Origin: Lachnospiraceae bacterium
GTDB taxonomy: Bacteria > Bacillota > Clostridia > Lachnospirales > Lachnospiraceae
Assembly: GCA_030531435.1 (NCBI GenBank)
Contig: JAUNNN010000003.1
Location: forward strand, 1 to 64,000
Reading direction: 5' to 3'
Length of the DNA stretch: 64,000 bases
Shown here: positions 1-64,000 of the stretch, one piece after another
Layout: each line of letters begins with the position of its first letter
Position numbering within the stretch: position 1 is the stretch's first letter
Program-made: the position numbers and the translations under genes
Notes under the pieces: model-generated
What the model saw: the letters and a program-made list of their open reading frames with translations, nothing else
Told to the model about the DNA's origin: nothing
Database searches by the model: none

Positions 1-340
<340 letters not shown>

Positions 341-344
341 TTAA

Positions 345-364
345 CTTTACGCACTTTACGTAAA
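345..364. promoter_or_regulatory. Repeated CTTTACG and TTTACGTAAA palindrome ahead of gdhA
   Basis: CTTTACG occurs at 345-351 and 354-360, and the second copy runs into the perfect palindrome TTTACGTAAA at 355-364. The block sits 50-70 bases upstream of the gdhA start. It is a candidate operator; the regulator is unknown. Confidence 0.35.
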
Positions 365-412
365 ATAAAAAACGCCAAAAAACATACTCATCATCTAGTA
401 TGCTCCTTGGCG
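363..412 (-). terminator. Rho-independent terminator after the SH3b gene
   Basis: A hairpin pairs CGCCAA (373-378) with TTGGCG (407-412) and CATACT (383-388) with AGTATG (397-402). On the minus strand it is followed by a T-rich run (TTTTTTATTTT). It closes the transcript of the SH3b gene before gdhA. Confidence 0.75.
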
Positions 413-491
413 TCTTTGCCATAGATTATAATAAAACTATTTTTTCAGAAAATCAAGTATTATTTTTCTACTTTAATGCGTCAAAATATTC

Positions 492-1679
492 CTACTCGAT
501 AAAATCTGATCTGATGTAAGCATCTTTTCCATTATATGTGAACTTACACCATCCATTTGTTTCTTCAATAAGTGTATATGTGTCACCACCATTTGCTTTA
601 CCAAGTATATCCGAATCAGTACTTGCTGCTGCTCTGATGTTAACATTTTCTTTAACTTTAATTGTATCACCGGCGTTACGACCACCAGCTGCATTTCCTT
701 CTGCATTTTCTGAAGTAGCGCCTTCTGCTACTTCTTCAAGATACTCTGTCTTAATGTAAGCTTCCTGACCATTGTAATCGATCTTACTCCAGCCATTATC
801 CATTACTTCATATCTTGTAAATGTCTGTCCAACCTGAGCCTTTCCAAGCTGATCAGCCTCTGTACTTGCTGATGCTCTGATATTTACATTATCAGTTGCC
901 TTAACTGTTGTGGCATTTGCTGCCGCCTGAGCTGCTGCTTCCTCAGCTGCCTGAGCTGCTGCTGCTTCTGTTTCAGCCTGCTTTTTAGCTTCAAGGTTTG
1001 CCTGAACATCACTGTTAATCTGTGTTCTAAGTTCATTAACCTTTGCAGAAAGTTCTGCATTAGTATCCATTATATTATTATAGCTAAGCTGTACCTCATC
1101 CTGAAGCTTTACGAAATCATCCTGTGAAACAATTGCTAAAATATATGCTTCATCATCTGCAGATAAATCTCCATTATTTATATATAAAGCTCCTGATGTA
1201 TCTGTACATACATATAATGAAAGAAGTCCTGGAATCTTTGTAGCTTCATCTTTAATAAGAAGGTTATATGTTGTAAGAACAATATATGAATTTTCTTCAG
1301 GTCCCTTCTTTGTGTAGCACTTATAGTCTGAATAGTTTCCAATGTACTGGGCCTGAGCTTCAAAGAAAGCTCTTCTCTCATCTGATAATGAATTACTGAG
1401 TGATGCCATTGTATCAGAATCACCAACTGACATTGCATCCATGTAAGAAGTAACTATGCTGTTAACATTTGGATATGCATCAACCTCGTACTTATCCTTT
1501 GGTACTTCAACATTACTTGTAACAACACCTTCTGCAGAACCATCATCTGAATCTGCAACATCTGTTCCACGTGTTAAGAGGAATACTACAAGAATAATTA
1601 CAAGTGCAAGAAATAATCCACCTACTATAAAATATCTATAATGTTTTGCTACTGTTTCTTTAAATTTATTTGCCGCCAT
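492..1679 (-). CDS. Membrane-anchored protein with two bacterial SH3 domains
   Basis: The 395-residue protein has a short basic N-terminus, one membrane helix (about residues 16-36) and a long extracytoplasmic part. Residues 65-200 look like an NTF2-like fold by sequence character only. An Ala/Glu-rich coiled segment (about 210-255) leads into two SH3b repeats near 257-315 and 340-395, each with an NVNIRA core and a YI(K/R) ending. SH3b domains usually bind peptidoglycan or peptides, so a cell-wall-facing role is inferred; the function is unknown. It lies 46 bases after tRNA-Arg. The leader contains GCCGATAT (1709-1716 on the other strand), an exact sigma-28-type -10 sequence without a good -35. 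Confidence 0.8.
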   Translation of the reverse strand: MAANKFKETVAKHYRYFIVGGLFLALVIILVVFLLTRGTDVADSDDGSAEGVVTSNVEVPKDKYEVDAYPNVNSIVTSYMDAMSVGDSDTMASLSNSLSDERRAFFEAQAQYIGNYSDYKCYTKKGPEENSYIVLTTYNLLIKDEATKIPGLLSLYVCTDTSGALYINNGDLSADDEAYILAIVSQDDFVKLQDEVQLSYNNIMDTNAELSAKVNELRTQINSDVQANLEAKKQAETEAAAAQAAEEAAAQAAANATTVKATDNVNIRASASTEADQLGKAQVGQTFTRYEVMDNGWSKIDYNGQEAYIKTEYLEEVAEGATSENAEGNAAGGRNAGDTIKVKENVNIRAAASTDSDILGKANGGDTYTLIEETNGWCKFTYNGKDAYIRSDFIE

Positions 1680-1708
1680 AATATCTTCCTTTTTATTCGT
1701 CTTTTTAA

Positions 1709-1716
1709 ATATCGGC
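1709..1716 (-). promoter_or_regulatory. Possible sigma-28 -10 element
   Basis: The minus strand reads GCCGATAT, matching the -10 consensus of the flagellar sigma factor. The place where a TAAA -35 should be lies in the 3' end of the tRNA and does not match. It may be a weak promoter or chance. Confidence 0.25.
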
Positions 1717-1725
1717 TGTTAAAAA

Positions 1726-1798
1726 TGCATCCGAGAGGATTCGAACCCCCGACACGCGGTACCGGAAACCGCTGCTCTATCCCCTGAGCTACGAATGC
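1726..1798 (-). tRNA. tRNA-Arg (anticodon CCG)
   Basis: A full cloverleaf is present on the minus strand. The acceptor stem is GCATTCG/CGGATGC, the D arm GCTC/GAGC, the anticodon stem GCGGT/ACCGC with loop TTCCGGT, and the T loop TTCGAAT. Bases 34-36 are CCG, which decodes CGG. The discriminator base is A. The 3' CCA is not encoded and must be added after transcription. Confidence 0.95.
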
Positions 1799-1804
1799 AT
1801 GCCG

Positions 1805-1825
1805 TTATGGGACAAAGTCCCATAA
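1805..1825. repeat. Perfect 9-bp inverted repeat upstream of the tRNA
   Basis: TTATGGGAC and GTCCCATAA are separated by AAA. The hairpin lies between the DUF5688-like gene and the tRNA. It has no U-tract on either strand, so a processing or pause role is as likely as termination. Confidence 0.5.
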
Positions 1826-1872
1826 AGTCGAATACTCATACTGATTTATATTATCATAGGAGCATGAAAAAT

Positions 1873-2742
1873 TCAAATCATTTCATATCCACTTCCACGG
1901 TGATAAATGTATCCATGATTAGACAGTATATCCTCGTTATCGAGCTCTGTTTCATTTACACTTCTAATCATTTCATTCAAACAATCTACAGATATTTCAT
2001 CATTAACTAATACTATAATTACTTCATGAATACTACTTGGAATAATATACACATCACTATCATTCTGTTCGCAGAATTCATTTATTACATCCTCATATAT
2101 CATACAAGCTGCGCCAAAGTATTTTGTCTTGTTCGTTAAAACATACATTGGATACGTAGAACAGTAATTCACAACTTCTACATCAAATAAATCAAGAATA
2201 TTTGTAATTGAAAAACCATTCTTTATATAGGAATTTTTTATAGCAAGTTCAATTACTTCTTCACTATCAATTCCCCACATTTTTATATGTTCATTTTTTA
2301 TAAGAACTGACGCATTAAGCCCACACCATCTACTAGCATCAAAATATGCGACTATGGCAAGATCAAGGAACTCTTTATATGGCACGTTTTCTAACAGTTC
2401 CTTATTACATTCTCTATTAATGAGTTTTACAAATAATTCTCCTTTTACAGCTTCAAACTTTTCAAAATCAGAAACATCAACCTTTAAGTCATCCCTATGT
2501 TTTCTTGACGTTTTGATTATTTCATCTGCAATGCATTCAAGATTTGATTCTCTTAAGTATCTATCATAATATCCTTCAAGATAAATAGTAGGACTAACGC
2601 TTTCTCCTATCTTTTTAATAACTACTCCATGAAGCTTTGTGTTGTTATTCTTTATTGCATCATACCTTACTACATCTTCATCTTCTTCTATCTTTTCAGA
2701 TATTATGTCAACTATTTCATTTATAAAATCATTTAAATTCAT
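1873..2742 (-). CDS. DUF5688-like protein
   Basis: The 289-residue soluble acidic protein has no signal peptide or membrane helix. Its C-terminal half carries a segment near YPMYVLTNKTKYFGAA and a later PSSIHEVI motif. I associate these with DUF5688, a family common in Lachnospiraceae and with no known function. The start follows GGAAAGGACATAA. It lies between the efp terminator and tRNA-Arg and is probably a single-gene unit. No catalytic motif is recognisable. Confidence 0.7.
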   Translation of the reverse strand: MNLNDFINEIVDIISEKIEEDEDVVRYDAIKNNNTKLHGVVIKKIGESVSPTIYLEGYYDRYLRESNLECIADEIIKTSRKHRDDLKVDVSDFEKFEAVKGELFVKLINRECNKELLENVPYKEFLDLAIVAYFDASRWCGLNASVLIKNEHIKMWGIDSEEVIELAIKNSYIKNGFSITNILDLFDVEVVNYCSTYPMYVLTNKTKYFGAACMIYEDVINEFCEQNDSDVYIIPSSIHEVIIVLVNDEISVDCLNEMIRSVNETELDNEDILSNHGYIYHRGSGYEMI

Positions 2743-2793
2743 TTATGTCCTTTCCGGCTACTGCAAGATGGACAGATTAATGAATTAATACAA

Positions 2794-2824
2794 TAAGAAA
2801 AGGCTCCCCAATATGGGAAGCCTT
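2794..2824 (-). terminator. Rho-independent terminator after efp
   Basis: AAGGCTCCCC (2800-2809) pairs with GGGAAGCCTT (2815-2824). On the minus strand the stem is followed by TTTTCTT. It ends the efp transcript. Confidence 0.8.
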
Positions 2825-2841
2825 AATAGTCAATACAAAAA

Positions 2842-3399
2842 TTAAACTCTTGAAAGATATTCGCCTGTTCTTGTATCAATCTTAATTACATCGTTCTGTT
2901 CAACGAAAAGTGGTACATAAACTGTAGCTCCAGTTTCAACAACAGCTGGCTTTGTAGCACCAGTAGCTGTATCTCCCTTGAAGCCTGGCTCTGTCTCTGT
3001 AATCTCGAGTTCAACGAACATTGGAGGCTCAACAGAAAATACATTTCCATTGTGTGAGCAAATCTTTACCATTTCATTTTCTTTAACAAACTTAAGAGCA
3101 TCACCAATCTGATCTGCTGTAAGAGCAATCTGCTCATAGTTCTCTGTATTCATGAAATTATAAAGATCTCCATCTGAGTAAAGATACTGCATCTCAACTC
3201 TGTCGATACGTGCCTGTGGGAATTTTTCTGTAGGTCTGAATGATTTTTCTACTACACCACCACTGACAATATTTTTTAATTTTGTTCTAACGAAAGCTGC
3301 GCCCTTACCAGGTTTTACATGCTGAAATTCAATAATCTGAAAAATTCCATTATCCATCTCAACAGTTAAGCCATTTCTAAAATCGCCTGCTGATAACAT
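2842..3399 (-). CDS. efp: Translation elongation factor P
   Basis: This 185-residue protein has the usual EF-P length and three-domain layout: a KOW-like N-terminal domain and two OB folds. The loop KPGKGAAF places the conserved lysine at residue 32, the site that is modified in many bacteria. EF-P binds between the P and E sites of the ribosome and relieves stalling at polyproline stretches. The start ATG follows AGGAGG. A good promoter lies in the gap after aroQ and a terminator follows, so it can be expressed alone. Confidence 0.96.
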
Positions 3400-3437
3400 A
3401 CGATAATCCTCCTAAGTTTTCCTAATAATTCTTAAAT

Positions 3438-3466
3438 AGTTTAACCTATAAATGCCCGTTTTTCAA
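3438..3466 (-). promoter_or_regulatory. Sigma-A promoter for efp
   Basis: On the minus strand TTGAAA (3461-3466) is followed after 17 bases by TAAACT (3438-3443), about 40 bases upstream of the efp start. Confidence 0.5.
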
Positions 3467-3474
3467 CCACTAAT

Positions 3475-3924
3475 TTACTTATTTCCGTTCTTTATATAAT
3501 CAATAAGGAAGTCTATACCCTCTGTATATCCGTCAAGGCCATGACCAATTATTGTCTTTACACATGCATCTTCAATAACAGTTTTATGTCTCCACTCTTC
3601 CTTACGGCTCTTAATATCAGTAATATGAACCTCTACTGTAGGAATAGATACACTTGTAATTGCATCATGAATAGCGTAACTATAATGTCCATATGCGCCT
3701 GGATTCATAACTATTCCAGCAATTCCTTTATGGTATGCTTCCTGAATCTTATCAATGATTGCACCTTCATGGTTACTCTGAAAAATATCACAAACAATAT
3801 TCAGTTCTGCACATCTTTTCATAATAATCTGGCAAAGCTGATCATAGTCAACTTTTCCATAAAGTCCTGGCTCTCTAATTCCAAGAAAGTTTAAGTTTGG
3901 TCCGTTAATTACAAGAAGTTTCAT
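3475..3924 (-). CDS. aroQ: 3-dehydroquinate dehydratase, type II
   Basis: The enzyme dehydrates 3-dehydroquinate to 3-dehydroshikimate in the shikimate pathway. The N-terminus MKLLVINGPNLNFLG and the later residues LYG, SNHEGA, NPGAYGHYS and VEVH..D are the type II signature, including the active-site Tyr and His. The ATG at 3924 gives 149 residues, the family length, and has AGGAGG six bases upstream; a longer reading adds six residues and loses that spacing. It begins one base after the aroK stop, so the genes are translationally linked. Confidence 0.95.
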   Translation of the reverse strand: MKLLVINGPNLNFLGIREPGLYGKVDYDQLCQIIMKRCAELNIVCDIFQSNHEGAIIDKIQEAYHKGIAGIVMNPGAYGHYSYAIHDAITSVSIPTVEVHITDIKSRKEEWRHKTVIEDACVKTIIGHGLDGYTEGIDFLIDYIKNGNK

Positions 3925-3925
3925 T

Positions 3926-4447
3926 TTAGTCCTCCTGATCAAAACTCATTATTTTTTCTATTATTTCTTCTTTATTCATTCTGTCGACTTTCACAATATG
4001 ATGTGAACCTGCGACATATTTGCTTTCTCTTTCGTTAAGAAGCTTTGACACTTTGTCTCTAACTTCTTCTTTTGTACCCTGAAGAAGTGGTCTTGTTTTA
4101 TCGCCTTTAAGTCTTTTTATTACTGTATTTTCTGTTACAGATAAGTATATCACGGTGCCAAGCTTTTTTAAATATGTTCTATTTTCTTCTCTTATTGGAG
4201 TTCCACCTCCAACAGAAATGACACTATCATGTACACTGTTGCAAAGCACCTTTAATAAATTAGTTTCTAAATCTCTAAAGTATTCTTCCCCATACACGGA
4301 AAAAATTTCGTTTATTGACAGGTTCATCTGTTTAACTATCATTTCATCTGTATCAAGAAAAGTCTTACCGCTCCTTTTAGCAAGAAGCTTTCCAATTGAT
4401 GTTTTTCCTGCACCCATAAATCCAATGAGTACGTAATTATCTGCCAT
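3926..4447 (-). CDS. aroK: Shikimate kinase
   Basis: The 173-residue P-loop kinase phosphorylates shikimate at the 3-hydroxyl. The Walker A motif GFMGAGKT lies at the N-terminus, followed by a D(T/S)D substrate motif (FLDTDEMI), GGG (VGGGTP) and the lid arginine region KTRPLL. The start at 4447 overlaps the end of aroE and has GAGG upstream; an upstream in-frame ATG would add seven residues and has no ribosome site. It belongs to the yqeG-aroE-aroK-aroQ unit. Confidence 0.95.
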   Translation of the reverse strand: MADNYVLIGFMGAGKTSIGKLLAKRSGKTFLDTDEMIVKQMNLSINEIFSVYGEEYFRDLETNLLKVLCNSVHDSVISVGGGTPIREENRTYLKKLGTVIYLSVTENTVIKRLKGDKTRPLLQGTKEEVRDKVSKLLNERESKYVAGSHHIVKVDRMNKEEIIEKIMSFDQED

Positions 4448-5297
4448 TGACAACCTCACACACGCCACTAATTATTTCATCACTAACTGTTAATTCATTC
4501 CATAATTCATATGCACATACTCCCTGGAATATAAGCATCTTCATACCTGTACATGATTTTCCACCGGCTTTTTTTACATCAAGCTGGAACTTTGTCCCTT
4601 CACGATAAATAAGATCCACACCAACTTTTACTTTTTTGTAGAAATCATCATCTTCAATAGCAGCTCCATCATCTTCTTTAAGACCAATTTTTGTGCACTG
4701 GAATGCTATATAATTATCTTTATCAAGCTTTTTATAATCAGCTAAAGAATAAGTTATTACTTCTGTATCTTTTCCCATTTCTTTAACATATTCTCTAACA
4801 TCATTCGCTATAGCTTCAGCTTTTTCAACAGTTCTATTTATAATAGTAAGTGTTTTTGCATTATGCTTGCAGCAAAGGAATGCAGCAGCTCTTGCAGCTC
4901 CGCCGGCGCCAACAAGAAGTGTATTCTCCCCTTCAAGTGATACACCTTCTTCAATTAGTTCTCTCTCAAGTCCTAAAATATCAGTATTATATCCTTTATA
5001 TCCATTTTCGTTTCTAACAAGAGTATTAACTGCGCCAATTCTTTTAGCCATGTCATCAATATCAACAAGACTTTTTATAACTTCACTTTTCCATGGAACA
5101 GTAACATTCATCCCAACTATTCCAAGTTCAAAAGCTCCTTTTACAGCTGCAGCCACATCCCCTGTTACTTCAAAAGGAACATAAATCATATTTTTATTAA
5201 GCTGCTCTGATATATAGTTATGAATCGCTGGTGACATTGTATGTCTTACAGGATTTCCAATTATTCCGATTATTCTTGTTTCGCCATTAACTGTCAT
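4437..5297 (-). CDS. aroE: Shikimate dehydrogenase
   Basis: This 286-residue enzyme reduces 3-dehydroshikimate to shikimate with NADPH. The substrate pocket motif GNPVRHTMSPAIHN is near the N-terminus. NVTVPWK carries the catalytic lysine, NTD (YNTDILG) is present, and GAGGAARAAA is the dinucleotide-binding glycine-rich loop. The start codon shares one base with the yqeG stop (TAATG), which points to coupled translation. Confidence 0.95.
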   Translation of the reverse strand: MTVNGETRIIGIIGNPVRHTMSPAIHNYISEQLNKNMIYVPFEVTGDVAAAVKGAFELGIVGMNVTVPWKSEVIKSLVDIDDMAKRIGAVNTLVRNENGYKGYNTDILGLERELIEEGVSLEGENTLLVGAGGAARAAAFLCCKHNAKTLTIINRTVEKAEAIANDVREYVKEMGKDTEVITYSLADYKKLDKDNYIAFQCTKIGLKEDDGAAIEDDDFYKKVKVGVDLIYREGTKFQLDVKKAGGKSCTGMKMLIFQGVCAYELWNELTVSDEIISGVCEVVNGR

Positions 5298-5803
5298 TAC
5301 TTTTTCCCTTTTCTTTTACGGTAATAGAAAAATAAAACTATCGCCTCAAGGCGTCTTTTTAAAACTATTTGTATTTCTTCGTGCTTATCTATTGGCTTAA
5401 CGAGTATGTTTTTTATGCCACATCTCTTAGCGCCCCATACATCTGTAAATAACTGATCTCCTATAAAAACTGTTGTGGATATATTAGTTCCCATCTTCTC
5501 CATAGCTTTTAAATAACCACTTTTGGCTGGCTTATTTGCTTTATAAATATACTGAACATTAACCGCATCATTAAACATTTTTACACGGCCTTCTTTATTA
5601 TTTGAAAGAAGCATTATCTTAAATCCAATACTTTTAAGTCTTTCAAATAATTTAATTGCTCGTTCATCAGCAGGAAATCCATGTGGAACTAAAGTATTGT
5701 CAATATCATATATAATTCCGCGAAATCCATCAGCAAATAATTTCTCATAATCCACATCATATGAGCTATCCATTATTTCATCTGGAAAGAAACAATCAAA
5801 CAT
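5297..5803 (-). CDS. yqeG: YqeG family HAD phosphatase
   Basis: The protein has the HAD motifs DIDNTL (motif I, nucleophile Asp), LLSNN (motif II), a lysine in KANKPAKSG and GDQLFTDVWGA (motif IV), in the order of the YqeG/HAD-IIIA family. These are small phosphatases; members have been linked to phosphatidylglycerophosphate dephosphorylation or remain unassigned. The start at 5803 has GGGAG six bases upstream and gives 168 residues; an upstream ATG would add eight. A basic C-terminal tail (YYRKRKGKK) is present. It heads the aroE-aroK-aroQ unit. Confidence 0.88.
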   Translation of the reverse strand: MFDCFFPDEIMDSSYDVDYEKLFADGFRGIIYDIDNTLVPHGFPADERAIKLFERLKSIGFKIMLLSNNKEGRVKMFNDAVNVQYIYKANKPAKSGYLKAMEKMGTNISTTVFIGDQLFTDVWGAKRCGIKNILVKPIDKHEEIQIVLKRRLEAIVLFFYYRKRKGKK

Positions 5804-5858
5804 GTCATTCTCCCTAAATAAACCCATATAAATATATCAGAAATTAAGCTAAAAAGAA

Positions 5859-5888
5859 AGAAAAAAGCCCCCTGCATATGCAAGGGGC
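5859..5888 (-). terminator. Rho-independent terminator after the 130-aa gene
   Basis: GCCCC and GGGGC flank the self-complementary core TGCATATGCA (5867-5888), followed on the minus strand by TTTTTTC. It isolates the preceding small gene as a monocistronic unit. Confidence 0.85.
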
Positions 5889-5902
5889 ATAAAGCTCATT
5901 AT

Positions 5903-6295
5903 TTATTTCATAATTACGATACCATCTTCGTCGTTAGTAATAACTTTGCTATCGCCTACGAAGTACTGATACTGTTTAAGAGAAGCATCCATATTCATTT
6001 CAGAAATAGCTTTATCCATTTCTGTCTGCATAGCTTCTGCATCATAATTAGTGAGACTAAACTTGTCTCTCTTAGTAAAATCTCTTGAAATATCATCAAG
6101 GCTGGCATTGCTCTTTGAACGAATACCATCAAGATTAAGATTAATCTTGAGTCCAGGTGCTTCCTCCTGCTTTGGAACCTGCTCTACAGGCTTTACTTCC
6201 TGCTTTGGAGCTTCTACTGGAACCTTTGAAATATTTTCTATTCTGTTGTATGCCGACATCATGTCGAACTGACCCAATCCATTAATTGTCATCAT
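5903..6295 (-). CDS. Uncharacterised protein with sigma-28-type promoter
   Basis: I do not recognise this 130-residue protein. It is soluble and polar, with no signal or membrane segment. A Pro/Glu/Lys-rich stretch spans about residues 28-48, and a helical part DISRDFTKRD leads to a conserved-looking end with LKQYQYFVG and IVIMK. The ATG at 6295 has GAAGGG five bases upstream; a GTG two codons earlier is possible. It is monocistronic, with a terminator behind it. A near-perfect sigma-28 promoter and a sigma-A promoter lie ahead, so it is probably expressed with late motility genes. The promoter is what is seen; a motility role is inferred. Confidence 0.8.
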   Translation of the reverse strand: MMTINGLGQFDMMSAYNRIENISKVPVEAPKQEVKPVEQVPKQEEAPGLKINLNLDGIRSKSNASLDDISRDFTKRDKFSLTNYDAEAMQTEMDKAISEMNMDASLKQYQYFVGDSKVITNDEDGIVIMK

Positions 6296-6347
6296 ACTCA
6301 CCCTTCTTTAACGATCCATGTTTACATAAACCGTTACCCTCGGTCTT

Positions 6348-6376
6348 ATTATAAAATATTTATTTGTTGGTTGCAA
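6348..6376 (-). promoter_or_regulatory. Sigma-A promoter for the 130-aa gene
   Basis: On the minus strand TTGCAA (6371-6376), 17 bases, then TATAAT (6348-6353), with an extended AT-rich context. It lies just downstream of the sigma-28 promoter. Confidence 0.75.
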
Positions 6377-6381
6377 TACTT

Positions 6382-6407
6382 ATATCGGTGTTAATTCTGA
6401 TTTCTTA
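6382..6407 (-). promoter_or_regulatory. Sigma-28 (SigD) promoter for the 130-aa gene
   Basis: On the minus strand TAAG (6404-6407), 15 bases, then CCGATAT (6382-6388). This matches the flagellar sigma consensus TAAA-N15-CCGATAT at all but one base. The cognate sigma factor gene is at 26941-27708. Confidence 0.75.
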
Positions 6408-6447
6408 ACCCCTATTTTAAAATTTTTTATAAATGATAATTTTTCAT

Positions 6448-6483
6448 AAAGAAAACCCGCATCAGCAAGCACTGATACGGGTT
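6448..6483 (-). terminator. Rho-independent terminator after nrdR
   Basis: AACCCGTATCAG and CTGATGCGGGTT form a 12-bp stem on the minus strand (6454-6483), followed by TTTCTTT. It ends the ftsZ-nrdR transcript. Confidence 0.85.
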
Positions 6484-6521
6484 GAAATATTTTGAGTATA
6501 AATACTGTAAAAATCGCTTAA

Positions 6522-6974
6522 TTATCTTTTAAGCATTTTTGTAAGTTCCTGCATAAATGTATCTGCATCCTTGAAATCTCTGTATACTGATGCAAATCTA
6601 ACATATGCAACCTGGTCAAGATCCTGAAGCTTTTTCATAACAAGCTCACCAATTGCTGAACTTGGAATTTCTTTATCTTCATATCCGAATACTTCTGTTT
6701 CAATTGAATCAACAAGTGATCCCATCTGAGCTGCTGAAACAGGTCTCTTTCTACATGCAAGTAAAACGCCTGATTCAATCTTACTACGGTCGAATGGTTC
6801 TCTTGTGTTATCCTTCTTAATTACGATAAGTGGAATAGTTTCAACCTTTTCGTATGTAGTAAATCTCTTAGCACATTCATCGCAAACTCTTCTACGTCTG
6901 ATAGAGTTGTTATCATCTGCTGGACGAGAATCTATAACTCTAGTATTCTCATGACCACAAAATGGACATTTCAT
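6522..6974 (-). CDS. nrdR: Transcriptional repressor NrdR
   Basis: The 150-residue protein has an N-terminal zinc ribbon (CPFC at residues 3-6, CDEC further on) and the VIDSR and RRRR..C segment that binds NrdR boxes. An ATP-cone domain follows (from about residue 48, VIKKDNTREPFDRSKI). NrdR represses ribonucleotide reductase genes when dATP is high. The length is normal. It follows ftsZ after a gap of about 58 bases. Confidence 0.96.
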   Translation of the reverse strand: MKCPFCGHENTRVIDSRPADDNNSIRRRRVCDECAKRFTTYEKVETIPLIVIKKDNTREPFDRSKIESGVLLACRKRPVSAAQMGSLVDSIETEVFGYEDKEIPSSAIGELVMKKLQDLDQVAYVRFASVYRDFKDADTFMQELTKMLKR

Positions 6975-7032
6975 ATTTAATTTCCCCTTTTAATTAATTA
7001 TTTCCGGTAAACCGGCCCCTCAATTTATATAA

Positions 7033-8409
7033 CTATCTTCTCTTTAAGAAGTCTGGAATGTTAATCTGATTGTTCTGTACTCTTGACTGTGGAGCCTGAG
7101 TATTTGCCTGCTGACCCATAAAACCAATTCCTCTTGGCTGTGTAGGAGGTACCTGAGGCTGAGCTCCCTGGAATCCCATTCCTGCTGGCTGCTGCATAGG
7201 CTGCACTCCCATACCGCCTGGCATCTGCTGGCCCATCTGTGGCTGCATAGACTGACCCATCTGTGGCTGCATTCCCATACCACCCTGCATACCAAAAGCG
7301 GCCTGCTGATTAGCCTGGATTGTTGCGCCCTGATTTACAAGTCCACCGCCAACTGGAACTCTCTGTGCAGGATTATTCTGCATAGGAGCAGCTGCAGGTC
7401 TAGCATTTGAAACATATCTGCCAGCGCCAACTGTATTAACTGCAGGTCTAGCTGCATTAAGTTCATTAATACCTGTTGCAATAACTGTAATAGTACATGT
7501 ATCTGGATTTCTATCATCGCATGTAGCGCCAAAGATGATATTAACTTCATCACCTGTAATATCACGTACAAAGGCTACTGCATCTCTTGTATCAAATAAT
7601 GAAATTTCACCAGAAATGTTAATAATGATATCTGTAGCACCGTTGATTGTTGTCTCAAGCAATGGGCTGTTAACAGCCTGCTTAACAGCTTCAATAGCCT
7701 TATCATCACCAGTTGCCATACCGATACCAATATGAGCGATACCCTTATTTTCCATAACTGTCTTTACATCTGCAAAGTCAAGGTTGATAAGAGCTTCAAC
7801 ATTTATAAGATCTGTAATACCCTTTACAGCCTGCTGAAGTACTTCATCGGCTTTCTTTAAAGCTTCTGGCATAGATGTTCTTCTATCAACAATTTCAAGA
7901 AGCTTATCATTAGGAATTACAATTAAAGTGTCAACGTTCTGACGTAATTTCTCAATGCCCCCTTTAGCATTATCACTACGTCTCTTTGCCTCAAATTCAA
8001 AAGGTTTAGTAACAACACCTACTGTAAGTGCGCCCTGTTCTTTTGCAATCTGAGCTACAACTGGAGCAGCACCTGTTCCAGTACCGCCGCCCATACCACA
8101 AGTAACGAATACCATATCAGCGCCTCTGATAGCACTTGCGATATCCTCTCTTGATTCTTCTGCGGCCTTCTCACCAATTTCAGGTTTAGCACCAGCGCCG
8201 AGTCCCTTCGTTAAATCAGCACCGATCTGTAATAACCTTGGTGATTTACATGAAGATAAAGCCTGTTTATCAGTATTGATACCTAAGAACTCTACTCCAC
8301 GTATTCCCTCTTCAACCATTCGGTTAACAGCGTTATTTCCGCCACCACCGACACCAACAACCAATATCTTGGCTGCTGCTTCTACTTCGTTTGTTTTAAT
8401 TTCAAGCAA
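7033..8409 (-). CDS. ftsZ: Cell division protein FtsZ
   Basis: FtsZ polymerises with GTP into the ring that places the division septum. The protein shows [14 protein letters not shown], the tubulin signature [10 protein letters not shown] and the NLDFADVK synergy loop. Translation must start at the TTG at 8409: AAGGAGGGG sits seven bases upstream, and the next methionine lies inside the GTP-binding domain. At 458 residues it is longer than usual because the linker after about residue 335 is a Met/Gln/Gly/Pro-rich tract. The end IPDFLKRR is the conserved tail that binds FtsA/SepF-type partners. The gene has its own promoter and is separated from the rest of the dcw cluster. Confidence 0.97.
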
Positions 8410-8453
8410 CTTTTACCCCTCCTTCGAAGCGCATATTTATACTCATATACATT

Positions 8454-8482
8454 ATATTATTATTATTTTTCTGAAATAGCAA
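8454..8482 (-). promoter_or_regulatory. Sigma-A promoter for ftsZ
   Basis: On the minus strand TTGCTA (8477-8482), 17 bases, then TAATAT (8454-8459), about 45 bases upstream of the TTG start in the 120-base gap after ftsQ. Confidence 0.5.
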
Positions 8483-8529
8483 CTGTTTTTTCATGAAAAA
8501 TACTATATTTTGTGGTTTACATATTATTT

Positions 8530-9306
8530 TTAATTGTTAACGTCTTCTTCAGACTCCTCAATTACCATTTCAGGGGCATATATTTCATCTTTTTCAAAAG
8601 TGAAATTACCGCCTTCGCCTTTATAGTTTTCCATATGTAGAACACCTGAATAACCTTCTAGCTTAGGCAACAAAAGACTTAACTCATTTATTTTCTCATC
8701 GATATACTTTTCTGTTCCAAGGAGCACTCGTGCATCCCCAAAATAAAGAGTGATATCCTGATTATGATCAAAATAAATTCTATCAGTAGGAATATTATAT
8801 TTTGTAAGAAGCTGTGTAATAACAAGTATTAATGAAAAAACGTTATCATCCTTTACTGGAAGCTTGTCATGAAGCACTACATGGTCAAACTCAAGTCCTG
8901 TTACAAATGGTATTCCTTCTATTGGCTTTACAGCGCTTTCTACTACAATACCTTCTCTATCAAAATATAAATAATGTCCAAGATACTCAATATATCCAGC
9001 TAGAGCCTTTTCATATACTTCAATTTTAATATGAGATGGTGATAAAATCTTGATATCCATTTTTTCAATAAATGGAATATCATCTACACTTCTACCATTA
9101 TATTTAAGGTATAGAAAAATTGTATTGTCCCCATAAGGGCCAGCCATTACAAGGTCTTTTATTTCCTGTTCTGTGTAATGATCATTACCTGATACGTCTA
9201 CTGTAGTTACAGTGCAATACTCCTTAACAAGAATAATCCCCACGCATACAAGTATTAGAAGTACCATAACAAGAATAAATATTTTAAGCGTCTTCTTACC
9301 CTTCAT
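8530..9306 (-). CDS. ftsQ: Cell division protein FtsQ/DivIB
   Basis: This 258-residue bitopic protein has a basic N-terminus and a membrane helix at about residues 8-27. A POTRA domain follows (VDVSGNDHYTEQEI to about residue 95), then a beta-rich domain. It stabilises the FtsL/FtsB/PBP/FtsW septal complex. The acidic C-terminal tail (EESEEDVNN) is typical of DivIB length variation. It is the last gene before the ftsZ promoter and lies 11 bases after ftsW. Confidence 0.88.
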   Translation of the reverse strand: MKGKKTLKIFILVMVLLILVCVGIILVKEYCTVTTVDVSGNDHYTEQEIKDLVMAGPYGDNTIFLYLKYNGRSVDDIPFIEKMDIKILSPSHIKIEVYEKALAGYIEYLGHYLYFDREGIVVESAVKPIEGIPFVTGLEFDHVVLHDKLPVKDDNVFSLILVITQLLTKYNIPTDRIYFDHNQDITLYFGDARVLLGTEKYIDEKINELSLLLPKLEGYSGVLHMENYKGEGGNFTFEKDEIYAPEMVIEESEEDVNN

Positions 9307-9317
9307 ATTTACACCTG

Positions 9318-10463
9318 CTATTCATAATATAGACTTCTCGCTACACTAAGAACAATTCCTATTTCTATCAGAAGGAACACAACTGACGATCCACCATAAC
9401 TAATAAATGGAAGCGAAATACCTGTATTTGGAATTGTATTTGTTACAACGGCGATATTAAGGATTACCTGAATCGAAATATGGGCCATAACACCAATAAC
9501 AAGCATCGCGCCAAATGCGTCGTTTGATGATCTTGCAATTTCAGCAAATCTCCAAATCATAATAAGAAAAAGAGCCAAAATAGCTACTGCTCCAAACAAG
9601 CCAAGTTCTTCACAAATAATAGCAAAAATCATATCATTCTGGGCCTCAGGAACGAACTGCTTCTGCATACTTTCTCCAAGTCCTTTTCCAAATAAACCAC
9701 CAGATCCAATCGCATACAAAGCCTGAAGTGTCTGGAATGCTGTAGTTGACGCATATGCTTCAGGATATATCCATGCTCTGATACGACCAATACGATATGA
9801 AACTTCTTCAGTTAAGATTCCATTTGTAACAAGAAGAATCGTAATACCTGCTACAAATCCAATTGCTAAAATAATAATTACGTAGTATTTATAGTTAGGT
9901 GTAACAATAAATAACATTACAAGTGCAATGCTTAAAATAATAATTGCAGAACTAAGGTTATCTGTTATCAAATAAACCATTGCGCATATTATTAAAACTG
10001 GTACCAAAAGTACCGCAATGCCCTCTCTTGAATTAAGTCTTGTTCCAAGTTTACAAACAAGGGATGCGCAGAAAATAATAATTCCAACTTTTGCCACCTC
10101 TGCTGGCTGCAAAGATACACCAAGATTAAGCCATCTTCTGGCACCATTAGCTTCATATCCAAGAGGTGTTACAACAAGGAAAATAAGCACAGCTGAAACG
10201 CCGTATGCTATAACTGCCAATTTATCATAAATATGATAATCAACATTCATAACTACAAACATTAAAACTATACCCACAACAGTTGCAACCGCCTGTTTTT
10301 TAATATAATACGCTGAGTCGTTGAAAGTAAGATTTGCATCGTATGAACTAACTGAATACAACACAACGAGACCTATACACAACAAAAACAGCACTACTGT
10401 AAGTAGTGTATAGTCAAAGAAACGCTCTCTAGTTTGTCCCCCTCTTTTCTTTCCCCTTGCCAT
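9318..10463 (-). CDS. ftsW: SEDS peptidoglycan polymerase FtsW
   Basis: The 381-residue protein has about ten membrane helices and the SEDS landmarks: WLNLG..LQPAEVAKVG, a large extracellular loop, FVPEAQNDMIFAIICEELG, and NTGISLPFISYGGSS near the end. It polymerises lipid II glycan strands together with the class B PBP encoded two genes upstream. FtsW is chosen over RodA from its place in the dcw cluster. It overlaps or abuts mraY closely. Confidence 0.93.
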   Translation of the reverse strand: MARGKKRGGQTRERFFDYTLLTVVLFLLCIGLVVLYSVSSYDANLTFNDSAYYIKKQAVATVVGIVLMFVVMNVDYHIYDKLAVIAYGVSAVLIFLVVTPLGYEANGARRWLNLGVSLQPAEVAKVGIIIFCASLVCKLGTRLNSREGIAVLLVPVLIICAMVYLITDNLSSAIIILSIALVMLFIVTPNYKYYVIIILAIGFVAGITILLVTNGILTEEVSYRIGRIRAWIYPEAYASTTAFQTLQALYAIGSGGLFGKGLGESMQKQFVPEAQNDMIFAIICEELGLFGAVAILALFLIMIWRFAEIARSSNDAFGAMLVIGVMAHISIQVILNIAVVTNTIPNTGISLPFISYGGSSVVFLLIEIGIVLSVARSLYYE

Positions 10464-10464
10464 T

Positions 10465-11421
10465 CTAATATCCTATGTATGCAATCACACAAAGTAAAAA
10501 TGTAATTATTGTAAATACTGTTACAACCTTTGTTTCAGACCATCCGCAAAGCTCAAAATGATGGTGTATAGGTGCCATTTTAAAGATTCTCTTCCCCTTA
10601 GTAATCTTAAAATAGCTAACCTGCATAATAACTGATAAAACTTCAATAAAATATATACCAGCCACTATTATTACATATATTGGCATGTTCATCATATAAG
10701 CAGTAGAAATAACAAATCCGCCAAGCGCTAAAGAACCAGTATCTCCCATAAATACTTTTGCTGGATGACAGTTAAATACTAAAAATCCTAATAACCCGCC
10801 CATAAATGCAAGAATTACTGGTAATAATCCCTGACATGCCTTTGTAGCAATAACTGCGAAGAAACCTGCAATAACAACAGTTACTGAACTAGCAAGTCCA
10901 TCAAGACCATCTGTAAAGTTTGAGCCATTTACCGTACCTAAAACTGCTACAAACAAAAGTACAACTGAAAACCATCCAAGGGAAAACATTTTTCCGCCTG
11001 TGAAAGGTATTCTTATAAGTAATGATGCAGGTGAAATCTTAACCATATAATATGCAAATGCAGCAGTTATTAAAAACTGCATTCCCATCTTCTGCCATGG
11101 CTTAAGTCCAAGTGATCTTTTTAAAACAACTTTAATATAATCATCTAAAAATCCAACAAGACCAAATCCAAGAGTCATTAGAAGAACTGGAATTGAATCT
11201 TTATATCTAAGTCCAAAAACAAGTGTTCCTGCTGTAATTCCAAGTAGGAAAATAATTCCACCCATAGTAGGAGTACCGTTCTTTTTAAGATGAGACTGTG
11301 GTCCATCATCACGTACTGTCTGTCCAAATTTAAGCTTCACGAGAAATGGTATGAAGCTTGGAGCTACAGCAACAGTAATTACAAATGATAAAAATAATGC
11401 AATAAAAAATATATAATTCAT
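10465..11421 (-). CDS. mraY: Phospho-N-acetylmuramoyl-pentapeptide transferase MraY
   Basis: The integral membrane enzyme of 318 residues transfers phospho-MurNAc-pentapeptide to undecaprenyl phosphate to form lipid I. Visible motifs are GTPTMGG, FLDDYIK (catalytic Asp pair), NGSNFTDGLDGLA, FMGDTGSLALGG and APIHHHFE. The ATG at 11421 is preferred because GAGGTG sits just upstream; a GTG two codons earlier overlaps that site. It is followed directly by ftsW without murD between them. Confidence 0.95.
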   Translation of the reverse strand: MNYIFFIALFLSFVITVAVAPSFIPFLVKLKFGQTVRDDGPQSHLKKNGTPTMGGIIFLLGITAGTLVFGLRYKDSIPVLLMTLGFGLVGFLDDYIKVVLKRSLGLKPWQKMGMQFLITAAFAYYMVKISPASLLIRIPFTGGKMFSLGWFSVVLLFVAVLGTVNGSNFTDGLDGLASSVTVVIAGFFAVIATKACQGLLPVILAFMGGLLGFLVFNCHPAKVFMGDTGSLALGGFVISTAYMMNMPIYVIIVAGIYFIEVLSVIMQVSYFKITKGKRIFKMAPIHHHFELCGWSETKVVTVFTIITFLLCVIAYIGY

Positions 11422-11509
11422 AGGCACCTCTACATTTTGACTTATTTGTCAAATTAATAAGCAGATATAGTATATTACAAAGGAACAACACCATCAAGCT
11501 ATAATTCGG

Positions 11510-13885
11510 CTAGTTTGGTAAATCAGAAATAGTATTATCCTTAAGTTCGCCTGTTGTAGGATCAACAAGCGCACCTGTTGTAGGATCTATAGCATATCCC
11601 GTTTCCTTATCTATCTTAATTTCAGGCTTCACATATTCTTCTTCTGTAGTTTCTGTATTAATAGGATTGCCATTTGCATCTACTATTTCAATAGTCTTAT
11701 TTGGTTCATTTGCTGTTTCAGAATTTGCTTCACCTTCTGTATTTTCTTCCGAAACCTCTTCTTCTGTTGAACTCTGTGCAAAGTCAATCTGCTTTTCTCT
11801 AAGCTCTTCTGCTTCCTTCTCTGTTATTTCCTCTGTCTTTGGAACATTAAGATATGGAAGTACCTCTGTTAAAATATCTCTTGTAAGTACAGTTGCATAC
11901 TTAGCTGAAGCCTGTGCAGGCACGTTAGGTCTGTCTATTACTGTATAAAAAGCTATTTCTGGGTTATCTGCAGGAGCAAATCCGATAAATGAAACAATAT
12001 ACTCTCCATTTCCTCGAGGAAGTGTTTCAGCAGTACCTGTTTTACCGCCGATCATATATCCAGCAGGTCTTGCTGATTTACCAGTACCAACAGAAACAAC
12101 ATTTATACATAGCTCTCTAATTTTTGCTGATGTTTCTTCAGAAATAGTCTGTTTTAACACTCTTGGATCAATTCTTTCAATTGTTGCTCCATTTGCATCA
12201 ACAACTTCTGTTACAAAATGTGGCTGGAAATATTTACCACCATTTATAAGTGAACAATATCCTGTCAGCATCTGAATCATTGTAACGTTAAAGCCCTGTC
12301 CAAATGATCCAATTGCAAGGTCAGTTGGGGTCATTTTACCTTTATCAAATACGAGCGTATCAGTTCTTGATTCACCAGTAAGGTCTACATTTGTTTTTAA
12401 ACCAAAGTTAAATATCTCACTATATTTTGTGAAATTCTCACGACCTATTGTTGCACCAATCTTCATAAACGCTACGTTACATGAATTTTCAAGTGCACCT
12501 GAGAATGTAAGTGGACCATGTCCTAAACGGTTAGAACAGTGAATGTCATGTTCACCAACTGTTAACACACCATTACATACATATGATTCCTCACCTGAAA
12601 GTGAACCTTCTTCAAGTCCCATTGCCATTGAAAACGGCTTCATTGTAGAACCAGGCTCATATGTAGAAGAAATACAGAAGTTTTTCCAAAGGGCATTGAA
12701 AGCTTCCATCTTAGCTTCTTCATATGCCTCTTCATAAGACTGTCCATTTGTTTCAACTTTATTTTCTGCCATCTGAGTAATATTAAGTCCTTCAGATGGA
12801 TTTATATCAGCAAGCTCCTGTTCAGCTTCCTGTTCTGTTTTTTCTGTGTTTTCTGTAGTCTCAGAATTTTCTGTGTTTTCTACATTCTCAGACTCTTCTT
12901 CGTTTTCTTCCTCTGCAAGTTCTGGCATTTCAACTTTTATTAAGCTCTCATCTCTTGGATTATTCAAATCAAACACTGGATAGCTTGCCATAGCAAGTAT
13001 TTCTCCTGTGTTTGGATTCATAATAATTACACCTGTATTATTACTACCATAACCTTCTCTTGCTTCGTTTTCGTGTTCTTTATTAAATGCAAGAATATGC
13101 TTTTCAACAATACTTTGAATATTTACATCAAGACTTGTAATAAGTGTACGACCGTCCTCTGCTGCTTTTACAGTTCTTTCAAGGTTTTCATCATCATTAA
13201 GATAACCGTACTCTCTTCCATCTGTACCTGTAAGAATTGAGTTGTAATGTTCCTCAAGACCGTATGCGCCTTCATTATCACCCTGTACAAATCCAATTAC
13301 ATCACATGCAAGTGAGTTATATGGATACTGTCTCTGATATGCTTCCTCAAGCCACACACCATTAAGATCTGGATAATCAGCCTTATTATTTATTGCATCC
13401 ATAAGTGTACTTACGACATCATATTTCTGCTTTTTAGCTATAACTCTATACTGAGAACCAGGATTTTCACTTATATAATTTCTAATTTCCTGTTCTGTGT
13501 ATCTAAAATCAATGTCAGTAGAAAAAAGTGCAGTAAGCGTTGGCTCAAGATACTGGCCATCTTTTGAATTAAGTGTCTTTGAATCAATACATACGTTATA
13601 AACCTTCTGGCTTACAGCAATTTTTGTGCCATTTCTATCAACAATTTCACCACGCTTTGCTGGAAGAACAACACTATCGTACTCCTGCTGTGATAAAACC
13701 TGTCTTTTATACTTATCTCCGTTATCTCTTGAGATAATATAAATTCTAATTCCCAATAACGCAAAAAGGAGCAGTACCAAAACAAATAGTACTGCCAGCT
13801 TTTTGTTCATGCTTCTAAATATATCTGCACTCTGTCCGGATGATTCGTGATTTCGTCTGGAGAGTTTTCTACGCTTCCTTGCCAT
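11510..13885 (-). CDS. Class B penicillin-binding protein (FtsI/SpoVD type), septal transpeptidase
   Basis: The 791-residue protein has an N-terminal membrane helix (about residues 29-50), a dimerisation domain and a transpeptidase domain. The active-site motifs are STMK (Ser about 413), SCN near 468 and KTGT near 616. It cross-links septal peptidoglycan with FtsW. Two oddities stand out. A Glu/Asn/Thr-rich segment of about 50 residues (317-366) is inserted ahead of the SxxK motif, and a C-terminal tail with repeated DPTTG follows an acidic Glu/Thr stretch. There are no PASTA domains. Its place between ftsL and mraY argues for the division enzyme (PBP2B/FtsI) rather than a sporulation paralogue. 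Confidence 0.92.
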   Translation of the reverse strand: MARKRRKLSRRNHESSGQSADIFRSMNKKLAVLFVLVLLLFALLGIRIYIISRDNGDKYKRQVLSQQEYDSVVLPAKRGEIVDRNGTKIAVSQKVYNVCIDSKTLNSKDGQYLEPTLTALFSTDIDFRYTEQEIRNYISENPGSQYRVIAKKQKYDVVSTLMDAINNKADYPDLNGVWLEEAYQRQYPYNSLACDVIGFVQGDNEGAYGLEEHYNSILTGTDGREYGYLNDDENLERTVKAAEDGRTLITSLDVNIQSIVEKHILAFNKEHENEAREGYGSNNTGVIIMNPNTGEILAMASYPVFDLNNPRDESLIKVEMPELAEEENEEESENVENTENSETTENTEKTEQEAEQELADINPSEGLNITQMAENKVETNGQSYEEAYEEAKMEAFNALWKNFCISSTYEPGSTMKPFSMAMGLEEGSLSGEESYVCNGVLTVGEHDIHCSNRLGHGPLTFSGALENSCNVAFMKIGATIGRENFTKYSEIFNFGLKTNVDLTGESRTDTLVFDKGKMTPTDLAIGSFGQGFNVTMIQMLTGYCSLINGGKYFQPHFVTEVVDANGATIERIDPRVLKQTISEETSAKIRELCINVVSVGTGKSARPAGYMIGGKTGTAETLPRGNGEYIVSFIGFAPADNPEIAFYTVIDRPNVPAQASAKYATVLTRDILTEVLPYLNVPKTEEITEKEAEELREKQIDFAQSSTEEEVSEENTEGEANSETANEPNKTIEIVDANGNPINTETTEEEYVKPEIKIDKETGYAIDPTTGALVDPTTGELKDNTISDLPN

Positions 13886-13902
13886 TATCTATTGTTTTCC
13901 CC

Positions 13903-14373
13903 TTATTCCAATGATATGTACTGTCTGACGTAATCTGTATCGTCACTTTCATACTTAACAATCTGATCATCATTAGCGTACTGCATACCAAGATCATTCA
14001 TTGCTCTCTTCTTGATAAGTTCAAGGTCTACAGCACCATTGATACGATTATCATAATCGTCATTTTCTGCTCTTAAATCATTAAGTTCTGCTTCAAGATG
14101 CGCAATCTTCTTTAAATCATTAGAAATTTCAGAAGTAATATTTAAATATGTCATGCAGAAATAACCAACAAAACACATAGCTACTGCAAGAAAAAGAACA
14201 TAGCTTGCACCATGTGCAGAAGAATTCTTTCTGTGATGCTTATGGTTACTTGGAACTTCGCCAATAATGCGTCTGTTGTATTCAGCTCTTTTTCTTTCAG
14301 TCTTTCTTACAACACTTCCACTCACATATTCACTTCTTATGTTTCTAGGTCTTCTTCTTTCGCTATTATTCAT
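13903..14373 (-). CDS. ftsL: FtsL-like cell division protein
   Basis: This 156-residue protein has a strongly basic cytoplasmic N-terminus, one membrane helix (about residues 57-77) and a coiled coil rich in Leu, Asp and Asn (about 82-115). That is the FtsL/FtsB layout. Sequence identity in this family is very low, so the call rests on topology and on its position between rsmH and the PBP. FtsL links FtsQ/DivIB and FtsW/PBP in the divisome. Confidence 0.8.
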   Translation of the reverse strand: MNNSERRRPRNIRSEYVSGSVVRKTERKRAEYNRRIIGEVPSNHKHHRKNSSAHGASYVLFLAVAMCFVGYFCMTYLNITSEISNDLKKIAHLEAELNDLRAENDDYDNRINGAVDLELIKKRAMNDLGMQYANDDQIVKYESDDTDYVRQYISLE

Positions 14374-14393
14374 ACTCCTAAAACCTCCGTGTT

Positions 14394-15335
14394 TTAGAGT
14401 TCTTTGCCCCTCTCAAATACTCTAAGCTTTGCGCTTTTTGATCTTGGATTTTCATCCATTTCAATTTCTGTTGGCAAAATTGGTTTTTTTGTTATTACTT
14501 TCCCCTTCGGCTTCTTGCCGCATATGCACATTGGCAGGCTTTTTGGACAAGTACAAGGATCTTCAGCTCTCTTGAATATCGATTTGACGATTCTGTCCTC
14601 AAGTGAATGAAATGTTATTACCCCTATTCTCCCCTCTGGATTTAACATCTCAATCATTTCATCAAGCGTTTCACTAAGCACTGTTAGTTCTTCATTTAAT
14701 TCAATTCGAAGCGCTTGAAAAGTCTGCTTTGCAGGATGTCCCATGTTCTTCTGGATTTTCATGGGTATTGAGGCTTTTATGATTTCAACCAACTCCCCAG
14801 TGGTCTCAATCTCTTTATTTTCTCTGTAGGCCACGATGTGCTTTGCTATGTTTGCTGCGAATTTATCTTCGCCATATTCCTGGATTATTCTCCTAAGCTC
14901 CCCCTGAGAATACGTATTTACGATATCCTTTGCTGTAAGAGATTTTCTGTTATCCATTCTCATATCAAGCGGTGCATCAAACCTATATGAGAAGCCTCTC
15001 TCTATTGTGTCAAGCTGATGTGAGGACACCCCTAAGTCCAACATGATTCCATCAACTTTTGTAACTCCTATTTTATTTAACTCCTCTTTCATGTAACGGT
15101 AATTCGATCTGATTATCGTTACATTTGAAAAATCTTTAAGACGTTCCCCGGAAGCTTTTATCGCTTCTTCGTCCTGGTCGAAACCAATCAGCCTCCCCTG
15201 GCTGTTAAGCTTCTTTACAATCTCTAGACTGTGACCTGCGCCGCCTAACGTTCCATCTACGTAGGTTCCCTCTGGCTTAATCATCAGTCCTTCAATTGTT
15301 TCATTAAGTAATACTGATTTGTGGTTGAATTCCAT
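14394..15335 (-). CDS. rsmH: 16S rRNA (cytosine-1402-N4) methyltransferase
   Basis: The 313-residue enzyme methylates C1402 of 16S rRNA using S-adenosylmethionine. Its marks are the opening [25 protein letters not shown] (SAM loop), [26 protein letters not shown] and [14 protein letters not shown]. It lies 14 bases after mraZ and starts the co-transcribed division genes. Confidence 0.96.
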
Positions 15336-15349
15336 TTTATCTCCCCAGA

Positions 15350-15778
15350 TTAGAATCCAAGTCCAAGTTCTGCCAAATGTTCTGATATGCTATCCATATC
15401 TTCGAAGGCATTTGTTTCATCCCACTTAGATTTATCCCACACTTCAATGTGTCCGATCATACCAGCTAAAACTACGTCTTTTTCAAGTCCTGCCCATTCC
15501 CTCAAATTTGCAGGAACAAGAATTCTACCCTGTTTATCGATTTCAGCTTCTATTGCACCAGCAACAGTAAATCTGATCATCGTCTTTGCTTCGCCACTTC
15601 CAGGCAAAGCACGAAGTTTAGCAACGTACTCGTTCCACTCGTTCATGTCGTAGATAGAAAGACAGTGGCCCACGCCCCTCGTAATCATAAAGCTCTCCCC
15701 TAGTGCTTCACGAAACTTGGCTGGGACGATCATTCTCCCCTTATTATCAATTGTATGGTTGTATTCACCAGTGTACAT
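15350..15778 (-). CDS. mraZ: Transcriptional regulator MraZ
   Basis: MraZ is an AbrB-like DNA-binding protein that forms rings and controls the dcw operon. Two tandem SpoVT/AbrB domains are visible, each with a DxKGR/DxQGR core ([13 protein letters not shown] and [13 protein letters not shown]). The ATG at 15778 gives 142 residues, the family length; a GTG four codons upstream lies inside the fourth operator repeat. The site overlaps leave only a weak ribosome-binding sequence, consistent with tight autoregulation. Confidence 0.94.
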
Positions 15779-15785
15779 TTGATTA

Positions 15786-15823
15786 ACCACTTTCTACCAC
15801 TTATCTACCACTTCGAACCACTT
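15786..15823 (-). promoter_or_regulatory. MraZ boxes: four phased AAGTGGT repeats
   Basis: AAGTGGT occurs on the minus strand at 15786-15792, 15796-15802, 15807-15813 and 15817-15823. The spacings are 10, 11 and 10 bases, one turn of the helix. Known MraZ sites are short GTGG/TGGG-type repeats with about 10-base spacing near the mraZ promoter. Here they begin at the expected transcription start and run to the start codon. Confidence 0.8.
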
Positions 15824-15830
15824 TATGGTT

Positions 15831-15859
15831 ATTCTAACCCCCATTCACCCATTTTGCAA
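15831..15859 (-). promoter_or_regulatory. Sigma-A promoter for mraZ and the dcw operon
   Basis: On the minus strand TTGCAA (15854-15859), 17 bases, then TAGAAT (15831-15836). Transcription would start next to the first MraZ repeat. Further upstream, 15860-15993 is AT-rich with no gene that I can support. Confidence 0.7.
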
Positions 15860-15993
15860 CCCCTTTTTTTATAAAAAATGCAGTATTTTCAAGGGTTTTC
15901 GGCAGGTGGAGAATAGTGGTTTTTGGAATATATTGGGTGATTTATTTTGATATGAATTGTAAGAACACTATATGTTGTGTTTTGAGGTATGGA

Positions 15994-16035
15994 TAAAAAA
16001 ATCCCCCACTTCATTACATTTTTGAAGTGGGGGGA
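15994..16035 (-). terminator. Strong hairpin with T-run between ychF and mraZ
   Basis: TCCCCCACTTCA (16002-16013) pairs with TGAAGTGGGGGA (16023-16034), followed on the minus strand by seven T residues. It is a second terminator downstream of the one directly behind ychF and shields the mraZ promoter from read-through. Confidence 0.8.
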
Positions 16036-16097
16036 ATTCCCAATTTTGTGAGGAGTTTATGATAAAAAATAATTACATAATTTAATATGCATGTATA

Positions 16098-16150
16098 ATA
16101 AAAAACACACACCGAGTGACTTTTCGAAGAGACTGAACAAGGTGTGTGTT
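16098..16150 (-). terminator. Rho-independent terminator after ychF
   Basis: AACACACACC (16104-16113) pairs with GGTGTGTGTT (16141-16150), with a long internal loop region, and a T-run follows on the minus strand. The sequence between this and the next hairpin (16036-16097) is AT-rich and holds no gene that I can see. Confidence 0.75.
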
Positions 16151-16156
16151 CTTTTA

Positions 16157-17284
16157 TTATACATTAAATAAGAATTCGATAATATCTCCGTCTTTAACGA
16201 CGTATTCTTTTCCTTCTGTTCTCTGCTTTCCTTTTGCTTTAACAGCCTGATAATCAAATCCAGCCTCATCAAGATCAGAATATGCAATAACTTGAGCTCT
16301 GATAAAACCTCTCTCAAAATCTGAGTGAATTTTACCTGCTGCCTGTGGAGCCTTTGTTCCATTCTTAATAGTCCATGCACGGCATTCCTTCTTACCATCA
16401 GTAAGATAAGAAATAAGCCCAAGTAATGAGTAGCTCGCTTTTATGAGTCTATCAAGTCCAGACTCCTTTATGCCAAGTTCTTCCATAAACATTGCCTTCT
16501 CTCCCTCATCAAGATCAGACAACTCTTCTTCTGTTTTTGCACAAATAGGAAGTACTGAAGCGCCTTCAGCTAAAGCCTTTGTTTTTACAATATTATAATA
16601 TGATGAAGATTCTGGATCAGCCACACCATCATCATCCATGTTACATGCATAAATAATTGGCTTTGCAGATAAAAGTCCCATTTCCTTCATTGCAAGTGCA
16701 TATATCTCATTTGTTTCATCATATTCAAATGTACGAGCATTAAGCCCCTTCTCAAGATGAGCCTTTACTTCTTCAAGAAAAGCTGATTCTTCTCTGGCTT
16801 CCTTATTTCCGCCCTTACCAGCCTTTAATGCTTTCTGAAGTCTATTTTCTACCATATCAAGATCAGCAAAAATAAGCTCCATATCAATACATTCCATATC
16901 TCCAGCTGGATCAACAGCTACAGCCTTTGTAGCATCCTCAACTACATGCATGATTTCATCATTGTCAAAGCATCTTACAACGTGGATGATGGCGTCACAT
17001 TCTCTAATATGTCCAAGGAACTTATTTCCAAGGCCTGCGCCCTTAGAAGCTCCCTTAACAAGACCAGCTATATCTGTGAACTCAACCACTGCAGGAGTCT
17101 TCTTATCTGTCTCCCAGTACTCAGCAAGCTTATCAAGTCTCTCATCTGGCACTGCAACTATTCCTGTGTTTGGCTCTATTGTACAGAATGGATAGTTAGC
17201 TGCCTGAGCATTTGCAGTTCCTGTAATTGCGTTAAATAATGTAGACTTACCAACGTTTGGAAGTCCAACGATTCCTAACTTCAT
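16157..17284 (-). CDS. ychF: Redox-regulated ATPase YchF (Obg family)
   Basis: The protein of 375 residues opens with MKLGIVGLPNVGKSTLFNAI (P-loop) and shows the NYPFCTIEPNTG switch I, DIAGLVKGASKGAGLGN (G3) and a C-terminal TGS domain ending in a hydrophobic stretch. YchF binds ATP rather than GTP and associates with ribosomes. The ATG at 17284 has AAAGGAG seven bases upstream. A longer reading would start inside the REP-like repeat and is rejected. The leader is formed by mobile-element remnants. Confidence 0.95.
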   Translation of the reverse strand: MKLGIVGLPNVGKSTLFNAITGTANAQAANYPFCTIEPNTGIVAVPDERLDKLAEYWETDKKTPAVVEFTDIAGLVKGASKGAGLGNKFLGHIRECDAIIHVVRCFDNDEIMHVVEDATKAVAVDPAGDMECIDMELIFADLDMVENRLQKALKAGKGGNKEAREESAFLEEVKAHLEKGLNARTFEYDETNEIYALAMKEMGLLSAKPIIYACNMDDDGVADPESSSYYNIVKTKALAEGASVLPICAKTEEELSDLDEGEKAMFMEELGIKESGLDRLIKASYSLLGLISYLTDGKKECRAWTIKNGTKAPQAAGKIHSDFERGFIRAQVIAYSDLDEAGFDYQAVKAKGKQRTEGKEYVVKDGDIIEFLFNV

Positions 17285-17298
17285 ATTTATCTCCTTTG

Positions 17299-17340
17299 GG
17301 GACGCTTCTTTTGTCATATCCATCGTCCCTCTGTCATATT
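17299..17340. repeat. REP-like hairpin, left copy
   Basis: GGGACG at 17299-17304 pairs with CGTCCC at 17324-17329, and a TGTCATAT motif follows each arm. It lies directly upstream of the ychF ribosome-binding site, so it is in the ychF leader RNA. Confidence 0.7.
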
Positions 17341-17359
17341 ATTTTACAAATCAAGAACG

Positions 17360-17388
17360 ATATTAGCACAAAATATAAAAACTCTCAA
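17360..17388 (-). promoter_or_regulatory. Sigma-A promoter for ychF
   Basis: On the minus strand TTGAGA (17383-17388), 17 bases, then TAATAT (17360-17365). It lies between the REP-like hairpin and the transposase fragment, that is within the element remnant. Confidence 0.6.
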
Positions 17389-17398
17389 TAATCCACTT

Positions 17399-17447
17399 GA
17401 CATTAACGCATATCAACCATGTCGTTGTAAAGGGCGTTGCCAATCAA
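17399..17447 (+). repeat. 49-bp direct repeat, copy 1 (transposase N-terminal coding)
   Basis: The 49 bases are identical to 20077-20125 and in the same orientation. Neighbouring sequence on both sides differs between the copies. Confidence 0.95.
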
Positions 17448-17492
17448 TTTTTAGAAAGATCAATACCTCCTACGCAAACTGGTTTAACATGA
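17400..17492 (+). pseudogene. Y1 transposase fragment (N-terminal remnant)
   Basis: Translation gives THINHVVVKGVANQ, which matches the start of REP-associated Y1 transposases (pattern YHV..RG..R). It then runs into unrelated codons and a TGA at 17490. No start codon is evident and the HUH and catalytic Tyr motifs are absent. Confidence 0.6.
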
Positions 17493-17583
17493 AATACAGT
17501 CGTTCTGGTCCATAATCCATTAAACGCAAACCTCAAAAATGTCATCGGTTCTTAACCGTAGCAATAGGACCGTCCCCAGCATT
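17493..17583. other. Unassigned remnant sequence behind the histidine kinase gene
   Basis: No gene is supported. The stretch contains the short palindrome CGGTTCTTAACCG (17549-17561) and GGACCGTCCCC (17567-17577), a second REP-like type. It may serve as the 3' end of the histidine kinase transcript. Confidence 0.4.
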
Positions 17584-19938
17584 TTACAAATACTTTAAAA
17601 GCATCTCACACAATACATCCATTTTGATAGGCTTACTAAGATAATCATCAAATCCAGCCTCAAGATACATTTCCCTCGCTCCCATAATGGCATTAGCAGT
17701 AAGGGCAATCACCGGAGTATTCAAACATTTATTATTTACAAGTTTCTTTGACTCCTTAAGCGTTTCTATACCATCCATAACAGGCATCATGTGATCGAGC
17801 AAAATAATATCATACTCATTTTCCTGTATAAGAGAAAGCATTTCCTCCCCGTTTTCTGCACAAGTAACATTGGCCTTTGTTCTAGCAAGAAATTTACTGA
17901 TGACCTTTAAGTTAAGTGGAGTATCATCTACAACGAGAATCCTAGCATTTGGAATGTCAATATCTTTTGATTCTTCCTTTGCTTTGTCTGTTGATGCATG
18001 ACGATGCTTCAAATAATTGCCCATTTTCTCATCAGATACAATTTGCTGTGGCAAAGTAACTGTAAATGTTGAGCCCTTCCCATACACACTCTCAACCTTT
18101 ATTTGTCCGTTCATAAGTTCGACAAGTCGTTTTGTAATTGAAAGACCAAGACCTGTTCCCTCTATATTCTTGTTTTCTTTAGTATTAACCTGAGAAAAAC
18201 CACTAAATATTTTATCGATATCTTCTTCTTTAATACCTTGCCCAGAATCCTCTACAGAAATGTTAAGTATGCACGTCTTATCCTCGGTAACTCCATTAAT
18301 GATAAGGTTAACAAATCCCTCTTGAGTATACTTTACCGCATTATTTAGAATATTAGTAATAATCTCTCTCACTCTCTTATCATCACCATAGAACTTTGAG
18401 GGAAGGTTTTCATCTATCATAACATTAAGCTTAAGTCCTTTATCCTCTGCCTTAATGTTAACAAGAGAAGTCACATCGTAAATAATTTCTCCGAGGTTAT
18501 AATTATCATTTATAATTTCAAGCTTTCCTGATTCGATTTTTGAAAAATCAAGAATATCATTCACAATTCGTAAAAGATTTTCACTGGCACTATTTATATC
18601 TCTTGCATACTCTTTAACTGATTCCTGATTGCTTTCCTGAAAAACCATCTCATTCATACCCATTATTGCATTAATTGGTGTTCGAATTTCATGCGACATA
18701 TTTGCAAGAAAATCAGATTTTGCCTTAGTAGCTGCGATAGCATTCTGCGTTTCCTGCTTAATACGGGCAAAGACCTTCACCTGATCGAGGATGGCAAAAA
18801 ACAGAAGTATTATCATTCCTATAATTACAGATAATCCGCTAATATCAATTTTAAATGGCGCATTAGCATTTGATATAGTAATAATGATTTCAAGAAAACC
18901 CGATAAACTAAGTCCAATTAGGCCAAAAAATACGTTTTTATGTTCCTTGCTTCCTTTTATCATTTCCCTTATTGTACATACCATCATAGCTAGAATATAT
19001 ACAAATAAAATGCCATCGATGTAAACAAGAACAGTATAATAGCTAAGAATATTTGTCATATGTAAAAATGTAAGCACAATAAAATTCAACACTGAAATTG
19101 TCTCACATATTGTAAAGATAACATGATATCTTCCTTCAAATATTTCGTCAAAATACAGTAAGAATGGTATTCCCATAGTAATTACAAACATGAATCCTGC
19201 CACACCATCAAAAAAATACCCATTAAAAACAAGCTGAAATAAATGACTGTTAAAAATAATCCATAAAGAAATTGAAAGAATACCTTCAGCTAAATAAATA
19301 AGTGGAGCCTTTCGCTTATCTCGTTTTTCTATATACATAAATATAAATATTGTAATTGTTGATGCAATTATAAGTAAAACGGCCATAGCAAACTGTATTG
19401 ACGAATCTTTAATAAGTCGCATCACAATCCCCATCATCGTTCCAATATAAGCAGTATGGACCATACCTCTATGATATTTACCATCATTAACAACAAGCGA
19501 TAATTCCTTTCCAGCATACTCACTCATAAGAGGTATAGGTACAACTATCGGCTTTGTAATCGTTCCAGGTAGAACAGATATCTCATTATCAAATGTATAT
19601 ATTACAGCATTATTAACATATGCCCTATAGCTTTTTCCTGTAGAAATAGCAAGATATGTTTTATCTGAAATATGATTTGGCAGAGTTGTCCTTATAGTGA
19701 CATACTCATCCTTAGATAATTCTAGGTTTGTTGGCATAGTAAATGTTTCTTTACTCCCATCCGCATTCTCTCTTACCCACTCGTTCTCATATACATCAGC
19801 GACATCATCGAGTAGCTTTATTTTGGGGGAAACAATATTTCCAATAATTACAAAAAGGAACATAAACAAAAAGCAGACCTTTATTAAAAATCTTAATACT
19901 AAATTGAATTTACTATTATCTTTTATGTTACTGTTCAT
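17584..19938 (-). CDS. Hybrid sensor histidine kinase with C-terminal receiver domain
   Basis: The 784-residue membrane protein has one N-terminal helix, an extracytoplasmic beta-rich sensor (about residues 40-180) and seven closely spaced helices (about 185-390). HisKA follows with phospho-acceptor His about 416 in SHEIRTP, then HATPase with NAVKYT, DSGQG and GTGLGLSI. A receiver domain has its acceptor Asp near 715 in LLDHMMP. The layout resembles 7TM-type (DISM-like) sensor kinases. No output domain or partner regulator is adjacent, so phosphate probably passes to an unlinked protein. The start at 19938 has GAGGG upstream; a longer reading adds 11 residues. It lies between two transposase remnants. 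Confidence 0.9.
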   Translation of the reverse strand: MNSNIKDNSKFNLVLRFLIKVCFLFMFLFVIIGNIVSPKIKLLDDVADVYENEWVRENADGSKETFTMPTNLELSKDEYVTIRTTLPNHISDKTYLAISTGKSYRAYVNNAVIYTFDNEISVLPGTITKPIVVPIPLMSEYAGKELSLVVNDGKYHRGMVHTAYIGTMMGIVMRLIKDSSIQFAMAVLLIIASTITIFIFMYIEKRDKRKAPLIYLAEGILSISLWIIFNSHLFQLVFNGYFFDGVAGFMFVITMGIPFLLYFDEIFEGRYHVIFTICETISVLNFIVLTFLHMTNILSYYTVLVYIDGILFVYILAMMVCTIREMIKGSKEHKNVFFGLIGLSLSGFLEIIITISNANAPFKIDISGLSVIIGMIILLFFAILDQVKVFARIKQETQNAIAATKAKSDFLANMSHEIRTPINAIMGMNEMVFQESNQESVKEYARDINSASENLLRIVNDILDFSKIESGKLEIINDNYNLGEIIYDVTSLVNIKAEDKGLKLNVMIDENLPSKFYGDDKRVREIITNILNNAVKYTQEGFVNLIINGVTEDKTCILNISVEDSGQGIKEEDIDKIFSGFSQVNTKENKNIEGTGLGLSITKRLVELMNGQIKVESVYGKGSTFTVTLPQQIVSDEKMGNYLKHRHASTDKAKEESKDIDIPNARILVVDDTPLNLKVISKFLARTKANVTCAENGEEMLSLIQENEYDIILLDHMMPVMDGIETLKESKKLVNNKCLNTPVIALTANAIMGAREMYLEAGFDDYLSKPIKMDVLCEMLLKYL

Positions 19939-19959
19939 GCATTTAACCCTCTTTGCCAA

Positions 19960-19988
19960 ATAGTAATCCAAAACAATCTAAAAAACAA
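19960..19988 (-). promoter_or_regulatory. Candidate promoter for the histidine kinase gene
   Basis: On the minus strand TTGTTT (19983-19988), 17 bases, then TACTAT (19960-19965). The match to consensus is moderate. The remaining sequence to 20076 holds no gene. Confidence 0.4.
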
Positions 19989-20076
19989 ATCAATCACTTG
20001 CTATTAATAGACTTATTTCAAGCCCATTCAAAATTATACACGCAAAATCTCCGCACAACAACCAATCTGTTGCGCA

Positions 20077-20125
20077 GACATTAACGCATATCAACCATGT
20101 CGTTGTAAAGGGCGTTGCCAATCAA
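20077..20125 (+). repeat. 49-bp direct repeat, copy 2
   Basis: Identical over 49 bases to 17399-17447. Confidence 0.95.
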
Positions 20126-20275
20126 ATAATATTTGAAGAAAGAAAGGATTTTGAGAAATATATAAATAAATTACACTCTCTAGGCATTTCCATTCGTCAA
20201 TTAAGCAGACTAACCGGCGTTCCCAAAGGTGTTATACAAAATGTACTAGTAAAATATCCCATCGATAATAAATAG
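20078..20275 (+). pseudogene. Internally deleted Y1 (REP-associated) transposase
   Basis: The frame reads from THINHVVVKG through IIFEERKDFEKYI straight into LHSLGISIRQLSRLTGVPKG and a TAG stop. The first part is the N-terminus and the second the C-terminal helix-turn-helix tail of REP-type Y1 transposases. The middle, with the HUH pair and catalytic tyrosine, is missing, so this is a deletion derivative that cannot transpose by itself. Confidence 0.65.
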
Positions 20276-20278
20276 TAT

Positions 20279-20319
20279 GCATGACAAAGGGACGCTCCAT
20301 ATGACAAAAGAAGCGTCCC
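20279..20319. repeat. REP-like hairpin, right copy (inverted)
   Basis: GGGACGCT (20289-20296) pairs with AGCGTCCC (20312-20319). The outer 21 bases (20299-20319) are the exact reverse complement of 17299-17319. Confidence 0.75.
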
Positions 20320-20336
20320 TATAGTTCCCTATAGTT
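20317..20336. repeat. 10-bp tandem duplication at the element edge
   Basis: CCCTATAGTT is present twice in a row. The second copy contains the stop codon of the LRR gene. It sits exactly at the right end of the REP-like hairpin. Confidence 0.7.
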
Positions 20337-21180
20337 CAAACAGTTGATTAATGTTAGTTATCCCACCAGCTGACAATAGAAATGCCACAACCTCAGGGTT
20401 CCCATTTCGCTTATTTATACAAGTAATTAGCTCAGATTTTAACTCTTCCGTTAACAGTTTATTCTCTGCTACTATTCTAATATAGTCTATATCATCTGAT
20501 AGATTATCTCTAAAGTACACCCAGGATGAGTTATTTTTCTCATATGAAACATCTTCAAATTGTTTCTTTATATATGAAATAAGCCTTTCAAAAACATCGT
20601 CCTTTATATACGCTTTATATTTTAGGCGAAGCATGCAGAGCTTAAGCTTATTTATCCTTGTACTCTCTATATGCTTTCTTAGCTGTTCCTCTTCACCTTC
20701 ATCATCAAACCAGCCAACAATGTATGATTGAAAATTACTATCATCAGGCTTATTTATAAACTTAACTAGTTCATCATCGTATTTTTCGCACCAGACTTCA
20801 TTTGCCCCTACATCTAAAGCAGCTTCTGGATTAAAAAGTTTGTAAGCATTAAGGATTGTCACGCATGATGCAAGTAAATAAGGCATTCCTTCATTATTAG
20901 AATTATCAGGATAACAAATTATTTCCGTTAAATTACTGCAATCAAGAAAAGCATCTCTTCCAATAGAAATGGGCTTAGACGGAACAATAAGTCGTTTTAA
21001 CTCTTTCATATGAGCAAAAGCCCAATCTCCTATTTCTAAAATAGTGTCCGGAAGCTTTATCTCGCTAACATTTTTACAACTCAGAAAAGCTTTATCACCT
21101 ATTTTTGTATATGAATCGTCTTTATTTTGATTAGTAATTTCTACAAGAACGTTGTTACCAGTGTATTTTTCATAGTTCAT
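20329..21180 (-). CDS. LRR_5 (BspA-like) leucine-rich repeat protein
   Basis: The N-terminal half (about residues 25-110) holds several LRR_5 repeats of the type (I/L)G..AF..C.NL..I..P. The C-terminal half is charged and helical and not recognised. There is no signal peptide, so the protein is probably cytoplasmic, unlike secreted BspA proteins. The ATG at 21180 gives 283 residues but has only a weak ribosome site; an upstream TTG is less likely. It faces away from the CAP-domain gene across a shared regulatory region. The role is unknown. Confidence 0.7.
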   Translation of the reverse strand: MNYEKYTGNNVLVEITNQNKDDSYTKIGDKAFLSCKNVSEIKLPDTILEIGDWAFAHMKELKRLIVPSKPISIGRDAFLDCSNLTEIICYPDNSNNEGMPYLLASCVTILNAYKLFNPEAALDVGANEVWCEKYDDELVKFINKPDDSNFQSYIVGWFDDEGEEEQLRKHIESTRINKLKLCMLRLKYKAYIKDDVFERLISYIKKQFEDVSYEKNNSSWVYFRDNLSDDIDYIRIVAENKLLTEELKSELITCINKRNGNPEVVAFLLSAGGITNINQLFEL

Positions 21181-21201
21181 AATATAAATTCTTACATAAA
21201 A

Positions 21202-21229
21202 TCTATAAAACAGCAATTTAATTTTTCAA
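21202..21229 (-). promoter_or_regulatory. Candidate promoter for the LRR gene
   Basis: On the minus strand TTGAAA (21224-21229), 16 bases, then TATAGA (21202-21207). Confidence 0.4.
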
Positions 21230-21278
21230 ATAATCTAATATATATGAACCTTTTTCGTTTTTATGTAAGTCATAATTA

Positions 21279-21340
21279 TTGAAAGATATTTTTGGATGAT
21301 GTTTTATCACATTTTAAAAATATGTGATATTTTCTTTCAA
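21279..21340. promoter_or_regulatory. Nested inverted repeats between divergent genes
   Basis: The outer pair is TTGAAAGA (21279-21286) with TCTTTCAA (21333-21340). The inner pair is TATCACAT (21305-21312) with ATGTGATA (21322-21329). The block ends just before the -35 of the CAP gene and is a candidate operator for one or both flanking genes. Confidence 0.45.
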
Positions 21341-21346
21341 AAACCG

Positions 21347-21375
21347 TTGCATTTATACTACAAATGTGACATAAT
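21347..21375 (+). promoter_or_regulatory. Sigma-A promoter for the CAP-domain gene
   Basis: TTGCAT (21347-21352), 17 bases, then CATAAT (21370-21375), about 50 bases upstream of the start codon. Confidence 0.6.
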
Positions 21376-21425
21376 AGTATCGGGATATGAATGATTATTT
21401 TGTTTGTTAAGAAAGGAGGATGAAC

Positions 21426-21995
21426 ATGAAAAAGAAAACAAGAGTTCTTTCTATAGCGCTCGCGGTTCTCTTAGTTCCTGTTTGTGCCTGCATTATTTAT
21501 ATTAGCGGAGGAGGAAAGGGTGTCGATGATGCAATAGCACATCGTACTTCAAATGATATTTCATCAGACTCAGTTATTTACTTAGATGACGAAGCAATTG
21601 CTCTCGCTGACACATCTGATGATAGTACATCACTTAGAAGTGAAGCTCTTAGAGCTTTCAACCTTGTTAACTCTCAGCGTACATCAAATGGTCTTGATGC
21701 TCTCGTTTGGGATGACAGACTTGAATCAACTGCTGCAGTTCGTGCAAAAGAAATTTCAAGATCATTCTCTCACACAAGACCTGATGGCAGAGCTTGGTAT
21801 ACAGTTAACAGTGCAATCATGGGTGGTGAAAACCTTGCATATGGTTACTACGACGCTAGTTCAGCTCTTAATGCATGGATGGACAGCCCAACACATAGAG
21901 AGAATATCCTTTGGCCAGACTTCACATCAATCGCTATTTCAATTTATGTAGCAGACGATGGAACATATTACTGGGCACAGGAATTCGGTTACTAA
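21426..21995 (+). CDS. Secreted CAP (SCP/PR1, YkwD-like) domain protein
   Basis: This is the only clear plus-strand gene. The 189-residue protein has an N-terminal signal or anchor (residues 2-27), a short acidic linker and a CAP domain from about residue 72. The CAP marks are SLR-type start helices, LVNSQRTSNGL, SFSHTRPDG (His and surrounding residues of the CAP cavity), GENLAYG and the W.DSP.HRENIL signature. Bacterial CAP proteins are extracellular and their substrates are mostly unknown. The ATG at 21426 is chosen because AAGGAGG ends right at the earlier ATG (21420), leaving seven bases to this one. Confidence 0.9.
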   Translation: MKKKTRVLSIALAVLLVPVCACIIYISGGGKGVDDAIAHRTSNDISSDSVIYLDDEAIALADTSDDSTSLRSEALRAFNLVNSQRTSNGLDALVWDDRLESTAAVRAKEISRSFSHTRPDGRAWYTVNSAIMGGENLAYGYYDASSALNAWMDSPTHRENILWPDFTSIAISIYVADDGTYYWAQEFGY

Positions 21996-22016
21996 AACCC
22001 GTTCAACCAAATAAAG

Positions 22017-22046
22017 AAAGCATTTCCGAAAGGAAATGCTTTTTTT
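22017..22046 (+). terminator. Rho-independent terminator between convergent genes
   Basis: AGCATTTCC and GGAAATGCT form a 9-bp stem with loop GAAA (22019-22040), followed by seven T residues. It serves the CAP gene and may also act weakly on the degV transcript from the other side. Confidence 0.9.
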
Positions 22047-22077
22047 ATGTCTTATTATATATTTTCTATAATACTAC

Positions 22078-22947
22078 TTATTCGTTAACTACTCTTGCTA
22101 AACCAACAGCAAGTGAACCAGGTCCAATATGAACACCAATGCTTAATGAAAGAGGATAATATCTAACATCCATATCTGGAAAAGCTGCTTTTACAGCTTC
22201 ATTCCAGTCTATTTCCTCATCAATTGTCATTAATGTTCCTGCTGTAAATATAAAGAGCTCATCCTTATTATACTGAGAGAATCTTGTCTCTACATCTTTT
22301 TTAATAGCACTAATTACTTTTGATTCGCACTTTTTCATACCACGAACTTTTGCATATGCATCAAGCTTTCCGCCCTGAATAGTAAGAATCGGTTTAATAC
22401 CTAATGCTGTGCCGAGAGCTGCTCCTGCTGCAGTAACTCTTCCACCCCTCTTTAAATATTCAAGGGTATCTACTGCAATATATATACTTGAGTCGTATGC
22501 TGTTTCTTCAAGACGTTCTCTAATCTTCTTTGCTGAATATCCCTTTTCCGCCATAGTCTTAGCATCATATACTGACTGTGTCATTGTTGCTGAAATTCTG
22601 TGGTTATCAACAACTTCAACCTTTCCATCATAATCCTCTGCTAACATCTTAGCAGTTGAACATGACATAGAAAGACCACTTGACATTGGAATATGTACAA
22701 TTTCATCATATCCAAGGGCAAGAACATCATCCCACATTTTCATAACGTCACCAGGAGCAGGCTGTGATGTTGTAACTGCCTTACCACTAGTTAAACATTC
22801 ATAAAAAAACTCTCTTGTTAGATTAACATCCTGGATATAATTTTCACCATCTATTATTACTGGCATATCCATACAGAATACCCCAGCTTCTTTAGCTGTT
22901 TTCTGTGTGAATCCACTATTACTATCTGTTATTACTGCAACTTTCAT
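22078..22947 (-). CDS. DegV family fatty-acid-binding protein (copy 1)
   Basis: The 289-residue protein begins VAVITDSN, has the TSQPAPG and SSGLS motifs that line the ligand site, and a C-terminal IGPG(S)LAVG loop. DegV proteins bind a fatty acid; in Firmicutes the FakB members present it to the kinase FakA. No fakA lies nearby, so the specific role is unclear. It lies 18 bases after a second, divergent DegV paralogue. Confidence 0.92.
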   Translation of the reverse strand: MKVAVITDSNSGFTQKTAKEAGVFCMDMPVIIDGENYIQDVNLTREFFYECLTSGKAVTTSQPAPGDVMKMWDDVLALGYDEIVHIPMSSGLSMSCSTAKMLAEDYDGKVEVVDNHRISATMTQSVYDAKTMAEKGYSAKKIRERLEETAYDSSIYIAVDTLEYLKRGGRVTAAGAALGTALGIKPILTIQGGKLDAYAKVRGMKKCESKVISAIKKDVETRFSQYNKDELFIFTAGTLMTIDEEIDWNEAVKAAFPDMDVRYYPLSLSIGVHIGPGSLAVGLARVVNE

Positions 22948-22965
22948 TGTACTACCACCTAAAAA

Positions 22966-23853
22966 TTAGTCTACTCTTTCGGCTCCATAGAAGAAACAAG
23001 CAACAGTTCCAGGGCCTGTATGAGCGCCAATAGTTGTTCCAATATAGTTAATCAAAACCTTACCATTTAACTTTGGTAAATTAGCTTCAAGTATATCTGC
23101 AACTGCCTTTGCATCTTCATAGCAGTCAGCATGATTTATAAATATCTTTCCATCATAATCCTTGCCATTTTCTGCAAGTTCAATAATCTTATCCGCTGTA
23201 GCCTGAATTACTTTCTTCTTTGTACGGATTTTTGCTCTAGCAATAAGTTTTCCTTCAAAATCGACATTAAGTAATGGACAAATATTTAACATATTTCCAA
23301 TAAATCCTGATGTCTTTGAAACTCTTCCGCCTCTGATAAGATATGTTAAATCAGATGTAAAGAACCAGTGATTTAATTTCTTTTTATTATCTTCAGCCCA
23401 CTTAGCAAGATCATCGATATTCATGCCATTATCTCTTAAGTCAGCCATCATATCGATAAGTAATCCAAAACCGCCACTTGCAGCTAAAGAATCAATTACA
23501 TAAATCTTTCTGTCTGGGTACTCCTCTTCACACATAGACTGAGCAATCTTTGCTGAATTAAATGCACCTGAAATACCACTTGATAATGTTAAATGAATAA
23601 CATCCTTTCCTTCCTTAAGAAATGATTCAAAATAATTCTTATATTCGTCTGCATTAGGCTGAGAAGTTTTTGTCATAGCCCCTTCTACCATAGAATTATA
23701 GAATTTTTTATATGGCATTGATTTTCCTAAATCATCAGGAAACTCTTCATCTGCTAAAAAGAAGTGGAAACAAAGATATTTTACGTTTCTATCTTCAAAC
23801 CACTGTTCACACATATCTGCTGTTGAACTACAACTTAAAATGTAATCTGCCAT
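22966..23853 (-). CDS. DegV family fatty-acid-binding protein (copy 2)
   Basis: This 295-residue paralogue has the same layout: SCSSTADM at the start, KTSQPNADEY, LSSGISG and a C-terminal GAHTGPGTVACFF. Two different FakB-type proteins often have different fatty-acid preferences. The ATG at 23853 follows GGAGGG by four bases; a GTG four codons upstream overlaps that site and is rejected. It may be transcribed from the flagellar operon, since only 18 bases separate it from the MltG-like gene. Confidence 0.92.
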   Translation of the reverse strand: MADYILSCSSTADMCEQWFEDRNVKYLCFHFFLADEEFPDDLGKSMPYKKFYNSMVEGAMTKTSQPNADEYKNYFESFLKEGKDVIHLTLSSGISGAFNSAKIAQSMCEEEYPDRKIYVIDSLAASGGFGLLIDMMADLRDNGMNIDDLAKWAEDNKKKLNHWFFTSDLTYLIRGGRVSKTSGFIGNMLNICPLLNVDFEGKLIARAKIRTKKKVIQATADKIIELAENGKDYDGKIFINHADCYEDAKAVADILEANLPKLNGKVLINYIGTTIGAHTGPGTVACFFYGAERVD

Positions 23854-23871
23854 TTTTCCCTCCACAAAAAA

Positions 23872-24465
23872 TTATTTTGATGTAATTATTTTTGCTATTG
23901 TATTATAATCTGCATTTGCTGGAATAGTATGCTTACCTGGTACTATTCTGTGATCATATCCATTTTTACATAAAAAAGAGTCAAAGTCTGTTGCACTCTT
24001 TACCATACCGCCTTTTTCAAGGAGCCTTGCAACTGTATCAGAAGAGCTTCCACCTGCAATCGTAATTGTAGTTGTAGAATTTGAGGTAGGCTTTTCTTCC
24101 TTTACCTCTTCTACTTTAGGTTCTTCCTTTTTTTCTTCTACAATAGGCTTTTCTTCTTTTTCTTCTGGCACATCCTCTTTCTTCTCTTCTGTAACAGGTT
24201 CTTCCGCCTTTTCCTCAGGTTCTTCTTCAACCTTTTTTTCTGGAAGAGGATTTATTTCTTCTTGTTTTAATTCAGCTTCTTCTGTCTTTTTAGAAGATGC
24301 ATCAACAAGCGTTGCGCCTTCTTCTACCATTCCAAGTTCTTTCGCCTTCGCCTTAATCTGAGCGTCAGTCATTTCCTTACTTCTTGAGTTTGCTGAAAAT
24401 GAAAGAATAAGAGCTGTTACAATTATTCCAAGGCCTAAGCCTCTTAAATACATTCTTAATTTCAT
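23872..24465 (-). CDS. Membrane-anchored protein with MltG/YceG-like C-terminal segment
   Basis: The 197-residue protein has one membrane helix (about residues 8-24), a long Glu/Lys/Pro-rich linker (about 60-130) and a compact C-terminal part. The latter, with GGSSSDTVARLLEKGG and VPGKHTIPANADYNTIAKII, resembles the LysM-like N-terminal subdomain of the endolytic transglycosylase MltG. The catalytic domain is absent, so it is not a lytic enzyme. A wall-binding or export-linked role is a guess. It is the last gene of the fla/che run. Confidence 0.65.
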   Translation of the reverse strand: MKLRMYLRGLGLGIIVTALILSFSANSRSKEMTDAQIKAKAKELGMVEEGATLVDASSKKTEEAELKQEEINPLPEKKVEEEPEEKAEEPVTEEKKEDVPEEKEEKPIVEEKKEEPKVEEVKEEKPTSNSTTTITIAGGSSSDTVARLLEKGGMVKSATDFDSFLCKNGYDHRIVPGKHTIPANADYNTIAKIITSK

Positions 24466-24470
24466 AATTA

Positions 24471-25322
24471 TTATTTATATAAATCAATTACAAGCTTAAC
24501 TTCACCAACACCTAAATTAAGCTCTCTTGCAATATCAACTACACTAACACCATTGTTATACATCATAAGAATCTCCTGATTCTTGTTACCCTCAGTATTA
24601 AATGATGCATCCCTATAATCATCAGGAGAAATATTTGGTACAAAATCAGGCTGTGGTTTTTCAAATGTCTCCACACTAACTTCATTTGCAGAAATAACAT
24701 CCACTGAATCATTAAGCGCTCTGTTAAATAATGTCTCAATCTGAGCTGGCTTTGGTTCAGGCTTTATATCATCCCGTTCCATTTTATCAAAGATGGATTC
24801 ATCAATCTGTCCATGGTAAGCTACTGGCTCCGGATTAACATATACTTCCTGAACTGGCTGCTGCATAGCAGGCTGTACAGGCTGCACATAAACCTGTTCT
24901 GGCTGAATGTTCTTTGTAGCATCAGATACTTCTTTAGCTGTAGCCTCAGCTTTTCTTACAGTATTTTTAATATCTGTCTGCTTATCATTTAACATATCAT
25001 AAAGGAACATAAGCTCCTTATGATTCTTATCCATCTCTTCCATGATTGTAGCCGCATATTCATTTACAGCCATAATCTTGTCATTTGAAATTTTCTCAAG
25101 AGACCTTTCGCACTTATCCATGCCGTACTCAACAGTTTCATTTGTTGCCTCATTTACACGAAGCTTCATACCGTCGAGTTCCTTTTCCATCATACGGCGA
25201 ATCTCTTCCTGCTGTTTTTCCTTGTCTTTTTTGCTCTGTCTTTCACCTTTATCAGGAATTAGAAAGCTTAGAGCAAAAATAATCACTCCTGTGACAAGGA
25301 GTGTTATTTCCAATGCTGTCAT
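24471..25322 (-). CDS. SwrB-like membrane protein (DUF6115 type)
   Basis: The 283-residue protein has an N-terminal membrane helix (about residues 5-22), a coiled coil (about 25-125), a Pro/Gln-rich linker and a C-terminal helix-turn-helix-like segment (ILMMYNNGVSVVDIARELNLG). Bacillus SwrB (YlxL) has this order of parts and lies directly after sigD in the fla/che operon, where it promotes flagellar export-gate assembly. Here it follows sigD with only fapA between. Equivalence to SwrB is inferred from layout and position. Confidence 0.65.
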   Translation of the reverse strand: MTALEITLLVTGVIIFALSFLIPDKGERQSKKDKEKQQEEIRRMMEKELDGMKLRVNEATNETVEYGMDKCERSLEKISNDKIMAVNEYAATIMEEMDKNHKELMFLYDMLNDKQTDIKNTVRKAEATAKEVSDATKNIQPEQVYVQPVQPAMQQPVQEVYVNPEPVAYHGQIDESIFDKMERDDIKPEPKPAQIETLFNRALNDSVDVISANEVSVETFEKPQPDFVPNISPDDYRDASFNTEGNKNQEILMMYNNGVSVVDIARELNLGVGEVKLVIDLYK

Positions 25323-25333
25323 TATTAAATCCT

Positions 25334-26932
25334 CTATAATGGTTTAATTCTTAAATCTGCACCATCTCTAACAAATTTAGAGTGCTGTGCTTCCTTTGTA
25401 ATAACCTGTGAAACTTCACTAATTGTAAGCTTTGTTCCAGGATAAATATTTTTCTGAACAGATACTGTAGACTCTGATGTTACATTTTCTACGTCCTCTG
25501 CTATTTCATCATATTCTTTAATAAGGCTATCGTGATTTGCCTTTATTGCTTTATACTGCTCTGATAACTGCTTAAAATAATTAATCTGCTCTGCTGTAAG
25601 TGGAGCCTTCTCTTTTATTTTCTGAGCAAATGTAGCTAAAATCGGTTCAATCTTTTCAATATTCTGCTTTGCAGCTCTAATGGCTTCTTCTAAAGCCACT
25701 GCTCTAGCTTTAAGCTTTGGATCAATACCAACTTCGATCTCTGTTTCACCACCCATTTCTGAACCAATTGTAACTGCATTAACGCAACCGAGCGCTCTAA
25801 CATTTCCACCAACAATGAAACCTTTCTTACCGGTTACATCAATGTCACCATTAGCTGTAACGTTACTATGAATGATTGCTTCTGCATGCACATAGCCGCC
25901 GGCCTGAACTGTTGCATTTTCAATAAACTTGGCAACTACATTTCCGCCAGCGTTTATAATACCCTTGTTCATTCCGTTAATACCTCTGGCAATAATAATA
26001 TTACCCCCAGCCTTAACTAATGCGCCTTCAACAACACCCTTTACTTCTATGTCGCCTTCAGCTTCTACACAAAAACCTGCCTTAATGCTTCCTGTAACTA
26101 ATACATTTCCTTTAAAATCAATGTTTCCTGTTGATGTATCAACATCAACAACTTCATATACGTCTGATACAAAAACTTTTCCATCAACAAGTGTAACGTG
26201 TCCGTCAACGTCTGAAAAAATTTCTAGTTCATCTTCAGATAATGATATGTTTAAGCCATACTGAAGACGTGCACTTTTTACTTCGTTAGGAGGAATAACT
26301 TCTCCTGTTACCCTAAATCCTCTTTCTCCTTTGACTTCAGGTGTAAGAGTTGCAAGCTTCATGCCCTTAGTACACTTACTAATAGTATTAAGGTTAAAGA
26401 AGTCTACTGTACCATCTGGGTTAAGCGCAGGCTTAACATTAGGATCTGTATTGAAGAAATACTCAATTGAAGCATTTTTTCCCCTTGTTGGCTGTAAACC
26501 TTCAGCTACAACAATATCTGTGCAGTATCTTTTGTCCTTTATATATGCGCCAATAAGTTCCTGGCTAACACCATATCTAATTCCCTTATGTGTTAAATCA
26601 TTAACTATTTCAGCTGCGCCTAATTCCTGTCCGCCCTGCTGTGCTGGATAGAATCTTGCTATTGCCTTCATCTTATCATCAGACAACATAAGCTTAAAAT
26701 ATTCATTCACAGGGCGTGGATTACCTTCAGCTATTGGAAAATCAACAGGTCCAGAAAGTCCTGTCAACGCTGTGTTAAGCGCCACTGTATCAACTGTGAA
26801 ATTATTAAAGGCAAGATATTCTCTTATCTCGTTTATTAAAATAGGCTCACCACCATTAACAGGCGGAATGAGCCTTACAAAATTCTTACCACCATTGTTT
26901 ACAATCTGAAAGTAACCGTTCGTCTGTGCCAT
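25334..26932 (-). CDS. FapA family protein (DUF342)
   Basis: The 532-residue protein has an N-terminal domain, a central repetitive beta-helix region in which Gly-rich turns recur (GNVLVTGSIKAG, GDIEVKGVVEGA, GNIIIARGI, GNVVAKFIENA), and a coiled coil near 400-475. DUF342 proteins act as scaffolds; the Vibrio FapA member affects polar flagellar function. The location directly after sigD fits a motility or cell-envelope scaffold role, which is inferred. Confidence 0.85.
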   Translation of the reverse strand: MAQTNGYFQIVNNGGKNFVRLIPPVNGGEPILINEIREYLAFNNFTVDTVALNTALTGLSGPVDFPIAEGNPRPVNEYFKLMLSDDKMKAIARFYPAQQGGQELGAAEIVNDLTHKGIRYGVSQELIGAYIKDKRYCTDIVVAEGLQPTRGKNASIEYFFNTDPNVKPALNPDGTVDFFNLNTISKCTKGMKLATLTPEVKGERGFRVTGEVIPPNEVKSARLQYGLNISLSEDELEIFSDVDGHVTLVDGKVFVSDVYEVVDVDTSTGNIDFKGNVLVTGSIKAGFCVEAEGDIEVKGVVEGALVKAGGNIIIARGINGMNKGIINAGGNVVAKFIENATVQAGGYVHAEAIIHSNVTANGDIDVTGKKGFIVGGNVRALGCVNAVTIGSEMGGETEIEVGIDPKLKARAVALEEAIRAAKQNIEKIEPILATFAQKIKEKAPLTAEQINYFKQLSEQYKAIKANHDSLIKEYDEIAEDVENVTSESTVSVQKNIYPGTKLTISEVSQVITKEAQHSKFVRDGADLRIKPL

Positions 26933-26940
26933 ATTTCCCC

Positions 26941-27708
26941 TTAATCCGCTGATAAAACGATATCCATATATCCGCCAAGTTTCTGCTTCATTTTATTTAA
27001 TGCCTTTGTATGAAGCTGAGATACTCTTGATTCTGATACATCTAGGATATTGCTTATTTCCTTTAATGTAAGCTCTTCATAATAGTATAAAAGAATAACC
27101 TTCTGTTCCTTCTCAGTAAGCTGGGTCAAAGCTTCTGCCAGCATCTTTTTAAGTTCTTCCTTCTCGATTGCTTCTTCTGGTCTGTCTACTCGTGATGATA
27201 AGCCACCTTCTGAAACGTCGCTTCCTGACTCCATAAATTCATCCAGGGATACTACGCCAGTAACCTTCATCTGTGACTGCCAACCATCGTACTCCTCACT
27301 TGTAATACCAATGGCAGCTGCTATTTCATCATCTGTAGCTTCTTTACCAGTTCTAAGCTCTATTTCTTTAATGGCCTCTGTGATCTTCTTCTGTCTTTGT
27401 CTGACAGTTCTTGGGATCCAGTCCATTTTTCTAATCTGATCTAATATTGCTCCCCTGATTCTAAGAGATGCGTATGTCTCAAATTTAACATCTTTTGTCG
27501 CATCAAACTTATCTATGGCATCAATAAGACCAAAAATACCATAGCCTACCAGGTCGTCATATTCCACGTTGTAGCCAAGATACATAACAAGACGTCCTGC
27601 CACAAGCTTTACAAGTGGAGCATACTCAAGTATAAGTTTTTCCCTAAGCTCAGCAGAATGAGTTTTTGAATACTCACTCCAAAGCTTTAACTTTGCGCCC
27701 TCGTCCAT
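26941..27708 (-). CDS. sigD: Flagellar sigma factor sigma-28 (SigD/FliA)
   Basis: The 255-residue sigma-70 family protein has region 2 (GYGIFGLIDAIDKFD, then FETYASLRIRGAILDQIRKMDWIPR), region 3 and region 4 with TLKEISNILDVSESRVSQLHTKAL. The RGAILD..R..DW block is characteristic of the FliA/WhiG group. It directs RNA polymerase to late flagellar and chemotaxis genes; a matching promoter occurs at 6382-6407. As in Bacillus subtilis it lies near the end of the fla/che operon. No FlgM anti-sigma gene is in the window. Confidence 0.95.
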   Translation of the reverse strand: MDEGAKLKLWSEYSKTHSAELREKLILEYAPLVKLVAGRLVMYLGYNVEYDDLVGYGIFGLIDAIDKFDATKDVKFETYASLRIRGAILDQIRKMDWIPRTVRQRQKKITEAIKEIELRTGKEATDDEIAAAIGITSEEYDGWQSQMKVTGVVSLDEFMESGSDVSEGGLSSRVDRPEEAIEKEELKKMLAEALTQLTEKEQKVILLYYYEELTLKEISNILDVSESRVSQLHTKALNKMKQKLGGYMDIVLSAD

Positions 27709-27747
27709 TTCCTTCTCCGAAAATTTTCATTACAACCCAAAAATTAA

Positions 27748-28062
27748 TTATTCGACTTCTTCAGTAGTTTCTCCCTCAGTCACTACCATTCCGTCTTCTG
27801 TTTCTTCTGCTAACTCATCGCTATCACCACTTTTTTCGATAACAGCGCCCTCATCCGCTACAGCATCCTCATTTTCTTCAACATATGGGATGTTTTTATC
27901 GATAATGATTTTGATGATATAACCAAGAATAAGAAATAATAAAAGCGCAACAAATAACACTTTTACCATTTCTTCTAATGTATATCCATTTATATATGTA
28001 CACACTACAGCTACCGAACAGCCAAGTAGCATAACAGTAGCTGGAACCAATTTAGTTTTCAT
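27748..28062 (-). CDS. Small membrane protein in the fla/che operon, unknown
   Basis: The 104-residue protein has two membrane helices (about residues 6-25 and 32-53) with a short loop, and a long acidic C-terminal tail rich in Glu, Asp and Thr. It does not match a flagellar protein I know. It lies between cheD (adjacent) and sigD (39 bases), in a place where Bacillus has no gene. Topology predicts both ends on the same side, probably cytoplasmic. Confidence 0.8.
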   Translation of the reverse strand: MKTKLVPATVMLLGCSVAVVCTYINGYTLEEMVKVLFVALLLFLILGYIIKIIIDKNIPYVEENEDAVADEGAVIEKSGDSDELAEETEDGMVVTEGETTEEVE

Positions 28063-28548
28063 TTAAATCGTCTTCTGAGGCTTTCCAACTGACTTAATAA
28101 CATAATCTCCTGTTTCAGGGAAGAACTCAACTGTACGACCATAATTAAGTCCTGTATCCTGAGCAAGAATTGGTATTTTTAATTCGCCTAAAACCTTCTT
28201 TACTGACTGAACATTTCTTTCTCCAACCGATGTTAAATCGTTTGAATTCTGAAACTGGAACATCTGAGCTCCACCAGCTATTTTAGCAACTAGTCTTGAT
28301 TTATTTGCACCAGCTTCAACTAAAAGTCTAACCAGTTCTTTTGTTCCTGTATCAGCAAATTTTGGAATATTTGAATTATTTTGAATTAATGTACTGTCTG
28401 GGAGCATAACATGAGCTAATCCACCGATTTTTGTCTGTGGATCTCTTATTGCCACTCCAACACATGACCCAAGTCCAAGAGTTGTAACAGCGTCTGGCGC
28501 CTTACATATCTTGAGATCAGCCATTCCTACTTTTATCATTTGCGACAT
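28063..28548 (-). CDS. cheD: Chemoreceptor glutamine deamidase CheD
   Basis: CheD deamidates receptor glutamines and binds CheC. The 161-residue protein shows the GLGSCVGVAI motif with the catalytic Cys, then GGLAHVMLP with the His, and IAGGAQMF. It lies 15 bases after cheC, its partner, as in Bacillus. Confidence 0.95.
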   Translation of the reverse strand: MSQMIKVGMADLKICKAPDAVTTLGLGSCVGVAIRDPQTKIGGLAHVMLPDSTLIQNNSNIPKFADTGTKELVRLLVEAGANKSRLVAKIAGGAQMFQFQNSNDLTSVGERNVQSVKKVLGELKIPILAQDTGLNYGRTVEFFPETGDYVIKSVGKPQKTI

Positions 28549-28563
28549 AACAACGCCTACCTA

Positions 28564-29178
28564 TTACATACCTATTGATGAAAGGATCTTATCATATGAA
28601 TCAAGATCCGGAACTAAAACAAAATATCCTTCTAACTTAACATCATCAGTAAACTCTGTTTTAATAAGAAGCATCTTATCTCCAAGCTCACCAAACTCAA
28701 TTGCTGGTACTGATAAAATGGCTTCACACATATCAACACTAATTGCTGGTACTGAAGCGTTTATAAATAAGTTTGTAAGTGTTGATAATGATGATAAATA
28801 AGAACCAGTAATAATATTACCAATTTCCTTAAGCGCAGAAACTTCCATTTCTGTGAATTCGCCTTCAGTAGGTTCTTCCATTCCCATAAGCTTAGATACA
28901 AGAAGTTTTGCAGTATTCTCTTCAAGAAGGAACATGATACTACCTTTAATATCACCTTCAATAACCTGGTAAATACCAGCCATTATTGTTTCTTCTCCAC
29001 CCATTTCCTGACCTATTTCAGAAAATTCCATAAGAGCTACCTTAGGTACTCTCATATCTACTTTTGTATTAAGCAAAGTAGCTAATGCTGTTGTAGCATT
29101 ACCTGCTCCGATGTTCCCAATTTCACTGAGAACATCGAAGTAAATGCTATCCATATTGTTTAAATCAATTCTTGCCAT
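28564..29178 (-). CDS. cheC: CheY-P phosphatase CheC
   Basis: The 204-residue protein carries two CheC half-sites, SEIGNIGAGNA near residue 15 and LKEIGNIITGS near 110. Each has the E..N pair needed to hydrolyse phospho-CheY. CheC is stimulated by CheD. The two active sites look intact. Confidence 0.95.
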   Translation of the reverse strand: MARIDLNNMDSIYFDVLSEIGNIGAGNATTALATLLNTKVDMRVPKVALMEFSEIGQEMGGEETIMAGIYQVIEGDIKGSIMFLLEENTAKLLVSKLMGMEEPTEGEFTEMEVSALKEIGNIITGSYLSSLSTLTNLFINASVPAISVDMCEAILSVPAIEFGELGDKMLLIKTEFTDDVKLEGYFVLVPDLDSYDKILSSIGM

Positions 29179-29187
29179 AACAATCCT

Positions 29188-29652
29188 TTATGCCATTTCC
29201 TTCTCATTAATAACTGTTGAAAGCTCGAGAAGTGAAATAAGCTGATCTTCAACTTTTCCTACACCATTAATAAATGATGCATCCATTTTCTTACCGCTGT
29301 TAGAAACTGTATCAATCTTTGTCTCATCAAGAGTAACAACTTCTTTTACTTCATCAACGATGATTCCGATAGGAGCGTTGTTCTCTAACTTAACGATAAT
29401 GATTCTTGATTTATTTGTAATAACATCATCATCAAGACCCATCTTAATTCTAATGCTCATTACTGGAACAACTTCACCACGAAGATTGATAACTCCTTTG
29501 AAGTATTCCTGAGTATCAGGAACTCTTGTGATGCTCTGCATACGAAGAATGTTATCAACGAATGCGATATCTATTCCGTACTGTTCATCCCCTATTCCGA
29601 TGACAATGTACTGCTTTTTATCATATTCTCTAGCAATATTTAATGCATCCAT
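29188..29652 (-). CDS. cheW: Chemotaxis coupling protein CheW
   Basis: The 154-residue protein is a single CheW domain, with YGIDI.FVDNILRMQ, VINLRGEVVPVM and IGIIVDEVKEV. It couples receptors to CheA. It is ten bases downstream of cheA. Confidence 0.95.
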   Translation of the reverse strand: MDALNIAREYDKKQYIVIGIGDEQYGIDIAFVDNILRMQSITRVPDTQEYFKGVINLRGEVVPVMSIRIKMGLDDDVITNKSRIIIVKLENNAPIGIIVDEVKEVVTLDETKIDTVSNSGKKMDASFINGVGKVEDQLISLLELSTVINEKEMA

Positions 29653-29663
29653 TCTGGCCCCTC

Positions 29664-31793
29664 CTAAAATAGAACGTTTGTATCGATAATGAGTGCAACT
29701 TCACCATCACCAAGGATTGTTGCGCCGTTAATAATTCTTGAAGAACAGTTAATGTACTTACCAAGTGATTTAATAACGATTTCCTGCTGTCCCATAAGTT
29801 CATCTACTACAAGACCTGCAAGAGCATCGCCCTTCTTAACAATTACTACGATAAGGTTGTCATCATCCTTCTTATCCTTCTGAACACCAAGTACTGTGTC
29901 AAGTCTGATAATAGGAATAACAATTCCTCTTAAATTGATAACCTCTTTATTTTCAACAAATTTAATATCTGATTCTGTAACTGCTTCAATTGTATCAATA
30001 GAGCCAAGTGCAATTGCGTACTTTTCTTCTCCAACGATAACCATGAGAGCCTGAATAATAGCAAGTGTAAGTGGAAGTCTTACGCTGAATGTTGAACCTT
30101 CACCAAGCTTTGTCTTAACAGATACATCACCACCAAGAGCTTCAATCTTTGATTTAACAACGTCAAGACCTACACCTCTACCAGATACATCTGTAACAAC
30201 CTTTGCTGTTGAGAAACCAGCGCCAAAGAGAAGATCAACTGCTTCTTTATCTGACATTGCTTCAGCCTGTTCATGAGAAATAACTCCTCTATCAATAGCT
30301 TTCTGCTTAACAGCTGCAACATCAATACCATTACCATCATCACCTACATCGATGATAACGTTATTACCTTCCTGGTACGCATTAAGGAATACATGACCTG
30401 TAGGATTTTTACCTCTTGCACGTCTTACATCTTCCTTCTCAAGACCATGGTCAGCTGAGTTACGAAGTAAGTGCATAAGTGGATCACCGATTTCGTCTAC
30501 AACTGTACGATCAAGTTCTGTTTCTTCACCAGTCATTGTAAGTTCCATTGGCTTATCAAGCTTCTTTGATAAATCTCTGATCATTCTTGGGAACTTAGCA
30601 AGTACTGACTCGATAGGAACCATTCGAACCTTCATAACTGATTCGTGAAGGTTTGTAGTAACGCTTTCGAGATATTCTATCTGCTCATTAAACTCACCGT
30701 TGCCACCGCTTACATCGCCTGAACCAAATGATACAAGTGAGTTCTTTGCAATAATAAGCTCGCTGACAAGGTTCATAAGTGTATCTAACTTTTCAATATC
30801 TACACGAACTGTTCTGTTTACAACTGGCTTATTTGTAGCTGCCTTCTTAGCAGGTGCAGCTTTTGTATCTGCTGACTGAGCAACTTCTGCCTGTTCTACA
30901 ACTGCTGGTGCTTCAGAAGTCTTCTCTTCTTCCTTAGCTGGAGCAGCTTCTGCTTCTTCCTCTTCTTCTGCAACCTCAAGAATAGGATTTTCAATATCGA
31001 TTTCAGCACCTTCTGCCTTTTCAATTTCTGAAACGCTTAAGATTGCTGTCTTAACGTCATCAAAAGAAGCCTCTGTAACTACGAATATTGAGAAATCAAA
31101 TTCAAACTTTTCATCTTCAATATCCTGTACTGGAGGATTAGATACGACGATTTCGCCGCCAAGTTCTTCAATTGCTTTAAATACGAGGAATGCTCTGGCA
31201 GCTTTAAGAATACATGATTCCTGAACATATACATCGAAACCATATACATGCATGCCTTTTACGATTGCATCTGCCATAACGTGCTGTTCAGCTTCCTGTA
31301 CTTTGTAGCTCTGCCACTTCATACTTCCACCTTCAGCTGCTGGTGCAGGTGCCTTTTCTTCTTTTTCTGCGGCTGCTGCAGGTGCTGCTTCATCAGCTGC
31401 TGCTTCACCACCGCCATTTAGAATTGCCTGTAAAGCCTTAATAATAGGCTCGTTTTCATTTGTACCCTCATCCTGAGTGTTCTGAATATTGTCCTTGTAC
31501 TCTTCAAGAGCATCAAGAGCTTTAAATAAAATATCTACAAGATGGCTGTTGACTTTAATTTTACCATTACGTACTTCTGAGAACACATTTTCCATATCAT
31601 GAGTAAGGTTCTGCATTCTCTTATAACCCATAGTACCAGCCATACCTTTAAGTGAATGTGCCGCACGGAAGATCTCATTGATTGTATCTTCGTTCTCTGG
31701 CTCATTCTCGAGAATCATAAGCTGATCGCTAAGATTCTGAAGGTGTTCACCTGTTTCATCCAAGAAAATTTCTAAATACTGGCTTACATCCAT
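29664..31793 (-). CDS. cheA: Chemotaxis histidine kinase CheA
   Basis: The 709-residue kinase has an Hpt domain (His46 in AAHSLKG) and an Ala/Glu-rich linker. A CheY/CheB-binding P2-type region (about 165-265) and a second Ala/Glu/Lys-rich linker follow. A dimerisation helix pair, HATPase motifs (LRNSADHGLE, DDGNGID, GRGVGLDVVK) and a C-terminal CheW-like regulatory domain complete it. It phosphorylates CheY and CheB in response to receptors. All catalytic motifs are present. Confidence 0.96.
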   Translation of the reverse strand: MDVSQYLEIFLDETGEHLQNLSDQLMILENEPENEDTINEIFRAAHSLKGMAGTMGYKRMQNLTHDMENVFSEVRNGKIKVNSHLVDILFKALDALEEYKDNIQNTQDEGTNENEPIIKALQAILNGGGEAAADEAAPAAAAEKEEKAPAPAAEGGSMKWQSYKVQEAEQHVMADAIVKGMHVYGFDVYVQESCILKAARAFLVFKAIEELGGEIVVSNPPVQDIEDEKFEFDFSIFVVTEASFDDVKTAILSVSEIEKAEGAEIDIENPILEVAEEEEEAEAAPAKEEEKTSEAPAVVEQAEVAQSADTKAAPAKKAATNKPVVNRTVRVDIEKLDTLMNLVSELIIAKNSLVSFGSGDVSGGNGEFNEQIEYLESVTTNLHESVMKVRMVPIESVLAKFPRMIRDLSKKLDKPMELTMTGEETELDRTVVDEIGDPLMHLLRNSADHGLEKEDVRRARGKNPTGHVFLNAYQEGNNVIIDVGDDGNGIDVAAVKQKAIDRGVISHEQAEAMSDKEAVDLLFGAGFSTAKVVTDVSGRGVGLDVVKSKIEALGGDVSVKTKLGEGSTFSVRLPLTLAIIQALMVIVGEEKYAIALGSIDTIEAVTESDIKFVENKEVINLRGIVIPIIRLDTVLGVQKDKKDDDNLIVVIVKKGDALAGLVVDELMGQQEIVIKSLGKYINCSSRIINGATILGDGEVALIIDTNVLF

Positions 31794-31794
31794 A

Positions 31795-32967
31795 TTAACG
31801 TACCCCCACGTTCTTAATAATCTGTTCCGCTACGTCTTCGAGTGGAACCACGCTGTTACAAAGTCCTGAATTTGCAATAGCTCTTGGCATTCCATATACT
31901 GTACTGCTTTCTTCATCCTGAGCAACAACGAATATTTTCTTTTTATCATTTAACGCCTTAATACCGGCAGTACCATCAGCACCCATTCCAGTAAGTACAG
32001 CGCAAACAATCTCATCATATGCAGAATCCATAAGTGATTCATACATGTAGTTTGCACAAGGCTTAACACCTTCTCTTGCAGGTTCATCAGATAATGTGAT
32101 GTTGTAAAGCGCTCCTTTTTTTACAGCCTTCATATGAGTGCCACCTGGTGCAATATACACATGACCACGCTCAAGTATATCGCCTTCTTTAGCTTCTGTT
32201 ACTTTTATCTCACTAATTTCATCAAGTCTTTCAGCAAGAGAAGCTGTGAATCCTTTTGGCATATGCTGAACAAGAAGTACAGGTGCATTTAAATTTGCTG
32301 GAAGTCTTGGAATTACATCCTGAAGAGCTCTTGGTCCACCTGTTGAACTTGCTATAGCAACAATCTTATTACCTAAAATAGCCTTATGTGGTTTTAATTT
32401 AATATCTGAAGATGCACTTAAAGATGCTTTTTGTTCCTTCTCTTTAAGTCTCTTCATATCGCTTTCGCCACGAGTATGGAAGTTTACATCATATCTCGCT
32501 GAGAAAGTTGGAGCTTTTTCATCTCCGGCTTTTTTCTGTGGAACACGATGCCTTGGAATACCTCTTGAGTTTGCTACTACATCAAGCAAAGTCAAAAATC
32601 TATTCTTAAATTCATCATGTCTCGCATCCGCAACATTCTCAGGCTTCTTAATGAAATCAATAGCTCCAAGTTCAAGGGCATCAATTGTTTCCTTAGCGCC
32701 TTCAGAAGTTGTAGTACTTGCCATAAGTACTTTTGCATGAACATTTGAATTCTGCAGTTCTTTTAGCATCTGCAGACCTGTCATACGAGGCATATATACA
32801 TCAAGAACAACTGCATCGTACTCTCTTGATACTATTAATTTAAAGCCTTCAGCCCCGTCGGTTGCCATGTCAGCAACTTCAAATCTATCATCTGATGTGA
32901 TTATATCACACAACACTCTTCTCATGAGTGCAGAGTCATCTACAATGAGAATTTTTTTCTTAGGCAT
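31795..32967 (-). CDS. cheB: Chemotaxis methylesterase CheB
   Basis: This 390-residue protein has an N-terminal receiver domain (Asp56 in VVLDVYMP) joined by a linker to the methylesterase domain. The catalytic triad motifs are IASSTGGPRAL (Ser), LVQHMPKGFT (His) and VLTGMGADG (Asp). It removes methyl groups from receptors when phosphorylated by CheA. The cognate methyltransferase CheR is not in the window. Its start shares one base with the ycgR-like stop. Confidence 0.96.
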   Translation of the reverse strand: MPKKKILIVDDSALMRRVLCDIITSDDRFEVADMATDGAEGFKLIVSREYDAVVLDVYMPRMTGLQMLKELQNSNVHAKVLMASTTTSEGAKETIDALELGAIDFIKKPENVADARHDEFKNRFLTLLDVVANSRGIPRHRVPQKKAGDEKAPTFSARYDVNFHTRGESDMKRLKEKEQKASLSASSDIKLKPHKAILGNKIVAIASSTGGPRALQDVIPRLPANLNAPVLLVQHMPKGFTASLAERLDEISEIKVTEAKEGDILERGHVYIAPGGTHMKAVKKGALYNITLSDEPAREGVKPCANYMYESLMDSAYDEIVCAVLTGMGADGTAGIKALNDKKKIFVVAQDEESSTVYGMPRAIANSGLCNSVVPLEDVAEQIIKNVGVR

Positions 32968-33683
32968 TACATTCCCTTCTCTCTTCTACGGATTTTTCTT
33001 TCTTCTTCAAATATATATTTAATGATACTTTCACGTTCATCGTTCATCATATTTATGAACTGAATTCTATGCTCGTACTCGCCTTCTCTATTCTCTATTT
33101 CTTCTGATAGAAGAATGCGTCCAATAAGCTTGTACTCTGTATTCTGTCCGTTTACATATAAGTTAAACGCAAAGAGGATATTACTATCCTTTGGATATCT
33201 TACTTTAGAAATAAATCTTGCTCCACCACCACTTATATCTACCATTACACCATTATCAAATGTAATATCTGTATCAATAAAATGTACATGCTCGCTGAAC
33301 TGGGATACATCTTTTTCAGAAATCATTGAGCTCTTCATATCAAGAACACAGTTAAGTCTGTAGTACTCTCTACGCTGATATCTTCTAAGATCAGTAATAA
33401 ACTCCATTACAAGAACATATACATTATCTGACTTATATCTTTCAGCAACTCTTGCCATACACTGAAACAGACCTGATGGTGTATAAAAACAAAGACTGTA
33501 TTCATCATCTACAGATAAAAGAATCAGCTTTCCCTGTTCCATTGGCATTGCGATTTTGATTTGATCTTCTGACTCGATATCAAAAACCTGGCTTCGATAG
33601 CTTTTCTTTTCTTGAACTGTACCTTGAGCCTTTACAGTTTCGATATCAACTCTGTCCCCCACATTGATGTACTTTGAAATCAT
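32967..33683 (-). CDS. PilZ domain flagellar brake protein (YcgR/YpfA-like)
   Basis: The 238-residue protein has a YcgR-like N-terminal domain and a PilZ domain with both c-di-GMP contacts visible: RRYQRREYYR near residue 98 and DISGGGARF near 150. It probably slows or stops the motor when c-di-GMP is high. It sits between flhG and cheB. Confidence 0.9.
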   Translation of the reverse strand: MISKYINVGDRVDIETVKAQGTVQEKKSYRSQVFDIESEDQIKIAMPMEQGKLILLSVDDEYSLCFYTPSGLFQCMARVAERYKSDNVYVLVMEFITDLRRYQRREYYRLNCVLDMKSSMISEKDVSQFSEHVHFIDTDITFDNGVMVDISGGGARFISKVRYPKDSNILFAFNLYVNGQNTEYKLIGRILLSEEIENREGEYEHRIQFINMMNDERESIIKYIFEEERKIRRREKGM

Positions 33684-33696
33684 TTACACTTCCCCC

Positions 33697-34581
33697 TTAT
33701 ATAAATTTCTTCCCTTTTACCATATTTGCAAAAAATCCAGCCATACCATGTTTTGTAACAACAGGTTCAGGACTATTTGTTGTAAGTGTTTTTGCAAGAT
33801 CCATAAATGCTAACGCAGACTTTGAATTTGGATTTTGAATAGATACTGGTGTCTGCTGCATTACTGCTTTCACAAGCTGATTATCATCTGGAATAACACC
33901 TACAAATTCAATATTCATCTTAAGATATCTTTGAACTACAGCATTTAATTTTGTAAATAACTGTTTTCCTTCATCATAGTTTTCAGCTTTATTTGCTACT
34001 ACTTTTACCTGAGTCATTGCGGCATTATATCTTGGATGTCTGTTAAGCGCTTTAAGAAGCGAATATGAGTCAGTAATTGATGTTGGTTCAGGAGTTGTTA
34101 CTAAAAGCACTTCCTTACTTGCAACTAAAAATTCAAGAACCGCATCACTAATTCCAGCGCCTGTATCAATAATTATTACATCTGCAAGCTTATCAAGCTC
34201 CGCAAGATTCTGGATAAGATAGTTAATATAGTCTCTTCCTAAATTAGATAATCCTGCTATTCCAGAGCCCCCTGAAATAAAGCCAATATCCATTGGTCCA
34301 ACTGTAATTATTTCACGAATATTCTTTCCCTGATATATTAAGTCAGACAAATTGTGTTTAGGAACTGCACCAAACATTACTTCAATGTTTGCCAGACCAA
34401 AATCTGCATCAAAAATAATTACTCTCTTGCCCATCTTCTTAAACTGAACAGCAAGATTTATAGACACATTTGATTTTCCAACTCCACCCTTTCCACTTGT
34501 TACTGTAATAACTCTGGCTGATGGTGTATTTGCCACTGACTGGGCCTTTATTATGTTTCTAAGCTGTGTTGCCTGGTCCAT
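33697..34581 (-). CDS. flhG: Flagellar number regulator FlhG (MinD-like ATPase)
   Basis: The 294-residue protein shows the deviant Walker A GKGGVGKSN, DADFGLANIEVMFG and DTGAGISDAVLEF of the FlhG/YlxH group. With FlhF it controls where and how many flagella are assembled. The C-terminal amphipathic end (GMAGFFANMVKG) could bind the membrane. The start shares one base with the flhF stop (TAATG). Confidence 0.95.
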   Translation of the reverse strand: MDQATQLRNIIKAQSVANTPSARVITVTSGKGGVGKSNVSINLAVQFKKMGKRVIIFDADFGLANIEVMFGAVPKHNLSDLIYQGKNIREIITVGPMDIGFISGGSGIAGLSNLGRDYINYLIQNLAELDKLADVIIIDTGAGISDAVLEFLVASKEVLLVTTPEPTSITDSYSLLKALNRHPRYNAAMTQVKVVANKAENYDEGKQLFTKLNAVVQRYLKMNIEFVGVIPDDNQLVKAVMQQTPVSIQNPNSKSALAFMDLAKTLTTNSPEPVVTKHGMAGFFANMVKGKKFI

Positions 34582-35789
34582 TATTTACCTCCAAGCAGCT
34601 GCTTAACTGTACTCTGTGGACTAAACTCTTCGATATCATCAGGTACATTCTGACCACATGTTACGTATGACATTTCAGCCCCAGTGTGAAGTCTTACATT
34701 ATATATGTTTCCAAGAGTTGATGTTTCATCAAGCTTTGTGAAAATAATCTTGTACTTTGTGAATTCAGAGTATGTATCACAAACAGAAATAAGATCACGA
34801 TACTTTGTCGTAGCTGAAAGAACAAGATATACTTCCTTCTCATAGCTTTCATCTACACAGTCTAAGAACTGCTTCATACCATTTTTCTGATTTTCGTTAT
34901 TTTGTGAATGACCAGCTGTATCAATCAAAATAAAATCAGATGTTGAGAAATCCTTAAGAGCCGCTACAAGCTCATCTGTTGTGTAAATAACTCTAAATGG
35001 ATTTTCAAGAATATTTGCATATGTTCTAAGCTGTTCAGCAGCAGCTATTCTATATGTATCTGTTGTAAGTAAGGTAACCTTCTTTTTATCATTTAAAGAA
35101 AGCTTTGATGCAATTTTTGCAATTGTAGTTGTCTTACCTACGCCAGTCGTTCCTACAAAAAATACAATCTTTGGTCCGTTTGTTCCTTCTTTGATTACAG
35201 AAGTCTTACCAAACTTTAGAATCATTTTTTGATAAATATTTGCAAGTATATAATCAATAGTTGCATTTGGCTTATTTAATGAAGCAGCGCCATCGATTAT
35301 ATTATTTACGTACTTTTCATCAACCTCATTATCAATAAGTGTATTATAAATAAGCTTGAAGAAATCAGTATTTTTACTATCATCTTTTTTAATAGATTCT
35401 GGTTCTTCCTTTACAAGCTGTTTCTCTAAAAGTGTATGAAGACTCTCAAGCTTTTCTTCTATATTATTAGAAGGAATATTTTCAACAGGTGCCTTTACTG
35501 GTGGCTCTTCTATTACAGGCTTAGCAGGTGCTTTATATGGAGTGTACTCTGGTTCCTTTGGAACAACTTCTCTTATGGCACTAACTGCTTCTGCAATCTT
35601 GCCATAATTTGTATCCTGCTCCTCTTCTACAGCAGCACTTACTTCATAAACTTTTCTTCTAAGGAATGAAAATAAACCCTTTGGCTTTGTCTGACGAACA
35701 TGCATAATTACAACATTTTCGCCCAGTTCAGCTTTAGCGTTGTTTACTGCCTCTAATTCTGTTTTTCCCTGAAATTTTTTAATAATCAT
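34581..35789 (-). CDS. flhF: Flagellar biosynthesis GTPase FlhF
   Basis: The 402-residue SRP-type GTPase has an N-terminal B domain, a Pro-rich linker (about residues 85-125) and an NG domain with FVGTTGVGKTTTIAKIAS (G1), DTYRIAAAEQL, DTAGHSQ (G3) and TKLDET (G4). It sets the site of flagellum assembly and is paired with FlhG. The gene follows flhA without a gap. Confidence 0.95.
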   Translation of the reverse strand: MIIKKFQGKTELEAVNNAKAELGENVVIMHVRQTKPKGLFSFLRRKVYEVSAAVEEEQDTNYGKIAEAVSAIREVVPKEPEYTPYKAPAKPVIEEPPVKAPVENIPSNNIEEKLESLHTLLEKQLVKEEPESIKKDDSKNTDFFKLIYNTLIDNEVDEKYVNNIIDGAASLNKPNATIDYILANIYQKMILKFGKTSVIKEGTNGPKIVFFVGTTGVGKTTTIAKIASKLSLNDKKKVTLLTTDTYRIAAAEQLRTYANILENPFRVIYTTDELVAALKDFSTSDFILIDTAGHSQNNENQKNGMKQFLDCVDESYEKEVYLVLSATTKYRDLISVCDTYSEFTKYKIIFTKLDETSTLGNIYNVRLHTGAEMSYVTCGQNVPDDIEEFSPQSTVKQLLGGK

Positions 35790-37841
35790 TTACGCTGTTA
35801 CCATTCCTACTGATTGAAGTTCTACATCCGAATCAATTTCATTATACGATACAACAATCAAATCTTTAAAATAATCTTCTGAAAGCTTTTTGAAATACAT
35901 TCTTACAATTGGAGAAGTAATAATAATTGGAGCCTTTCCAAGATTTTCAAGTTTTGCTATTTCTGCTTCAACTGACTTTGTAATAAGCTTCGTCCTCTCT
36001 GGATCAAGTGTAAGGTATGCTCCCTGCTCTGTCTGCTTAACTGAAGACATTATTTCCTGCTCAATCTTAGGATCAAGAGTTACAACACTTGTTGCTTCGT
36101 TTGCAGGGAAGTACTTAGAAGAAATAGCTCTCTTAAGACTCTGTCTTACATATTCAGTAAGTACATCTGTATCTCTTGTTACAACTGCATGATCAGCAAG
36201 TGTTTCAAAAATTGTAAGAAGGTCTCGTATAGAAATACCTTCCTTAAGAAGATTCTGAAGTACCTTCTGGATTTCACCAAGGCCAAGAAGCTTTGGAGTC
36301 AATTCTTCAACAAGTGAAGGGTTAGATTCCTTAATATTGTTAATGAGGTTCTGAACATCCTGTCTAGTAAGAAGTTCAGCAATGTGACCTCTGATAATCT
36401 CTGTTAAGTGTGTAGCAATAATTGATGGTGGATCAACAACAGTGTATCCAAGACTCTCTGCTCTTTCTCTCTGAGATTCAGTAATCCAGATAGCAGGAAG
36501 ATGGAATGATGGTTCAAATGTTGGAATACCTGTTATTTCTTCCTCAACAAATCCAGGATTCATTGCCATATAGTGGTCAAATAATATTTCACCTTCACTG
36601 ACCTGAATGCCTTTAATTTTAATAATATACTGATTAGGGTTAAGCTGGATATTATCTCTTAAACGAATAATAGGCACAACTGTACCAAGTTCAATTGCAA
36701 CCTGCCTACGAATCATTACAACTCTATCAAGGAGGTCACCACCCTGATTTACATCAGCAAGAGGAATAATTCCATAACCAAATTCAAGTTCAATCGGATC
36801 AACTGCAAGAAGCGATACAACATTTTCTGGTTTTCTGATTTCATCTGCAGAAACCTCTTCTGTATCAACCTCAGCTTCAATGTTTGATTCTTCAATTGTG
36901 TTTGCAATCATTCTACCTGATACGATAAATGCCATACCAAGACCTAAGAAAAGTACTACATTAAGAGGTGTGACTATTCCAAGGAATGAAAGTGTTGCAC
37001 CTACAAAATAAAGAGGCTTTGGCATTCCAAATAACTGCTTAACAAGAACAGAACCAAAATCAGCTTCTTTTGAACCCTTTGTAACAAGAATACCAGTTGA
37101 TAAAGATATAAGAAGTGAAGGAATCTGAGAACAGATACCATCACCTATAGTAAGAATTGAATATCTGTTTACGGCGTCACCTATGGCCATATTTCCACGC
37201 CAAACACCCATTACAATTCCGCCAATAAGGTTTACAAATGTAATAATAAGACCGGCTGTTGCATCTCCCTTAACGTACTTAACCGCACCATCCATAGAAC
37301 CGAAGAAGCTTGACTCATCTTGAATTTTTTCACGTCTTCTTTTTGCTTCTTCGTCATCAATTGCACCAGTATTAAGGTCAGCGTCAATAGCCATCTGTTT
37401 ACCAGGCATAGCATCAAGTGTGAATCTGGCTGTTACTTCAGATACACGCTCAGAACCTTTGTTGATAACCATAAACTGGATAATGATAAGTACTATAAAT
37501 ACGATTGCACCAATTACAAGATCACCACCACCTACGAACTGGCCGAATGTTTCTACGACGTTACCAGGTGAACCTGTTGTAAGAATAAGTCTTGTAGATG
37601 ATACGTTTAGAGAAATTCTGAAAAGTGTTGTGAAAAGAAGGATTGTCGGGTAAAAAGACATCTCAAGAACTTCTTTCGCAAACATTGTATTAAATAGAAC
37701 CGCAAACGCGACTGACATATTAATGGCAAGCATTACATCCAGGAGGATTGATGGAATAGGAACAATAAAGAACACGAATGCGCAAAGTACATATATTGCT
37801 ACACCCATATCAGCAACGCCGAATTTTTTTAATGCGCCCAT
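35790..37841 (-). CDS. flhA: Flagellar export gate protein FlhA
   Basis: The 683-residue protein has seven or eight N-terminal membrane helices (to about residue 320) with the conserved FHIPEP-type loop region (RFTLDAMPGKQMAIDADL). The C-terminal cytosolic domain docks export substrates and chaperones. It forms the nonameric ring of the type III export apparatus with FlhB, FliP, FliQ and FliR. Confidence 0.96.
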   Translation of the reverse strand: MGALKKFGVADMGVAIYVLCAFVFFIVPIPSILLDVMLAINMSVAFAVLFNTMFAKEVLEMSFYPTILLFTTLFRISLNVSSTRLILTTGSPGNVVETFGQFVGGGDLVIGAIVFIVLIIIQFMVINKGSERVSEVTARFTLDAMPGKQMAIDADLNTGAIDDEEAKRRREKIQDESSFFGSMDGAVKYVKGDATAGLIITFVNLIGGIVMGVWRGNMAIGDAVNRYSILTIGDGICSQIPSLLISLSTGILVTKGSKEADFGSVLVKQLFGMPKPLYFVGATLSFLGIVTPLNVVLFLGLGMAFIVSGRMIANTIEESNIEAEVDTEEVSADEIRKPENVVSLLAVDPIELEFGYGIIPLADVNQGGDLLDRVVMIRRQVAIELGTVVPIIRLRDNIQLNPNQYIIKIKGIQVSEGEILFDHYMAMNPGFVEEEITGIPTFEPSFHLPAIWITESQRERAESLGYTVVDPPSIIATHLTEIIRGHIAELLTRQDVQNLINNIKESNPSLVEELTPKLLGLGEIQKVLQNLLKEGISIRDLLTIFETLADHAVVTRDTDVLTEYVRQSLKRAISSKYFPANEATSVVTLDPKIEQEIMSSVKQTEQGAYLTLDPERTKLITKSVEAEIAKLENLGKAPIIITSPIVRMYFKKLSEDYFKDLIVVSYNEIDSDVELQSVGMVTA

Positions 37842-37900
37842 ATTTATCCTCCTTTCAATTATTTCTTACCAAAAATGATTACTTCCCCTGCACTTTTGAT

Positions 37901-39040
37901 TTATGCTCTCTTTCTTGCGTTATAAATAGCTGCAAGAATATCTGCTACTGTTCTGTATAACTCTGGTGGAATTGGAGCTCCAAGATCAACATTGTAATAA
38001 AGCATTCTGGCAAGAGGCTTATTCTCTACTATCTCGACTCCATTTTCTCTTGCTAAATCTTTAATTCTTGCTGCAAGAAAATCTTCACCCTTTGCCACAA
38101 CAAATGGAGCATCAAATGATTCCGGCTCATATTTAAGAGCAACAGCAAAGTGTGTAGGGTTTGTAATAACTACATCTGCCTGTGGTACAGCTGACATCAT
38201 TCTTCGTCTTGATGCCTCCTGCATTCTGGCTCTTTGTTTACTCTTAATCTGAGGATCTCCTTCAGAGTTCTTATACTCGTCTTTTACTTCCTGCTTAGTC
38301 ATCTTCATATCTTCTTTGAACTTCCATTTCTGGTAGCCATAATCAGCAATACCGATTACTAAGTAAAAAAGACTGATTTTTAATCCAAGGTTTATTGCAA
38401 CATTTCCAATTGTCTGAACTGCGCCAATTAGTTCTAAATCATATAGTTTAAATAGTGTTGGCAATTCTCCAACAAGCGTTGTATAGGCAAGATATCCAAT
38501 AAGACCTATCTTTATAAATGATTTGAAAAGTTCAACAAGCTTCTCTTTTGAAAAAAGCTTTTTCATCCCTTTAACAGGGTTAAGCTTACTTCCCTTTGGC
38601 TTAAGAGGTTTTGTAGTAATAACCCATTTAACCTGAATTATCTCAATAACAAATGCTGAAACTGCAGCAAATACTAAAAATGGAAGAAGCATTAAAAGTA
38701 CTCTTGTAAGTATTGTTACAAAGAGAATCCTTGCATCATTTTCAGGCATTTCTCCATCAATAAATTTAGTAAATTCAGGTATTTTATTATAGAAAAGGCC
38801 AAAGTTTTCTATAAACTGAGTGCCTAATTTCCCAACAAATACTTTTAGTGATACAAATAAAGCAATAAGGACAGCTGCATTACAAAGCTCTTTACTTTTT
38901 GCAACAGAACCATCATTTCTTGCATCCTTTAACTTCTTAGGAGTTGCATTCTCGGTTTTTTCACCGCCTGGTCCTTCTTTTGCAAAGAACTGAAGATCAT
39001 ATACAAGATTCGATTTTGAATTTAAAAATTCAAATTCCAC
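37901..39040 (-). CDS. flhB: Flagellar export switch protein FlhB
   Basis: The 379-residue protein has a hydrophilic N-terminus (GEKTENATPKKL), four membrane helices and a cytoplasmic domain with the self-cleavage motif NPTH at about 294-297. Cleavage switches export from rod/hook to filament subunits. The extra 15-20 residues before the usual start (QFFAKEGPGGEK) are typical for clostridial members. Confidence 0.96.
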   Translation of the reverse strand: MEFEFLNSKSNLVYDLQFFAKEGPGGEKTENATPKKLKDARNDGSVAKSKELCNAAVLIALFVSLKVFVGKLGTQFIENFGLFYNKIPEFTKFIDGEMPENDARILFVTILTRVLLMLLPFLVFAAVSAFVIEIIQVKWVITTKPLKPKGSKLNPVKGMKKLFSKEKLVELFKSFIKIGLIGYLAYTTLVGELPTLFKLYDLELIGAVQTIGNVAINLGLKISLFYLVIGIADYGYQKWKFKEDMKMTKQEVKDEYKNSEGDPQIKSKQRARMQEASRRRMMSAVPQADVVITNPTHFAVALKYEPESFDAPFVVAKGEDFLAARIKDLARENGVEIVENKPLARMLYYNVDLGAPIPPELYRTVADILAAIYNARKRA

Positions 39041-39044
39041 CTTA

Positions 39045-39827
39045 TCACCTCAAGCTTTGAATCATAGCATCCGTCATTTGCTTCATCTCGTCAAAGATAA
39101 ACTCTGATAAATATGGTAAAAGTGCTATTGTAACAAACAAAATACTTAAACCAACTAATACCTTTATCTGAATACCAACAGAGAACATATTCATCTGTGG
39201 TGATGTTTTAGCAAGTATTCCAAGCACTGCATTTAAAATAATGATTGAAGCCATAATCGGCAGGCATATACTAAATGCGATTCTGACATAATCTACTAAA
39301 AACTTTGAAATAACTGACACAATCAGTTCAGAGTTATAATGCACCCCACCAACTGGAATCAGTGTATAGGACTCTGTAAATGCTCTTAAAAAATAATGGT
39401 GCATATTCGATACAAACATAATGAGCATTACACCATACTGATAAAGAGTACCTGTAAAACCGCTTGAATCTCTTGTCATAGGGTCAAACAACTGTACCAT
39501 TGAAAGACCAATTTCCATGTCAGCAACTTTACCAGCAAGATTCACTACTGATATGACAATATTTCCACCAAGTCCAATAACTAGACCTGCAATTATTTCT
39601 TTTATAACTATTATTTCAAACCCAATAACTGAATTATAAACTGGCGGCGTATGATCTGGTAAAACCGAAAACATTATTACCGATATACAAAAAGCAAATC
39701 CCGCCTTAAACTGTCTTGGCACATTTGGCATCGAAAAAAATGGAGCTGATACAACAAATGAAGCCATTCTGACCAGAATTAACAGAAAAAATTCAAGGTC
39801 TGAATACGAGAAGGAATAATCTATCAT
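39045..39827 (-). CDS. fliR: Flagellar export gate protein FliR
   Basis: The 260-residue protein has six or so membrane helices and the FliR landmarks (RMASFVVSAPFFS, KAGFAFCISV, EIGLSMVQLFDPMTRDSSG). It forms the export gate core with FliP and FliQ. It lies 17 bases or fewer from both neighbours. Confidence 0.95.
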   Translation of the reverse strand: MIDYSFSYSDLEFFLLILVRMASFVVSAPFFSMPNVPRQFKAGFAFCISVIMFSVLPDHTPPVYNSVIGFEIIVIKEIIAGLVIGLGGNIVISVVNLAGKVADMEIGLSMVQLFDPMTRDSSGFTGTLYQYGVMLIMFVSNMHHYFLRAFTESYTLIPVGGVHYNSELIVSVISKFLVDYVRIAFSICLPIMASIIILNAVLGILAKTSPQMNMFSVGIQIKVLVGLSILFVTIALLPYLSEFIFDEMKQMTDAMIQSLR

Positions 39828-39830
39828 TTG

Positions 39831-40100
39831 CTACCTTATATATAAAGAAAAATTATTCCACAAACTTGCCGTAAATGACGTAATATTATTTGCAATCCAA
39901 TGTCCTACCAGCATAAGGACAGCAAATATCGACAAAATTTTTGGAACAAATGTCAATGTCTGCTCCTGAATAGATGTAACTGTCTGAAAGATACTAACTA
40001 AAAGACCTACAACTAATGACACTAAAAGCATCGGTGCTGCTGAAATAATAATCGTATATAGGGCTTCTCTAATTATTGATGTAACAGTATCGACTGACAT
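39831..40100 (-). CDS. fliQ: Flagellar export gate protein FliQ
   Basis: The 89-residue protein has two membrane helices and the conserved LLVSLVVGLLVSIFQ..TSIQEQTL segment. The length is as expected for FliQ. Confidence 0.95.
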   Translation of the reverse strand: MSVDTVTSIIREALYTIIISAAPMLLVSLVVGLLVSIFQTVTSIQEQTLTFVPKILSIFAVLMLVGHWIANNITSFTASLWNNFSLYIR

Positions 40101-40108
40101 ATTTTCTC

Positions 40109-40990
40109 CTAATAGAACGTTTTAACAAGGTTTCCAATCACAAGACTCCATCCATCTGCCAATACAAATAACAGAATCTTAAACGGAGTGGAAATTGTTG
40201 TTGGCGGCAGCATCATCATACCCATGGACATAAGAGTCGAGGCCACTACCATATCAATTACAATAAACGGAATATATAGCAAAAATCCTATTATAAATGC
40301 CGTTCTAAGCTCGCTTATCATAAAGGCTGGAACAAGAATTCTTGTTGGAATTTCGTCAAGACTTTCTACACTTTCAAGTCCACCTATATCCATAAACAAA
40401 CGAACATCCTTCGTCTGGGTCTGTCCATACATGAACTCTCTTAGTGGTTCCATTGCCGTCTCAATAAACTCTGTCTGGTTCATTTCTCCTGCTTCAAATG
40501 GTTTAAGAGCAGTATCATTTATCTGTGTAAGTACAGGGTTCATGATAAACAGTGTAAGAAAAAGCGATAAACCAACAAGCACCTGGTTAGGAGGTGCTGT
40601 CTGGGTACCAATAGCAGTCCTTAAAAAATGGAAAACGATGAGAATTCTTGTGAAAGAAGTCATCATTAAAAGGATTGTTGGTAACAGAGATATAAGCGTT
40701 AATGTTATAAGAATTCTTAACGTTCCTGATAAATTACCATTCTCGTCTCTGTATGTAACAGAAAGAGAATTAGATACGTTAAGCTCTCTTAAATCATCAG
40801 GTGTCTCAGCACTGCCAGGTTCACTTATTACAGTTGGATGTGCATTGGATGCATCGTCAACAATACCAACATCATTTGGATCTGATGCATGCACACTAAC
40901 GGGTGACATAAAAATTACACCCGTAAAACACGCAATAAAGCAAAAGAATAATAATAATCTTTTGCTTATTACATAAAAAACTCTATTCAT
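40109..40990 (-). CDS. fliP: Flagellar export gate protein FliP
   Basis: The 293-residue protein has a cleavable-looking signal peptide (to about residue 35, VSVHA), a short exported segment and the FliP core with MTSFTRILIVFHFLR, GLSLFLTLFIM and VDMVVASTLMSMGMMMLPP. It overlaps the fliO end by eight bases. Confidence 0.96.
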   Translation of the reverse strand: MNRVFYVISKRLLLFFCFIACFTGVIFMSPVSVHASDPNDVGIVDDASNAHPTVISEPGSAETPDDLRELNVSNSLSVTYRDENGNLSGTLRILITLTLISLLPTILLMMTSFTRILIVFHFLRTAIGTQTAPPNQVLVGLSLFLTLFIMNPVLTQINDTALKPFEAGEMNQTEFIETAMEPLREFMYGQTQTKDVRLFMDIGGLESVESLDEIPTRILVPAFMISELRTAFIIGFLLYIPFIVIDMVVASTLMSMGMMMLPPTTISTPFKILLFVLADGWSLVIGNLVKTFY

Positions 40991-41363
40991 TATTTCCGCC
41001 TTTGTTCATTCGTTCCTTAGCTTTAGAAATGAGTGAGGCAAAAGCTTCCGAAGTCTCATTAGAACTACCTGGAGCCTTAATTATATTTTCCTCATTAAGC
41101 TCGGCAATCATTGTTACTTCATCTTTTCCTATAGCAATAACTAAATACTTATCAGCAGCGCGCACCAACTGTAAATACTTGTTATTTGCAAGACGAAACG
41201 TCTCAATAACTTCAAAGTTACGATTGTAACCCTGCATCTTCTGGAACTTGCCAGTATACTTCGTAGTTAAATAGGTAATAAAAACTACGAATGCAAATAT
41301 TAGGATTACCGTAAAAAACTGAGACAGACTACTTGCCGAAGAACTAGTCGTCAGTATAACCAT
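40983..41363 (-). CDS. fliO: Flagellar export apparatus protein FliO/FliZ
   Basis: This 126-residue bitopic protein has a short exported N-terminus, a membrane helix at about residues 13-33 and a FliO-type cytoplasmic domain (FEVIETFRLANNKYLQLVRAADKYLVIAIGKDEV). It helps FliP fold and assemble. Position between cheY and fliP matches Bacillus fliZ. Confidence 0.9.
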   Translation of the reverse strand: MVILTTSSSASSLSQFFTVILIFAFVVFITYLTTKYTGKFQKMQGYNRNFEVIETFRLANNKYLQLVRAADKYLVIAIGKDEVTMIAELNEENIIKAPGSSNETSEAFASLISKAKERMNKGGNNE

Positions 41364-41369
41364 AATCGA

Positions 41370-41732
41370 TTAACCAACTACTTTTTTAACAGCCTCAATA
41401 ACACGATCCGCTTGGAAAGGTTTTACGATAAAGTCCTTAGCTCCGGCCTGAATTGACTCAATAACCATTGCCTGCTGACCCATAGCAGAACACATAATAA
41501 CGAGAGCAGATGCGTCTGATTCCTTAATTTTCTTAAGAGCCTGAATACCGTCCATTTCTGGCATTGTAATATCCATTAATACAAGATCTGGCTTAAGCTC
41601 GTTGTACTTTTCAACAGCCTTTGCGCCATTTTCTGCCTCTCCTGCAACGTTGTAACCATTCTTTGTAAGGATGTCCTTAATCATCATTCTCATGAATGCT
41701 GCATCGTCACAAATTAAGATGTTTTTTGCCAT
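41370..41732 (-). CDS. cheY: Chemotaxis response regulator CheY
   Basis: The 120-residue single receiver domain has the acidic pocket DD at 9-10, phospho-acceptor Asp54 (VLMDITMPEMDG), a switch Ser/Thr (MCSAMG) and Lys in IVKPF. Phosphorylated by CheA it binds FliM and FliY at the motor. The position between fliY and fliO is the same as in Bacillus. Confidence 0.96.
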   Translation of the reverse strand: MAKNILICDDAAFMRMMIKDILTKNGYNVAGEAENGAKAVEKYNELKPDLVLMDITMPEMDGIQALKKIKESDASALVIMCSAMGQQAMVIESIQAGAKDFIVKPFQADRVIEAVKKVVG

Positions 41733-41760
41733 TTTCTTTCTCCTTGTGTTTTATACTGAA

Positions 41761-42990
41761 TTATTCAACAATTTCTGTTACTCTGACACCGAAGTTTTCT
41801 TCGATGACTACTACTTCGCCCTTGGCAACAAGCTTACCATTTACAAGAACGTCTACAGGTTCACCTGCAATCTTATCAAGTTCTACAATAGTACCTGGTG
41901 CAAAATCAAGAATATCTGATATTGCTTTACTTGTTCTACCAAGTTCAACCGTTACCTCTAATGGTACATCCTTAATTAAGGAAATGTTTTCCGTGCTCTG
42001 CATCGCATTTACATCTGTTGCAAACGGTGAAAATGAAGCCGGCTGAATATTTACATTCGGCATCATTGGCTGTTGCATCTGCGGTGCCATTGCCATGCCC
42101 ATTCCCATATTAGGCTGCTGCATAGGCATTCCCATGCCCATTCCTATATTAGGCTGCTGCGGTGGCATTCCCATACCCATTCCCATGCCTGGGTCCATTG
42201 CTGGCATTGGTGGTGGGGCCATCGGAGCTGGTTCTGGAGCTGGTGGAACTTCCGGCTCCTGTGAATCTATAAAGAAATCATACAGTGATTTAGCAAAGTC
42301 GATTGGGTATAACTGCATAATCTTTGAGTCAACCAAATCGCCAATCTGCATCCTGAATGTAATTCTTACAAAAGTACCTCCAAGGAATGATGAAATATCC
42401 TCGCCCTTTCCAAAGGTTTCCACATCAACAAGATTTGCCTCTGGTGGAGAAATATCTATCATTCTACCAAGCATTGATGAAAGGCTTGTTGCTGATGAAC
42501 CCATCATCTGGTTCATCGCTTCACAAATAGCTGATAAGTGAAGTTCTCCAAGTTCTCCATCTGTATTTGTACCATCACCACCCATCATTAGATCAGTGAT
42601 GATTTTAACATCTGTTTCCTTGAGTATCAGGATATTCGTTCCCTCAAGACCTTCTGTATATTTAATTTTAATAAATACACATGGTTTCTCGTATTCTCGA
42701 ATAATCTCATCCCAGGTTGCTAATGTAACAACAGGGGTAGTGATGTTAACCTTACGATTTACAAGGGAATACAATGTTGTTGCTGAAGAGCCCATGCTTA
42801 TGTTTGCCACTTCACCAATGGCATCTTTTTCAATGTCCGTTAGTAGACTTTGATCTGCTGAGCTTCCTGCCGGAGCTGAACCGCCCGCATCGTCCGCTGG
42901 GGTATCAGATGATCCTATATCGGATGAGCCGCCATCTTGCATTCCATTTAGAAGGGCGTTTATTTCATCCTGGGACAACATTCCGTCCAT
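41761..42990 (-). CDS. fliY: Flagellar switch protein FliY (CheC-like plus FliN domain)
   Basis: The 409-residue protein begins with the CheY-P-binding peptide LSQDEINALLNG. A CheC-like region with two half-sites follows (IGEVANISMGSSA near 60 and CEAMNQMMGSSA near 155), then a SpoA/FliN domain at the C-terminus (about 325-409). It is both the C-ring FliN part and a CheY-P phosphatase. Between the domains a linker at about 245-320 contains several near-identical MGMGMP..QQPN units. Confidence 0.95.
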   Translation of the reverse strand: MDGMLSQDEINALLNGMQDGGSSDIGSSDTPADDAGGSAPAGSSADQSLLTDIEKDAIGEVANISMGSSATTLYSLVNRKVNITTPVVTLATWDEIIREYEKPCVFIKIKYTEGLEGTNILILKETDVKIITDLMMGGDGTNTDGELGELHLSAICEAMNQMMGSSATSLSSMLGRMIDISPPEANLVDVETFGKGEDISSFLGGTFVRITFRMQIGDLVDSKIMQLYPIDFAKSLYDFFIDSQEPEVPPAPEPAPMAPPPMPAMDPGMGMGMGMPPQQPNIGMGMGMPMQQPNMGMGMAMAPQMQQPMMPNVNIQPASFSPFATDVNAMQSTENISLIKDVPLEVTVELGRTSKAISDILDFAPGTIVELDKIAGEPVDVLVNGKLVAKGEVVVIEENFGVRVTEIVE

Positions 42991-42993
42991 CCG

Positions 42994-43974
42994 CTACTCC
43001 TCCTCTCGTAGTATTGAAGTAACCCTTATTGCATATGAATCCTTAGAGGATCCTGGAAGGGCTTTAAATTTCTTAATATTTCCAACATAGATATCCATCT
43101 CATTATCAACCTTAGAGTTGAGTTTGATGATATCTCCATTTTGAAGATTTACGAAATCACTAACTGTAATAACTGACTTTCCAAGTACAGCTTTAATTGG
43201 CATGCTGACTTTTCTAACAGCAGTCTCAAGTGTTTCACCGTATGAGTCTTCGTTGTTCTCTTTCATAGAAGCGAACCAATACTTCGTATTGAGCTTGTCC
43301 ATTACAGTCTCAAGTGTAAAGTATGGAAGACAACAGTTCATAAGACCTTCGACATCACCAATCTTGATGCTAAGTGTAACAATAGCAATCATTTCACTTG
43401 GTGCAATAATCTGTGCAAACTGTGGATTTGTCTCTACTCTTTCAAGAACTGGATCAATTTCCACAACATTTTTCCATGGTTCTCTTAAAAGCTGAACACA
43501 TATTGCTAATATTTTATCGATAATAGAACGCTCAATCTCTGAAAAATCTCTTGATTTTTCAAGAGGATCACCAGGTCCACCAAGCATTCTGTCTATCATT
43601 GTGAAACCAAGGTTTGCTGCAAGCTCTAACATTATATTTCCGTTAAGTGGCTGGAAATTTACAACCGATAACAGAACTGGGTTTGCAAGAGCTGTTGAAA
43701 ATTCAGAGAATGTACACGCTTCTGAGTTAACAACACTAACCGAAATGTTTTTTCGAAGATATACTGGAAGACTTGTAGAAATAAGTCGACCATAATGTTC
43801 AAAAATAATTTCAAGTGTACGAAGATGCTCTTTTGAGAACTTCGCAGGACGTCTGAAGTCGTAATTCTTAGTCGGCTTCTCGTCAATGCTGCTAATATCA
43901 TCAGCGTCCAGCTCGCCTGAACTAAGAGCCTGAAGCAGACTATCTATCTCATTTTGGGAAAGGACGTCAGCCAT
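42994..43974 (-). CDS. fliM: Flagellar switch protein FliM
   Basis: The 326-residue protein has the N-terminal CheY-P-binding motif LSQNEIDSLLQAL, a middle domain with the FliM pattern EHLRTLEIIFEHYGRLIS and MLGGPG, and a C-terminal SpoA domain. It is the main CheY-P receptor of the C-ring. It lies three bases before fliY. Confidence 0.96.
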   Translation of the reverse strand: MADVLSQNEIDSLLQALSSGELDADDISSIDEKPTKNYDFRRPAKFSKEHLRTLEIIFEHYGRLISTSLPVYLRKNISVSVVNSEACTFSEFSTALANPVLLSVVNFQPLNGNIMLELAANLGFTMIDRMLGGPGDPLEKSRDFSEIERSIIDKILAICVQLLREPWKNVVEIDPVLERVETNPQFAQIIAPSEMIAIVTLSIKIGDVEGLMNCCLPYFTLETVMDKLNTKYWFASMKENNEDSYGETLETAVRKVSMPIKAVLGKSVITVSDFVNLQNGDIIKLNSKVDNEMDIYVGNIKKFKALPGSSKDSYAIRVTSILREEE

Positions 43975-44008
43975 TAAAAATCACCTTCTACTAATAGTCT
44001 ATCGGGAA

Positions 44009-44530
44009 TTACTGGAACTTCAAATCACGGAAGTATGCTTCAAAGATAAACTTTGAACCAAACATATCCTGAACCTGCTTAAGAATTTCAGCTTCTATAG
44101 CAGCCTGATTAGCCATGGCGTCTTCCTTTGTATATCCGCCAATTACTCCAATAATTATACTTCTAATCTTACTTTCCTGACTTGCAACCATTGGTTCATA
44201 TGTTGCGTAATCAGGATCTGTAGTGTTAAGCGAGAATGAAACCTCACACATTGCATAATGCTCTTTTCCATCTGCACTAGGACGTAATGCTACAGTCATT
44301 GCATCCTGAATATTATATACAGCTGTATCTGCGATTGATACAGAACCCTTGCTGTAGCTGCTGTCTCCATTTCCACCTGTAAGCTCCAAATCAAGGACTG
44401 CAGCAATATCATTTACAAGAGCAACTGTTTTTTTGTTTGCTGAAACTGTTGAAAACATAATAATTGCAGTTAAGACTGTGTTAACAATCAAAAGTGCCAA
44501 TATTATGATTGAAAGTAAATTCTTTTTCAT
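44009..44530 (-). CDS. fliL: Flagellar basal body-associated protein FliL
   Basis: The 173-residue protein has one N-terminal membrane helix (about residues 6-27) and an extracytoplasmic FliL domain with a late region typical of the family (LKQVQDMFGSKFIFEAYFRDLKFQ pattern of ending). It associates with MotAB and supports stator function. It follows motB, which fits. Confidence 0.88.
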   Translation of the reverse strand: MKKNLLSIIILALLIVNTVLTAIIMFSTVSANKKTVALVNDIAAVLDLELTGGNGDSSYSKGSVSIADTAVYNIQDAMTVALRPSADGKEHYAMCEVSFSLNTTDPDYATYEPMVASQESKIRSIIIGVIGGYTKEDAMANQAAIEAEILKQVQDMFGSKFIFEAYFRDLKFQ

Positions 44531-44544
44531 ACTCCCTCCAAGGG

Positions 44545-45342
44545 TTATTCATACGTAGATAATGTATGATAAATCTTTATTTCAACACGTCTATTTTTCT
44601 GACGTCCCTCTGCTGTACTATTATCAGCAATAGGAACATACTCTCCTCTTCCTGAATGTTTGATAATTGCAGGATTTAGAGTCGTGTGATTTATTATATA
44701 TTCAAAGACTGATAATGCTCTGTAGCTACTGAGTATGTTATTGTCTTTAAATATCGAATGATTAATAGGAACATTATCTGTATGACCCTCAATTTCAATA
44801 GTACTTTTTGCATACTTTTCAAGTATAAGTCCTATTTTATTAAGAAGATCATCCGCTCCATCTCTTAAATCAGCTTTACCTGAATCAAATAAAACACCAC
44901 CATTAAGCGATAAAGAAACATATTGTGACGTGAAATCAATATCCACTTCTTTTTGGATATTCTCTTCCATCACCATTTCCTCTATAAGCTCGGCAAGCTC
45001 TTCGGATTCCTTCATCTGTTCTTCCTTTAACTCTTCTAAAGGATCCTCAGCCTCTGGATCTTCCTCTGCCTCTTTACCCATAGTATTCATATATTCATCC
45101 AGCTGGTTAAGCTGCATTACACCGTTTCCAACAAGTAGACCTTCACCTACCGATGTAGAACCCGACGAAAAAATACTAAAGCTATCTGAAAATGATGCTG
45201 CTAACTGTTCAAACTTCTGTGCGTCAAGTGTTGACATTGAAAACAGAAGAACGAAGAAGCAAAGCAACAAATTCATCAGGTCGGAGAAGGTGTTCATCCA
45301 CGCGGCCGCTGGTTTTGGTTCTTCCTCTTTTCTTTTGGCCAT
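44545..45342 (-). CDS. motB: Flagellar motor stator protein MotB
   Basis: The 265-residue protein has a short cytoplasmic start, one membrane helix with the ion-carrying Asp21 (TFSDLMNLLL), an acidic linker (Glu/Asp-rich, about 75-110) and an OmpA-like peptidoglycan-binding domain with EGHTDNVPIN. The start shares one base with the motA stop. Confidence 0.95.
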   Translation of the reverse strand: MAKRKEEEPKPAAAWMNTFSDLMNLLLCFFVLLFSMSTLDAQKFEQLAASFSDSFSIFSSGSTSVGEGLLVGNGVMQLNQLDEYMNTMGKEAEEDPEAEDPLEELKEEQMKESEELAELIEEMVMEENIQKEVDIDFTSQYVSLSLNGGVLFDSGKADLRDGADDLLNKIGLILEKYAKSTIEIEGHTDNVPINHSIFKDNNILSSYRALSVFEYIINHTTLNPAIIKHSGRGEYVPIADNSTAEGRQKNRRVEIKIYHTLSTYE

Positions 45343-46148
45343 TATTCTCCTCCGCCACCATTATCACCGCTCATTGAACTTCGTTCAACTGGTGAAAGGA
45401 ATGACTTGAGCTTTTCCTCTATTACACGAGGATTTTCACCTGCCTGAATTGACAAGAGGCCCTCAATCATTATTTCTTTTACCTGCATTTCTGCATTGTT
45501 TATAACTTTAAGCTTTGTAGCAATAGGTGTACAAATCCAGTTCGCCATAAGTGAACCATAGAATGTTGTAATAAGGGCAACAGCCATGGCAGGACCGATA
45601 GTTGAAGCATCATCCATGTGATATAACATCATAACAAGACCTACAAGTGTACCAACCATACCCCACGCAGGTCCCATTGCCGCAACATTATCCCAGAAGC
45701 CAATGTTCTTCTTATGTCTGTCATCAATACTTACAAGCTCTGTTTCCATAATACCTCTTACAAGGTCAGGATCCGTACCATCAACTACAAGCATGATTCC
45801 TTTTTTGAGAAATGAGTCATCAATATCACCAGCAGCTTCTTCTAGCGAAAGAAGTCCTTCTTTTCTGGCAACATTTGATAATTCAATGATTTTTTTAATT
45901 ATACCCGCCGCATCTAATGATGGTAGCTTAAACGCTATTCCGATGCTTTTAAGTCCTCCGATGAATTCCTTCATAGTACAGCCTGTTAATACGGCTGCGA
46001 AGGCACCACCTACAGTAATCATAATTGACTGGGCATCAATGAAGTACTTGATACCAGCAGGTCCATCCTGACCTAAGAAAATAGATATGATTACGAAAGC
46101 GATACAGAGAACAACACCAATTAATGTAGCTATGTCCAAAACGCCCAC
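45342..46148 (-). CDS. motA: Flagellar motor stator protein MotA
   Basis: The 268-residue protein has four membrane helices and the MotA cytoplasmic loop (ARKEGLLSLEEAAGDIDDSFLKKGIMLVVDGTD). The conserved segment GPAWGMVGTLVGLVMMLYHM precedes the third and fourth helices. It forms the ion channel stator with MotB. Its presence inside the operon is usual for Clostridia and unlike Bacillus. Confidence 0.96.
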   Translation of the reverse strand: MGVLDIATLIGVVLCIAFVIISIFLGQDGPAGIKYFIDAQSIMITVGGAFAAVLTGCTMKEFIGGLKSIGIAFKLPSLDAAGIIKKIIELSNVARKEGLLSLEEAAGDIDDSFLKKGIMLVVDGTDPDLVRGIMETELVSIDDRHKKNIGFWDNVAAMGPAWGMVGTLVGLVMMLYHMDDASTIGPAMAVALITTFYGSLMANWICTPIATKLKVINNAEMQVKEIMIEGLLSIQAGENPRVIEEKLKSFLSPVERSSMSGDNGGGGE

Positions 46149-46152
46149 CTAC

Positions 46153-46338
46153 CTAATTCACATAAATATCCCTTTTATAAGATATTACTAAATTTTTAAC
46201 TTCTTGTCTACGTTCTTTTACAATAAATTTCTTGCCATTGACAAGGGTTATAACAGTATCTGGGTTCTCTTCTATTGTTTCAATCAAATCACTGTTGATG
46301 AGAAATGTCGTACCGTTCATTTTCGTCAATTCTACCAT
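46153..46338 (-). CDS. flbD: Flagellar protein FlbD
   Basis: This 61-residue protein matches the FlbD/SwrD family: it begins MVELTKMNGTTFLINSDLIETIEE and has the VITLVNGKKFIVKE hairpin. SwrD of Bacillus raises motor power. It lies four bases upstream of motA, which fits a stator link. Confidence 0.92.
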   Translation of the reverse strand: MVELTKMNGTTFLINSDLIETIEENPDTVITLVNGKKFIVKERRQEVKNLVISYKRDIYVN

Positions 46339-46384
46339 ATTTATACCCTCGTTTTTGTGGATATTTTTTTCTTGTTTTCATGCC

Positions 46385-46425
46385 AAAATCCCGAAATGAA
46401 GGATGAGCCTTCATCTCGGGATTTT
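46385..46425 (-). terminator. Strong hairpin inside the flagellar operon (after flgE)
   Basis: AATCCCGAAATGAAGG (46387-46402) and CCTTCATCTCGGGATT (46408-46423) form a 16-bp stem with one mismatch and loop ATGAG. On the minus strand it is followed by only four T residues. It is therefore a partial terminator or RNA-stability element separating rod/hook genes from motor and export genes. Confidence 0.75.
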
Positions 46426-46441
46426 ATAATCATCTATTTAA

Positions 46442-47863
46442 TTATCTCTTAAGGTTTACTAATTCTTCAATCATTGAGTCAGAAACTGTAATGATTCTTG
46501 AGTTAGCCTGGAAACCTCTCTGTGTAGTAATCATATCTGTGAACTCTGCTGAAAGGTCAACATTTGACATTTCAAGAACACCTGAGTTCATCTTGCCAGC
46601 GCCATCTGCTGTAATATCCTTACCAATACCATCAAATTCACCTGAGTTCTGTGTTGGTGAGTAAAGGTTATCTCCTACCTTTTCAAGACCTGATGGGTTA
46701 GCAAAGTTTGCAACTGCGATCTGTCCAAGAAGCTTTGTAGTACCGTTATCGTATGATCCGTAAATCTTACCATCCTGCTGAATAGCGATACCTGACATCT
46801 TACCCATCTTACGTCCCTTATAACCGCCATCTTTTGTACCACCATGACCAGCTACTGTAGATGTACCGTTGTTGTCGTACATTGTAAGTGTTTTAAGATC
46901 CAGCCTAACAACACCTGCACCTACACCAGTTGTTGCATCTTCTGGCTCCTGAACTGATCCAAGTGCTGCTACCTGAGCTCCGAACTGGATATCAAGTGTA
47001 CCTGGAGCTGCCGGAGTAATAATCTGTCCTGTCTTAGGATCAAAACTAATAGCTGCTGCTGCAGCGCCACCAATTGTAGCAGTTAAGTTTGTAGTTCCAT
47101 CGTGCATAATATCAACGCCATCAGAATTTAACACTTTTTTAATGGCTATGTTATACATTCCTTCGCCAAGCTTTGTCTTCGTAGCATCACCATCAGCATA
47201 GTCTGTAATAGACGCCTGTACAATATAGTTATATCCAAGTGCATCATAAACTGAGATATTTACAAGTCTTCCATCATCAGATGATACAGCTGGATCATTT
47301 TTATCAATAACACCATCAAGATATGCTCTTGAAGTTCTCTCAGGTGCTGATACTAAATTATCAGGAGCCATAACCTGAAGCTTAGATACGTTATTAACGA
47401 TTACATCATCAGGATTATCCTTTGTAGCTTCATTTGGCTGCCAACCCATTACTGTGAAACCGTTTGATGTCATTGCAAGGTTACCAGCACCATCAATATA
47501 AAATGCACCTGCACGTGTGAAATAGTTTGTAGAACCATCAGATACTATAAAGAAGCTATCACCTGAAATCTGAAGATCAGTGGCATTTCCTGTTGTCTGT
47601 GAAGCACCTGCTGCAGTGATATTTGTATTAATTGCTCCAAGTGATGTACCAAGACCAATCTGCTTTGGGTTAATACCGCCACGTCCTGTTTCTGCGTTTG
47701 CTGCAGAAGCGTTAGCTGTTGTCTGATACATAAGTTCCTGGAATGTTGCATTACTTGATTTGTAAGCTACTGTATTTACGTTTGCGATATTGTTACCAAT
47801 AACGTCCATTCTTGTCTGGTGTGTCTTAAGACCTGCTACACCAGAGAAAAGTGATCTCATCAT
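46442..47863 (-). CDS. flgE: Flagellar hook protein FlgE
   Basis: The 473-residue protein has the N-terminal rod/hook signature LFSGVAGLKTHQTRMDVIGNNIANVNTVAYK, a FlgE central domain (SYDNGTTKLLGQIAVANFANPSGL) and the C-terminal heptad end (EMSNVDLSAEFTDMITTQRGFQANSR). It polymerises into the hook. AGGAGG lies ten bases before the first ATG; the next codon is also ATG. Confidence 0.95.
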   Translation of the reverse strand: MMRSLFSGVAGLKTHQTRMDVIGNNIANVNTVAYKSSNATFQELMYQTTANASAANAETGRGGINPKQIGLGTSLGAINTNITAAGASQTTGNATDLQISGDSFFIVSDGSTNYFTRAGAFYIDGAGNLAMTSNGFTVMGWQPNEATKDNPDDVIVNNVSKLQVMAPDNLVSAPERTSRAYLDGVIDKNDPAVSSDDGRLVNISVYDALGYNYIVQASITDYADGDATKTKLGEGMYNIAIKKVLNSDGVDIMHDGTTNLTATIGGAAAAAISFDPKTGQIITPAAPGTLDIQFGAQVAALGSVQEPEDATTGVGAGVVRLDLKTLTMYDNNGTSTVAGHGGTKDGGYKGRKMGKMSGIAIQQDGKIYGSYDNGTTKLLGQIAVANFANPSGLEKVGDNLYSPTQNSGEFDGIGKDITADGAGKMNSGVLEMSNVDLSAEFTDMITTQRGFQANSRIITVSDSMIEELVNLKR

Positions 47864-47937
47864 AATTAAATGACCTCCTTAGTCTAATTCATCCCGTCTG
47901 TCATTCGGGGATGTACAGCCTCCGTTAGGTCCGGCTG

Positions 47938-48336
47938 TTATGCTATTACCGCTCCGTCTATATTCGTGAACACATTTTCGTCTGAACTGTTCTGATCCAT
48001 TGCGGTGATTACTGTGTTATTTCTTGTGTTTACTATGAATGCAAGTTCATCAACAAGAACGAGCGATTCATTTATTCCCTTCTCAAAAGCTTTCTGCGTC
48101 CCTGCATTAAGTCTACCAAGCTGACCTTGTGATAACTCAATGTGCCTGTCGCTTAACCTGTTAGCTGCATGTTTTGAAAATCTGACTGGACTTTCTGCTT
48201 CAAGCTGCTTTGTTTTAAATATATCTGAAAATGATTGTCCATTTTCATTTACTGTTTTAGGCTTATTTGTATTTTGTCCTAAATACTGGCCTGCGACCTG
48301 CTCTATTGAAGGAAATTGATTTTTTATAACATTCAT
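47938..48336 (-). CDS. TIGR02530 family flagellar operon protein
   Basis: The 132-residue protein contains VRFSKHAANRLSDRHIELS and AFIVNTRNNTVITAMD, the core of the TIGR02530 flagellar operon family that occurs between flgD and flgE in Firmicutes. The function is not settled; a hook-assembly role is suggested by position. Confidence 0.88.
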   Translation of the reverse strand: MNVIKNQFPSIEQVAGQYLGQNTNKPKTVNENGQSFSDIFKTKQLEAESPVRFSKHAANRLSDRHIELSQGQLGRLNAGTQKAFEKGINESLVLVDELAFIVNTRNNTVITAMDQNSSDENVFTNIDGAVIA

Positions 48337-48364
48337 AATCTAATCTCCTTTTGAATCCATTCAA

Positions 48365-49090
48365 TTAAGCTTCTGTTTCATCAGATTCTTCTTTAGCATC
48401 CTCATTATTACTAGATGTTTCTTTTTCTTTTGCAAGAAGTTCTGCCATCTTTTCTTCGTAAGTCTTAAATGTCATAAGATCTGACTGTGAAATGTATGAC
48501 TTCTGATAATCATTAAGTGTATCGTATACTCTTCTGATGTTTTCAACTATTGGAGCCTCTGTAGTAGTTAAGGCTTCAAGTGAAGGTAATGACTTAACTG
48601 CCTGAGTAAACTGTGCTGATAATAAGCTAGCTTCTAAGTACTCAGAATCAACTGCTTCCTTAAGTGAGCTTAATGGATAAGATGTTCCGTTGATTGAAAG
48701 GAAAGCTTCGCCTTCTTTTATTTCTACTGAATCAACCTTACCTGAAACATCGCTGCCCTGATAATCAACTGTTACGTAGTTACCAATAAGTGCTGTTGCT
48801 CTCTGTAAATCAGCTGCTGTACTCATGTTTGCCATTGAAGCACTCATGTTCTGCATCTGCTCAAGACTAGAGAAACTTGCAAGCTGTGAAATATACTCAG
48901 TATTGTCTGTTGGCTCTAGCGGATCCTGATACTGCATCTGTGCCACTAAAAGCTGAAGAAATGCCTCTTTATCAAGTTCACCACCAGGAGTTTTACTATC
49001 TGAAATCTTTTTCTTGATAGAACCATCAAGTTCTGTCTTAGTATAAGAACTTGTTACTTTTCCATCCTCGACATTTGCTATATATGCCAT
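48365..49090 (-). CDS. flgD: Hook cap protein FlgD with an added helical module
   Basis: The 241-residue protein has the FlgD N-terminal core (LDKEAFLQLLVAQMQYQDPLEPTDN near residue 38, then SSLEQMQNM) and the beta-rich middle with VDSVEI. It guides FlgE polymerisation. The part from about residue 165 to 222 is not normal for FlgD: it has the pattern of short three-helix modules seen in Gram-positive surface proteins (V.N.R.VYDTLNDYQK.Y). The end is a Glu/Ser-rich tail. Confidence 0.9.
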   Translation of the reverse strand: MAYIANVEDGKVTSSYTKTELDGSIKKKISDSKTPGGELDKEAFLQLLVAQMQYQDPLEPTDNTEYISQLASFSSLEQMQNMSASMANMSTAADLQRATALIGNYVTVDYQGSDVSGKVDSVEIKEGEAFLSINGTSYPLSSLKEAVDSEYLEASLLSAQFTQAVKSLPSLEALTTTEAPIVENIRRVYDTLNDYQKSYISQSDLMTFKTYEEKMAELLAKEKETSSNNEDAKEESDETEA

Positions 49091-49111
49091 TTTATTCTCC
49101 TTTCTTTAGAA

Positions 49112-50626
49112 TTATACGGTGTAGCTGACGGTGTTACCGTTCATTTCCATCACCTTTGCCTCCATTAATTCTTCATCATCTAAATCATCTAAAGAATCGA
49201 GGCTTGATAAATCAATGTTTCTTCTCTTTGAACTCTTCTGTCCGTTTTCCTTGTTGTTTTCAGGTGTATTTCCTTCTGTGCCTTTATCAAGGTTGTAATT
49301 TGCAACTGTTACTTCAATTGCGCTTACCTTTGTACCAGCTTCATTAAGTGTTTCCTGAAGTGTTAATAGCTGATTTTCAAGAACTGCCTTAACTGCTTCA
49401 TTCTGTACTGTAAACTGAGCTGTAATCTGACCATTCTGAGAAATAACCTGCATGTTTACTGTTCCAAGGCTTGCTGGATGGAGTTGCATTTCCATTGATG
49501 TTGAGTTTGCTGTAATATTTACTTTTACAAACTCTGTAACCTGTCTCATGATGTTTTCTGTATCTGCTACATTGCTGTATGATTCAACTACTTCTACAAC
49601 ATCTGCTACAGTATTACTTGTTACCTCATTAACAACTGTGAAAAATTCACTATGCTGTTCATTGTGGTTATCTTCTTTGGCATTATTATCACTCTTGTTT
49701 TCTGTATCAGTGACAATTTTCTTTATTGCCTCATCAGTAACTGGCGCTTCTGTTTTTTCTACGTTAACCTCAACTTTAATTTCCTTTTTGTCTTCCTGGA
49801 TGTTAGAAGTATTTACTGTATCTACCTGTTTTGCATCATCTGATATCTTTACAGGTTCTGCCTTTACTACTTCACTTTCATCATCCATGTTAACTGTCAT
49901 TGATGGCTCATTTACTGTTACGTCGGCATTAGCAATAGTCTCGATAATATTGTTTTCAGTATCATCTGTGGCTTTGTTTTCTGCTTCAGTATTAACAGGT
50001 TTTAATTCCATCACCTCATCGCTAACTTCTTCAAACAACTTTTCATCAGTTACGATATTCTGAAATGCCTCATCAGTAATTCCATATTCTGAAATAATCT
50101 CATTCTTAAGATCATTCATCATATCTACTAAATCATTCATTCCTTCGTAAAGATCAACATCTGTAAGAAGCATTACTGAATCTTCTGTCTTTGTAACTGT
50201 CATTAATAGATTTCTTAAATCTACCTGATTGAATAAATCTGCAAAAGTCATGCCAAGCATTTCCATTGCTTCTTCTATGTCTTCATCAGTTACATCGAAC
50301 TTTTCTTTAATCTCTGAAACGATTTTCTTAACATCTTCTGTAATTTCCTTTACAGCTGACATTTCTTCGTTTTTATCAAGAGATTCTCTTTCTGGCTGCT
50401 GTTTACTTTCTGCCACTTCCTTGACAGGTTTATTTCCAGCTACCTGTGTGCTTTGACTTGCTTTGTTATCAAGATTCATCTCACCAGACTTCCCTGCTGT
50501 TGAGTTTAAAGTATCTGCAAAGCTCATCTCTGCGTTTTGACTTGCCTGAGTATTGTTTTGTCCTACTCCTGCAAGCATTGCTTGATTCGTTCCAAATAGA
50601 ACGCTTGCTGCATTTGTCTTCAACAA
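49112..50626 (-). CDS. fliK: Flagellar hook-length control protein FliK
   Basis: The 504-residue protein is long and low in complexity (Glu, Asn, Thr, Val) up to about residue 360 and carries the Flg_hook C-terminal domain (LHPASLGTVNMQVISQNG..AQF, about 375-455). FliK measures hook length and triggers the FlhB switch. Translation starts with TTG at 50626, supported by AGGAGG seven bases upstream. Confidence 0.92.
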   Translation of the reverse strand: MLKTNAASVLFGTNQAMLAGVGQNNTQASQNAEMSFADTLNSTAGKSGEMNLDNKASQSTQVAGNKPVKEVAESKQQPERESLDKNEEMSAVKEITEDVKKIVSEIKEKFDVTDEDIEEAMEMLGMTFADLFNQVDLRNLLMTVTKTEDSVMLLTDVDLYEGMNDLVDMMNDLKNEIISEYGITDEAFQNIVTDEKLFEEVSDEVMELKPVNTEAENKATDDTENNIIETIANADVTVNEPSMTVNMDDESEVVKAEPVKISDDAKQVDTVNTSNIQEDKKEIKVEVNVEKTEAPVTDEAIKKIVTDTENKSDNNAKEDNHNEQHSEFFTVVNEVTSNTVADVVEVVESYSNVADTENIMRQVTEFVKVNITANSTSMEMQLHPASLGTVNMQVISQNGQITAQFTVQNEAVKAVLENQLLTLQETLNEAGTKVSAIEVTVANYNLDKGTEGNTPENNKENGQKSSKRRNIDLSSLDSLDDLDDEELMEAKVMEMNGNTVSYTV

Positions 50627-50721
50627 TAGAATTCCTCCTCTCTTCAGTTTTCAATGTGCGCTGGAGTTATGTAAACCCCCTTGTCATTACTGCATTATTT
50701 GCATTTTTCATGACAATATTT

Positions 50722-50748
50722 TTATCGACTTTTCAGGCTTTTTTCTTA
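50722..50748 (-). promoter_or_regulatory. Possible sigma-28 promoter ahead of fliK
   Basis: On the minus strand TAAG (50745-50748), 15 bases, then GTCGATAA (50722-50729), close to the TAAA/GCCGATAT pattern. It lies in the 150-base gap between the YlxF-like gene and fliK, the widest gap in the early part of the operon. Confidence 0.35.
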
Positions 50749-50778
50749 ACCCAAAAATCGAAAAAATTTAAATATATT

Positions 50779-51615
50779 TTAATATGCTGGATCCATAATT
50801 TTTGTAATCTGAGATGCCACCTCTGAATCCATTACACCGAGTATTTTCGATCTTGGTTGTGCATCCATTTCGCCAAGTATTTTTGCAACTAAATCAAGGT
50901 TATCAACCATCATTTCAAAAATAGCTGCCGCCTGTTTTGGTTTCATTTCGCTATAAGCTTTAACGTAATCAGCAAGAGCTCCATCAGTTTCTAACTGCTG
51001 AATAACCTGTCTGTAAATATATTCAGCATTATCAGGATCTATGTCCTCATAATATTTTTTATATTCTTCAGGCGTAGGCGCATTTTCTCCAAATACTACT
51101 TCCTCATAAAATTCTGTCTTAAGCTTCTGGAACTCAACCTGACTATCCTCAAAAGTCTGAAGACGTCTTATTTCTTCCTTAAGCTTTGCTATTTCTTCGG
51201 ATTCAACCTCTGATGTATTATCTTTCTTAAGACTCTCTATTTCATTTCTTAATGATCTAATCTCTGTAAGGGCGTCCTCTAAATTGTCAAACTCAGGTCC
51301 CTCAAGCTCTTCATCGATATTATCAGGAAGAATCTTATTAATTCCTGGGACATCCTTAAAAATTGGATATAAAACTGATGAACCAAAGCCGCCTACATCA
51401 AGCTTTACTAAAAGCGCAAGAATCGCAAGCCAGATAATGACAATAAACACAACAATGAAAGCAGCAAAAATTCCACCGCCTTCTTCCTCTTCGTCAGCAT
51501 CCATATACATAGCGCCAGCATCTGACACAGTTGCATCAAAGCTTCCGCCCTTCTTTTTATCTTTTTTCTTTTTCTTCTTACCCTGTTCTTCTTCTAAAAC
51601 TTCTTCGTCTGCCAT
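50779..51615 (-). CDS. YlxF/MotE-like flagellar protein with MgtE_N-type domain
   Basis: The 278-residue protein has a Lys-rich cytoplasmic start, a membrane helix (about residues 49-70), a coiled coil (about 110-175) and a C-terminal MgtE intracellular-type helical domain (PKQAAAIFEMMVDNLDLVAKIL..M). The same parts occur in YlxF, which lies between fliJ and fliK in Bacillus, and in MotE-type proteins. The exact job is not known. Confidence 0.82.
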   Translation of the reverse strand: MADEEVLEEEQGKKKKKKDKKKGGSFDATVSDAGAMYMDADEEEEGGGIFAAFIVVFIVIIWLAILALLVKLDVGGFGSSVLYPIFKDVPGINKILPDNIDEELEGPEFDNLEDALTEIRSLRNEIESLKKDNTSEVESEEIAKLKEEIRRLQTFEDSQVEFQKLKTEFYEEVVFGENAPTPEEYKKYYEDIDPDNAEYIYRQVIQQLETDGALADYVKAYSEMKPKQAAAIFEMMVDNLDLVAKILGEMDAQPRSKILGVMDSEVASQITKIMDPAY

Positions 51616-51642
51616 TTTTTACCTATCTTTCTTTAAGTATTA

Positions 51643-52089
51643 TTACGTCAGATTCTGTCCAAACCTGTAGCTTACAAGTTCATCTATTTCTTTTGATTCT
51701 TTCGCTGCTTCTTCCTGCATGAACACTTCAAACTGCTTTTCTTTAAGTTTTTCATGTGTCTTAACATCCTGCATTGCTTCCTGAAGCAGAACTCTTTTTT
51801 CTTCAAGAACCCTTTCTGCATATCTAACCTGAAGGACCTGGTCTTCAATAAGTCCCTTCATGGATTCTATTGCAGCAGTGGTTTCGTTTATTTTTACTAT
51901 ATCAAGAGCTCCGGCATAAAGACCTTTTAAATAGTCTTCGTAGCCATCCTTTCTCTTAATAAGCTGATTTAATTTTTCTTCCTCTTCATTAACTTTGGCT
52001 GCAGCAATAGCAAATTCATTTCTCGCCTGAGTTTCAAGCTTCTGTTTTACTGCCAGAATGTTCTGCATTCTGTATCTGAATCTTGCCAT
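51643..52089 (-). CDS. fliJ: Flagellar export chaperone/stalk protein FliJ
   Basis: The 148-residue protein is almost entirely coiled coil and opens RFRYRMQNILAVKQKLETQA, typical of FliJ. It is the central stalk of the FliI ATPase. Its start shares one base with the fliI stop. Confidence 0.9.
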   Translation of the reverse strand: MARFRYRMQNILAVKQKLETQARNEFAIAAAKVNEEEEKLNQLIKRKDGYEDYLKGLYAGALDIVKINETTAAIESMKGLIEDQVLQVRYAERVLEEKRVLLQEAMQDVKTHEKLKEKQFEVFMQEEAAKESKEIDELVSYRFGQNLT

Positions 52090-53387
52090 TAGAACAATGC
52101 CTCCAGCATTTCAAGTTCTTCATCAAAGGTATATCTTGAGTCAACATCCTGACACAAATACTCATTAATGCTGTTTATTTTTTCAATAGCATAATCAATA
52201 TTAGGATTTGCTCCAGATTTATACGCACCGATATTTATAAGGTCTTCAGCTTCATTATATGTTGCTAGTACATTTTTTAGTCTACCTGCTGCCGCCTTAT
52301 GTTCTTTTGTTGCAATCTGTGACATACAACGGCTAATAGACTGAAGTACATCAATAGCAGGATAATGATTTTTATGACCAAGTTTTCTGTCTAGCATAAT
52401 ATGTCCATCAAGAATTGATCTTGCTGTATCAGTAATTGGCTCATTAAAATCATCGCCATCTACAAGAACTGTATAAAGACCAGTAATTGAACCGACTTCA
52501 CCATTTCCAGCTCTTTCAAGAAGCTTTGGCATCTGAGCGTACACGCTTGGGGGATATCCTCTTGTAACAGGAGGCTCTCCTGAAGCAAGTCCAATTTCTC
52601 TTTGTGCCATAGAAAAACGAGTTAGGGAGTCCATCATAAGCAAAACATCCCTTCCCTGATCTCTAAAATATTCTGCAATGGCAGTTGCAGTCTGAGCAGC
52701 CTTTCTTCTAACAAGAGCTGGCTTATCAGATGTAGCCACTACAAGAACAGAACGTCTCATACCTTCTTCACCAAGGTCTCGCTCTATAAATTCTCTAACT
52801 TCTCTTCCTCGCTCTCCAATAAGAGCAATAACATTTATATCAGCCTTAGTATTTCTTGCAAACATACCAAGGAGTGTAGACTTACCAACACCAGAACCAG
52901 CGAATATTCCAATACGCTGACCCTTTCCTATTGTCATTAATCCATCAACAGCCTTAACGCCAAGTGGAAGTGGATCACTAATGATTACCCTCTTTAACGG
53001 ATCTGGCGCAGGAGCCTCTATAGGATAACTGGCTGTTCCCTGATACTCTTCACCATTAATTGGTCTACCAATTCCATCAAGAGTCATTCCAAGCATTTCC
53101 TCTCCAACTGAAACGCTTAATGGATAGCCAAGATTTTCTACAATACATCCAGAACCTATACCCTCTGTATTATCAAAAGGCATAAGAAGTGTCTTCCCAT
53201 CCTTAAAACCAATAACCTCTGCACTTACATATTTTCCTGATTCTTCATCAACAATAATACGGCAAAGGTCATCAAGCTTTGCATCTGGACCATTTGATTC
53301 AATAGTTAATCCAACTACATTAACGACTTTTCCAAGTCGTTTAAAATAGGATTTTTGTATAACATTATTATACTTATTAAGATTCAA
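52089..53387 (-). CDS. fliI: Flagellum-specific ATPase FliI
   Basis: The 432-residue ATPase has Walker A GIFAGSGVGKSTLLG, GERGREVREFIE, LLMMDSLTRFSMAQREIGLASGEPP and the MPKLLERAG motif of the F1-like family. It unfolds and releases export substrates at the gate. Its neighbours fliH and fliJ encode its partners. Confidence 0.97.
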   Translation of the reverse strand: MNLNKYNNVIQKSYFKRLGKVVNVVGLTIESNGPDAKLDDLCRIIVDEESGKYVSAEVIGFKDGKTLLMPFDNTEGIGSGCIVENLGYPLSVSVGEEMLGMTLDGIGRPINGEEYQGTASYPIEAPAPDPLKRVIISDPLPLGVKAVDGLMTIGKGQRIGIFAGSGVGKSTLLGMFARNTKADINVIALIGERGREVREFIERDLGEEGMRRSVLVVATSDKPALVRRKAAQTATAIAEYFRDQGRDVLLMMDSLTRFSMAQREIGLASGEPPVTRGYPPSVYAQMPKLLERAGNGEVGSITGLYTVLVDGDDFNEPITDTARSILDGHIMLDRKLGHKNHYPAIDVLQSISRCMSQIATKEHKAAAGRLKNVLATYNEAEDLINIGAYKSGANPNIDYAIEKINSINEYLCQDVDSRYTFDEELEMLEALF

Positions 53388-53396
53388 TGTGATTCC

Positions 53397-54281
53397 TCAC
53401 TCTTTTCTGTAAGAAAGAAGGGATAACTCTTTTTTTAGCAATGAGAGCTCGGTTCCAAGACCGCAATCGAATATTCCCGACTCAGCTTCAATAAAACATT
53501 GAGCAACTGATAGGGTAAGGTCCTCAATGACCTCAAGGGTAGATGTGCTAGGAAGGCCTTTGAATAGTTCATCCTTATTTTCAAGGACATATTCATAGTC
53601 ATCCTTAGAAACATGTACTAGAAAGTTTTTTCCACCTTCAATGTTACGCATAGCATCTGATAAAAGGTACAATACAAGTTCCTTTTTATCAGCCAGATCA
53701 GTCATAAATACATGCTCATAAATATCTGTGAGCTTATCAACAAAAACAGGCTCTAATTCTTCTATCTTTTGTTCATAGAGTTCTTCAAGTTCCTGTTCTT
53801 TCTGCATGCATCGCTGTTCTGCTTCTTCTGCAAGCTTTACGCCCTCGTCATAACCTACTTTATAACCCTCATCGTGCCCGTCAGACTCTGCTTTGGCCTT
53901 TATTTCTAAAGCCTCTGCATTAGCTGAAGCAAGGATACTTTCTGCTTCCTCCCTAGCTGCAGAAAGTATTCTGTCTGCCTCTTCCTGTGCATTAGCCATC
54001 ATTTCATTGATGACATCCTCATTAATAGGCTGTACTTCTACCGTCTCCTGTGGTTCTGAAAACAACTGCTCAACCTGCATTGCATCAAGACCCTCTGAAA
54101 ATCCATCATCCGAAAAATTAATTTCCTCGAATTCTGGCTTATTTTCAAGGATCTCTGATAAGCGTGTTAATCGTTCTGCAACTTTAACATTAGAATCAAT
54201 GATTCTTGTCTCTTCACTCTTAACAATATTTCCAGATTTTAAAAGATTACCACTAGACAATGATTTCATCTCCACCGCCAC
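53397..54281 (-). CDS. fliH: Flagellar assembly protein FliH
   Basis: The protein has a long N-terminal acidic part, an Ala/Glu-rich coiled coil (about residues 90-170, with an SDGHDEGYKVGYDEG segment, the GxxxG-like FliH mark) and a C-terminal domain. It regulates FliI and anchors it to the C-ring. The start is uncertain: GTG at 54281 overlaps fliG by 29 bases, and ATG at 54269 shortens it by four residues with its purine-rich site too close. Confidence 0.88.
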   Translation of the reverse strand: MAVEMKSLSSGNLLKSGNIVKSEETRIIDSNVKVAERLTRLSEILENKPEFEEINFSDDGFSEGLDAMQVEQLFSEPQETVEVQPINEDVINEMMANAQEEADRILSAAREEAESILASANAEALEIKAKAESDGHDEGYKVGYDEGVKLAEEAEQRCMQKEQELEELYEQKIEELEPVFVDKLTDIYEHVFMTDLADKKELVLYLLSDAMRNIEGGKNFLVHVSKDDYEYVLENKDELFKGLPSTSTLEVIEDLTLSVAQCFIEAESGIFDCGLGTELSLLKKELSLLSYRKE

Positions 54282-55275
54282 GAGAAATAACGATTTCTGC
54301 TGAATCCTCGAGACGTCTGATGATATTAACTATCTTCTGCTGTGCTTCTTCAACATCCTTCATACGGACAGGTCCCATGAATTCCATGTCTTCCTTAATC
54401 ATTTCAGCAAGACGCTTTGAAAGGTTGTTGAATATTGCATTCTGAACCTCTTCGTTAGCACCCTTAAGTGCAATTGCAAGGTCATTGTTATCAACTTCAC
54501 GAAGTACTCTCTGAATTTCTCTATCATCAAGAAGCAATACATCTTCGAATACGAACATCTTCTTACGGATTTCATCAGCAAGCTCTGGCTCATCCATTTC
54601 AAGAATTTCCATAATATGTTTTTCAGTACTTCTATCAACTGTATTAAGAATTTCAACGATAGAATCAACACCACCGATAATTGTGTAATCCTGGTTAACA
54701 AGTGATGCAAGCTTAGATTCAAGAATCTTTTCTACATCCTTAATAACATCAGGACTTGTTCTATCCATAAGTGCTATACGTTTAGCAACATCCGCCTGTC
54801 TGTCAGGTGGAAGTGCAGAAATAATAAGTGCCGCCTGCCCCGGATTCAAATATGACAAAATAAGGGCAATAGTCTGCGGATGCTCATCCTGTATAAAGTT
54901 AAGAAGCTGTGATGCTTCTGTCTTTCTAATAAATTCAAATGGCTTAACCTGAAGAGACGCTGTAAGTTTACCAATAACATCAAGAGCCTTATCTTCACCA
55001 AGAGCTTTTTCAAGAAGCTCTTTAGCATATCCAATACCACCTTCAGCAATGTACTGCTGAGCAAGACATACCTGATAGAACTCTTCAATAATCTGCTCTT
55101 TAACCTGTGGAGTAATTGATCTTGTATTGGCAATCTCCAAAGTCAAATCTTCAATTTCTTCTTCTTTTAAATGTTTAAAGATTAAAGCTGATCTTTCTGG
55201 TCCTAGCGCAATAAGAAGAATTGCCGCTTTCTGAACACCTAAAAGTGCTACTTCTTCACTTGATCCACGTGCCAT
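54253..55275 (-). CDS. fliG: Flagellar motor switch protein FliG
   Basis: The 340-residue protein contains the FliG armadillo domains: KAAILLIALGPE, DEHPQTIALILSYL, and the C-terminal torque helix region FVFEDVLLLDDREIQRVLREVD with its charged residues. It links MS ring, C-ring and stator. The ATG at 55275 starts one base after the fliF stop; an in-frame ATG six codons earlier lies inside fliF and is not favoured. Confidence 0.97.
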   Translation of the reverse strand: MARGSSEEVALLGVQKAAILLIALGPERSALIFKHLKEEEIEDLTLEIANTRSITPQVKEQIIEEFYQVCLAQQYIAEGGIGYAKELLEKALGEDKALDVIGKLTASLQVKPFEFIRKTEASQLLNFIQDEHPQTIALILSYLNPGQAALIISALPPDRQADVAKRIALMDRTSPDVIKDVEKILESKLASLVNQDYTIIGGVDSIVEILNTVDRSTEKHIMEILEMDEPELADEIRKKMFVFEDVLLLDDREIQRVLREVDNNDLAIALKGANEEVQNAIFNNLSKRLAEMIKEDMEFMGPVRMKDVEEAQQKIVNIIRRLEDSAEIVISRGGGDEIIV

Positions 55276-55276
55276 A

Positions 55277-56890
55277 TTAACCCCATTCCTCATTTAGCCA
55301 GTTACGCAAAAGCGCAGCGGCAGCATCAGGATTATCATCAACAAATTTTTCTACCATAAGGCGAATCTCTGACTTAGACTCTAAGTCAATATCTTCAACG
55401 TCACTAGCTTCCTGAGTAGTCTGAAGAAGATTCTCAACTGATAACTCCTCTTCGATCTCTTCTGACTGCTTTTCTTTTCTTAGTGATGAGAACACTACAA
55501 ATCCAAGTAATCCGAGAATAAGAACAATAAGTGCAATCTGAACAACATCTGATGCCTTCACGCCAAGTCCTTCATTAGCTTGGAATATCGGTACATCATA
55601 AGCAATAATCGAAATGTTGTTAGCAGGAATACCTGTTGCATTTGCAACAAGTGTAATCATATCTTCATCAACTGGCTTTCTTACCATATCTGCATTTGCA
55701 AGCATAAATTCTTCAAATGAGATACCATCAAGAAGTCCCTGCTCCTTAACATCCTTTTCTTTGTAAATAACATAGTGAGATGCTGTAATGGCAATTGATG
55801 AATTGTCATATTTAATCGCTCCCGCAGGAACTGTTGTAGTCGTTATTTTTTCACTAGGGAGGTAATCTCTTGATTCCTCATTTACAGAATATGACGATCT
55901 GTCATCATCACGGATTACATATGTATTCTCTTCACCATTACTGTCTGTACCAGGAACACCTTCAACACTTCCCATTCCAGTAGACTCATATGTGTCTTCA
56001 TGGGAAAGTACATTTGTACCGTTTTCATCAGCCTGTGTATATGTGTGCTCTGTCTGTTCAACTAATGAATAATCAAGAATAAGATTTGAAGCAACCTTAA
56101 CATCTTCATAAAGATTTGTTCCAAGAAGAACAGATGTAACCTCCTGTTTAACAAGTCTTTCTGCCTCTGCCTTTAACTGAAGCTGGTTAGATGTATTAAT
56201 AACACCACCTTCAGATGCGGCTGCATCTGCACCAGAGAATAAAAGGTTACCATTTGAATCAATAATAGTGATGTTAGAAGTTGTCTTATTTCCAAGAGCT
56301 GTTGCTATATTTTTTGCAAAGTTTTCCGCAACACCATTTCCGAGCTCTTCATTTAATTCAAGCATTACTGATGCATAGCTTTCTTCTTTCTGGGCAAGAA
56401 GAGTTCCATCATCATCAGGAATTGAAAGTGTTACATAAGCTGCATTAACTGCAGTCTGAGCCTTCATAATATCGGCCAATTGATTTTCAAGGTATAATTT
56501 ATATGTTTTCTTTTTGTCAGATTCTGTAGTAGAAAATCCTCCAGCTAATGCATCTGCCAGGCTGTAAGAATCAGCTGGGTATGAATTAGCACCAAGAAGT
56601 AATTTCGCGTTTGTTATTTGATCATCTGCAACAGAAATAATGAGTCCATCCTCTGAAGTCTTGTAATCATAGGCATTTTCAGTCAAAAGATCTACGATTT
56701 CTGAAGCTGTTTTAGTCGTCTCACAAGTAATAAGAGTCGTATAATGCGTTCTTGTTAAAACTGTACTCAAAATGGCAAGTGCTAAAATAACACCTGCCGC
56801 TATAGAAATAATAATCGTTTTCTGTTTTGCGGTGAACTTATTCCACCATTCCTGAACTTTTGTAATAAGTTCCTGAACTCTTTCCTGCAT
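55277..56890 (-). CDS. fliF: Flagellar MS-ring protein FliF
   Basis: The 537-residue protein has membrane helices near residues 25-44 and 440-460, ring-building motifs between them (TKTASEIVDLL, ENQLADIMKAQTAV.AAYVTLSIP), and a C-terminal FliG-binding tail (NPDAAAALLRNWLNE). It forms the MS ring at the base of the rod. Confidence 0.96.
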   Translation of the reverse strand: MQERVQELITKVQEWWNKFTAKQKTIIISIAAGVILALAILSTVLTRTHYTTLITCETTKTASEIVDLLTENAYDYKTSEDGLIISVADDQITNAKLLLGANSYPADSYSLADALAGGFSTTESDKKKTYKLYLENQLADIMKAQTAVNAAYVTLSIPDDDGTLLAQKEESYASVMLELNEELGNGVAENFAKNIATALGNKTTSNITIIDSNGNLLFSGADAAASEGGVINTSNQLQLKAEAERLVKQEVTSVLLGTNLYEDVKVASNLILDYSLVEQTEHTYTQADENGTNVLSHEDTYESTGMGSVEGVPGTDSNGEENTYVIRDDDRSSYSVNEESRDYLPSEKITTTTVPAGAIKYDNSSIAITASHYVIYKEKDVKEQGLLDGISFEEFMLANADMVRKPVDEDMITLVANATGIPANNISIIAYDVPIFQANEGLGVKASDVVQIALIVLILGLLGFVVFSSLRKEKQSEEIEEELSVENLLQTTQEASDVEDIDLESKSEIRLMVEKFVDDNPDAAAALLRNWLNEEWG

Positions 56891-56914
56891 TTCTGACTTT
56901 CTTATTTATTAATA

Positions 56915-57232
56915 CTAAACCTGCATCTGCATAATATGGTTATACGCTTCAATAAATTTATCTCTAAGTGCAACTGTGTAGCTCAAAGCCGCTGAAGCCT
57001 TAGCTGTTGCAATAGATAACGCATGTGTATTGTCTGTATAACCAAGTGCAAACTTGATTTCTTCTTCTTCTCTTTGATTTATAAGGCTGTTCGTCTCGTT
57101 AAGATTATCAAGTGCTGACTGGAACATGCCCGAAAAACTTTCATCTGTTCTAAGGTTTGCATTTGTAGGTGCTTTACTTGCAGCCTCTGAAATAGCCTTA
57201 GAGCCAACATTAAGTAATGATGTAATATCCAT
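56915..57232 (-). CDS. fliE: Flagellar hook-basal body protein FliE
   Basis: The 105-residue protein has the FliE end (ATAKASAALSYTVALRDKFIEAYNHIMQMQV). It joins the MS ring to the rod. It lies 18 bases after flgC. Confidence 0.95.
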   Translation of the reverse strand: MDITSLLNVGSKAISEAASKAPTNANLRTDESFSGMFQSALDNLNETNSLINQREEEEIKFALGYTDNTHALSIATAKASAALSYTVALRDKFIEAYNHIMQMQV

Positions 57233-57250
57233 AGCCTACTAACCCCTTCC

Positions 57251-57700
57251 TTATGACCTACCGATTTCAAGTCCACGCTGTACAATATTCTTTGAAGCTT
57301 CAAAGGCTGTAGCATTTGCTTCATAAGCACGTGTAGCATCAATCATGTTTGTCATTTCAATAACAGTATTTACGTTTGGATATAATACATATCCATCCTC
57401 ATCTGCATCAGGATGTGCAGGGTCATAGACCTTTATAAGATCTGTAGTTTTATCTTCATGAACTCCTGTGACTTTAACTCCATCTCCAGAATATCCATGT
57501 CTTGCTCTTTCAAAATATGTACCAAATTTTGTAGCATCAACATTTTTTTCTGCAAATGTAACTATTTTACGTCTATATGGAGTACCCTCTTCTGTACGTG
57601 TAGTATTAGCATTCGCAATGTTTTCAGAAATAATATCAAGACGATAACGCTCTGCTGTCATACCAGATGCATTTACGCCAAAAGAACTAAATACGCTCAT
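57251..57700 (-). CDS. flgC: Flagellar basal-body rod protein FlgC
   Basis: The 149-residue rod protein has the N-terminal SGMTAERYRLDIISENIANANT signature and ends with YEANATAFEASKNIVQRGLEIG. It forms the proximal rod together with FlgB. Confidence 0.96.
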   Translation of the reverse strand: MSVFSSFGVNASGMTAERYRLDIISENIANANTTRTEEGTPYRRKIVTFAEKNVDATKFGTYFERARHGYSGDGVKVTGVHEDKTTDLIKVYDPAHPDADEDGYVLYPNVNTVIEMTNMIDATRAYEANATAFEASKNIVQRGLEIGRS

Positions 57701-57711
57701 ATCTTACCTCC

Positions 57712-58116
57712 TTACTTACCAATAGCAGTTTTAATCTCTGTAAATTCGCTATTAATACTCTGAACAATTGCCTGATAAACAATCTGGTTTGATGCAAGTT
57801 CAACGTTTTCGTTATCTACATCAACATTGTTTCCATCAAGACGATATGAGTAATTCGCGTAATCGGTGTACTGACGTGGCTCAATATGTGACAGTCTGTT
57901 TCTGTCATTAAGATCGCGTACTTTAGTATCGAGGCTTGTATACTTAGACGCCTTTAGTGCATGCTGCAACTCGGCCTGAAATGAAATATCCTGCCTCTTG
58001 TAGTCTGGTGTGTCGATGTTAGCGATGTTATTAGCTATAACTTCATTTCGCTTCCACGCGCCATCAGCTGCTTTTTCTAAAACATTAATGTAATCAAAAA
58101 CCCCAGTATTAATCAT
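57712..58116 (-). CDS. flgB: Flagellar basal-body rod protein FlgB
   Basis: The 134-residue rod protein has EVIANNIANIDTPDYKRQ and NVDVDNENVELASNQIVYQA, both standard for FlgB. It is the first gene of the fla/che operon, with AAAGGTGG upstream and a sigma-A promoter in the preceding gap. Confidence 0.96.
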   Translation of the reverse strand: MINTGVFDYINVLEKAADGAWKRNEVIANNIANIDTPDYKRQDISFQAELQHALKASKYTSLDTKVRDLNDRNRLSHIEPRQYTDYANYSYRLDGNNVDVDNENVELASNQIVYQAIVQSINSEFTEIKTAIGK

Positions 58117-58138
58117 AATTATTCACCCACCTTTCTTT

Positions 58139-58166
58139 ATTATATAGCATTTAATCAAAAAAACAA
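58139..58166 (-). promoter_or_regulatory. Sigma-A promoter of the fla/che operon
   Basis: On the minus strand TTGTTT (58161-58166), 16 bases, then a perfect TATAAT (58139-58144), about 20 bases before the flgB start. Confidence 0.6.
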
Positions 58167-58204
58167 GGCTTATTTTATCCAAAACCACATTATGTTGTGT
58201 TTCT

Positions 58205-58233
58205 AGCCAATATATCGTACCACATATTGGTTA
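58205..58233. promoter_or_regulatory. Inverted repeat upstream of flgB
   Basis: CCAATAT and ATATTGG are separated by ten bases. The site lies about 40 bases upstream of the -35 element and is a candidate binding site for a regulator of the flagellar operon. Confidence 0.4.
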
Positions 58234-58266
58234 ACATAATAAGTAGCAAATATTCCTTATAACAGC

Positions 58267-58299
58267 AAAGGGATTCAAAGCAAAGCTTCAAATCCCTTT
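58267..58299 (-). terminator. Hairpin after codY
   Basis: AAAGGGATT (58267-58275) pairs with AATCCCTTT (58291-58299), and the loop can pair further. The T-run on the minus strand is weak (CCCTTTGCTGTT). It probably ends most codY transcripts. Confidence 0.6.
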
Positions 58300-58332
58300 G
58301 ATATATACCGTAATTCCTTTTACGAAAGTATA

Positions 58333-59106
58333 TTATCTGATTCCTTTTTTTAATTCCTCAATCTCATCATAAATTGAGTCATTTAGAACCTTTATGTAAG
58401 TTCCCTTCATTCCTGCTGATTTTGATTTAATTACTCCTGCACTTTCAAGCTTTCTAAGTGCATTAACAATTACAGATCTTGTAATACCTGCTCTGTCAGC
58501 AATTTTACTTGCCACAAGTACACCTTCTGTTCCTGCCAGTTCATCAAAAATCTGAACAATTGCCTCATGCTCAGTGCCAGTCATAGTACTGATAGCTGCT
58601 TTCGCATCATTTATAAGGCGTTTCTGATTTGCATCTTCTTCAGATACAGATCTAAGCATTTCAAGTCCTACTACAGTAGAACCATATTCACACAATATTA
58701 TATCGTCAATAGAGTATGATTCCTTAACCCTGTAAATAAAAAGTGTTCCAAGTCTTGCTCCTGCAATATCAATTGGAGTAACAAGAGCCTGATATTTCTT
58801 TGCATCCTCTTTGCTAAAACCAAGAGTTTCAAGATTAACATTTTCTTTTGTAGATAAAATATTTAGAAATCTGTCATTAAATCTTGGATCAATAAAGTCA
58901 CCTATACTCTTCTTAGCAAGTGGTTCCTGTCCCTTTTGATCCTTAACTCCAAGGACTTTACCTTTTTTGCTAATAACAAATACGCTTGAATCAAGAACAT
59001 CACGCATTACTGCACAGATGTCATTAAAAACAACCTTTGATGAATTATTGTTATGTAACAATCTGTTAATTTTTCTAGTCTTATCAAGAAGATCAATGCT
59101 GCTCAT
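58333..59106 (-). CDS. codY: GTP- and branched-chain amino acid-responsive regulator CodY
   Basis: The 257-residue protein has an N-terminal GAF domain and a C-terminal winged helix with ASKIADRAGITRSVIVNALRKLESAGVI and GMKGTYIKVLN, nearly the Bacillus sequence. It represses nutrient-scavenging and often motility genes when nutrients are plentiful. It overlaps the end of topA by 14 bases, with AAAGGA upstream inside topA. The gene is directly upstream of the flagellar operon, which may itself be a target. Confidence 0.97.
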   Translation of the reverse strand: MSSIDLLDKTRKINRLLHNNNSSKVVFNDICAVMRDVLDSSVFVISKKGKVLGVKDQKGQEPLAKKSIGDFIDPRFNDRFLNILSTKENVNLETLGFSKEDAKKYQALVTPIDIAGARLGTLFIYRVKESYSIDDIILCEYGSTVVGLEMLRSVSEEDANQKRLINDAKAAISTMTGTEHEAIVQIFDELAGTEGVLVASKIADRAGITRSVIVNALRKLESAGVIKSKSAGMKGTYIKVLNDSIYDEIEELKKGIR

Positions 59107-61174
59107 CTTTCTTCCTTTCAGTTACAAAGCCACACTTCTCATCAATACACTGAAGCTTATTTCCTTTAATCACCATAAGGCTGCCACACTCAGGGCACTT
59201 CTCTTTTGATGGCATATTCCATGAAAGGAAATCGCAATCAGGACCAGCTTCACAACCGTAAAATCTTCTTCCCTTCTTAGTTCTTCTAGCCACAATGTCT
59301 TTTCCGCACTTTGGACACTCTACGCCAATCTTTTCAAGAAATGGTTTTGTGTTTTTACATTCTGGGAAGCCTGGACAAGCTAAGAATTTTCCATGTGGGC
59401 CATACTTGATTACAAGATTTCTGCCACAGTTCTCACAAATCTCATCACTTACTTCATCAGCTATCTTTACTGTTTCAAGCTTCTTTTCTGCTTCAACTAC
59501 AGCTTCATCAAGATCTGGATAGAAGTTTCTAATTATAGTTTTCCACTTAACTGTTCCCTCTTCAACATTATCAAGAAGAAGTTCCATATTAGCAGTAAAG
59601 TTCTGATCTACAATACTAGGGAACGCTTCAACCATCATATCATTTACAGCTTCGCCAAGCTCCGTTGTAAATAAATTCTTTCCATCCTTTGATACATATC
59701 TTCTTGCAAGGATAGTTGTGATAGTTGGTGCATATGTACTAGGGCGTCCAATACCAAGCTCTTCTAAAGCTTTTACAAGTGATGCTTCAGTAAAGTGTGG
59801 TGGTGCCTGAGTAAAATGCTGCTTATTATCAAATTCTTCGAATTTAAGTTTTGTATTCTTATCTATACTGTTAAGAAGCTTATTTCCATCAGTCTTTTCA
59901 TCTTCATCAGATGAGTACACTGACATATATCCATCAAACACAAGCTTTGAAGCAGCTGCAGAAAATTTATAATCACCAGCTGTAATTTTTACGTTTGTTG
60001 TTTCAAATAAAGCTTCGTTCATTCTGCATGCAACAAAACGCTTCCAAATAAGAGTATATAATCTTAACTGATCTCTCTGAAGAGAATCCTTAAGCATTGC
60101 TGGAGTTCTTGAGATATCTGTTGGTCTAATTGCCTCATGAGCATCCTGAATTTTCTTTCCAGACTTTGCAGATGATGAAACTGATGACACATACTCTTTT
60201 CCATAATTTGCTGCAATATAATCAGCTGCTGCCTTTTCGGCTTCTTCAGAAATTCTTGTTGAATCTGTACGAAGGTAAGTAATTATACCTACTGTACCCT
60301 CACCCTTAATCTGAATTCCTTCGTATAACTGCTGAGCAATACGCATTGTTTTTTGTGTTGCAAAATTAAGTGTCTTACTAGCTTCCTGCTGAAGTGTAGA
60401 AGTTGTGAATGGAAGAGGTGCTTTTTTCTTTCTCTCACCTGTCTTTATTTCCGATACGCTAAACTTCTTTCCTTTAAGATTATTTACTATTTCCTTAACT
60501 TCACTTTCACTGTGAAGAGTTACTTTACCATTCTTATCTTCAATAAGATGAGCTGCAATAGGTTTTTTCTGTCCTTCTGGTGTAACAAGTGCATCCATTG
60601 TCCAATATTCCTCTGGAATAAATGCATCAATTTCCTTTTCTCTATCACAAATAATTCTTAGTGCTACAGACTGAACACGGCCTGCACTAAGTCCTCTTTT
60701 TATCTTTGCCCAAAGAAGTGGAGAAATACGATAACCCACTGCTCTATCAAGTATTCTTCTTGCCTGCTGTGCATCAACAAGATTCATGTCAATGCTTCTA
60801 GCATGCTTAAGAGATTCTTTAACTGCATTTTTTGTAATTTCATTAAATGCAATTCTATATACCTTTTTATCCTCAAGGTTAAGGGCACTCATTAAGTGCC
60901 ATGAAATTGCTTCACCCTCGCGGTCCGGGTCAGTTGCGAGATACACTTTGTCTGCCTTCTTTACTTCTTTACGCAGTGACGCAAGTAAATCTCCTTTTCC
61001 ACGAATTGTAATGTACTTTGGTTCGTAATCGTTATCAATATCGATTCCAAGTTGGCTCTTTGGAAGATCTCTTACATGGCCCATACTAGCCATAACCTCA
61101 TAATTACTTCCTAAGAATTTTTTAATCGTCTTAACCTTTGCAGGTGACTCCACGATAACAAGATTCTTTGCCAT
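59093..61174 (-). CDS. topA: DNA topoisomerase I
   Basis: The enzyme relaxes negative supercoils. It opens MAKNLVIVESPAKVKTIKKF (TOPRIM domain), has ATDPDREGEAISWH, the active-site Tyr in GIITYLRTDSTRIS, and three C-terminal zinc-finger modules (CENCG, CPKCG, CPECG), the third followed by a short tail. The start at 61174 gives 693 residues and matches the family. An ATG at 61198 overlaps the dprA stop (TGATG) and would add eight residues; neither has a strong ribosome site. Confidence 0.96.
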   Translation of the reverse strand: MAKNLVIVESPAKVKTIKKFLGSNYEVMASMGHVRDLPKSQLGIDIDNDYEPKYITIRGKGDLLASLRKEVKKADKVYLATDPDREGEAISWHLMSALNLEDKKVYRIAFNEITKNAVKESLKHARSIDMNLVDAQQARRILDRAVGYRISPLLWAKIKRGLSAGRVQSVALRIICDREKEIDAFIPEEYWTMDALVTPEGQKKPIAAHLIEDKNGKVTLHSESEVKEIVNNLKGKKFSVSEIKTGERKKKAPLPFTTSTLQQEASKTLNFATQKTMRIAQQLYEGIQIKGEGTVGIITYLRTDSTRISEEAEKAAADYIAANYGKEYVSSVSSSAKSGKKIQDAHEAIRPTDISRTPAMLKDSLQRDQLRLYTLIWKRFVACRMNEALFETTNVKITAGDYKFSAAASKLVFDGYMSVYSSDEDEKTDGNKLLNSIDKNTKLKFEEFDNKQHFTQAPPHFTEASLVKALEELGIGRPSTYAPTITTILARRYVSKDGKNLFTTELGEAVNDMMVEAFPSIVDQNFTANMELLLDNVEEGTVKWKTIIRNFYPDLDEAVVEAEKKLETVKIADEVSDEICENCGRNLVIKYGPHGKFLACPGFPECKNTKPFLEKIGVECPKCGKDIVARRTKKGRRFYGCEAGPDCDFLSWNMPSKEKCPECGSLMVIKGNKLQCIDEKCGFVTERKKDEQH

Positions 61175-61197
61175 ATTTTTATTTTCGGGGTACTCCA

Positions 61198-62325
61198 TCA
61201 GAAACATCTGACGTATGAATTTCTCCCGACCTCCCTAATTAATCCTTTGATTTCAAGCACTACAAGCACCTTTGACAGCGACGAAATATCCATATTCACA
61301 GCATTTATAATCTCTGCCGAAGATTTGGGGTCGAAACCGAGACAACTATACACCATATTTTCATCCCTTTCAAGGCTTAATTTTTCACTAAGTAATTTAT
61401 CAGTGTTTATTTTTGACTTAGAAAGAGCCTTATGGAAGTCTGATTTTACTGTTTTTTTATACTCAGGTTTTGCCTCTAAAAGTTCAAGAATATCCTCTGC
61501 ACACTGTACTGGATATGCCCCCTGCTTTATAAGTTCATTGCATCCAACGCTTAATGGATCTGTTGCTCTACCTGGCAAGGCGAAAATATCTCTTCCCTGA
61601 GAAAGTGCTGCATCAACAGTAATAATTGTTCCACTTCTTTGCTTTGCTTCAATAACAAGTACCGCATCTGATAGTCCACTTATTATTCTATTTCTCCTTG
61701 GAAAATGCCTTGAAATTGCAGCTGTTTTATTTGGATATTCAGAAATAATTCCTCCTTCCGCCTTAAGACGCTCATATAGATTTTTATTTGCTCGAGGATA
61801 GCAGACATCAACTCCACTTCCTAAAACTCCAAAGGATTTCCCAGTAAAATTTACAGCACTCATCCCCGCAATTCCATCTATCCCAAGAGCCATACCACTA
61901 ATAATATTTATTCCTTCTCTAGATAGTCCCTCAGCTATTTTTTCTGTCATAAATCTGCCGTACTCGCTGCATTTTCTTGACCCTATAATTGCAACACTTC
62001 TTACATCATCAGATGGTAAAATGCCATAATAAAACAAAACTTCAGGGGCATCTTCAATATTAATTAATCTTTCAGGATAATCATCATCACCATATGCTGT
62101 AGTCCTAACACCTGACTTCAAAAAATCATCCCATTCTTTATCAATATTTATTTCTAAAACCCTATTAATTATGTACTCTGCAGTTTTACCGGGAAGGCCA
62201 AGTTTTATATATAATTTTTTATTATTTATTTTAAATACATCTTCATATGAATAGCCTTCTATAGAGGGATTAAAATTTATGTAGTCATCTTTTATGAGTG
62301 TGTATAAATATAAGTATTTATCCAT
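61198..62325 (-). CDS. dprA: DNA-processing protein DprA
   Basis: The 375-residue protein has an N-terminal helical part, the Rossmann-like core with IIGSRKCSEYG, SGMALGIDGIAG, LGSGVDVCYPRANKNLYE and a C-terminal winged-helix tail. DprA loads RecA on incoming single-stranded DNA during transformation. The partner comM/yifB-like gene lies two bases upstream. Confidence 0.95.
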   Translation of the reverse strand: MDKYLYLYTLIKDDYINFNPSIEGYSYEDVFKINNKKLYIKLGLPGKTAEYIINRVLEINIDKEWDDFLKSGVRTTAYGDDDYPERLINIEDAPEVLFYYGILPSDDVRSVAIIGSRKCSEYGRFMTEKIAEGLSREGINIISGMALGIDGIAGMSAVNFTGKSFGVLGSGVDVCYPRANKNLYERLKAEGGIISEYPNKTAAISRHFPRRNRIISGLSDAVLVIEAKQRSGTIITVDAALSQGRDIFALPGRATDPLSVGCNELIKQGAYPVQCAEDILELLEAKPEYKKTVKSDFHKALSKSKINTDKLLSEKLSLERDENMVYSCLGFDPKSSAEIINAVNMDISSLSKVLVVLEIKGLIREVGRNSYVRCF

Positions 62326-62327
62326 AT

Positions 62328-63848
62328 CTATACCCCCAGATCTACTCTGAAAAACAAAGCTTCCATAAGATGATTAAGCTCTATATTCTCTGAATTATCT
62401 AAATCAGCAATTGTTCTGGCTACTTTAAGTATTCTGTGATATGCTCTAGCGCTCAAATCATACTTTTTAAATGCATTTTCCATAAATTTTTTCGATTCAT
62501 CATCAATTTGACAAAATTGTTCTATTTCCTTAACACCCATCTGAGAATTAAATAAAATATTTGTACCTTCAAATCTCTTTCTTTGTATCTCCTGGGCTTT
62601 TATTACACGCTTTCTAACTTCAGATGATGACTCTCCTTCGTTTTTATATAAGATTTCTCTGCTATCTGGTTTTAAAACATTCATGCAAATATCCATCCTA
62701 TCAAGAAGGGGCTTTGATATTTTTCCAATGTAACGCTTTCTGGAAGCATATGTGCATGTACACTTATTCATGTCTGGATACATTCCGCATACACAAGGGT
62801 TTAGGGCGCAAACAAGCATGAAATCAGCTGGATAATCGCATGTGTAATTGCTTCTAGCAATGTGTATCACCTTATCTTCAAGTGGCTGTCTCATTACTTC
62901 TAAGGCTTTTCTGGAAAATTCAGGCATTTCATCAAGAAATAAAACACCTCTATGTGATAATGGAATAATTCCTGGCTTTGGTGAGTTACCTCCACCAGTT
63001 AATGCAACATCTGTAACTGAATGATGTGGTGATAGAAATGGTCTTTTGGTGATTAACGTTTTGTCCTTTGATAATAAACCTGCAACACTATACACAGAAG
63101 ATACTTCAAGACATTCATCTAATGTAAGTGGTGGTAATATTCCAGGCAGACATCTTGATAACATTGTCTTTCCTGTACCTGGCGGCCCTACCAATAGCAC
63201 ATTATGTAAACCGGAGGCGCCTATTTCAAGTCCTCTTTTAGCTTCCATTTGCCCTTGAACATCTTTTAAATCAAAAATAATTTCGTTTGAATTAGAAATA
63301 ATTTCTTCTCTGTTTATTTCCTCATGATGCGGGCTTATTTCACCAGATAGATATTTAACCACCTCTTTAAGAGATGAAACTGCAATTATTTCGATTCCTT
63401 CTATAACTGCACCCTCTTTGGCATTTTCCTTTGGTATAATGCACCTTTTTATTCCTTTGCTTCTTGCCATTCTAACAATTGGTAAAACACCACTTATACG
63501 GCCAATATTTCCGCTAAGTAAAAGCTCTCCAAGAATAATCGTGTCCTTCGTGCTATCCTCTATAATTACTCCTGATGCCTGCAAAAGACTAATTGCCATA
63601 GCAAGATCATATCCCGTTCCATGCTTTCTAATATTAGCTGGGGAAAGATTAATAGTAATCCGCTTTGCCGGCAAACTGTAATCAGAATTTTTTATCGCAG
63701 TAAATACTCTTTCCCTGGCTTCTCTCACTTCCCCACCAAGGTAGCCTACAAGGTCGACTCCGGGCAATCCGTCAGAAATATCAGCTTCTACATGCACAAT
63801 AAAAGCGTCTATTCCATGAACACCGCCGGACATAACAAGTCCAATCAT
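62328..63848 (-). CDS. YifB/ComM family Mg-chelatase-like AAA ATPase
   Basis: The 506-residue protein has the ChlI-like N-terminal domain (GLPGVDLVGYLGGEVREARERV, then LPAKRITINLSPANIRK..GYDLAMAI), Walker A LLVGPPGTGKTMLSRCLPGI, Walker B FLDEMPEF and a C-terminal Mg_chelatase_C domain. A four-Cys cluster (CALNPCVCGMYPDMNKCTC) is typical. ComM members act as branch-migration helicases in transformation; link to dprA fits. AGGAGG lies upstream. Confidence 0.94.
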   Translation of the reverse strand: MIGLVMSGGVHGIDAFIVHVEADISDGLPGVDLVGYLGGEVREARERVFTAIKNSDYSLPAKRITINLSPANIRKHGTGYDLAMAISLLQASGVIIEDSTKDTIILGELLLSGNIGRISGVLPIVRMARSKGIKRCIIPKENAKEGAVIEGIEIIAVSSLKEVVKYLSGEISPHHEEINREEIISNSNEIIFDLKDVQGQMEAKRGLEIGASGLHNVLLVGPPGTGKTMLSRCLPGILPPLTLDECLEVSSVYSVAGLLSKDKTLITKRPFLSPHHSVTDVALTGGGNSPKPGIIPLSHRGVLFLDEMPEFSRKALEVMRQPLEDKVIHIARSNYTCDYPADFMLVCALNPCVCGMYPDMNKCTCTYASRKRYIGKISKPLLDRMDICMNVLKPDSREILYKNEGESSSEVRKRVIKAQEIQRKRFEGTNILFNSQMGVKEIEQFCQIDDESKKFMENAFKKYDLSARAYHRILKVARTIADLDNSENIELNHLMEALFFRVDLGV

Positions 63849-63937
63849 AAAACCTCCTATTATAAAATTGTAATAATTCGGGATTTTACTATAGAAAAAA
63901 GAAATGCATCCCGATGTGATTTAATATGTACGAGAAA

Positions 63938-63966
63938 ACGATAACTAAATTTTGAGACTTTGTCAA
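63938..63966 (-). promoter_or_regulatory. Sigma-A promoter for the yifB-dprA-topA genes
   Basis: On the minus strand a perfect TTGACA (63961-63966), 17 bases, then TATCGT (63938-63943). The leader that follows can fold through CGGGAT/ATCCCG (63879-63914). Confidence 0.7.
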
Positions 63967-63978
63967 CAAAATTCAAGA

Positions 63979-63999
63979 GGGACGCTTCTTTTGTCATAT
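63979..63999 (+). repeat. REP-like sequence, third copy (cut by window edge)
   Basis: The 21 bases are identical to 17299-17319 and in the same orientation. It lies 12 bases upstream of the yifB -35 element. The rest is beyond the window. Confidence 0.8.
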
Positions 64000-64000
64000 A

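Follow-up and report, generated by a model that had tools for sequence, protein, structure and literature searches.

Is a lone 130-residue gene, with no usable match to a curated protein family and away from the flagellar operon, itself a flagellar gene, and if so, what might its product do? The window analysed here, a 64,000-nucleotide stretch of Lachnospiraceae DNA, is part of contig 14 of a 2.19-Mb genome (95 contigs, 97% complete). In it, the orphan coding sequence (5903..6295, minus strand) runs from an ATG at 6295 to a stop codon that ends at 5903; an in-frame GTG two codons upstream of the ATG would extend the product to 132 aa, and a mechanically called ORF of 73 aa lies inside the gene on the opposite strand (6051-6272, plus strand). 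An earlier note, made from the sequence alone, had described the gene as standing by itself between terminators, and two strong hairpins were indeed found flanking it: on the 3' side, an intrinsic terminator-like hairpin of 9 bp followed by a T run (5888-5867, minus strand; -18.6 kcal/mol, z -4.9), and on the upstream side, after nrdR, a 13-bp hairpin with a T-rich tail (6483-6454, minus strand; -20.6 kcal/mol, z -7.7), which probably ends the upstream transcript. The terminator pattern as such occurred three times in 6 kb compared to 2.9 times in shuffled sequences. The flagellar operon opens with a flgB-like ORF that starts at 58116, about 52 kb from the orphan and close to the 50 kb given before, and an ORF read as fliA lies at 26941-27708, closing the flagellar operon as described in PMC3720852.

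Ahead of the gene, the two promoter-like elements lie where they had been put before, TAAG-N15-CCGATAT followed by TTGCAA-N17-TATAAT. The former, sigma-28-like element (6382..6408, minus strand, first base 6408) is composed of TTAAG at 6408-6404 and ACCGATAT at 6389-6382, and agrees with the TAAA-N15-CCGATAT consensus applied to flagellins of Eubacterium and Roseburia (PMC3720852). Sites were scored by the number of matches out of 12 bases to TAAA-N15/16-GCCGATAT, with 10/12 as threshold. With overlapping registers counted apart, the window contains 20 such sites, while a Markov model (10 windows) predicts 14.2; taken by itself, the match does not exceed what chance would give in 64 kb. The site is significant because it is conserved across homologues: one scoring at least 10/12 was found within 200 bp upstream of 28 of 34 homologues versus 12 of 445 control regions, the controls being upstream regions of mechanical, uncurated ORFs of at least 200 aa with the first start codon used, unlike the homologue starts, which were chosen by ribosome-binding site. 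One family search supplied 30 of these 34 loci, which include the near-duplicates L031, L032 and L034, and a public collection the other four, all from Lachnospiraceae MAGs, in keeping with the family named before. In all 34 the spacer of the best site within 250 bp upstream was 15 or 16, with 14 also allowed. In a second set of 44 further loci, from genomes outside the first, 29 had the site, at least two misplaced starts (L090 and L165) being kept as misses. Both sets together retain the promoter in 57 of 78 loci, and 11 or 12 of the 12 bases are matched in 29 of the 78 (17/34 and 12/44). Hence, a conserved promoter of the TAAA-N15-GCCGATAT type, which served as the test for a sigma-28 late-class gene, does stand ahead of the orphan. 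Calling this element the window's clearest sigma-28 site, as was done before, is right only among sites upstream of a gene, because three places score 11/12 and all are inside ORFs, read as flagellar genes. Compared to flagellins, the orphan's box is if anything the plainer one, since only 10 of 31 recognised flagellins in the same loci reach 10/12 within 200 bp.

The second, sigma-A-like element (6348..6376, minus strand; TTGCAA at 6376-6371, N17, TATAAT at 6353-6348) could be discarded as a general family feature: over the 34 loci, a site of at least 10/12 was found for 6 homologues versus 70 of the 445 controls, which is background level. The stacked sigma-28/sigma-A layout, searched for with a pattern written after the layout had been seen, was present in 3 of 34 loci, namely the window, a genus-mate (G193) and G241 (L001-L003), the last two being the best-matching relatives. 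Thus, of the basal expression proposed before, the box itself stands but is kept just in the closest relatives, and so any basal level may be a lineage trait.

We examined the distribution of the orphan across its family, represented by 397 genomes, of which 45 gave matches in a single-sequence search and 99 in a profile search. The orphan class, taken as matches with an ORF of up to 180 aa (a longer, flagellin-like class being assigned by length or by a search with the paralogue described below), is carried by 68 of the 397, and ORFs were extracted for 67 of these carriers, with G103 left out. A Pfam Flagellin_C match was present in 67 of the 68 carriers versus 213 of the 397 genomes overall (Fisher p about 1e-19, a value that ignores shared ancestry and for which lists were compared by eye), and the lone carrier without it, G168, has a flagellin-like match at 1.7e-23. 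At the order level, 16 of 196 genomes gave a match, 14 of them in the same family and the other two with 266- and 282-aa frames aligned over the tail alone, and at the class level 4 of 196, all in the same family; the listings of these two sets give no share of genomes outside the family. The set test proposed before, that homologues be confined to flagellated Lachnospiraceae, therefore came out in favour, and the conserved box together with the co-occurrence with flagellin lends good support to the late-flagellar or motility role suggested then: on the sequence evidence, the orphan very probably belongs to the late-flagellar genes.

The surroundings of the gene are of another kind. At least one of nrdR, yqeG, aroE and efp is near the orphan in 38 of 45 loci, and the remaining seven have another shared housekeeping setting. 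In two loci (L035:9308-14179 and L041:4416-9241), the ORFs between nrdR and the orphan read as a peptide ABC transporter cluster; rRNA was discarded for three loci of relatives as what fills the 5 kb separating nrdR from the orphan, no rRNA family being found there. Transporter-like ATPase ORFs also precede the orphan in the other setting (L051, L069). The window fliA and cheY proteins also match at L036, L047 and L064 and at L058 and L063, and these matches were taken for other sigma factors and response regulators.

The protein itself gave no usable match in Pfam, NCBIfam or PHROGs, its low matches in NCBIfam (0.014) and PHROGs (0.074) being taken for chance. Flagellin_N (PF00669) was found neither in the window protein in Pfam nor among 32 members of its family; Flagellin_C (PF00700) was not found over the cut-off, with one of the 32 members at 0.079 and no match in the window protein; and the Pfam model of FlaG matched neither the window protein nor the 32 members. 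Judged by curated models, the orphan does not belong to the flagellin family. Many members are built of a short N-terminal motif, a linker that varies and, towards the C-terminus, a conserved block, SDI--LDMEKAISDMKKD-VL-QYQYFVG. In the window protein, the N-terminal stretch, which in many homologues carries the motif shared with an atypical flagellin paralogue, corresponds to residues 2-20 (6236..6292, minus strand), and the stretch related to the D1-C/D0-C junction of flagellin, which ends in YQYFVG, to residues 85-114 (5954..6043, minus strand). After the block, many members have one of two alternative endings, EDG-VI-K-like or ENFSL-/RGAENFSL-like (for example, in L155-L182 and L064-L074), which from their sequences may mark two subfamilies with different partners. 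Members are 20-36% identical to the window protein, which is divergent, with T, E and M where most members carry L, D and K. Two AlphaFold models, both of low confidence (pLDDT 57.6 and 49.4), have a predicted helix at residues 86-100 in one and, as the sole helix, at 86-109 in the other.

Described before as an orphan of unknown function, the protein does lack a curated family, but it has a link to flagellin that had been missed. The orphan profile also finds a second class of ORFs, mostly of 250-280 aa, and the paralogue of this class in the same genome (G000:C86:16820-17578, equivalent to L075:8821-9579) matches Pfam Flagellin_N at 2.8e-27 and Flagellin_C at 1.3e-9. Comparison of the orphan with this atypical paralogue of ~255 aa, whose profile was made of 16 sequences picked because the orphan profile matched them, gave an hhalign E of 4.1e-12 (probability 97.6%, score 78.3) over 51 columns, compared to E of 0.09 to 0.81 and scores of 10 to 18.0 for 12 unrelated control families. 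With ordinary flagellins, E was 0.0072 and the probability 5%, at a score (24.5) above that of the best control (18.0), and the alignment shares its register with that to the paralogue; this match, taken alone, is weak. Among 33 canonical flagellins recognised by pattern in the ORF sets of the loci (at least four flagellin ORFs having escaped the pattern), 10, with one gene counted twice, scored with the orphan profile, all with alignments ending 21 residues from the C-terminus, and of 18 sub-threshold matches to the orphan profile 6 were canonical flagellins (rough P 6e-9). In the reverse search, a profile of the canonical tail recovered orphan ORFs only weakly: of 79, counting duplicates, 24 came up, the best at E 0.016, and 16 unrelated ORFs were interspersed with them. 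In a PDB search two unrelated proteins ranked ahead of the two flagellins, which took places three and four at E 1.9. FlgL is a flagellin homologue, and its NCBIfam model is the one that most members match: 4 of 32, at best at 0.00079 and far below the 127-bit cut-off, all of one subfamily with the ENFSL-type ending and all in the C-terminal part of the orphan, reaching FlgL positions 370-378 of 387. Stray low NCBIfam matches to unrelated families also occur, one at 0.0045. Finally, an N-terminal pattern, chosen after looking, was shared by orphans (44 of 76) and paralogues (11 of 16); no canonical flagellin among the 33 had it, and of 766 other ORFs, with starts called mechanically, it was seen in 23. 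Given the 12-family controls and the positions of the FlgL matches, the reading of the orphan as a flagellin relative is borne out. From these comparisons we conclude that it is a flagellin relative without the core, closest to the atypical paralogue, from which it may descend directly; with fairly high confidence, its C-terminal segment may be called homologous to the flagellin tail.

The atypical paralogue was found in 69 of the 397 family genomes at 8.8e-67 or better, the next match being at 2.5e-59, and is cleanly separate from ordinary flagellins. We read its sequences as having a shortened N-terminus and a charged and altered D0-C, and it is possibly not a filament subunit. The KAISD-KK--VL--Y signature at the C-terminus is common to it and the orphan, and so, for 11 of the 16 paralogues, is the N-terminal pattern. 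Unlike the orphan, it has in this genome a copy with both Flagellin_N and Flagellin_C domains, lacks a sigma-28 box of at least 10/12 upstream in all 16 cases, and has a distribution independent of that of the orphan. In flagellated genomes, the two occur together in 24, which does not go beyond chance (Fisher p 0.53), and coupling of the orphan with the atypical flagellin was discarded.

A copy of part of the flagellin tail, probably switched on with the late class, may act on the handling of flagellin. The reading that we favour, at a probability of roughly 0.5, is that the orphan product is late-class and mostly disordered and, by mimicking the flagellin tail, docks on a chaperone of the FliS family. 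The sigma-28-controlled gene would thus yield a small, mostly disordered flagellin relative that has lost the core but kept terminal recognition segments: a short motif at the N-terminus would be joined by a variable linker to a C-terminal helix of the D1-C/D0-C junction type. This product would dock on a FliS-family export chaperone, either FliS or the second FliS of these genomes, and, made together with flagellin, would compete for the chaperone and thereby tune flagellin export; alternatively, the chaperone would hand it to the export gate. Both FliS binding and a site of action inside the cell or after export are what we infer, and binding to a FliS-type chaperone is the favoured mechanism.

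In Bacillus subtilis, flagellin D0-C wraps round FliS (PMC6070490), and the FliS-bound tails resolved in crystals comprise residues 478-518 in one species (PMC6070490) and 476-514 in H. pylori FlaB (PMC7248283). The stretch copied in the orphan sits about 50 to 21 residues from the canonical flagellin C-terminus and, from the tail ranges in the crystals, about two thirds of it would fall inside the FliS-bound part. Of the FliS-bound tail, the orphan recognisably shows just the first part, the pocket-filling rest being uncopied and replaced. FliS contacts of H. pylori FlaB include Phe485 and Lys487 (PMC7248283), which by a gapless count from the C-terminus correspond to Met and the second Lys of 'DMKKD' in the orphan; at these positions the window protein retains Met but not Lys. 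Two FliS-family proteins, FliW and FlgM were each encoded in all six genomes tested, all of them orphan-positive, and we take the second FliS as a lead only. The FliS copies in this genome are at G000:C58:35161-35487 (minus strand) and G000:C36:13834-14172 (plus strand), and the second FliS directly follows a 376-aa flagellin gene. The mechanism is given no more than the above probability because the paralogue has no promoter or distribution link, the setting of the orphan is a housekeeping one and the models are poor. Tentatively, the proposal may be extended to a 'coreless flagellin', with two terminal segments on a disordered string, which would be a dedicated chaperone ligand, kept under the late-flagellar sigma factor, and a decoy gauging or tuning flagellin export; the atypical flagellin, with the same two ends, would then bind the same partner, which might be the second FliS, as a further ligand.

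Were the proposal right, the orphan would work like a flagellin-derived chaperone ligand, and a late-class copy of the chaperone-side part of flagellin would provide a testable handle on how bacteria that have several flagellins and two FliS copies meter flagellin. Among the common commensals of the gut are flagellated Lachnospiraceae, whose flagellins matter to host immunity, and the orphan's protein family could enter annotation as 'late flagellar, flagellin-tail-like'. A search of the open-access literature on sigma-28 genes of Lachnospiraceae, flagellin-like proteins and flagellin mimics competing for FliS (titles and starts of abstracts, with subscription journals and supplements outside its scope) gave no description of the orphan among the matches listed.

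Other functions could be envisaged for a late-class protein with a flagellin-like tail. The orphan may be exported, as a minor axial component or as a secreted flagellin-like effector, with its N-terminus as export signal and its tail as a chaperone-binding or assembly element. The late-class promoter, the N-terminal pattern shared by orphans and paralogues well above the other ORFs, the disordered build and the precedent of FlaC in Campylobacter (PMC4863622) are all consistent with export, but the orphan lacks a Flagellin_N domain for filament assembly and the N-termini of canonical flagellins lack the pattern, and we regard this possibility as doubtful. We consider it rather unlikely that the orphan has a regulatory role exerted via a different protein that binds flagellin, by occupying FliW, which would free CsrA to block flagellin translation, or the docking site on FlhA. 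FliW is encoded in all six genomes, and the copied stretch would partly overlap both regions shielded in B. subtilis flagellin, 236-249 and 275-300 by FlhA-C and 240-260 by FliW (PMC6070490); however, FliW binding is described as needing only flagellin residues 1 to 60-72 (PMC6070490), and the orphan has no Flagellin_N domain.

A view of the orphan as a functionless flagellin relic in decay, as the low identity between members and a stop codon reported inside some matches (G170, G034) might suggest, is very improbable given that the promoter is kept in most loci and dN/dS was 0.13-0.19 in three close, overlapping pairs; it was 0.09 in a fourth pair, in which dS was saturated, and two more pairs gave no value. 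FlgM is, like the orphan, a small late-flagellar protein, and the orphan, mostly disordered in the models and with a late-class promoter and a helix near the C-terminus, could be a divergent FlgM, the anti-sigma-28 factor; nonetheless, there was no match to FlgM (PF04316) in the window protein or the 32 members, a separate FlgM was found over the cut-off in all six genomes (here on G000:C36), and we discard this identity as hardly credible. No more plausible is a gene unrelated to flagella with a coincidental promoter and distribution, for which the housekeeping neighbours would speak, against the promoter conserved in two sets, the flagellin-positive carriers and the flagellin-like tail.

The favoured reading, a flagellin-tail mimic docking on a FliS-family chaperone, can be set beside two known proteins. 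Campylobacter FlaC, a flagellin relative reported as dispensable for motility (PMC4863622), is itself a flagellin, whereas the orphan is without the Flagellin_N domain and the core. Helicobacter HP1076 is similar to flagellin D1 and a competitor of flagellin on FliS, and offers a precedent for such a look-alike, though its deletion is reported to cause no motility phenotype (PMC7248283); like the orphan, it is a small flagellar protein resembling part of flagellin. It was absent from the PDB matches of the orphan profile at E 10, the bacteria differ, and its likeness is to the folded D1 domain, whereas that of the orphan is to the D1-C/D0-C junction, within a chain that is probably disordered. 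Where HP1076 competes for FliS, what the sequence of the orphan presents is a copied stretch that would overlap the part of flagellin bound by FliS.

Follow-up and report, generated by a model that had tools for sequence, protein, structure and literature searches.

Decayed RAYT remnants enclosing a probably resident hybrid histidine kinase gene beside ychF in a Lachnospiraceae genome

The window analysed in this study (64,000 nucleotides) belongs to contig C14 of a draft genome (G000; 2.19 Mb in 95 contigs), for which genome searches returned Lachnospiraceae as relatives. All sampled relatives belong to species other than that of G000; the nearest one available for comparison is G013, while G242 represents another genus (its YchF is 55% identical). 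The region considered here (17299-20319) sits directly beyond the mraZ-ychF end of the division/cell-wall cluster and contains the following features:

17299..17337, + strand: left REP/TIR end (LE-type), adjoining the ribosome-binding site of ychF; outer flank CTCCTTTG; same position as the LE of the full G242 RAYT
17338..17410, + strand: probable RAYT leader/promoter remnant, weakly similar to bases 40-128 of the G242 element
17399..17447, + strand: left copy of a 49-nt repeat, encoding the RAYT N-terminal residues THINHVVVKGVANQ; identical to 20077-20125
17448..17509, + strand: RAYT middle fragment IFRKINTSYANWFNMKYSRSG; against the G242 RAYT, 67% amino acid identity and, at the DNA level, 76% identity (55 nt, E 1.7e-8)
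17510..17577, + strand: further possible RAYT remnant (HNPLNANL), ending in ACCGTCCCC at a distance of 6 nt from the stop codon of the kinase; weak, short matches (E ~1)
17584..19938, - strand: intact hybrid histidine kinase of 784 aa, with a membrane sensor part and HisKA (406-471), HATPase_c (518-632) and receiver (667-780) domains (Pfam)
20050..20078, - strand: weak terminator-like hairpin spanning the beginning of the right 49-nt copy, in the interval from LRR gene to kinase
20077..20125, + strand: right copy of the 49-nt repeat, identical to 17399-17447; just these two copies found in the genome
20126..20275, + strand: continuation of the RAYT N-terminus, joined in frame to the C-terminal HTH (G242 RAYT residues 11-34, then 220-250; internal part deleted)
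20281..20319, - strand: right REP/TIR end, RE-type, outer flank TATA; shares 98% identity with the REP at G000:C38:10776 across 40 nt

The sequence-only reading had described inverted 21-base ends 3 kb apart, and it was right on both the match and the coordinates: GGGACGCTTCTTTTGTCATAT stands on the + strand at 17299-17319 and on the - strand from 20319 downward, identical at 21/21 positions. These 21 nt are part of 44-nt arms that are 86% complementary, with 2943 nt between them. The REP-type hairpins of the same description are clear at the right end (RNA MFE -18.6 kcal/mol) but weaker at the left (-7.9 kcal/mol). The two ends are not peculiar to the kinase: both are members of a dispersed REP family of 39 nt, which matches at 13 places in G000 besides this pair. 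Elsewhere in that genome the REPs are solo copies plus one inverted dimer, with no transposase gene beside them, and because solo LE-type and solo RE-type copies are both common, truncated elements are not unusual there. REPs of the same kind are present in a few other genera, including at ychF in G242, but a search of the G013 genome found no copy. Further REPs on the contig of the window include a solo copy at 63979, at the window edge, and the inverted dimer (G000:C14:78326-78411). A 10-nt tandem repeat (CCCTATAGTT, 20317-20336) lies directly at the right REP end and covers the stop codon of the LRR gene.

Two fragments of one Y1-type transposase, each with an identical 49-base stretch, had been proposed just inside these ends, and both indeed align to the RAYT of G242 (259 aa; PF01797 match, E 1.2e-14; C-terminal HTH; 61 bits against NF047646 REP_Tyr_transpos, below the cut-off of 80). 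The left fragment comprises N-terminal and middle residues, the 49-nt copy being followed by IFRKINTSYANWFNMKYSRSGP, which shares 67% identity with the G242 RAYT (local score 101 vs a maximum of 49 in 300 shuffles). In the right fragment the copy is followed by IIFEERKDFEKY and then by the C-terminal HTH piece YINKLHSLGISIRQLSRLTGVPKGVIQNVL (local score 93 against the same protein), the N-terminal part being fused in frame to the HTH. Residues ~34 to 78, HuH part included, are absent from both fragments in the alignment to the G242 RAYT. The leader remnant gives a gapped alignment of 62.5% over 128 columns including the LE (E 2e-6), to which the LE contributes most. A Y1_Tnp profile search across G000 for an intact Y1 transposase gave no match, and G013 had no Y1 gene above threshold. 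The transposase at this locus is dead, and the region keeps remnants only, as fragments resembling the G242 RAYT; the identification as REP/Y1 appears right.

The two 49-nt copies (100% identical, both encoding THINHVVVKGVANQ, with no third copy found in G000) end sharply on both sides, their 40-nt flanks matching at 9/40 and 14/40 positions. As the left and right fragments overlap by just these 49 nt and, at most, a few uncertain terminal bases, such edges would follow if the left copy were broken at its end and the right one at its start. Both copies also include an apparent promoter-to-coding junction (GACATT running into the N-terminal codons, in a weak alignment) and for this reason probably come from one parent. 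The end of the left remnant at 17577 was considered as a true RE and rejected: its outer flank (CAGC) is not RE-like, the pattern GGGGACGGTNCTATTGCTACGG had no match in IMG/VR, and the stretch 17440-17600 had none among plasmids.

The sensor-kinase gene between the fragments is intact, as had been described, with HisKA, HATPase_c and Response_reg in one undisrupted chain and no named Pfam domain in the sensor part. The promoter of its own that it had been credited with is indistinguishable from background (18 promoter-like matches vs 14.8 +/- 4.3 in shuffles), and terminator-like hairpins numbered two vs 1.4 expected. The kinase has the domain order of the hybrid histidine kinases of Lachnospiraceae (HisKA-HATPase_c-REC with a membrane sensor), full-length homologues occur throughout the genus, and nothing specific sets it apart from them. 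Its composition is native (GC 0.328, compared with 0.326 for the LRR gene and 0.327 for ftsQ). In G000 it is single-copy at this identity, and a scan of genome contigs for full-length relatives gave none above 38% identity. The kinase tree placed the G013 kinase as its sister (support 100/100), as expected of a resident gene, at 51% identity, a level comparable to that of other fast-evolving genes shared with G013 (LRR protein 59%, transglutaminase 56%).

In G013 this kinase is part of an operon-like row, flanked by an M18-type peptidase gene and an fn3-type gene (named by sequence reading), without REPs; the conserved block next to this G013 locus has its G000 counterpart at C58, where the kinase is absent. 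The G013 orthologue of the LRR gene is on another contig, where it follows a different hybrid kinase. With their orthologues at other loci, the kinase and LRR genes appear to be native genes with differing neighbours. Upstream of ychF in G013 there was no REP, no kinase and no LRR gene, and the kinase adjoined ychF in no relative examined. Since the G013 ychF upstream lacks both REP and kinase, and G013 lacks REP copies altogether, the REPs and the kinase appear to have separate histories. The kinase does occur elsewhere in a relative, but without the same ends. No relative examined carried it at this locus, and the observation named beforehand as refuting, the kinase here in relatives free of ends and fragments, was thus not made. 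No clean empty or pre-insertion ychF-LRR junction was found in G013, because synteny past ychF differs there.

The element family is already known, as RAYT/REPtron (REP-associated tyrosine transposase, TnpA_REP) and TIRtron/TIRYT systems (Di Nocera et al., 2013; PMC3733652). As in these, there are a Y1_Tnp domain and a C-terminal HTH (in the G242 relative) and flanking short inverted palindromic ends, which are also dispersed as solo and dimer repeats. The ends here begin GGGGAC, close to the TIRtron motif GGGGWSAS (PMC3733652), and read GGGGACG[CG], unlike the GTAG tag. Departing from both systems, the gene in G000 is in two fragments with a kinase between them, and no live copy exists in that genome. 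The inverted dimer at G000:C14:78326-78411, with the same ends ~85 nt apart, resembles REPIN/BIME dimers, whereas the pair at 17299/20319 stands 3 kb apart and encloses a gene.

In G242 a complete REP-RAYT-REP element of about 1.07 kb (L208, 4810-5880), free of cargo, lies directly upstream of the ychF ribosome-binding site. It occupies exactly the spot of the left end in G000, which makes this boundary a site where the element inserts recurrently. At ychF in both genomes GGGACG directly adjoins the ribosome-binding-site complement CTCCTTTG, and the outer flanks of the G242 element and of 17299-20319 are alike (CTCCTTTG at the LE, TATA at the RE). Since the ychF genes of the other relatives examined, G013 included, have no REP upstream, parallel insertion at a preferred target would be the simplest reading of these sequences. 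At a number of genes, several besides ychF in G242 among them, a REP end of this family borders on the Shine-Dalgarno complement (CTCCTTTG|GGGACG) a few bases ahead of the start codon, so that the hairpin comes to lie just upstream of the ribosome-binding site (L213 and L215-L219 in G242; L023, L032 and L212 in G000). Although the pattern search was biased to such sites, at least three of roughly 15 REPs in G000 are so placed, and the family apparently targets ribosome-binding sites.

We consider it probable (roughly 0.6) that the kinase is an ordinary resident gene, inherited vertically, which a rearrangement brought to lie among decayed RAYT copies, and not a Y1 passenger. A REP-flanked Y1 transposase gene (RAYT/TIRYT-type) would have inserted at the ychF ribosome-binding site, a recurrent target, and would then have died by internal deletion; a second, 5'-truncated RAYT copy or duplicated piece would lie beside the LRR gene; and the kinase, a normal chromosomal gene of the lineage, would have been placed there by a lineage-specific rearrangement around ychF. 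The RAYT copies would have arrived independently of the kinase, and the 49-nt repeats may represent the overlap of two truncated sibling copies or a recombination scar between them. Against this reading, each fragment lacks exactly its kinase-proximal end and the LE and RE are oriented as a single unit, so that a one-element history would be more direct. The lack of a clean empty site in G013 and the restriction of the sampled relatives to other species also count against it.

Such a history, in which kinase DNA inserted into one dead RAYT or recombined in via RAYT repeats, leaving the 49-nt repeats as a scar and the LE and RE as the ends of one element, is the foremost alternative but seems rather unlikely. 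It would account for the presence of one LE-type and one RE-type end whose outer flanks are those of a single unit, as seen in G242, for the sharp exact repeats either side of the kinase segment and for the kinase-proximal element ends missing on both sides. However, with the middle RAYT piece to the left of the kinase and the N-terminal residues repeated on its right, the order is not the one that simple insertion with target duplication gives; this history requires either another RAYT copy or a partial duplication. The commonness of solo LE-type and RE-type REPs in G000, where truncated elements are not unusual, also weakens it.

Movement of the 3.02-kb LE-kinase-RE unit as a Y1 passenger, mobilised in cis or trans by a since-lost RAYT, is very improbable. 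Its LE and RE are oriented as a Y1 enzyme would use them and its LE sits on the recurrent target of the family at ychF, but carriage is possible in geometry alone, with no positive evidence: the kinase is single-copy at this identity in G000 and the 49-nt repeat is found nowhere else there, the G242 element at the same site is cargo-free, the phylogeny and composition of the kinase are those of a resident gene, and two different RAYT fragments inside the ends are unexpected for a clean capture. Comparison of G000, G013 and G242 gave neither a second site with the same ends and cargo nor a precise empty site. Between the captured passenger and the chance landing that the sequence-only reading had weighed, the dispersed ends, the cargo-free G242 element, the dead transposase and the resident kinase speak against the former, and a chance or passive origin fits better. 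Carriage would, to our knowledge, make this the first RAYT-type element with a passenger gene; a limited literature search for RAYTs carrying cargo returned nothing relevant, and tISCpe8, considered as a Y1 element with cargo, was dropped as the literature assigns it to IS1595. An assembly artefact, i.e. a false contig join at the 49-nt repeat, is the least probable explanation, for although the assembly is a 95-contig draft with an exact repeat at each junction, final assembly k-mers are usually longer than 49 nt and each fragment continues RAYT-like past the repeat.

On the preferred reading of a resident kinase, enclosure by REP ends and transposase pieces does not by itself make a gene cargo if the ends belong to a dispersed family with preferred landing sites. 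A RAYT at the ychF ribosome-binding site in two genera, together with REPs abutting such sites, amounts to a testable target preference, which would concern the poorly studied RAYT/TIRYT group of Lachnospiraceae. YchF itself (16157-17284) shares 94% identity with that of G013, but only 57-59% with those of the other members of the genus that were examined and as much as 61% with that of another family, a pattern that would reflect either an exchange of the gene or a deep division within the genus.
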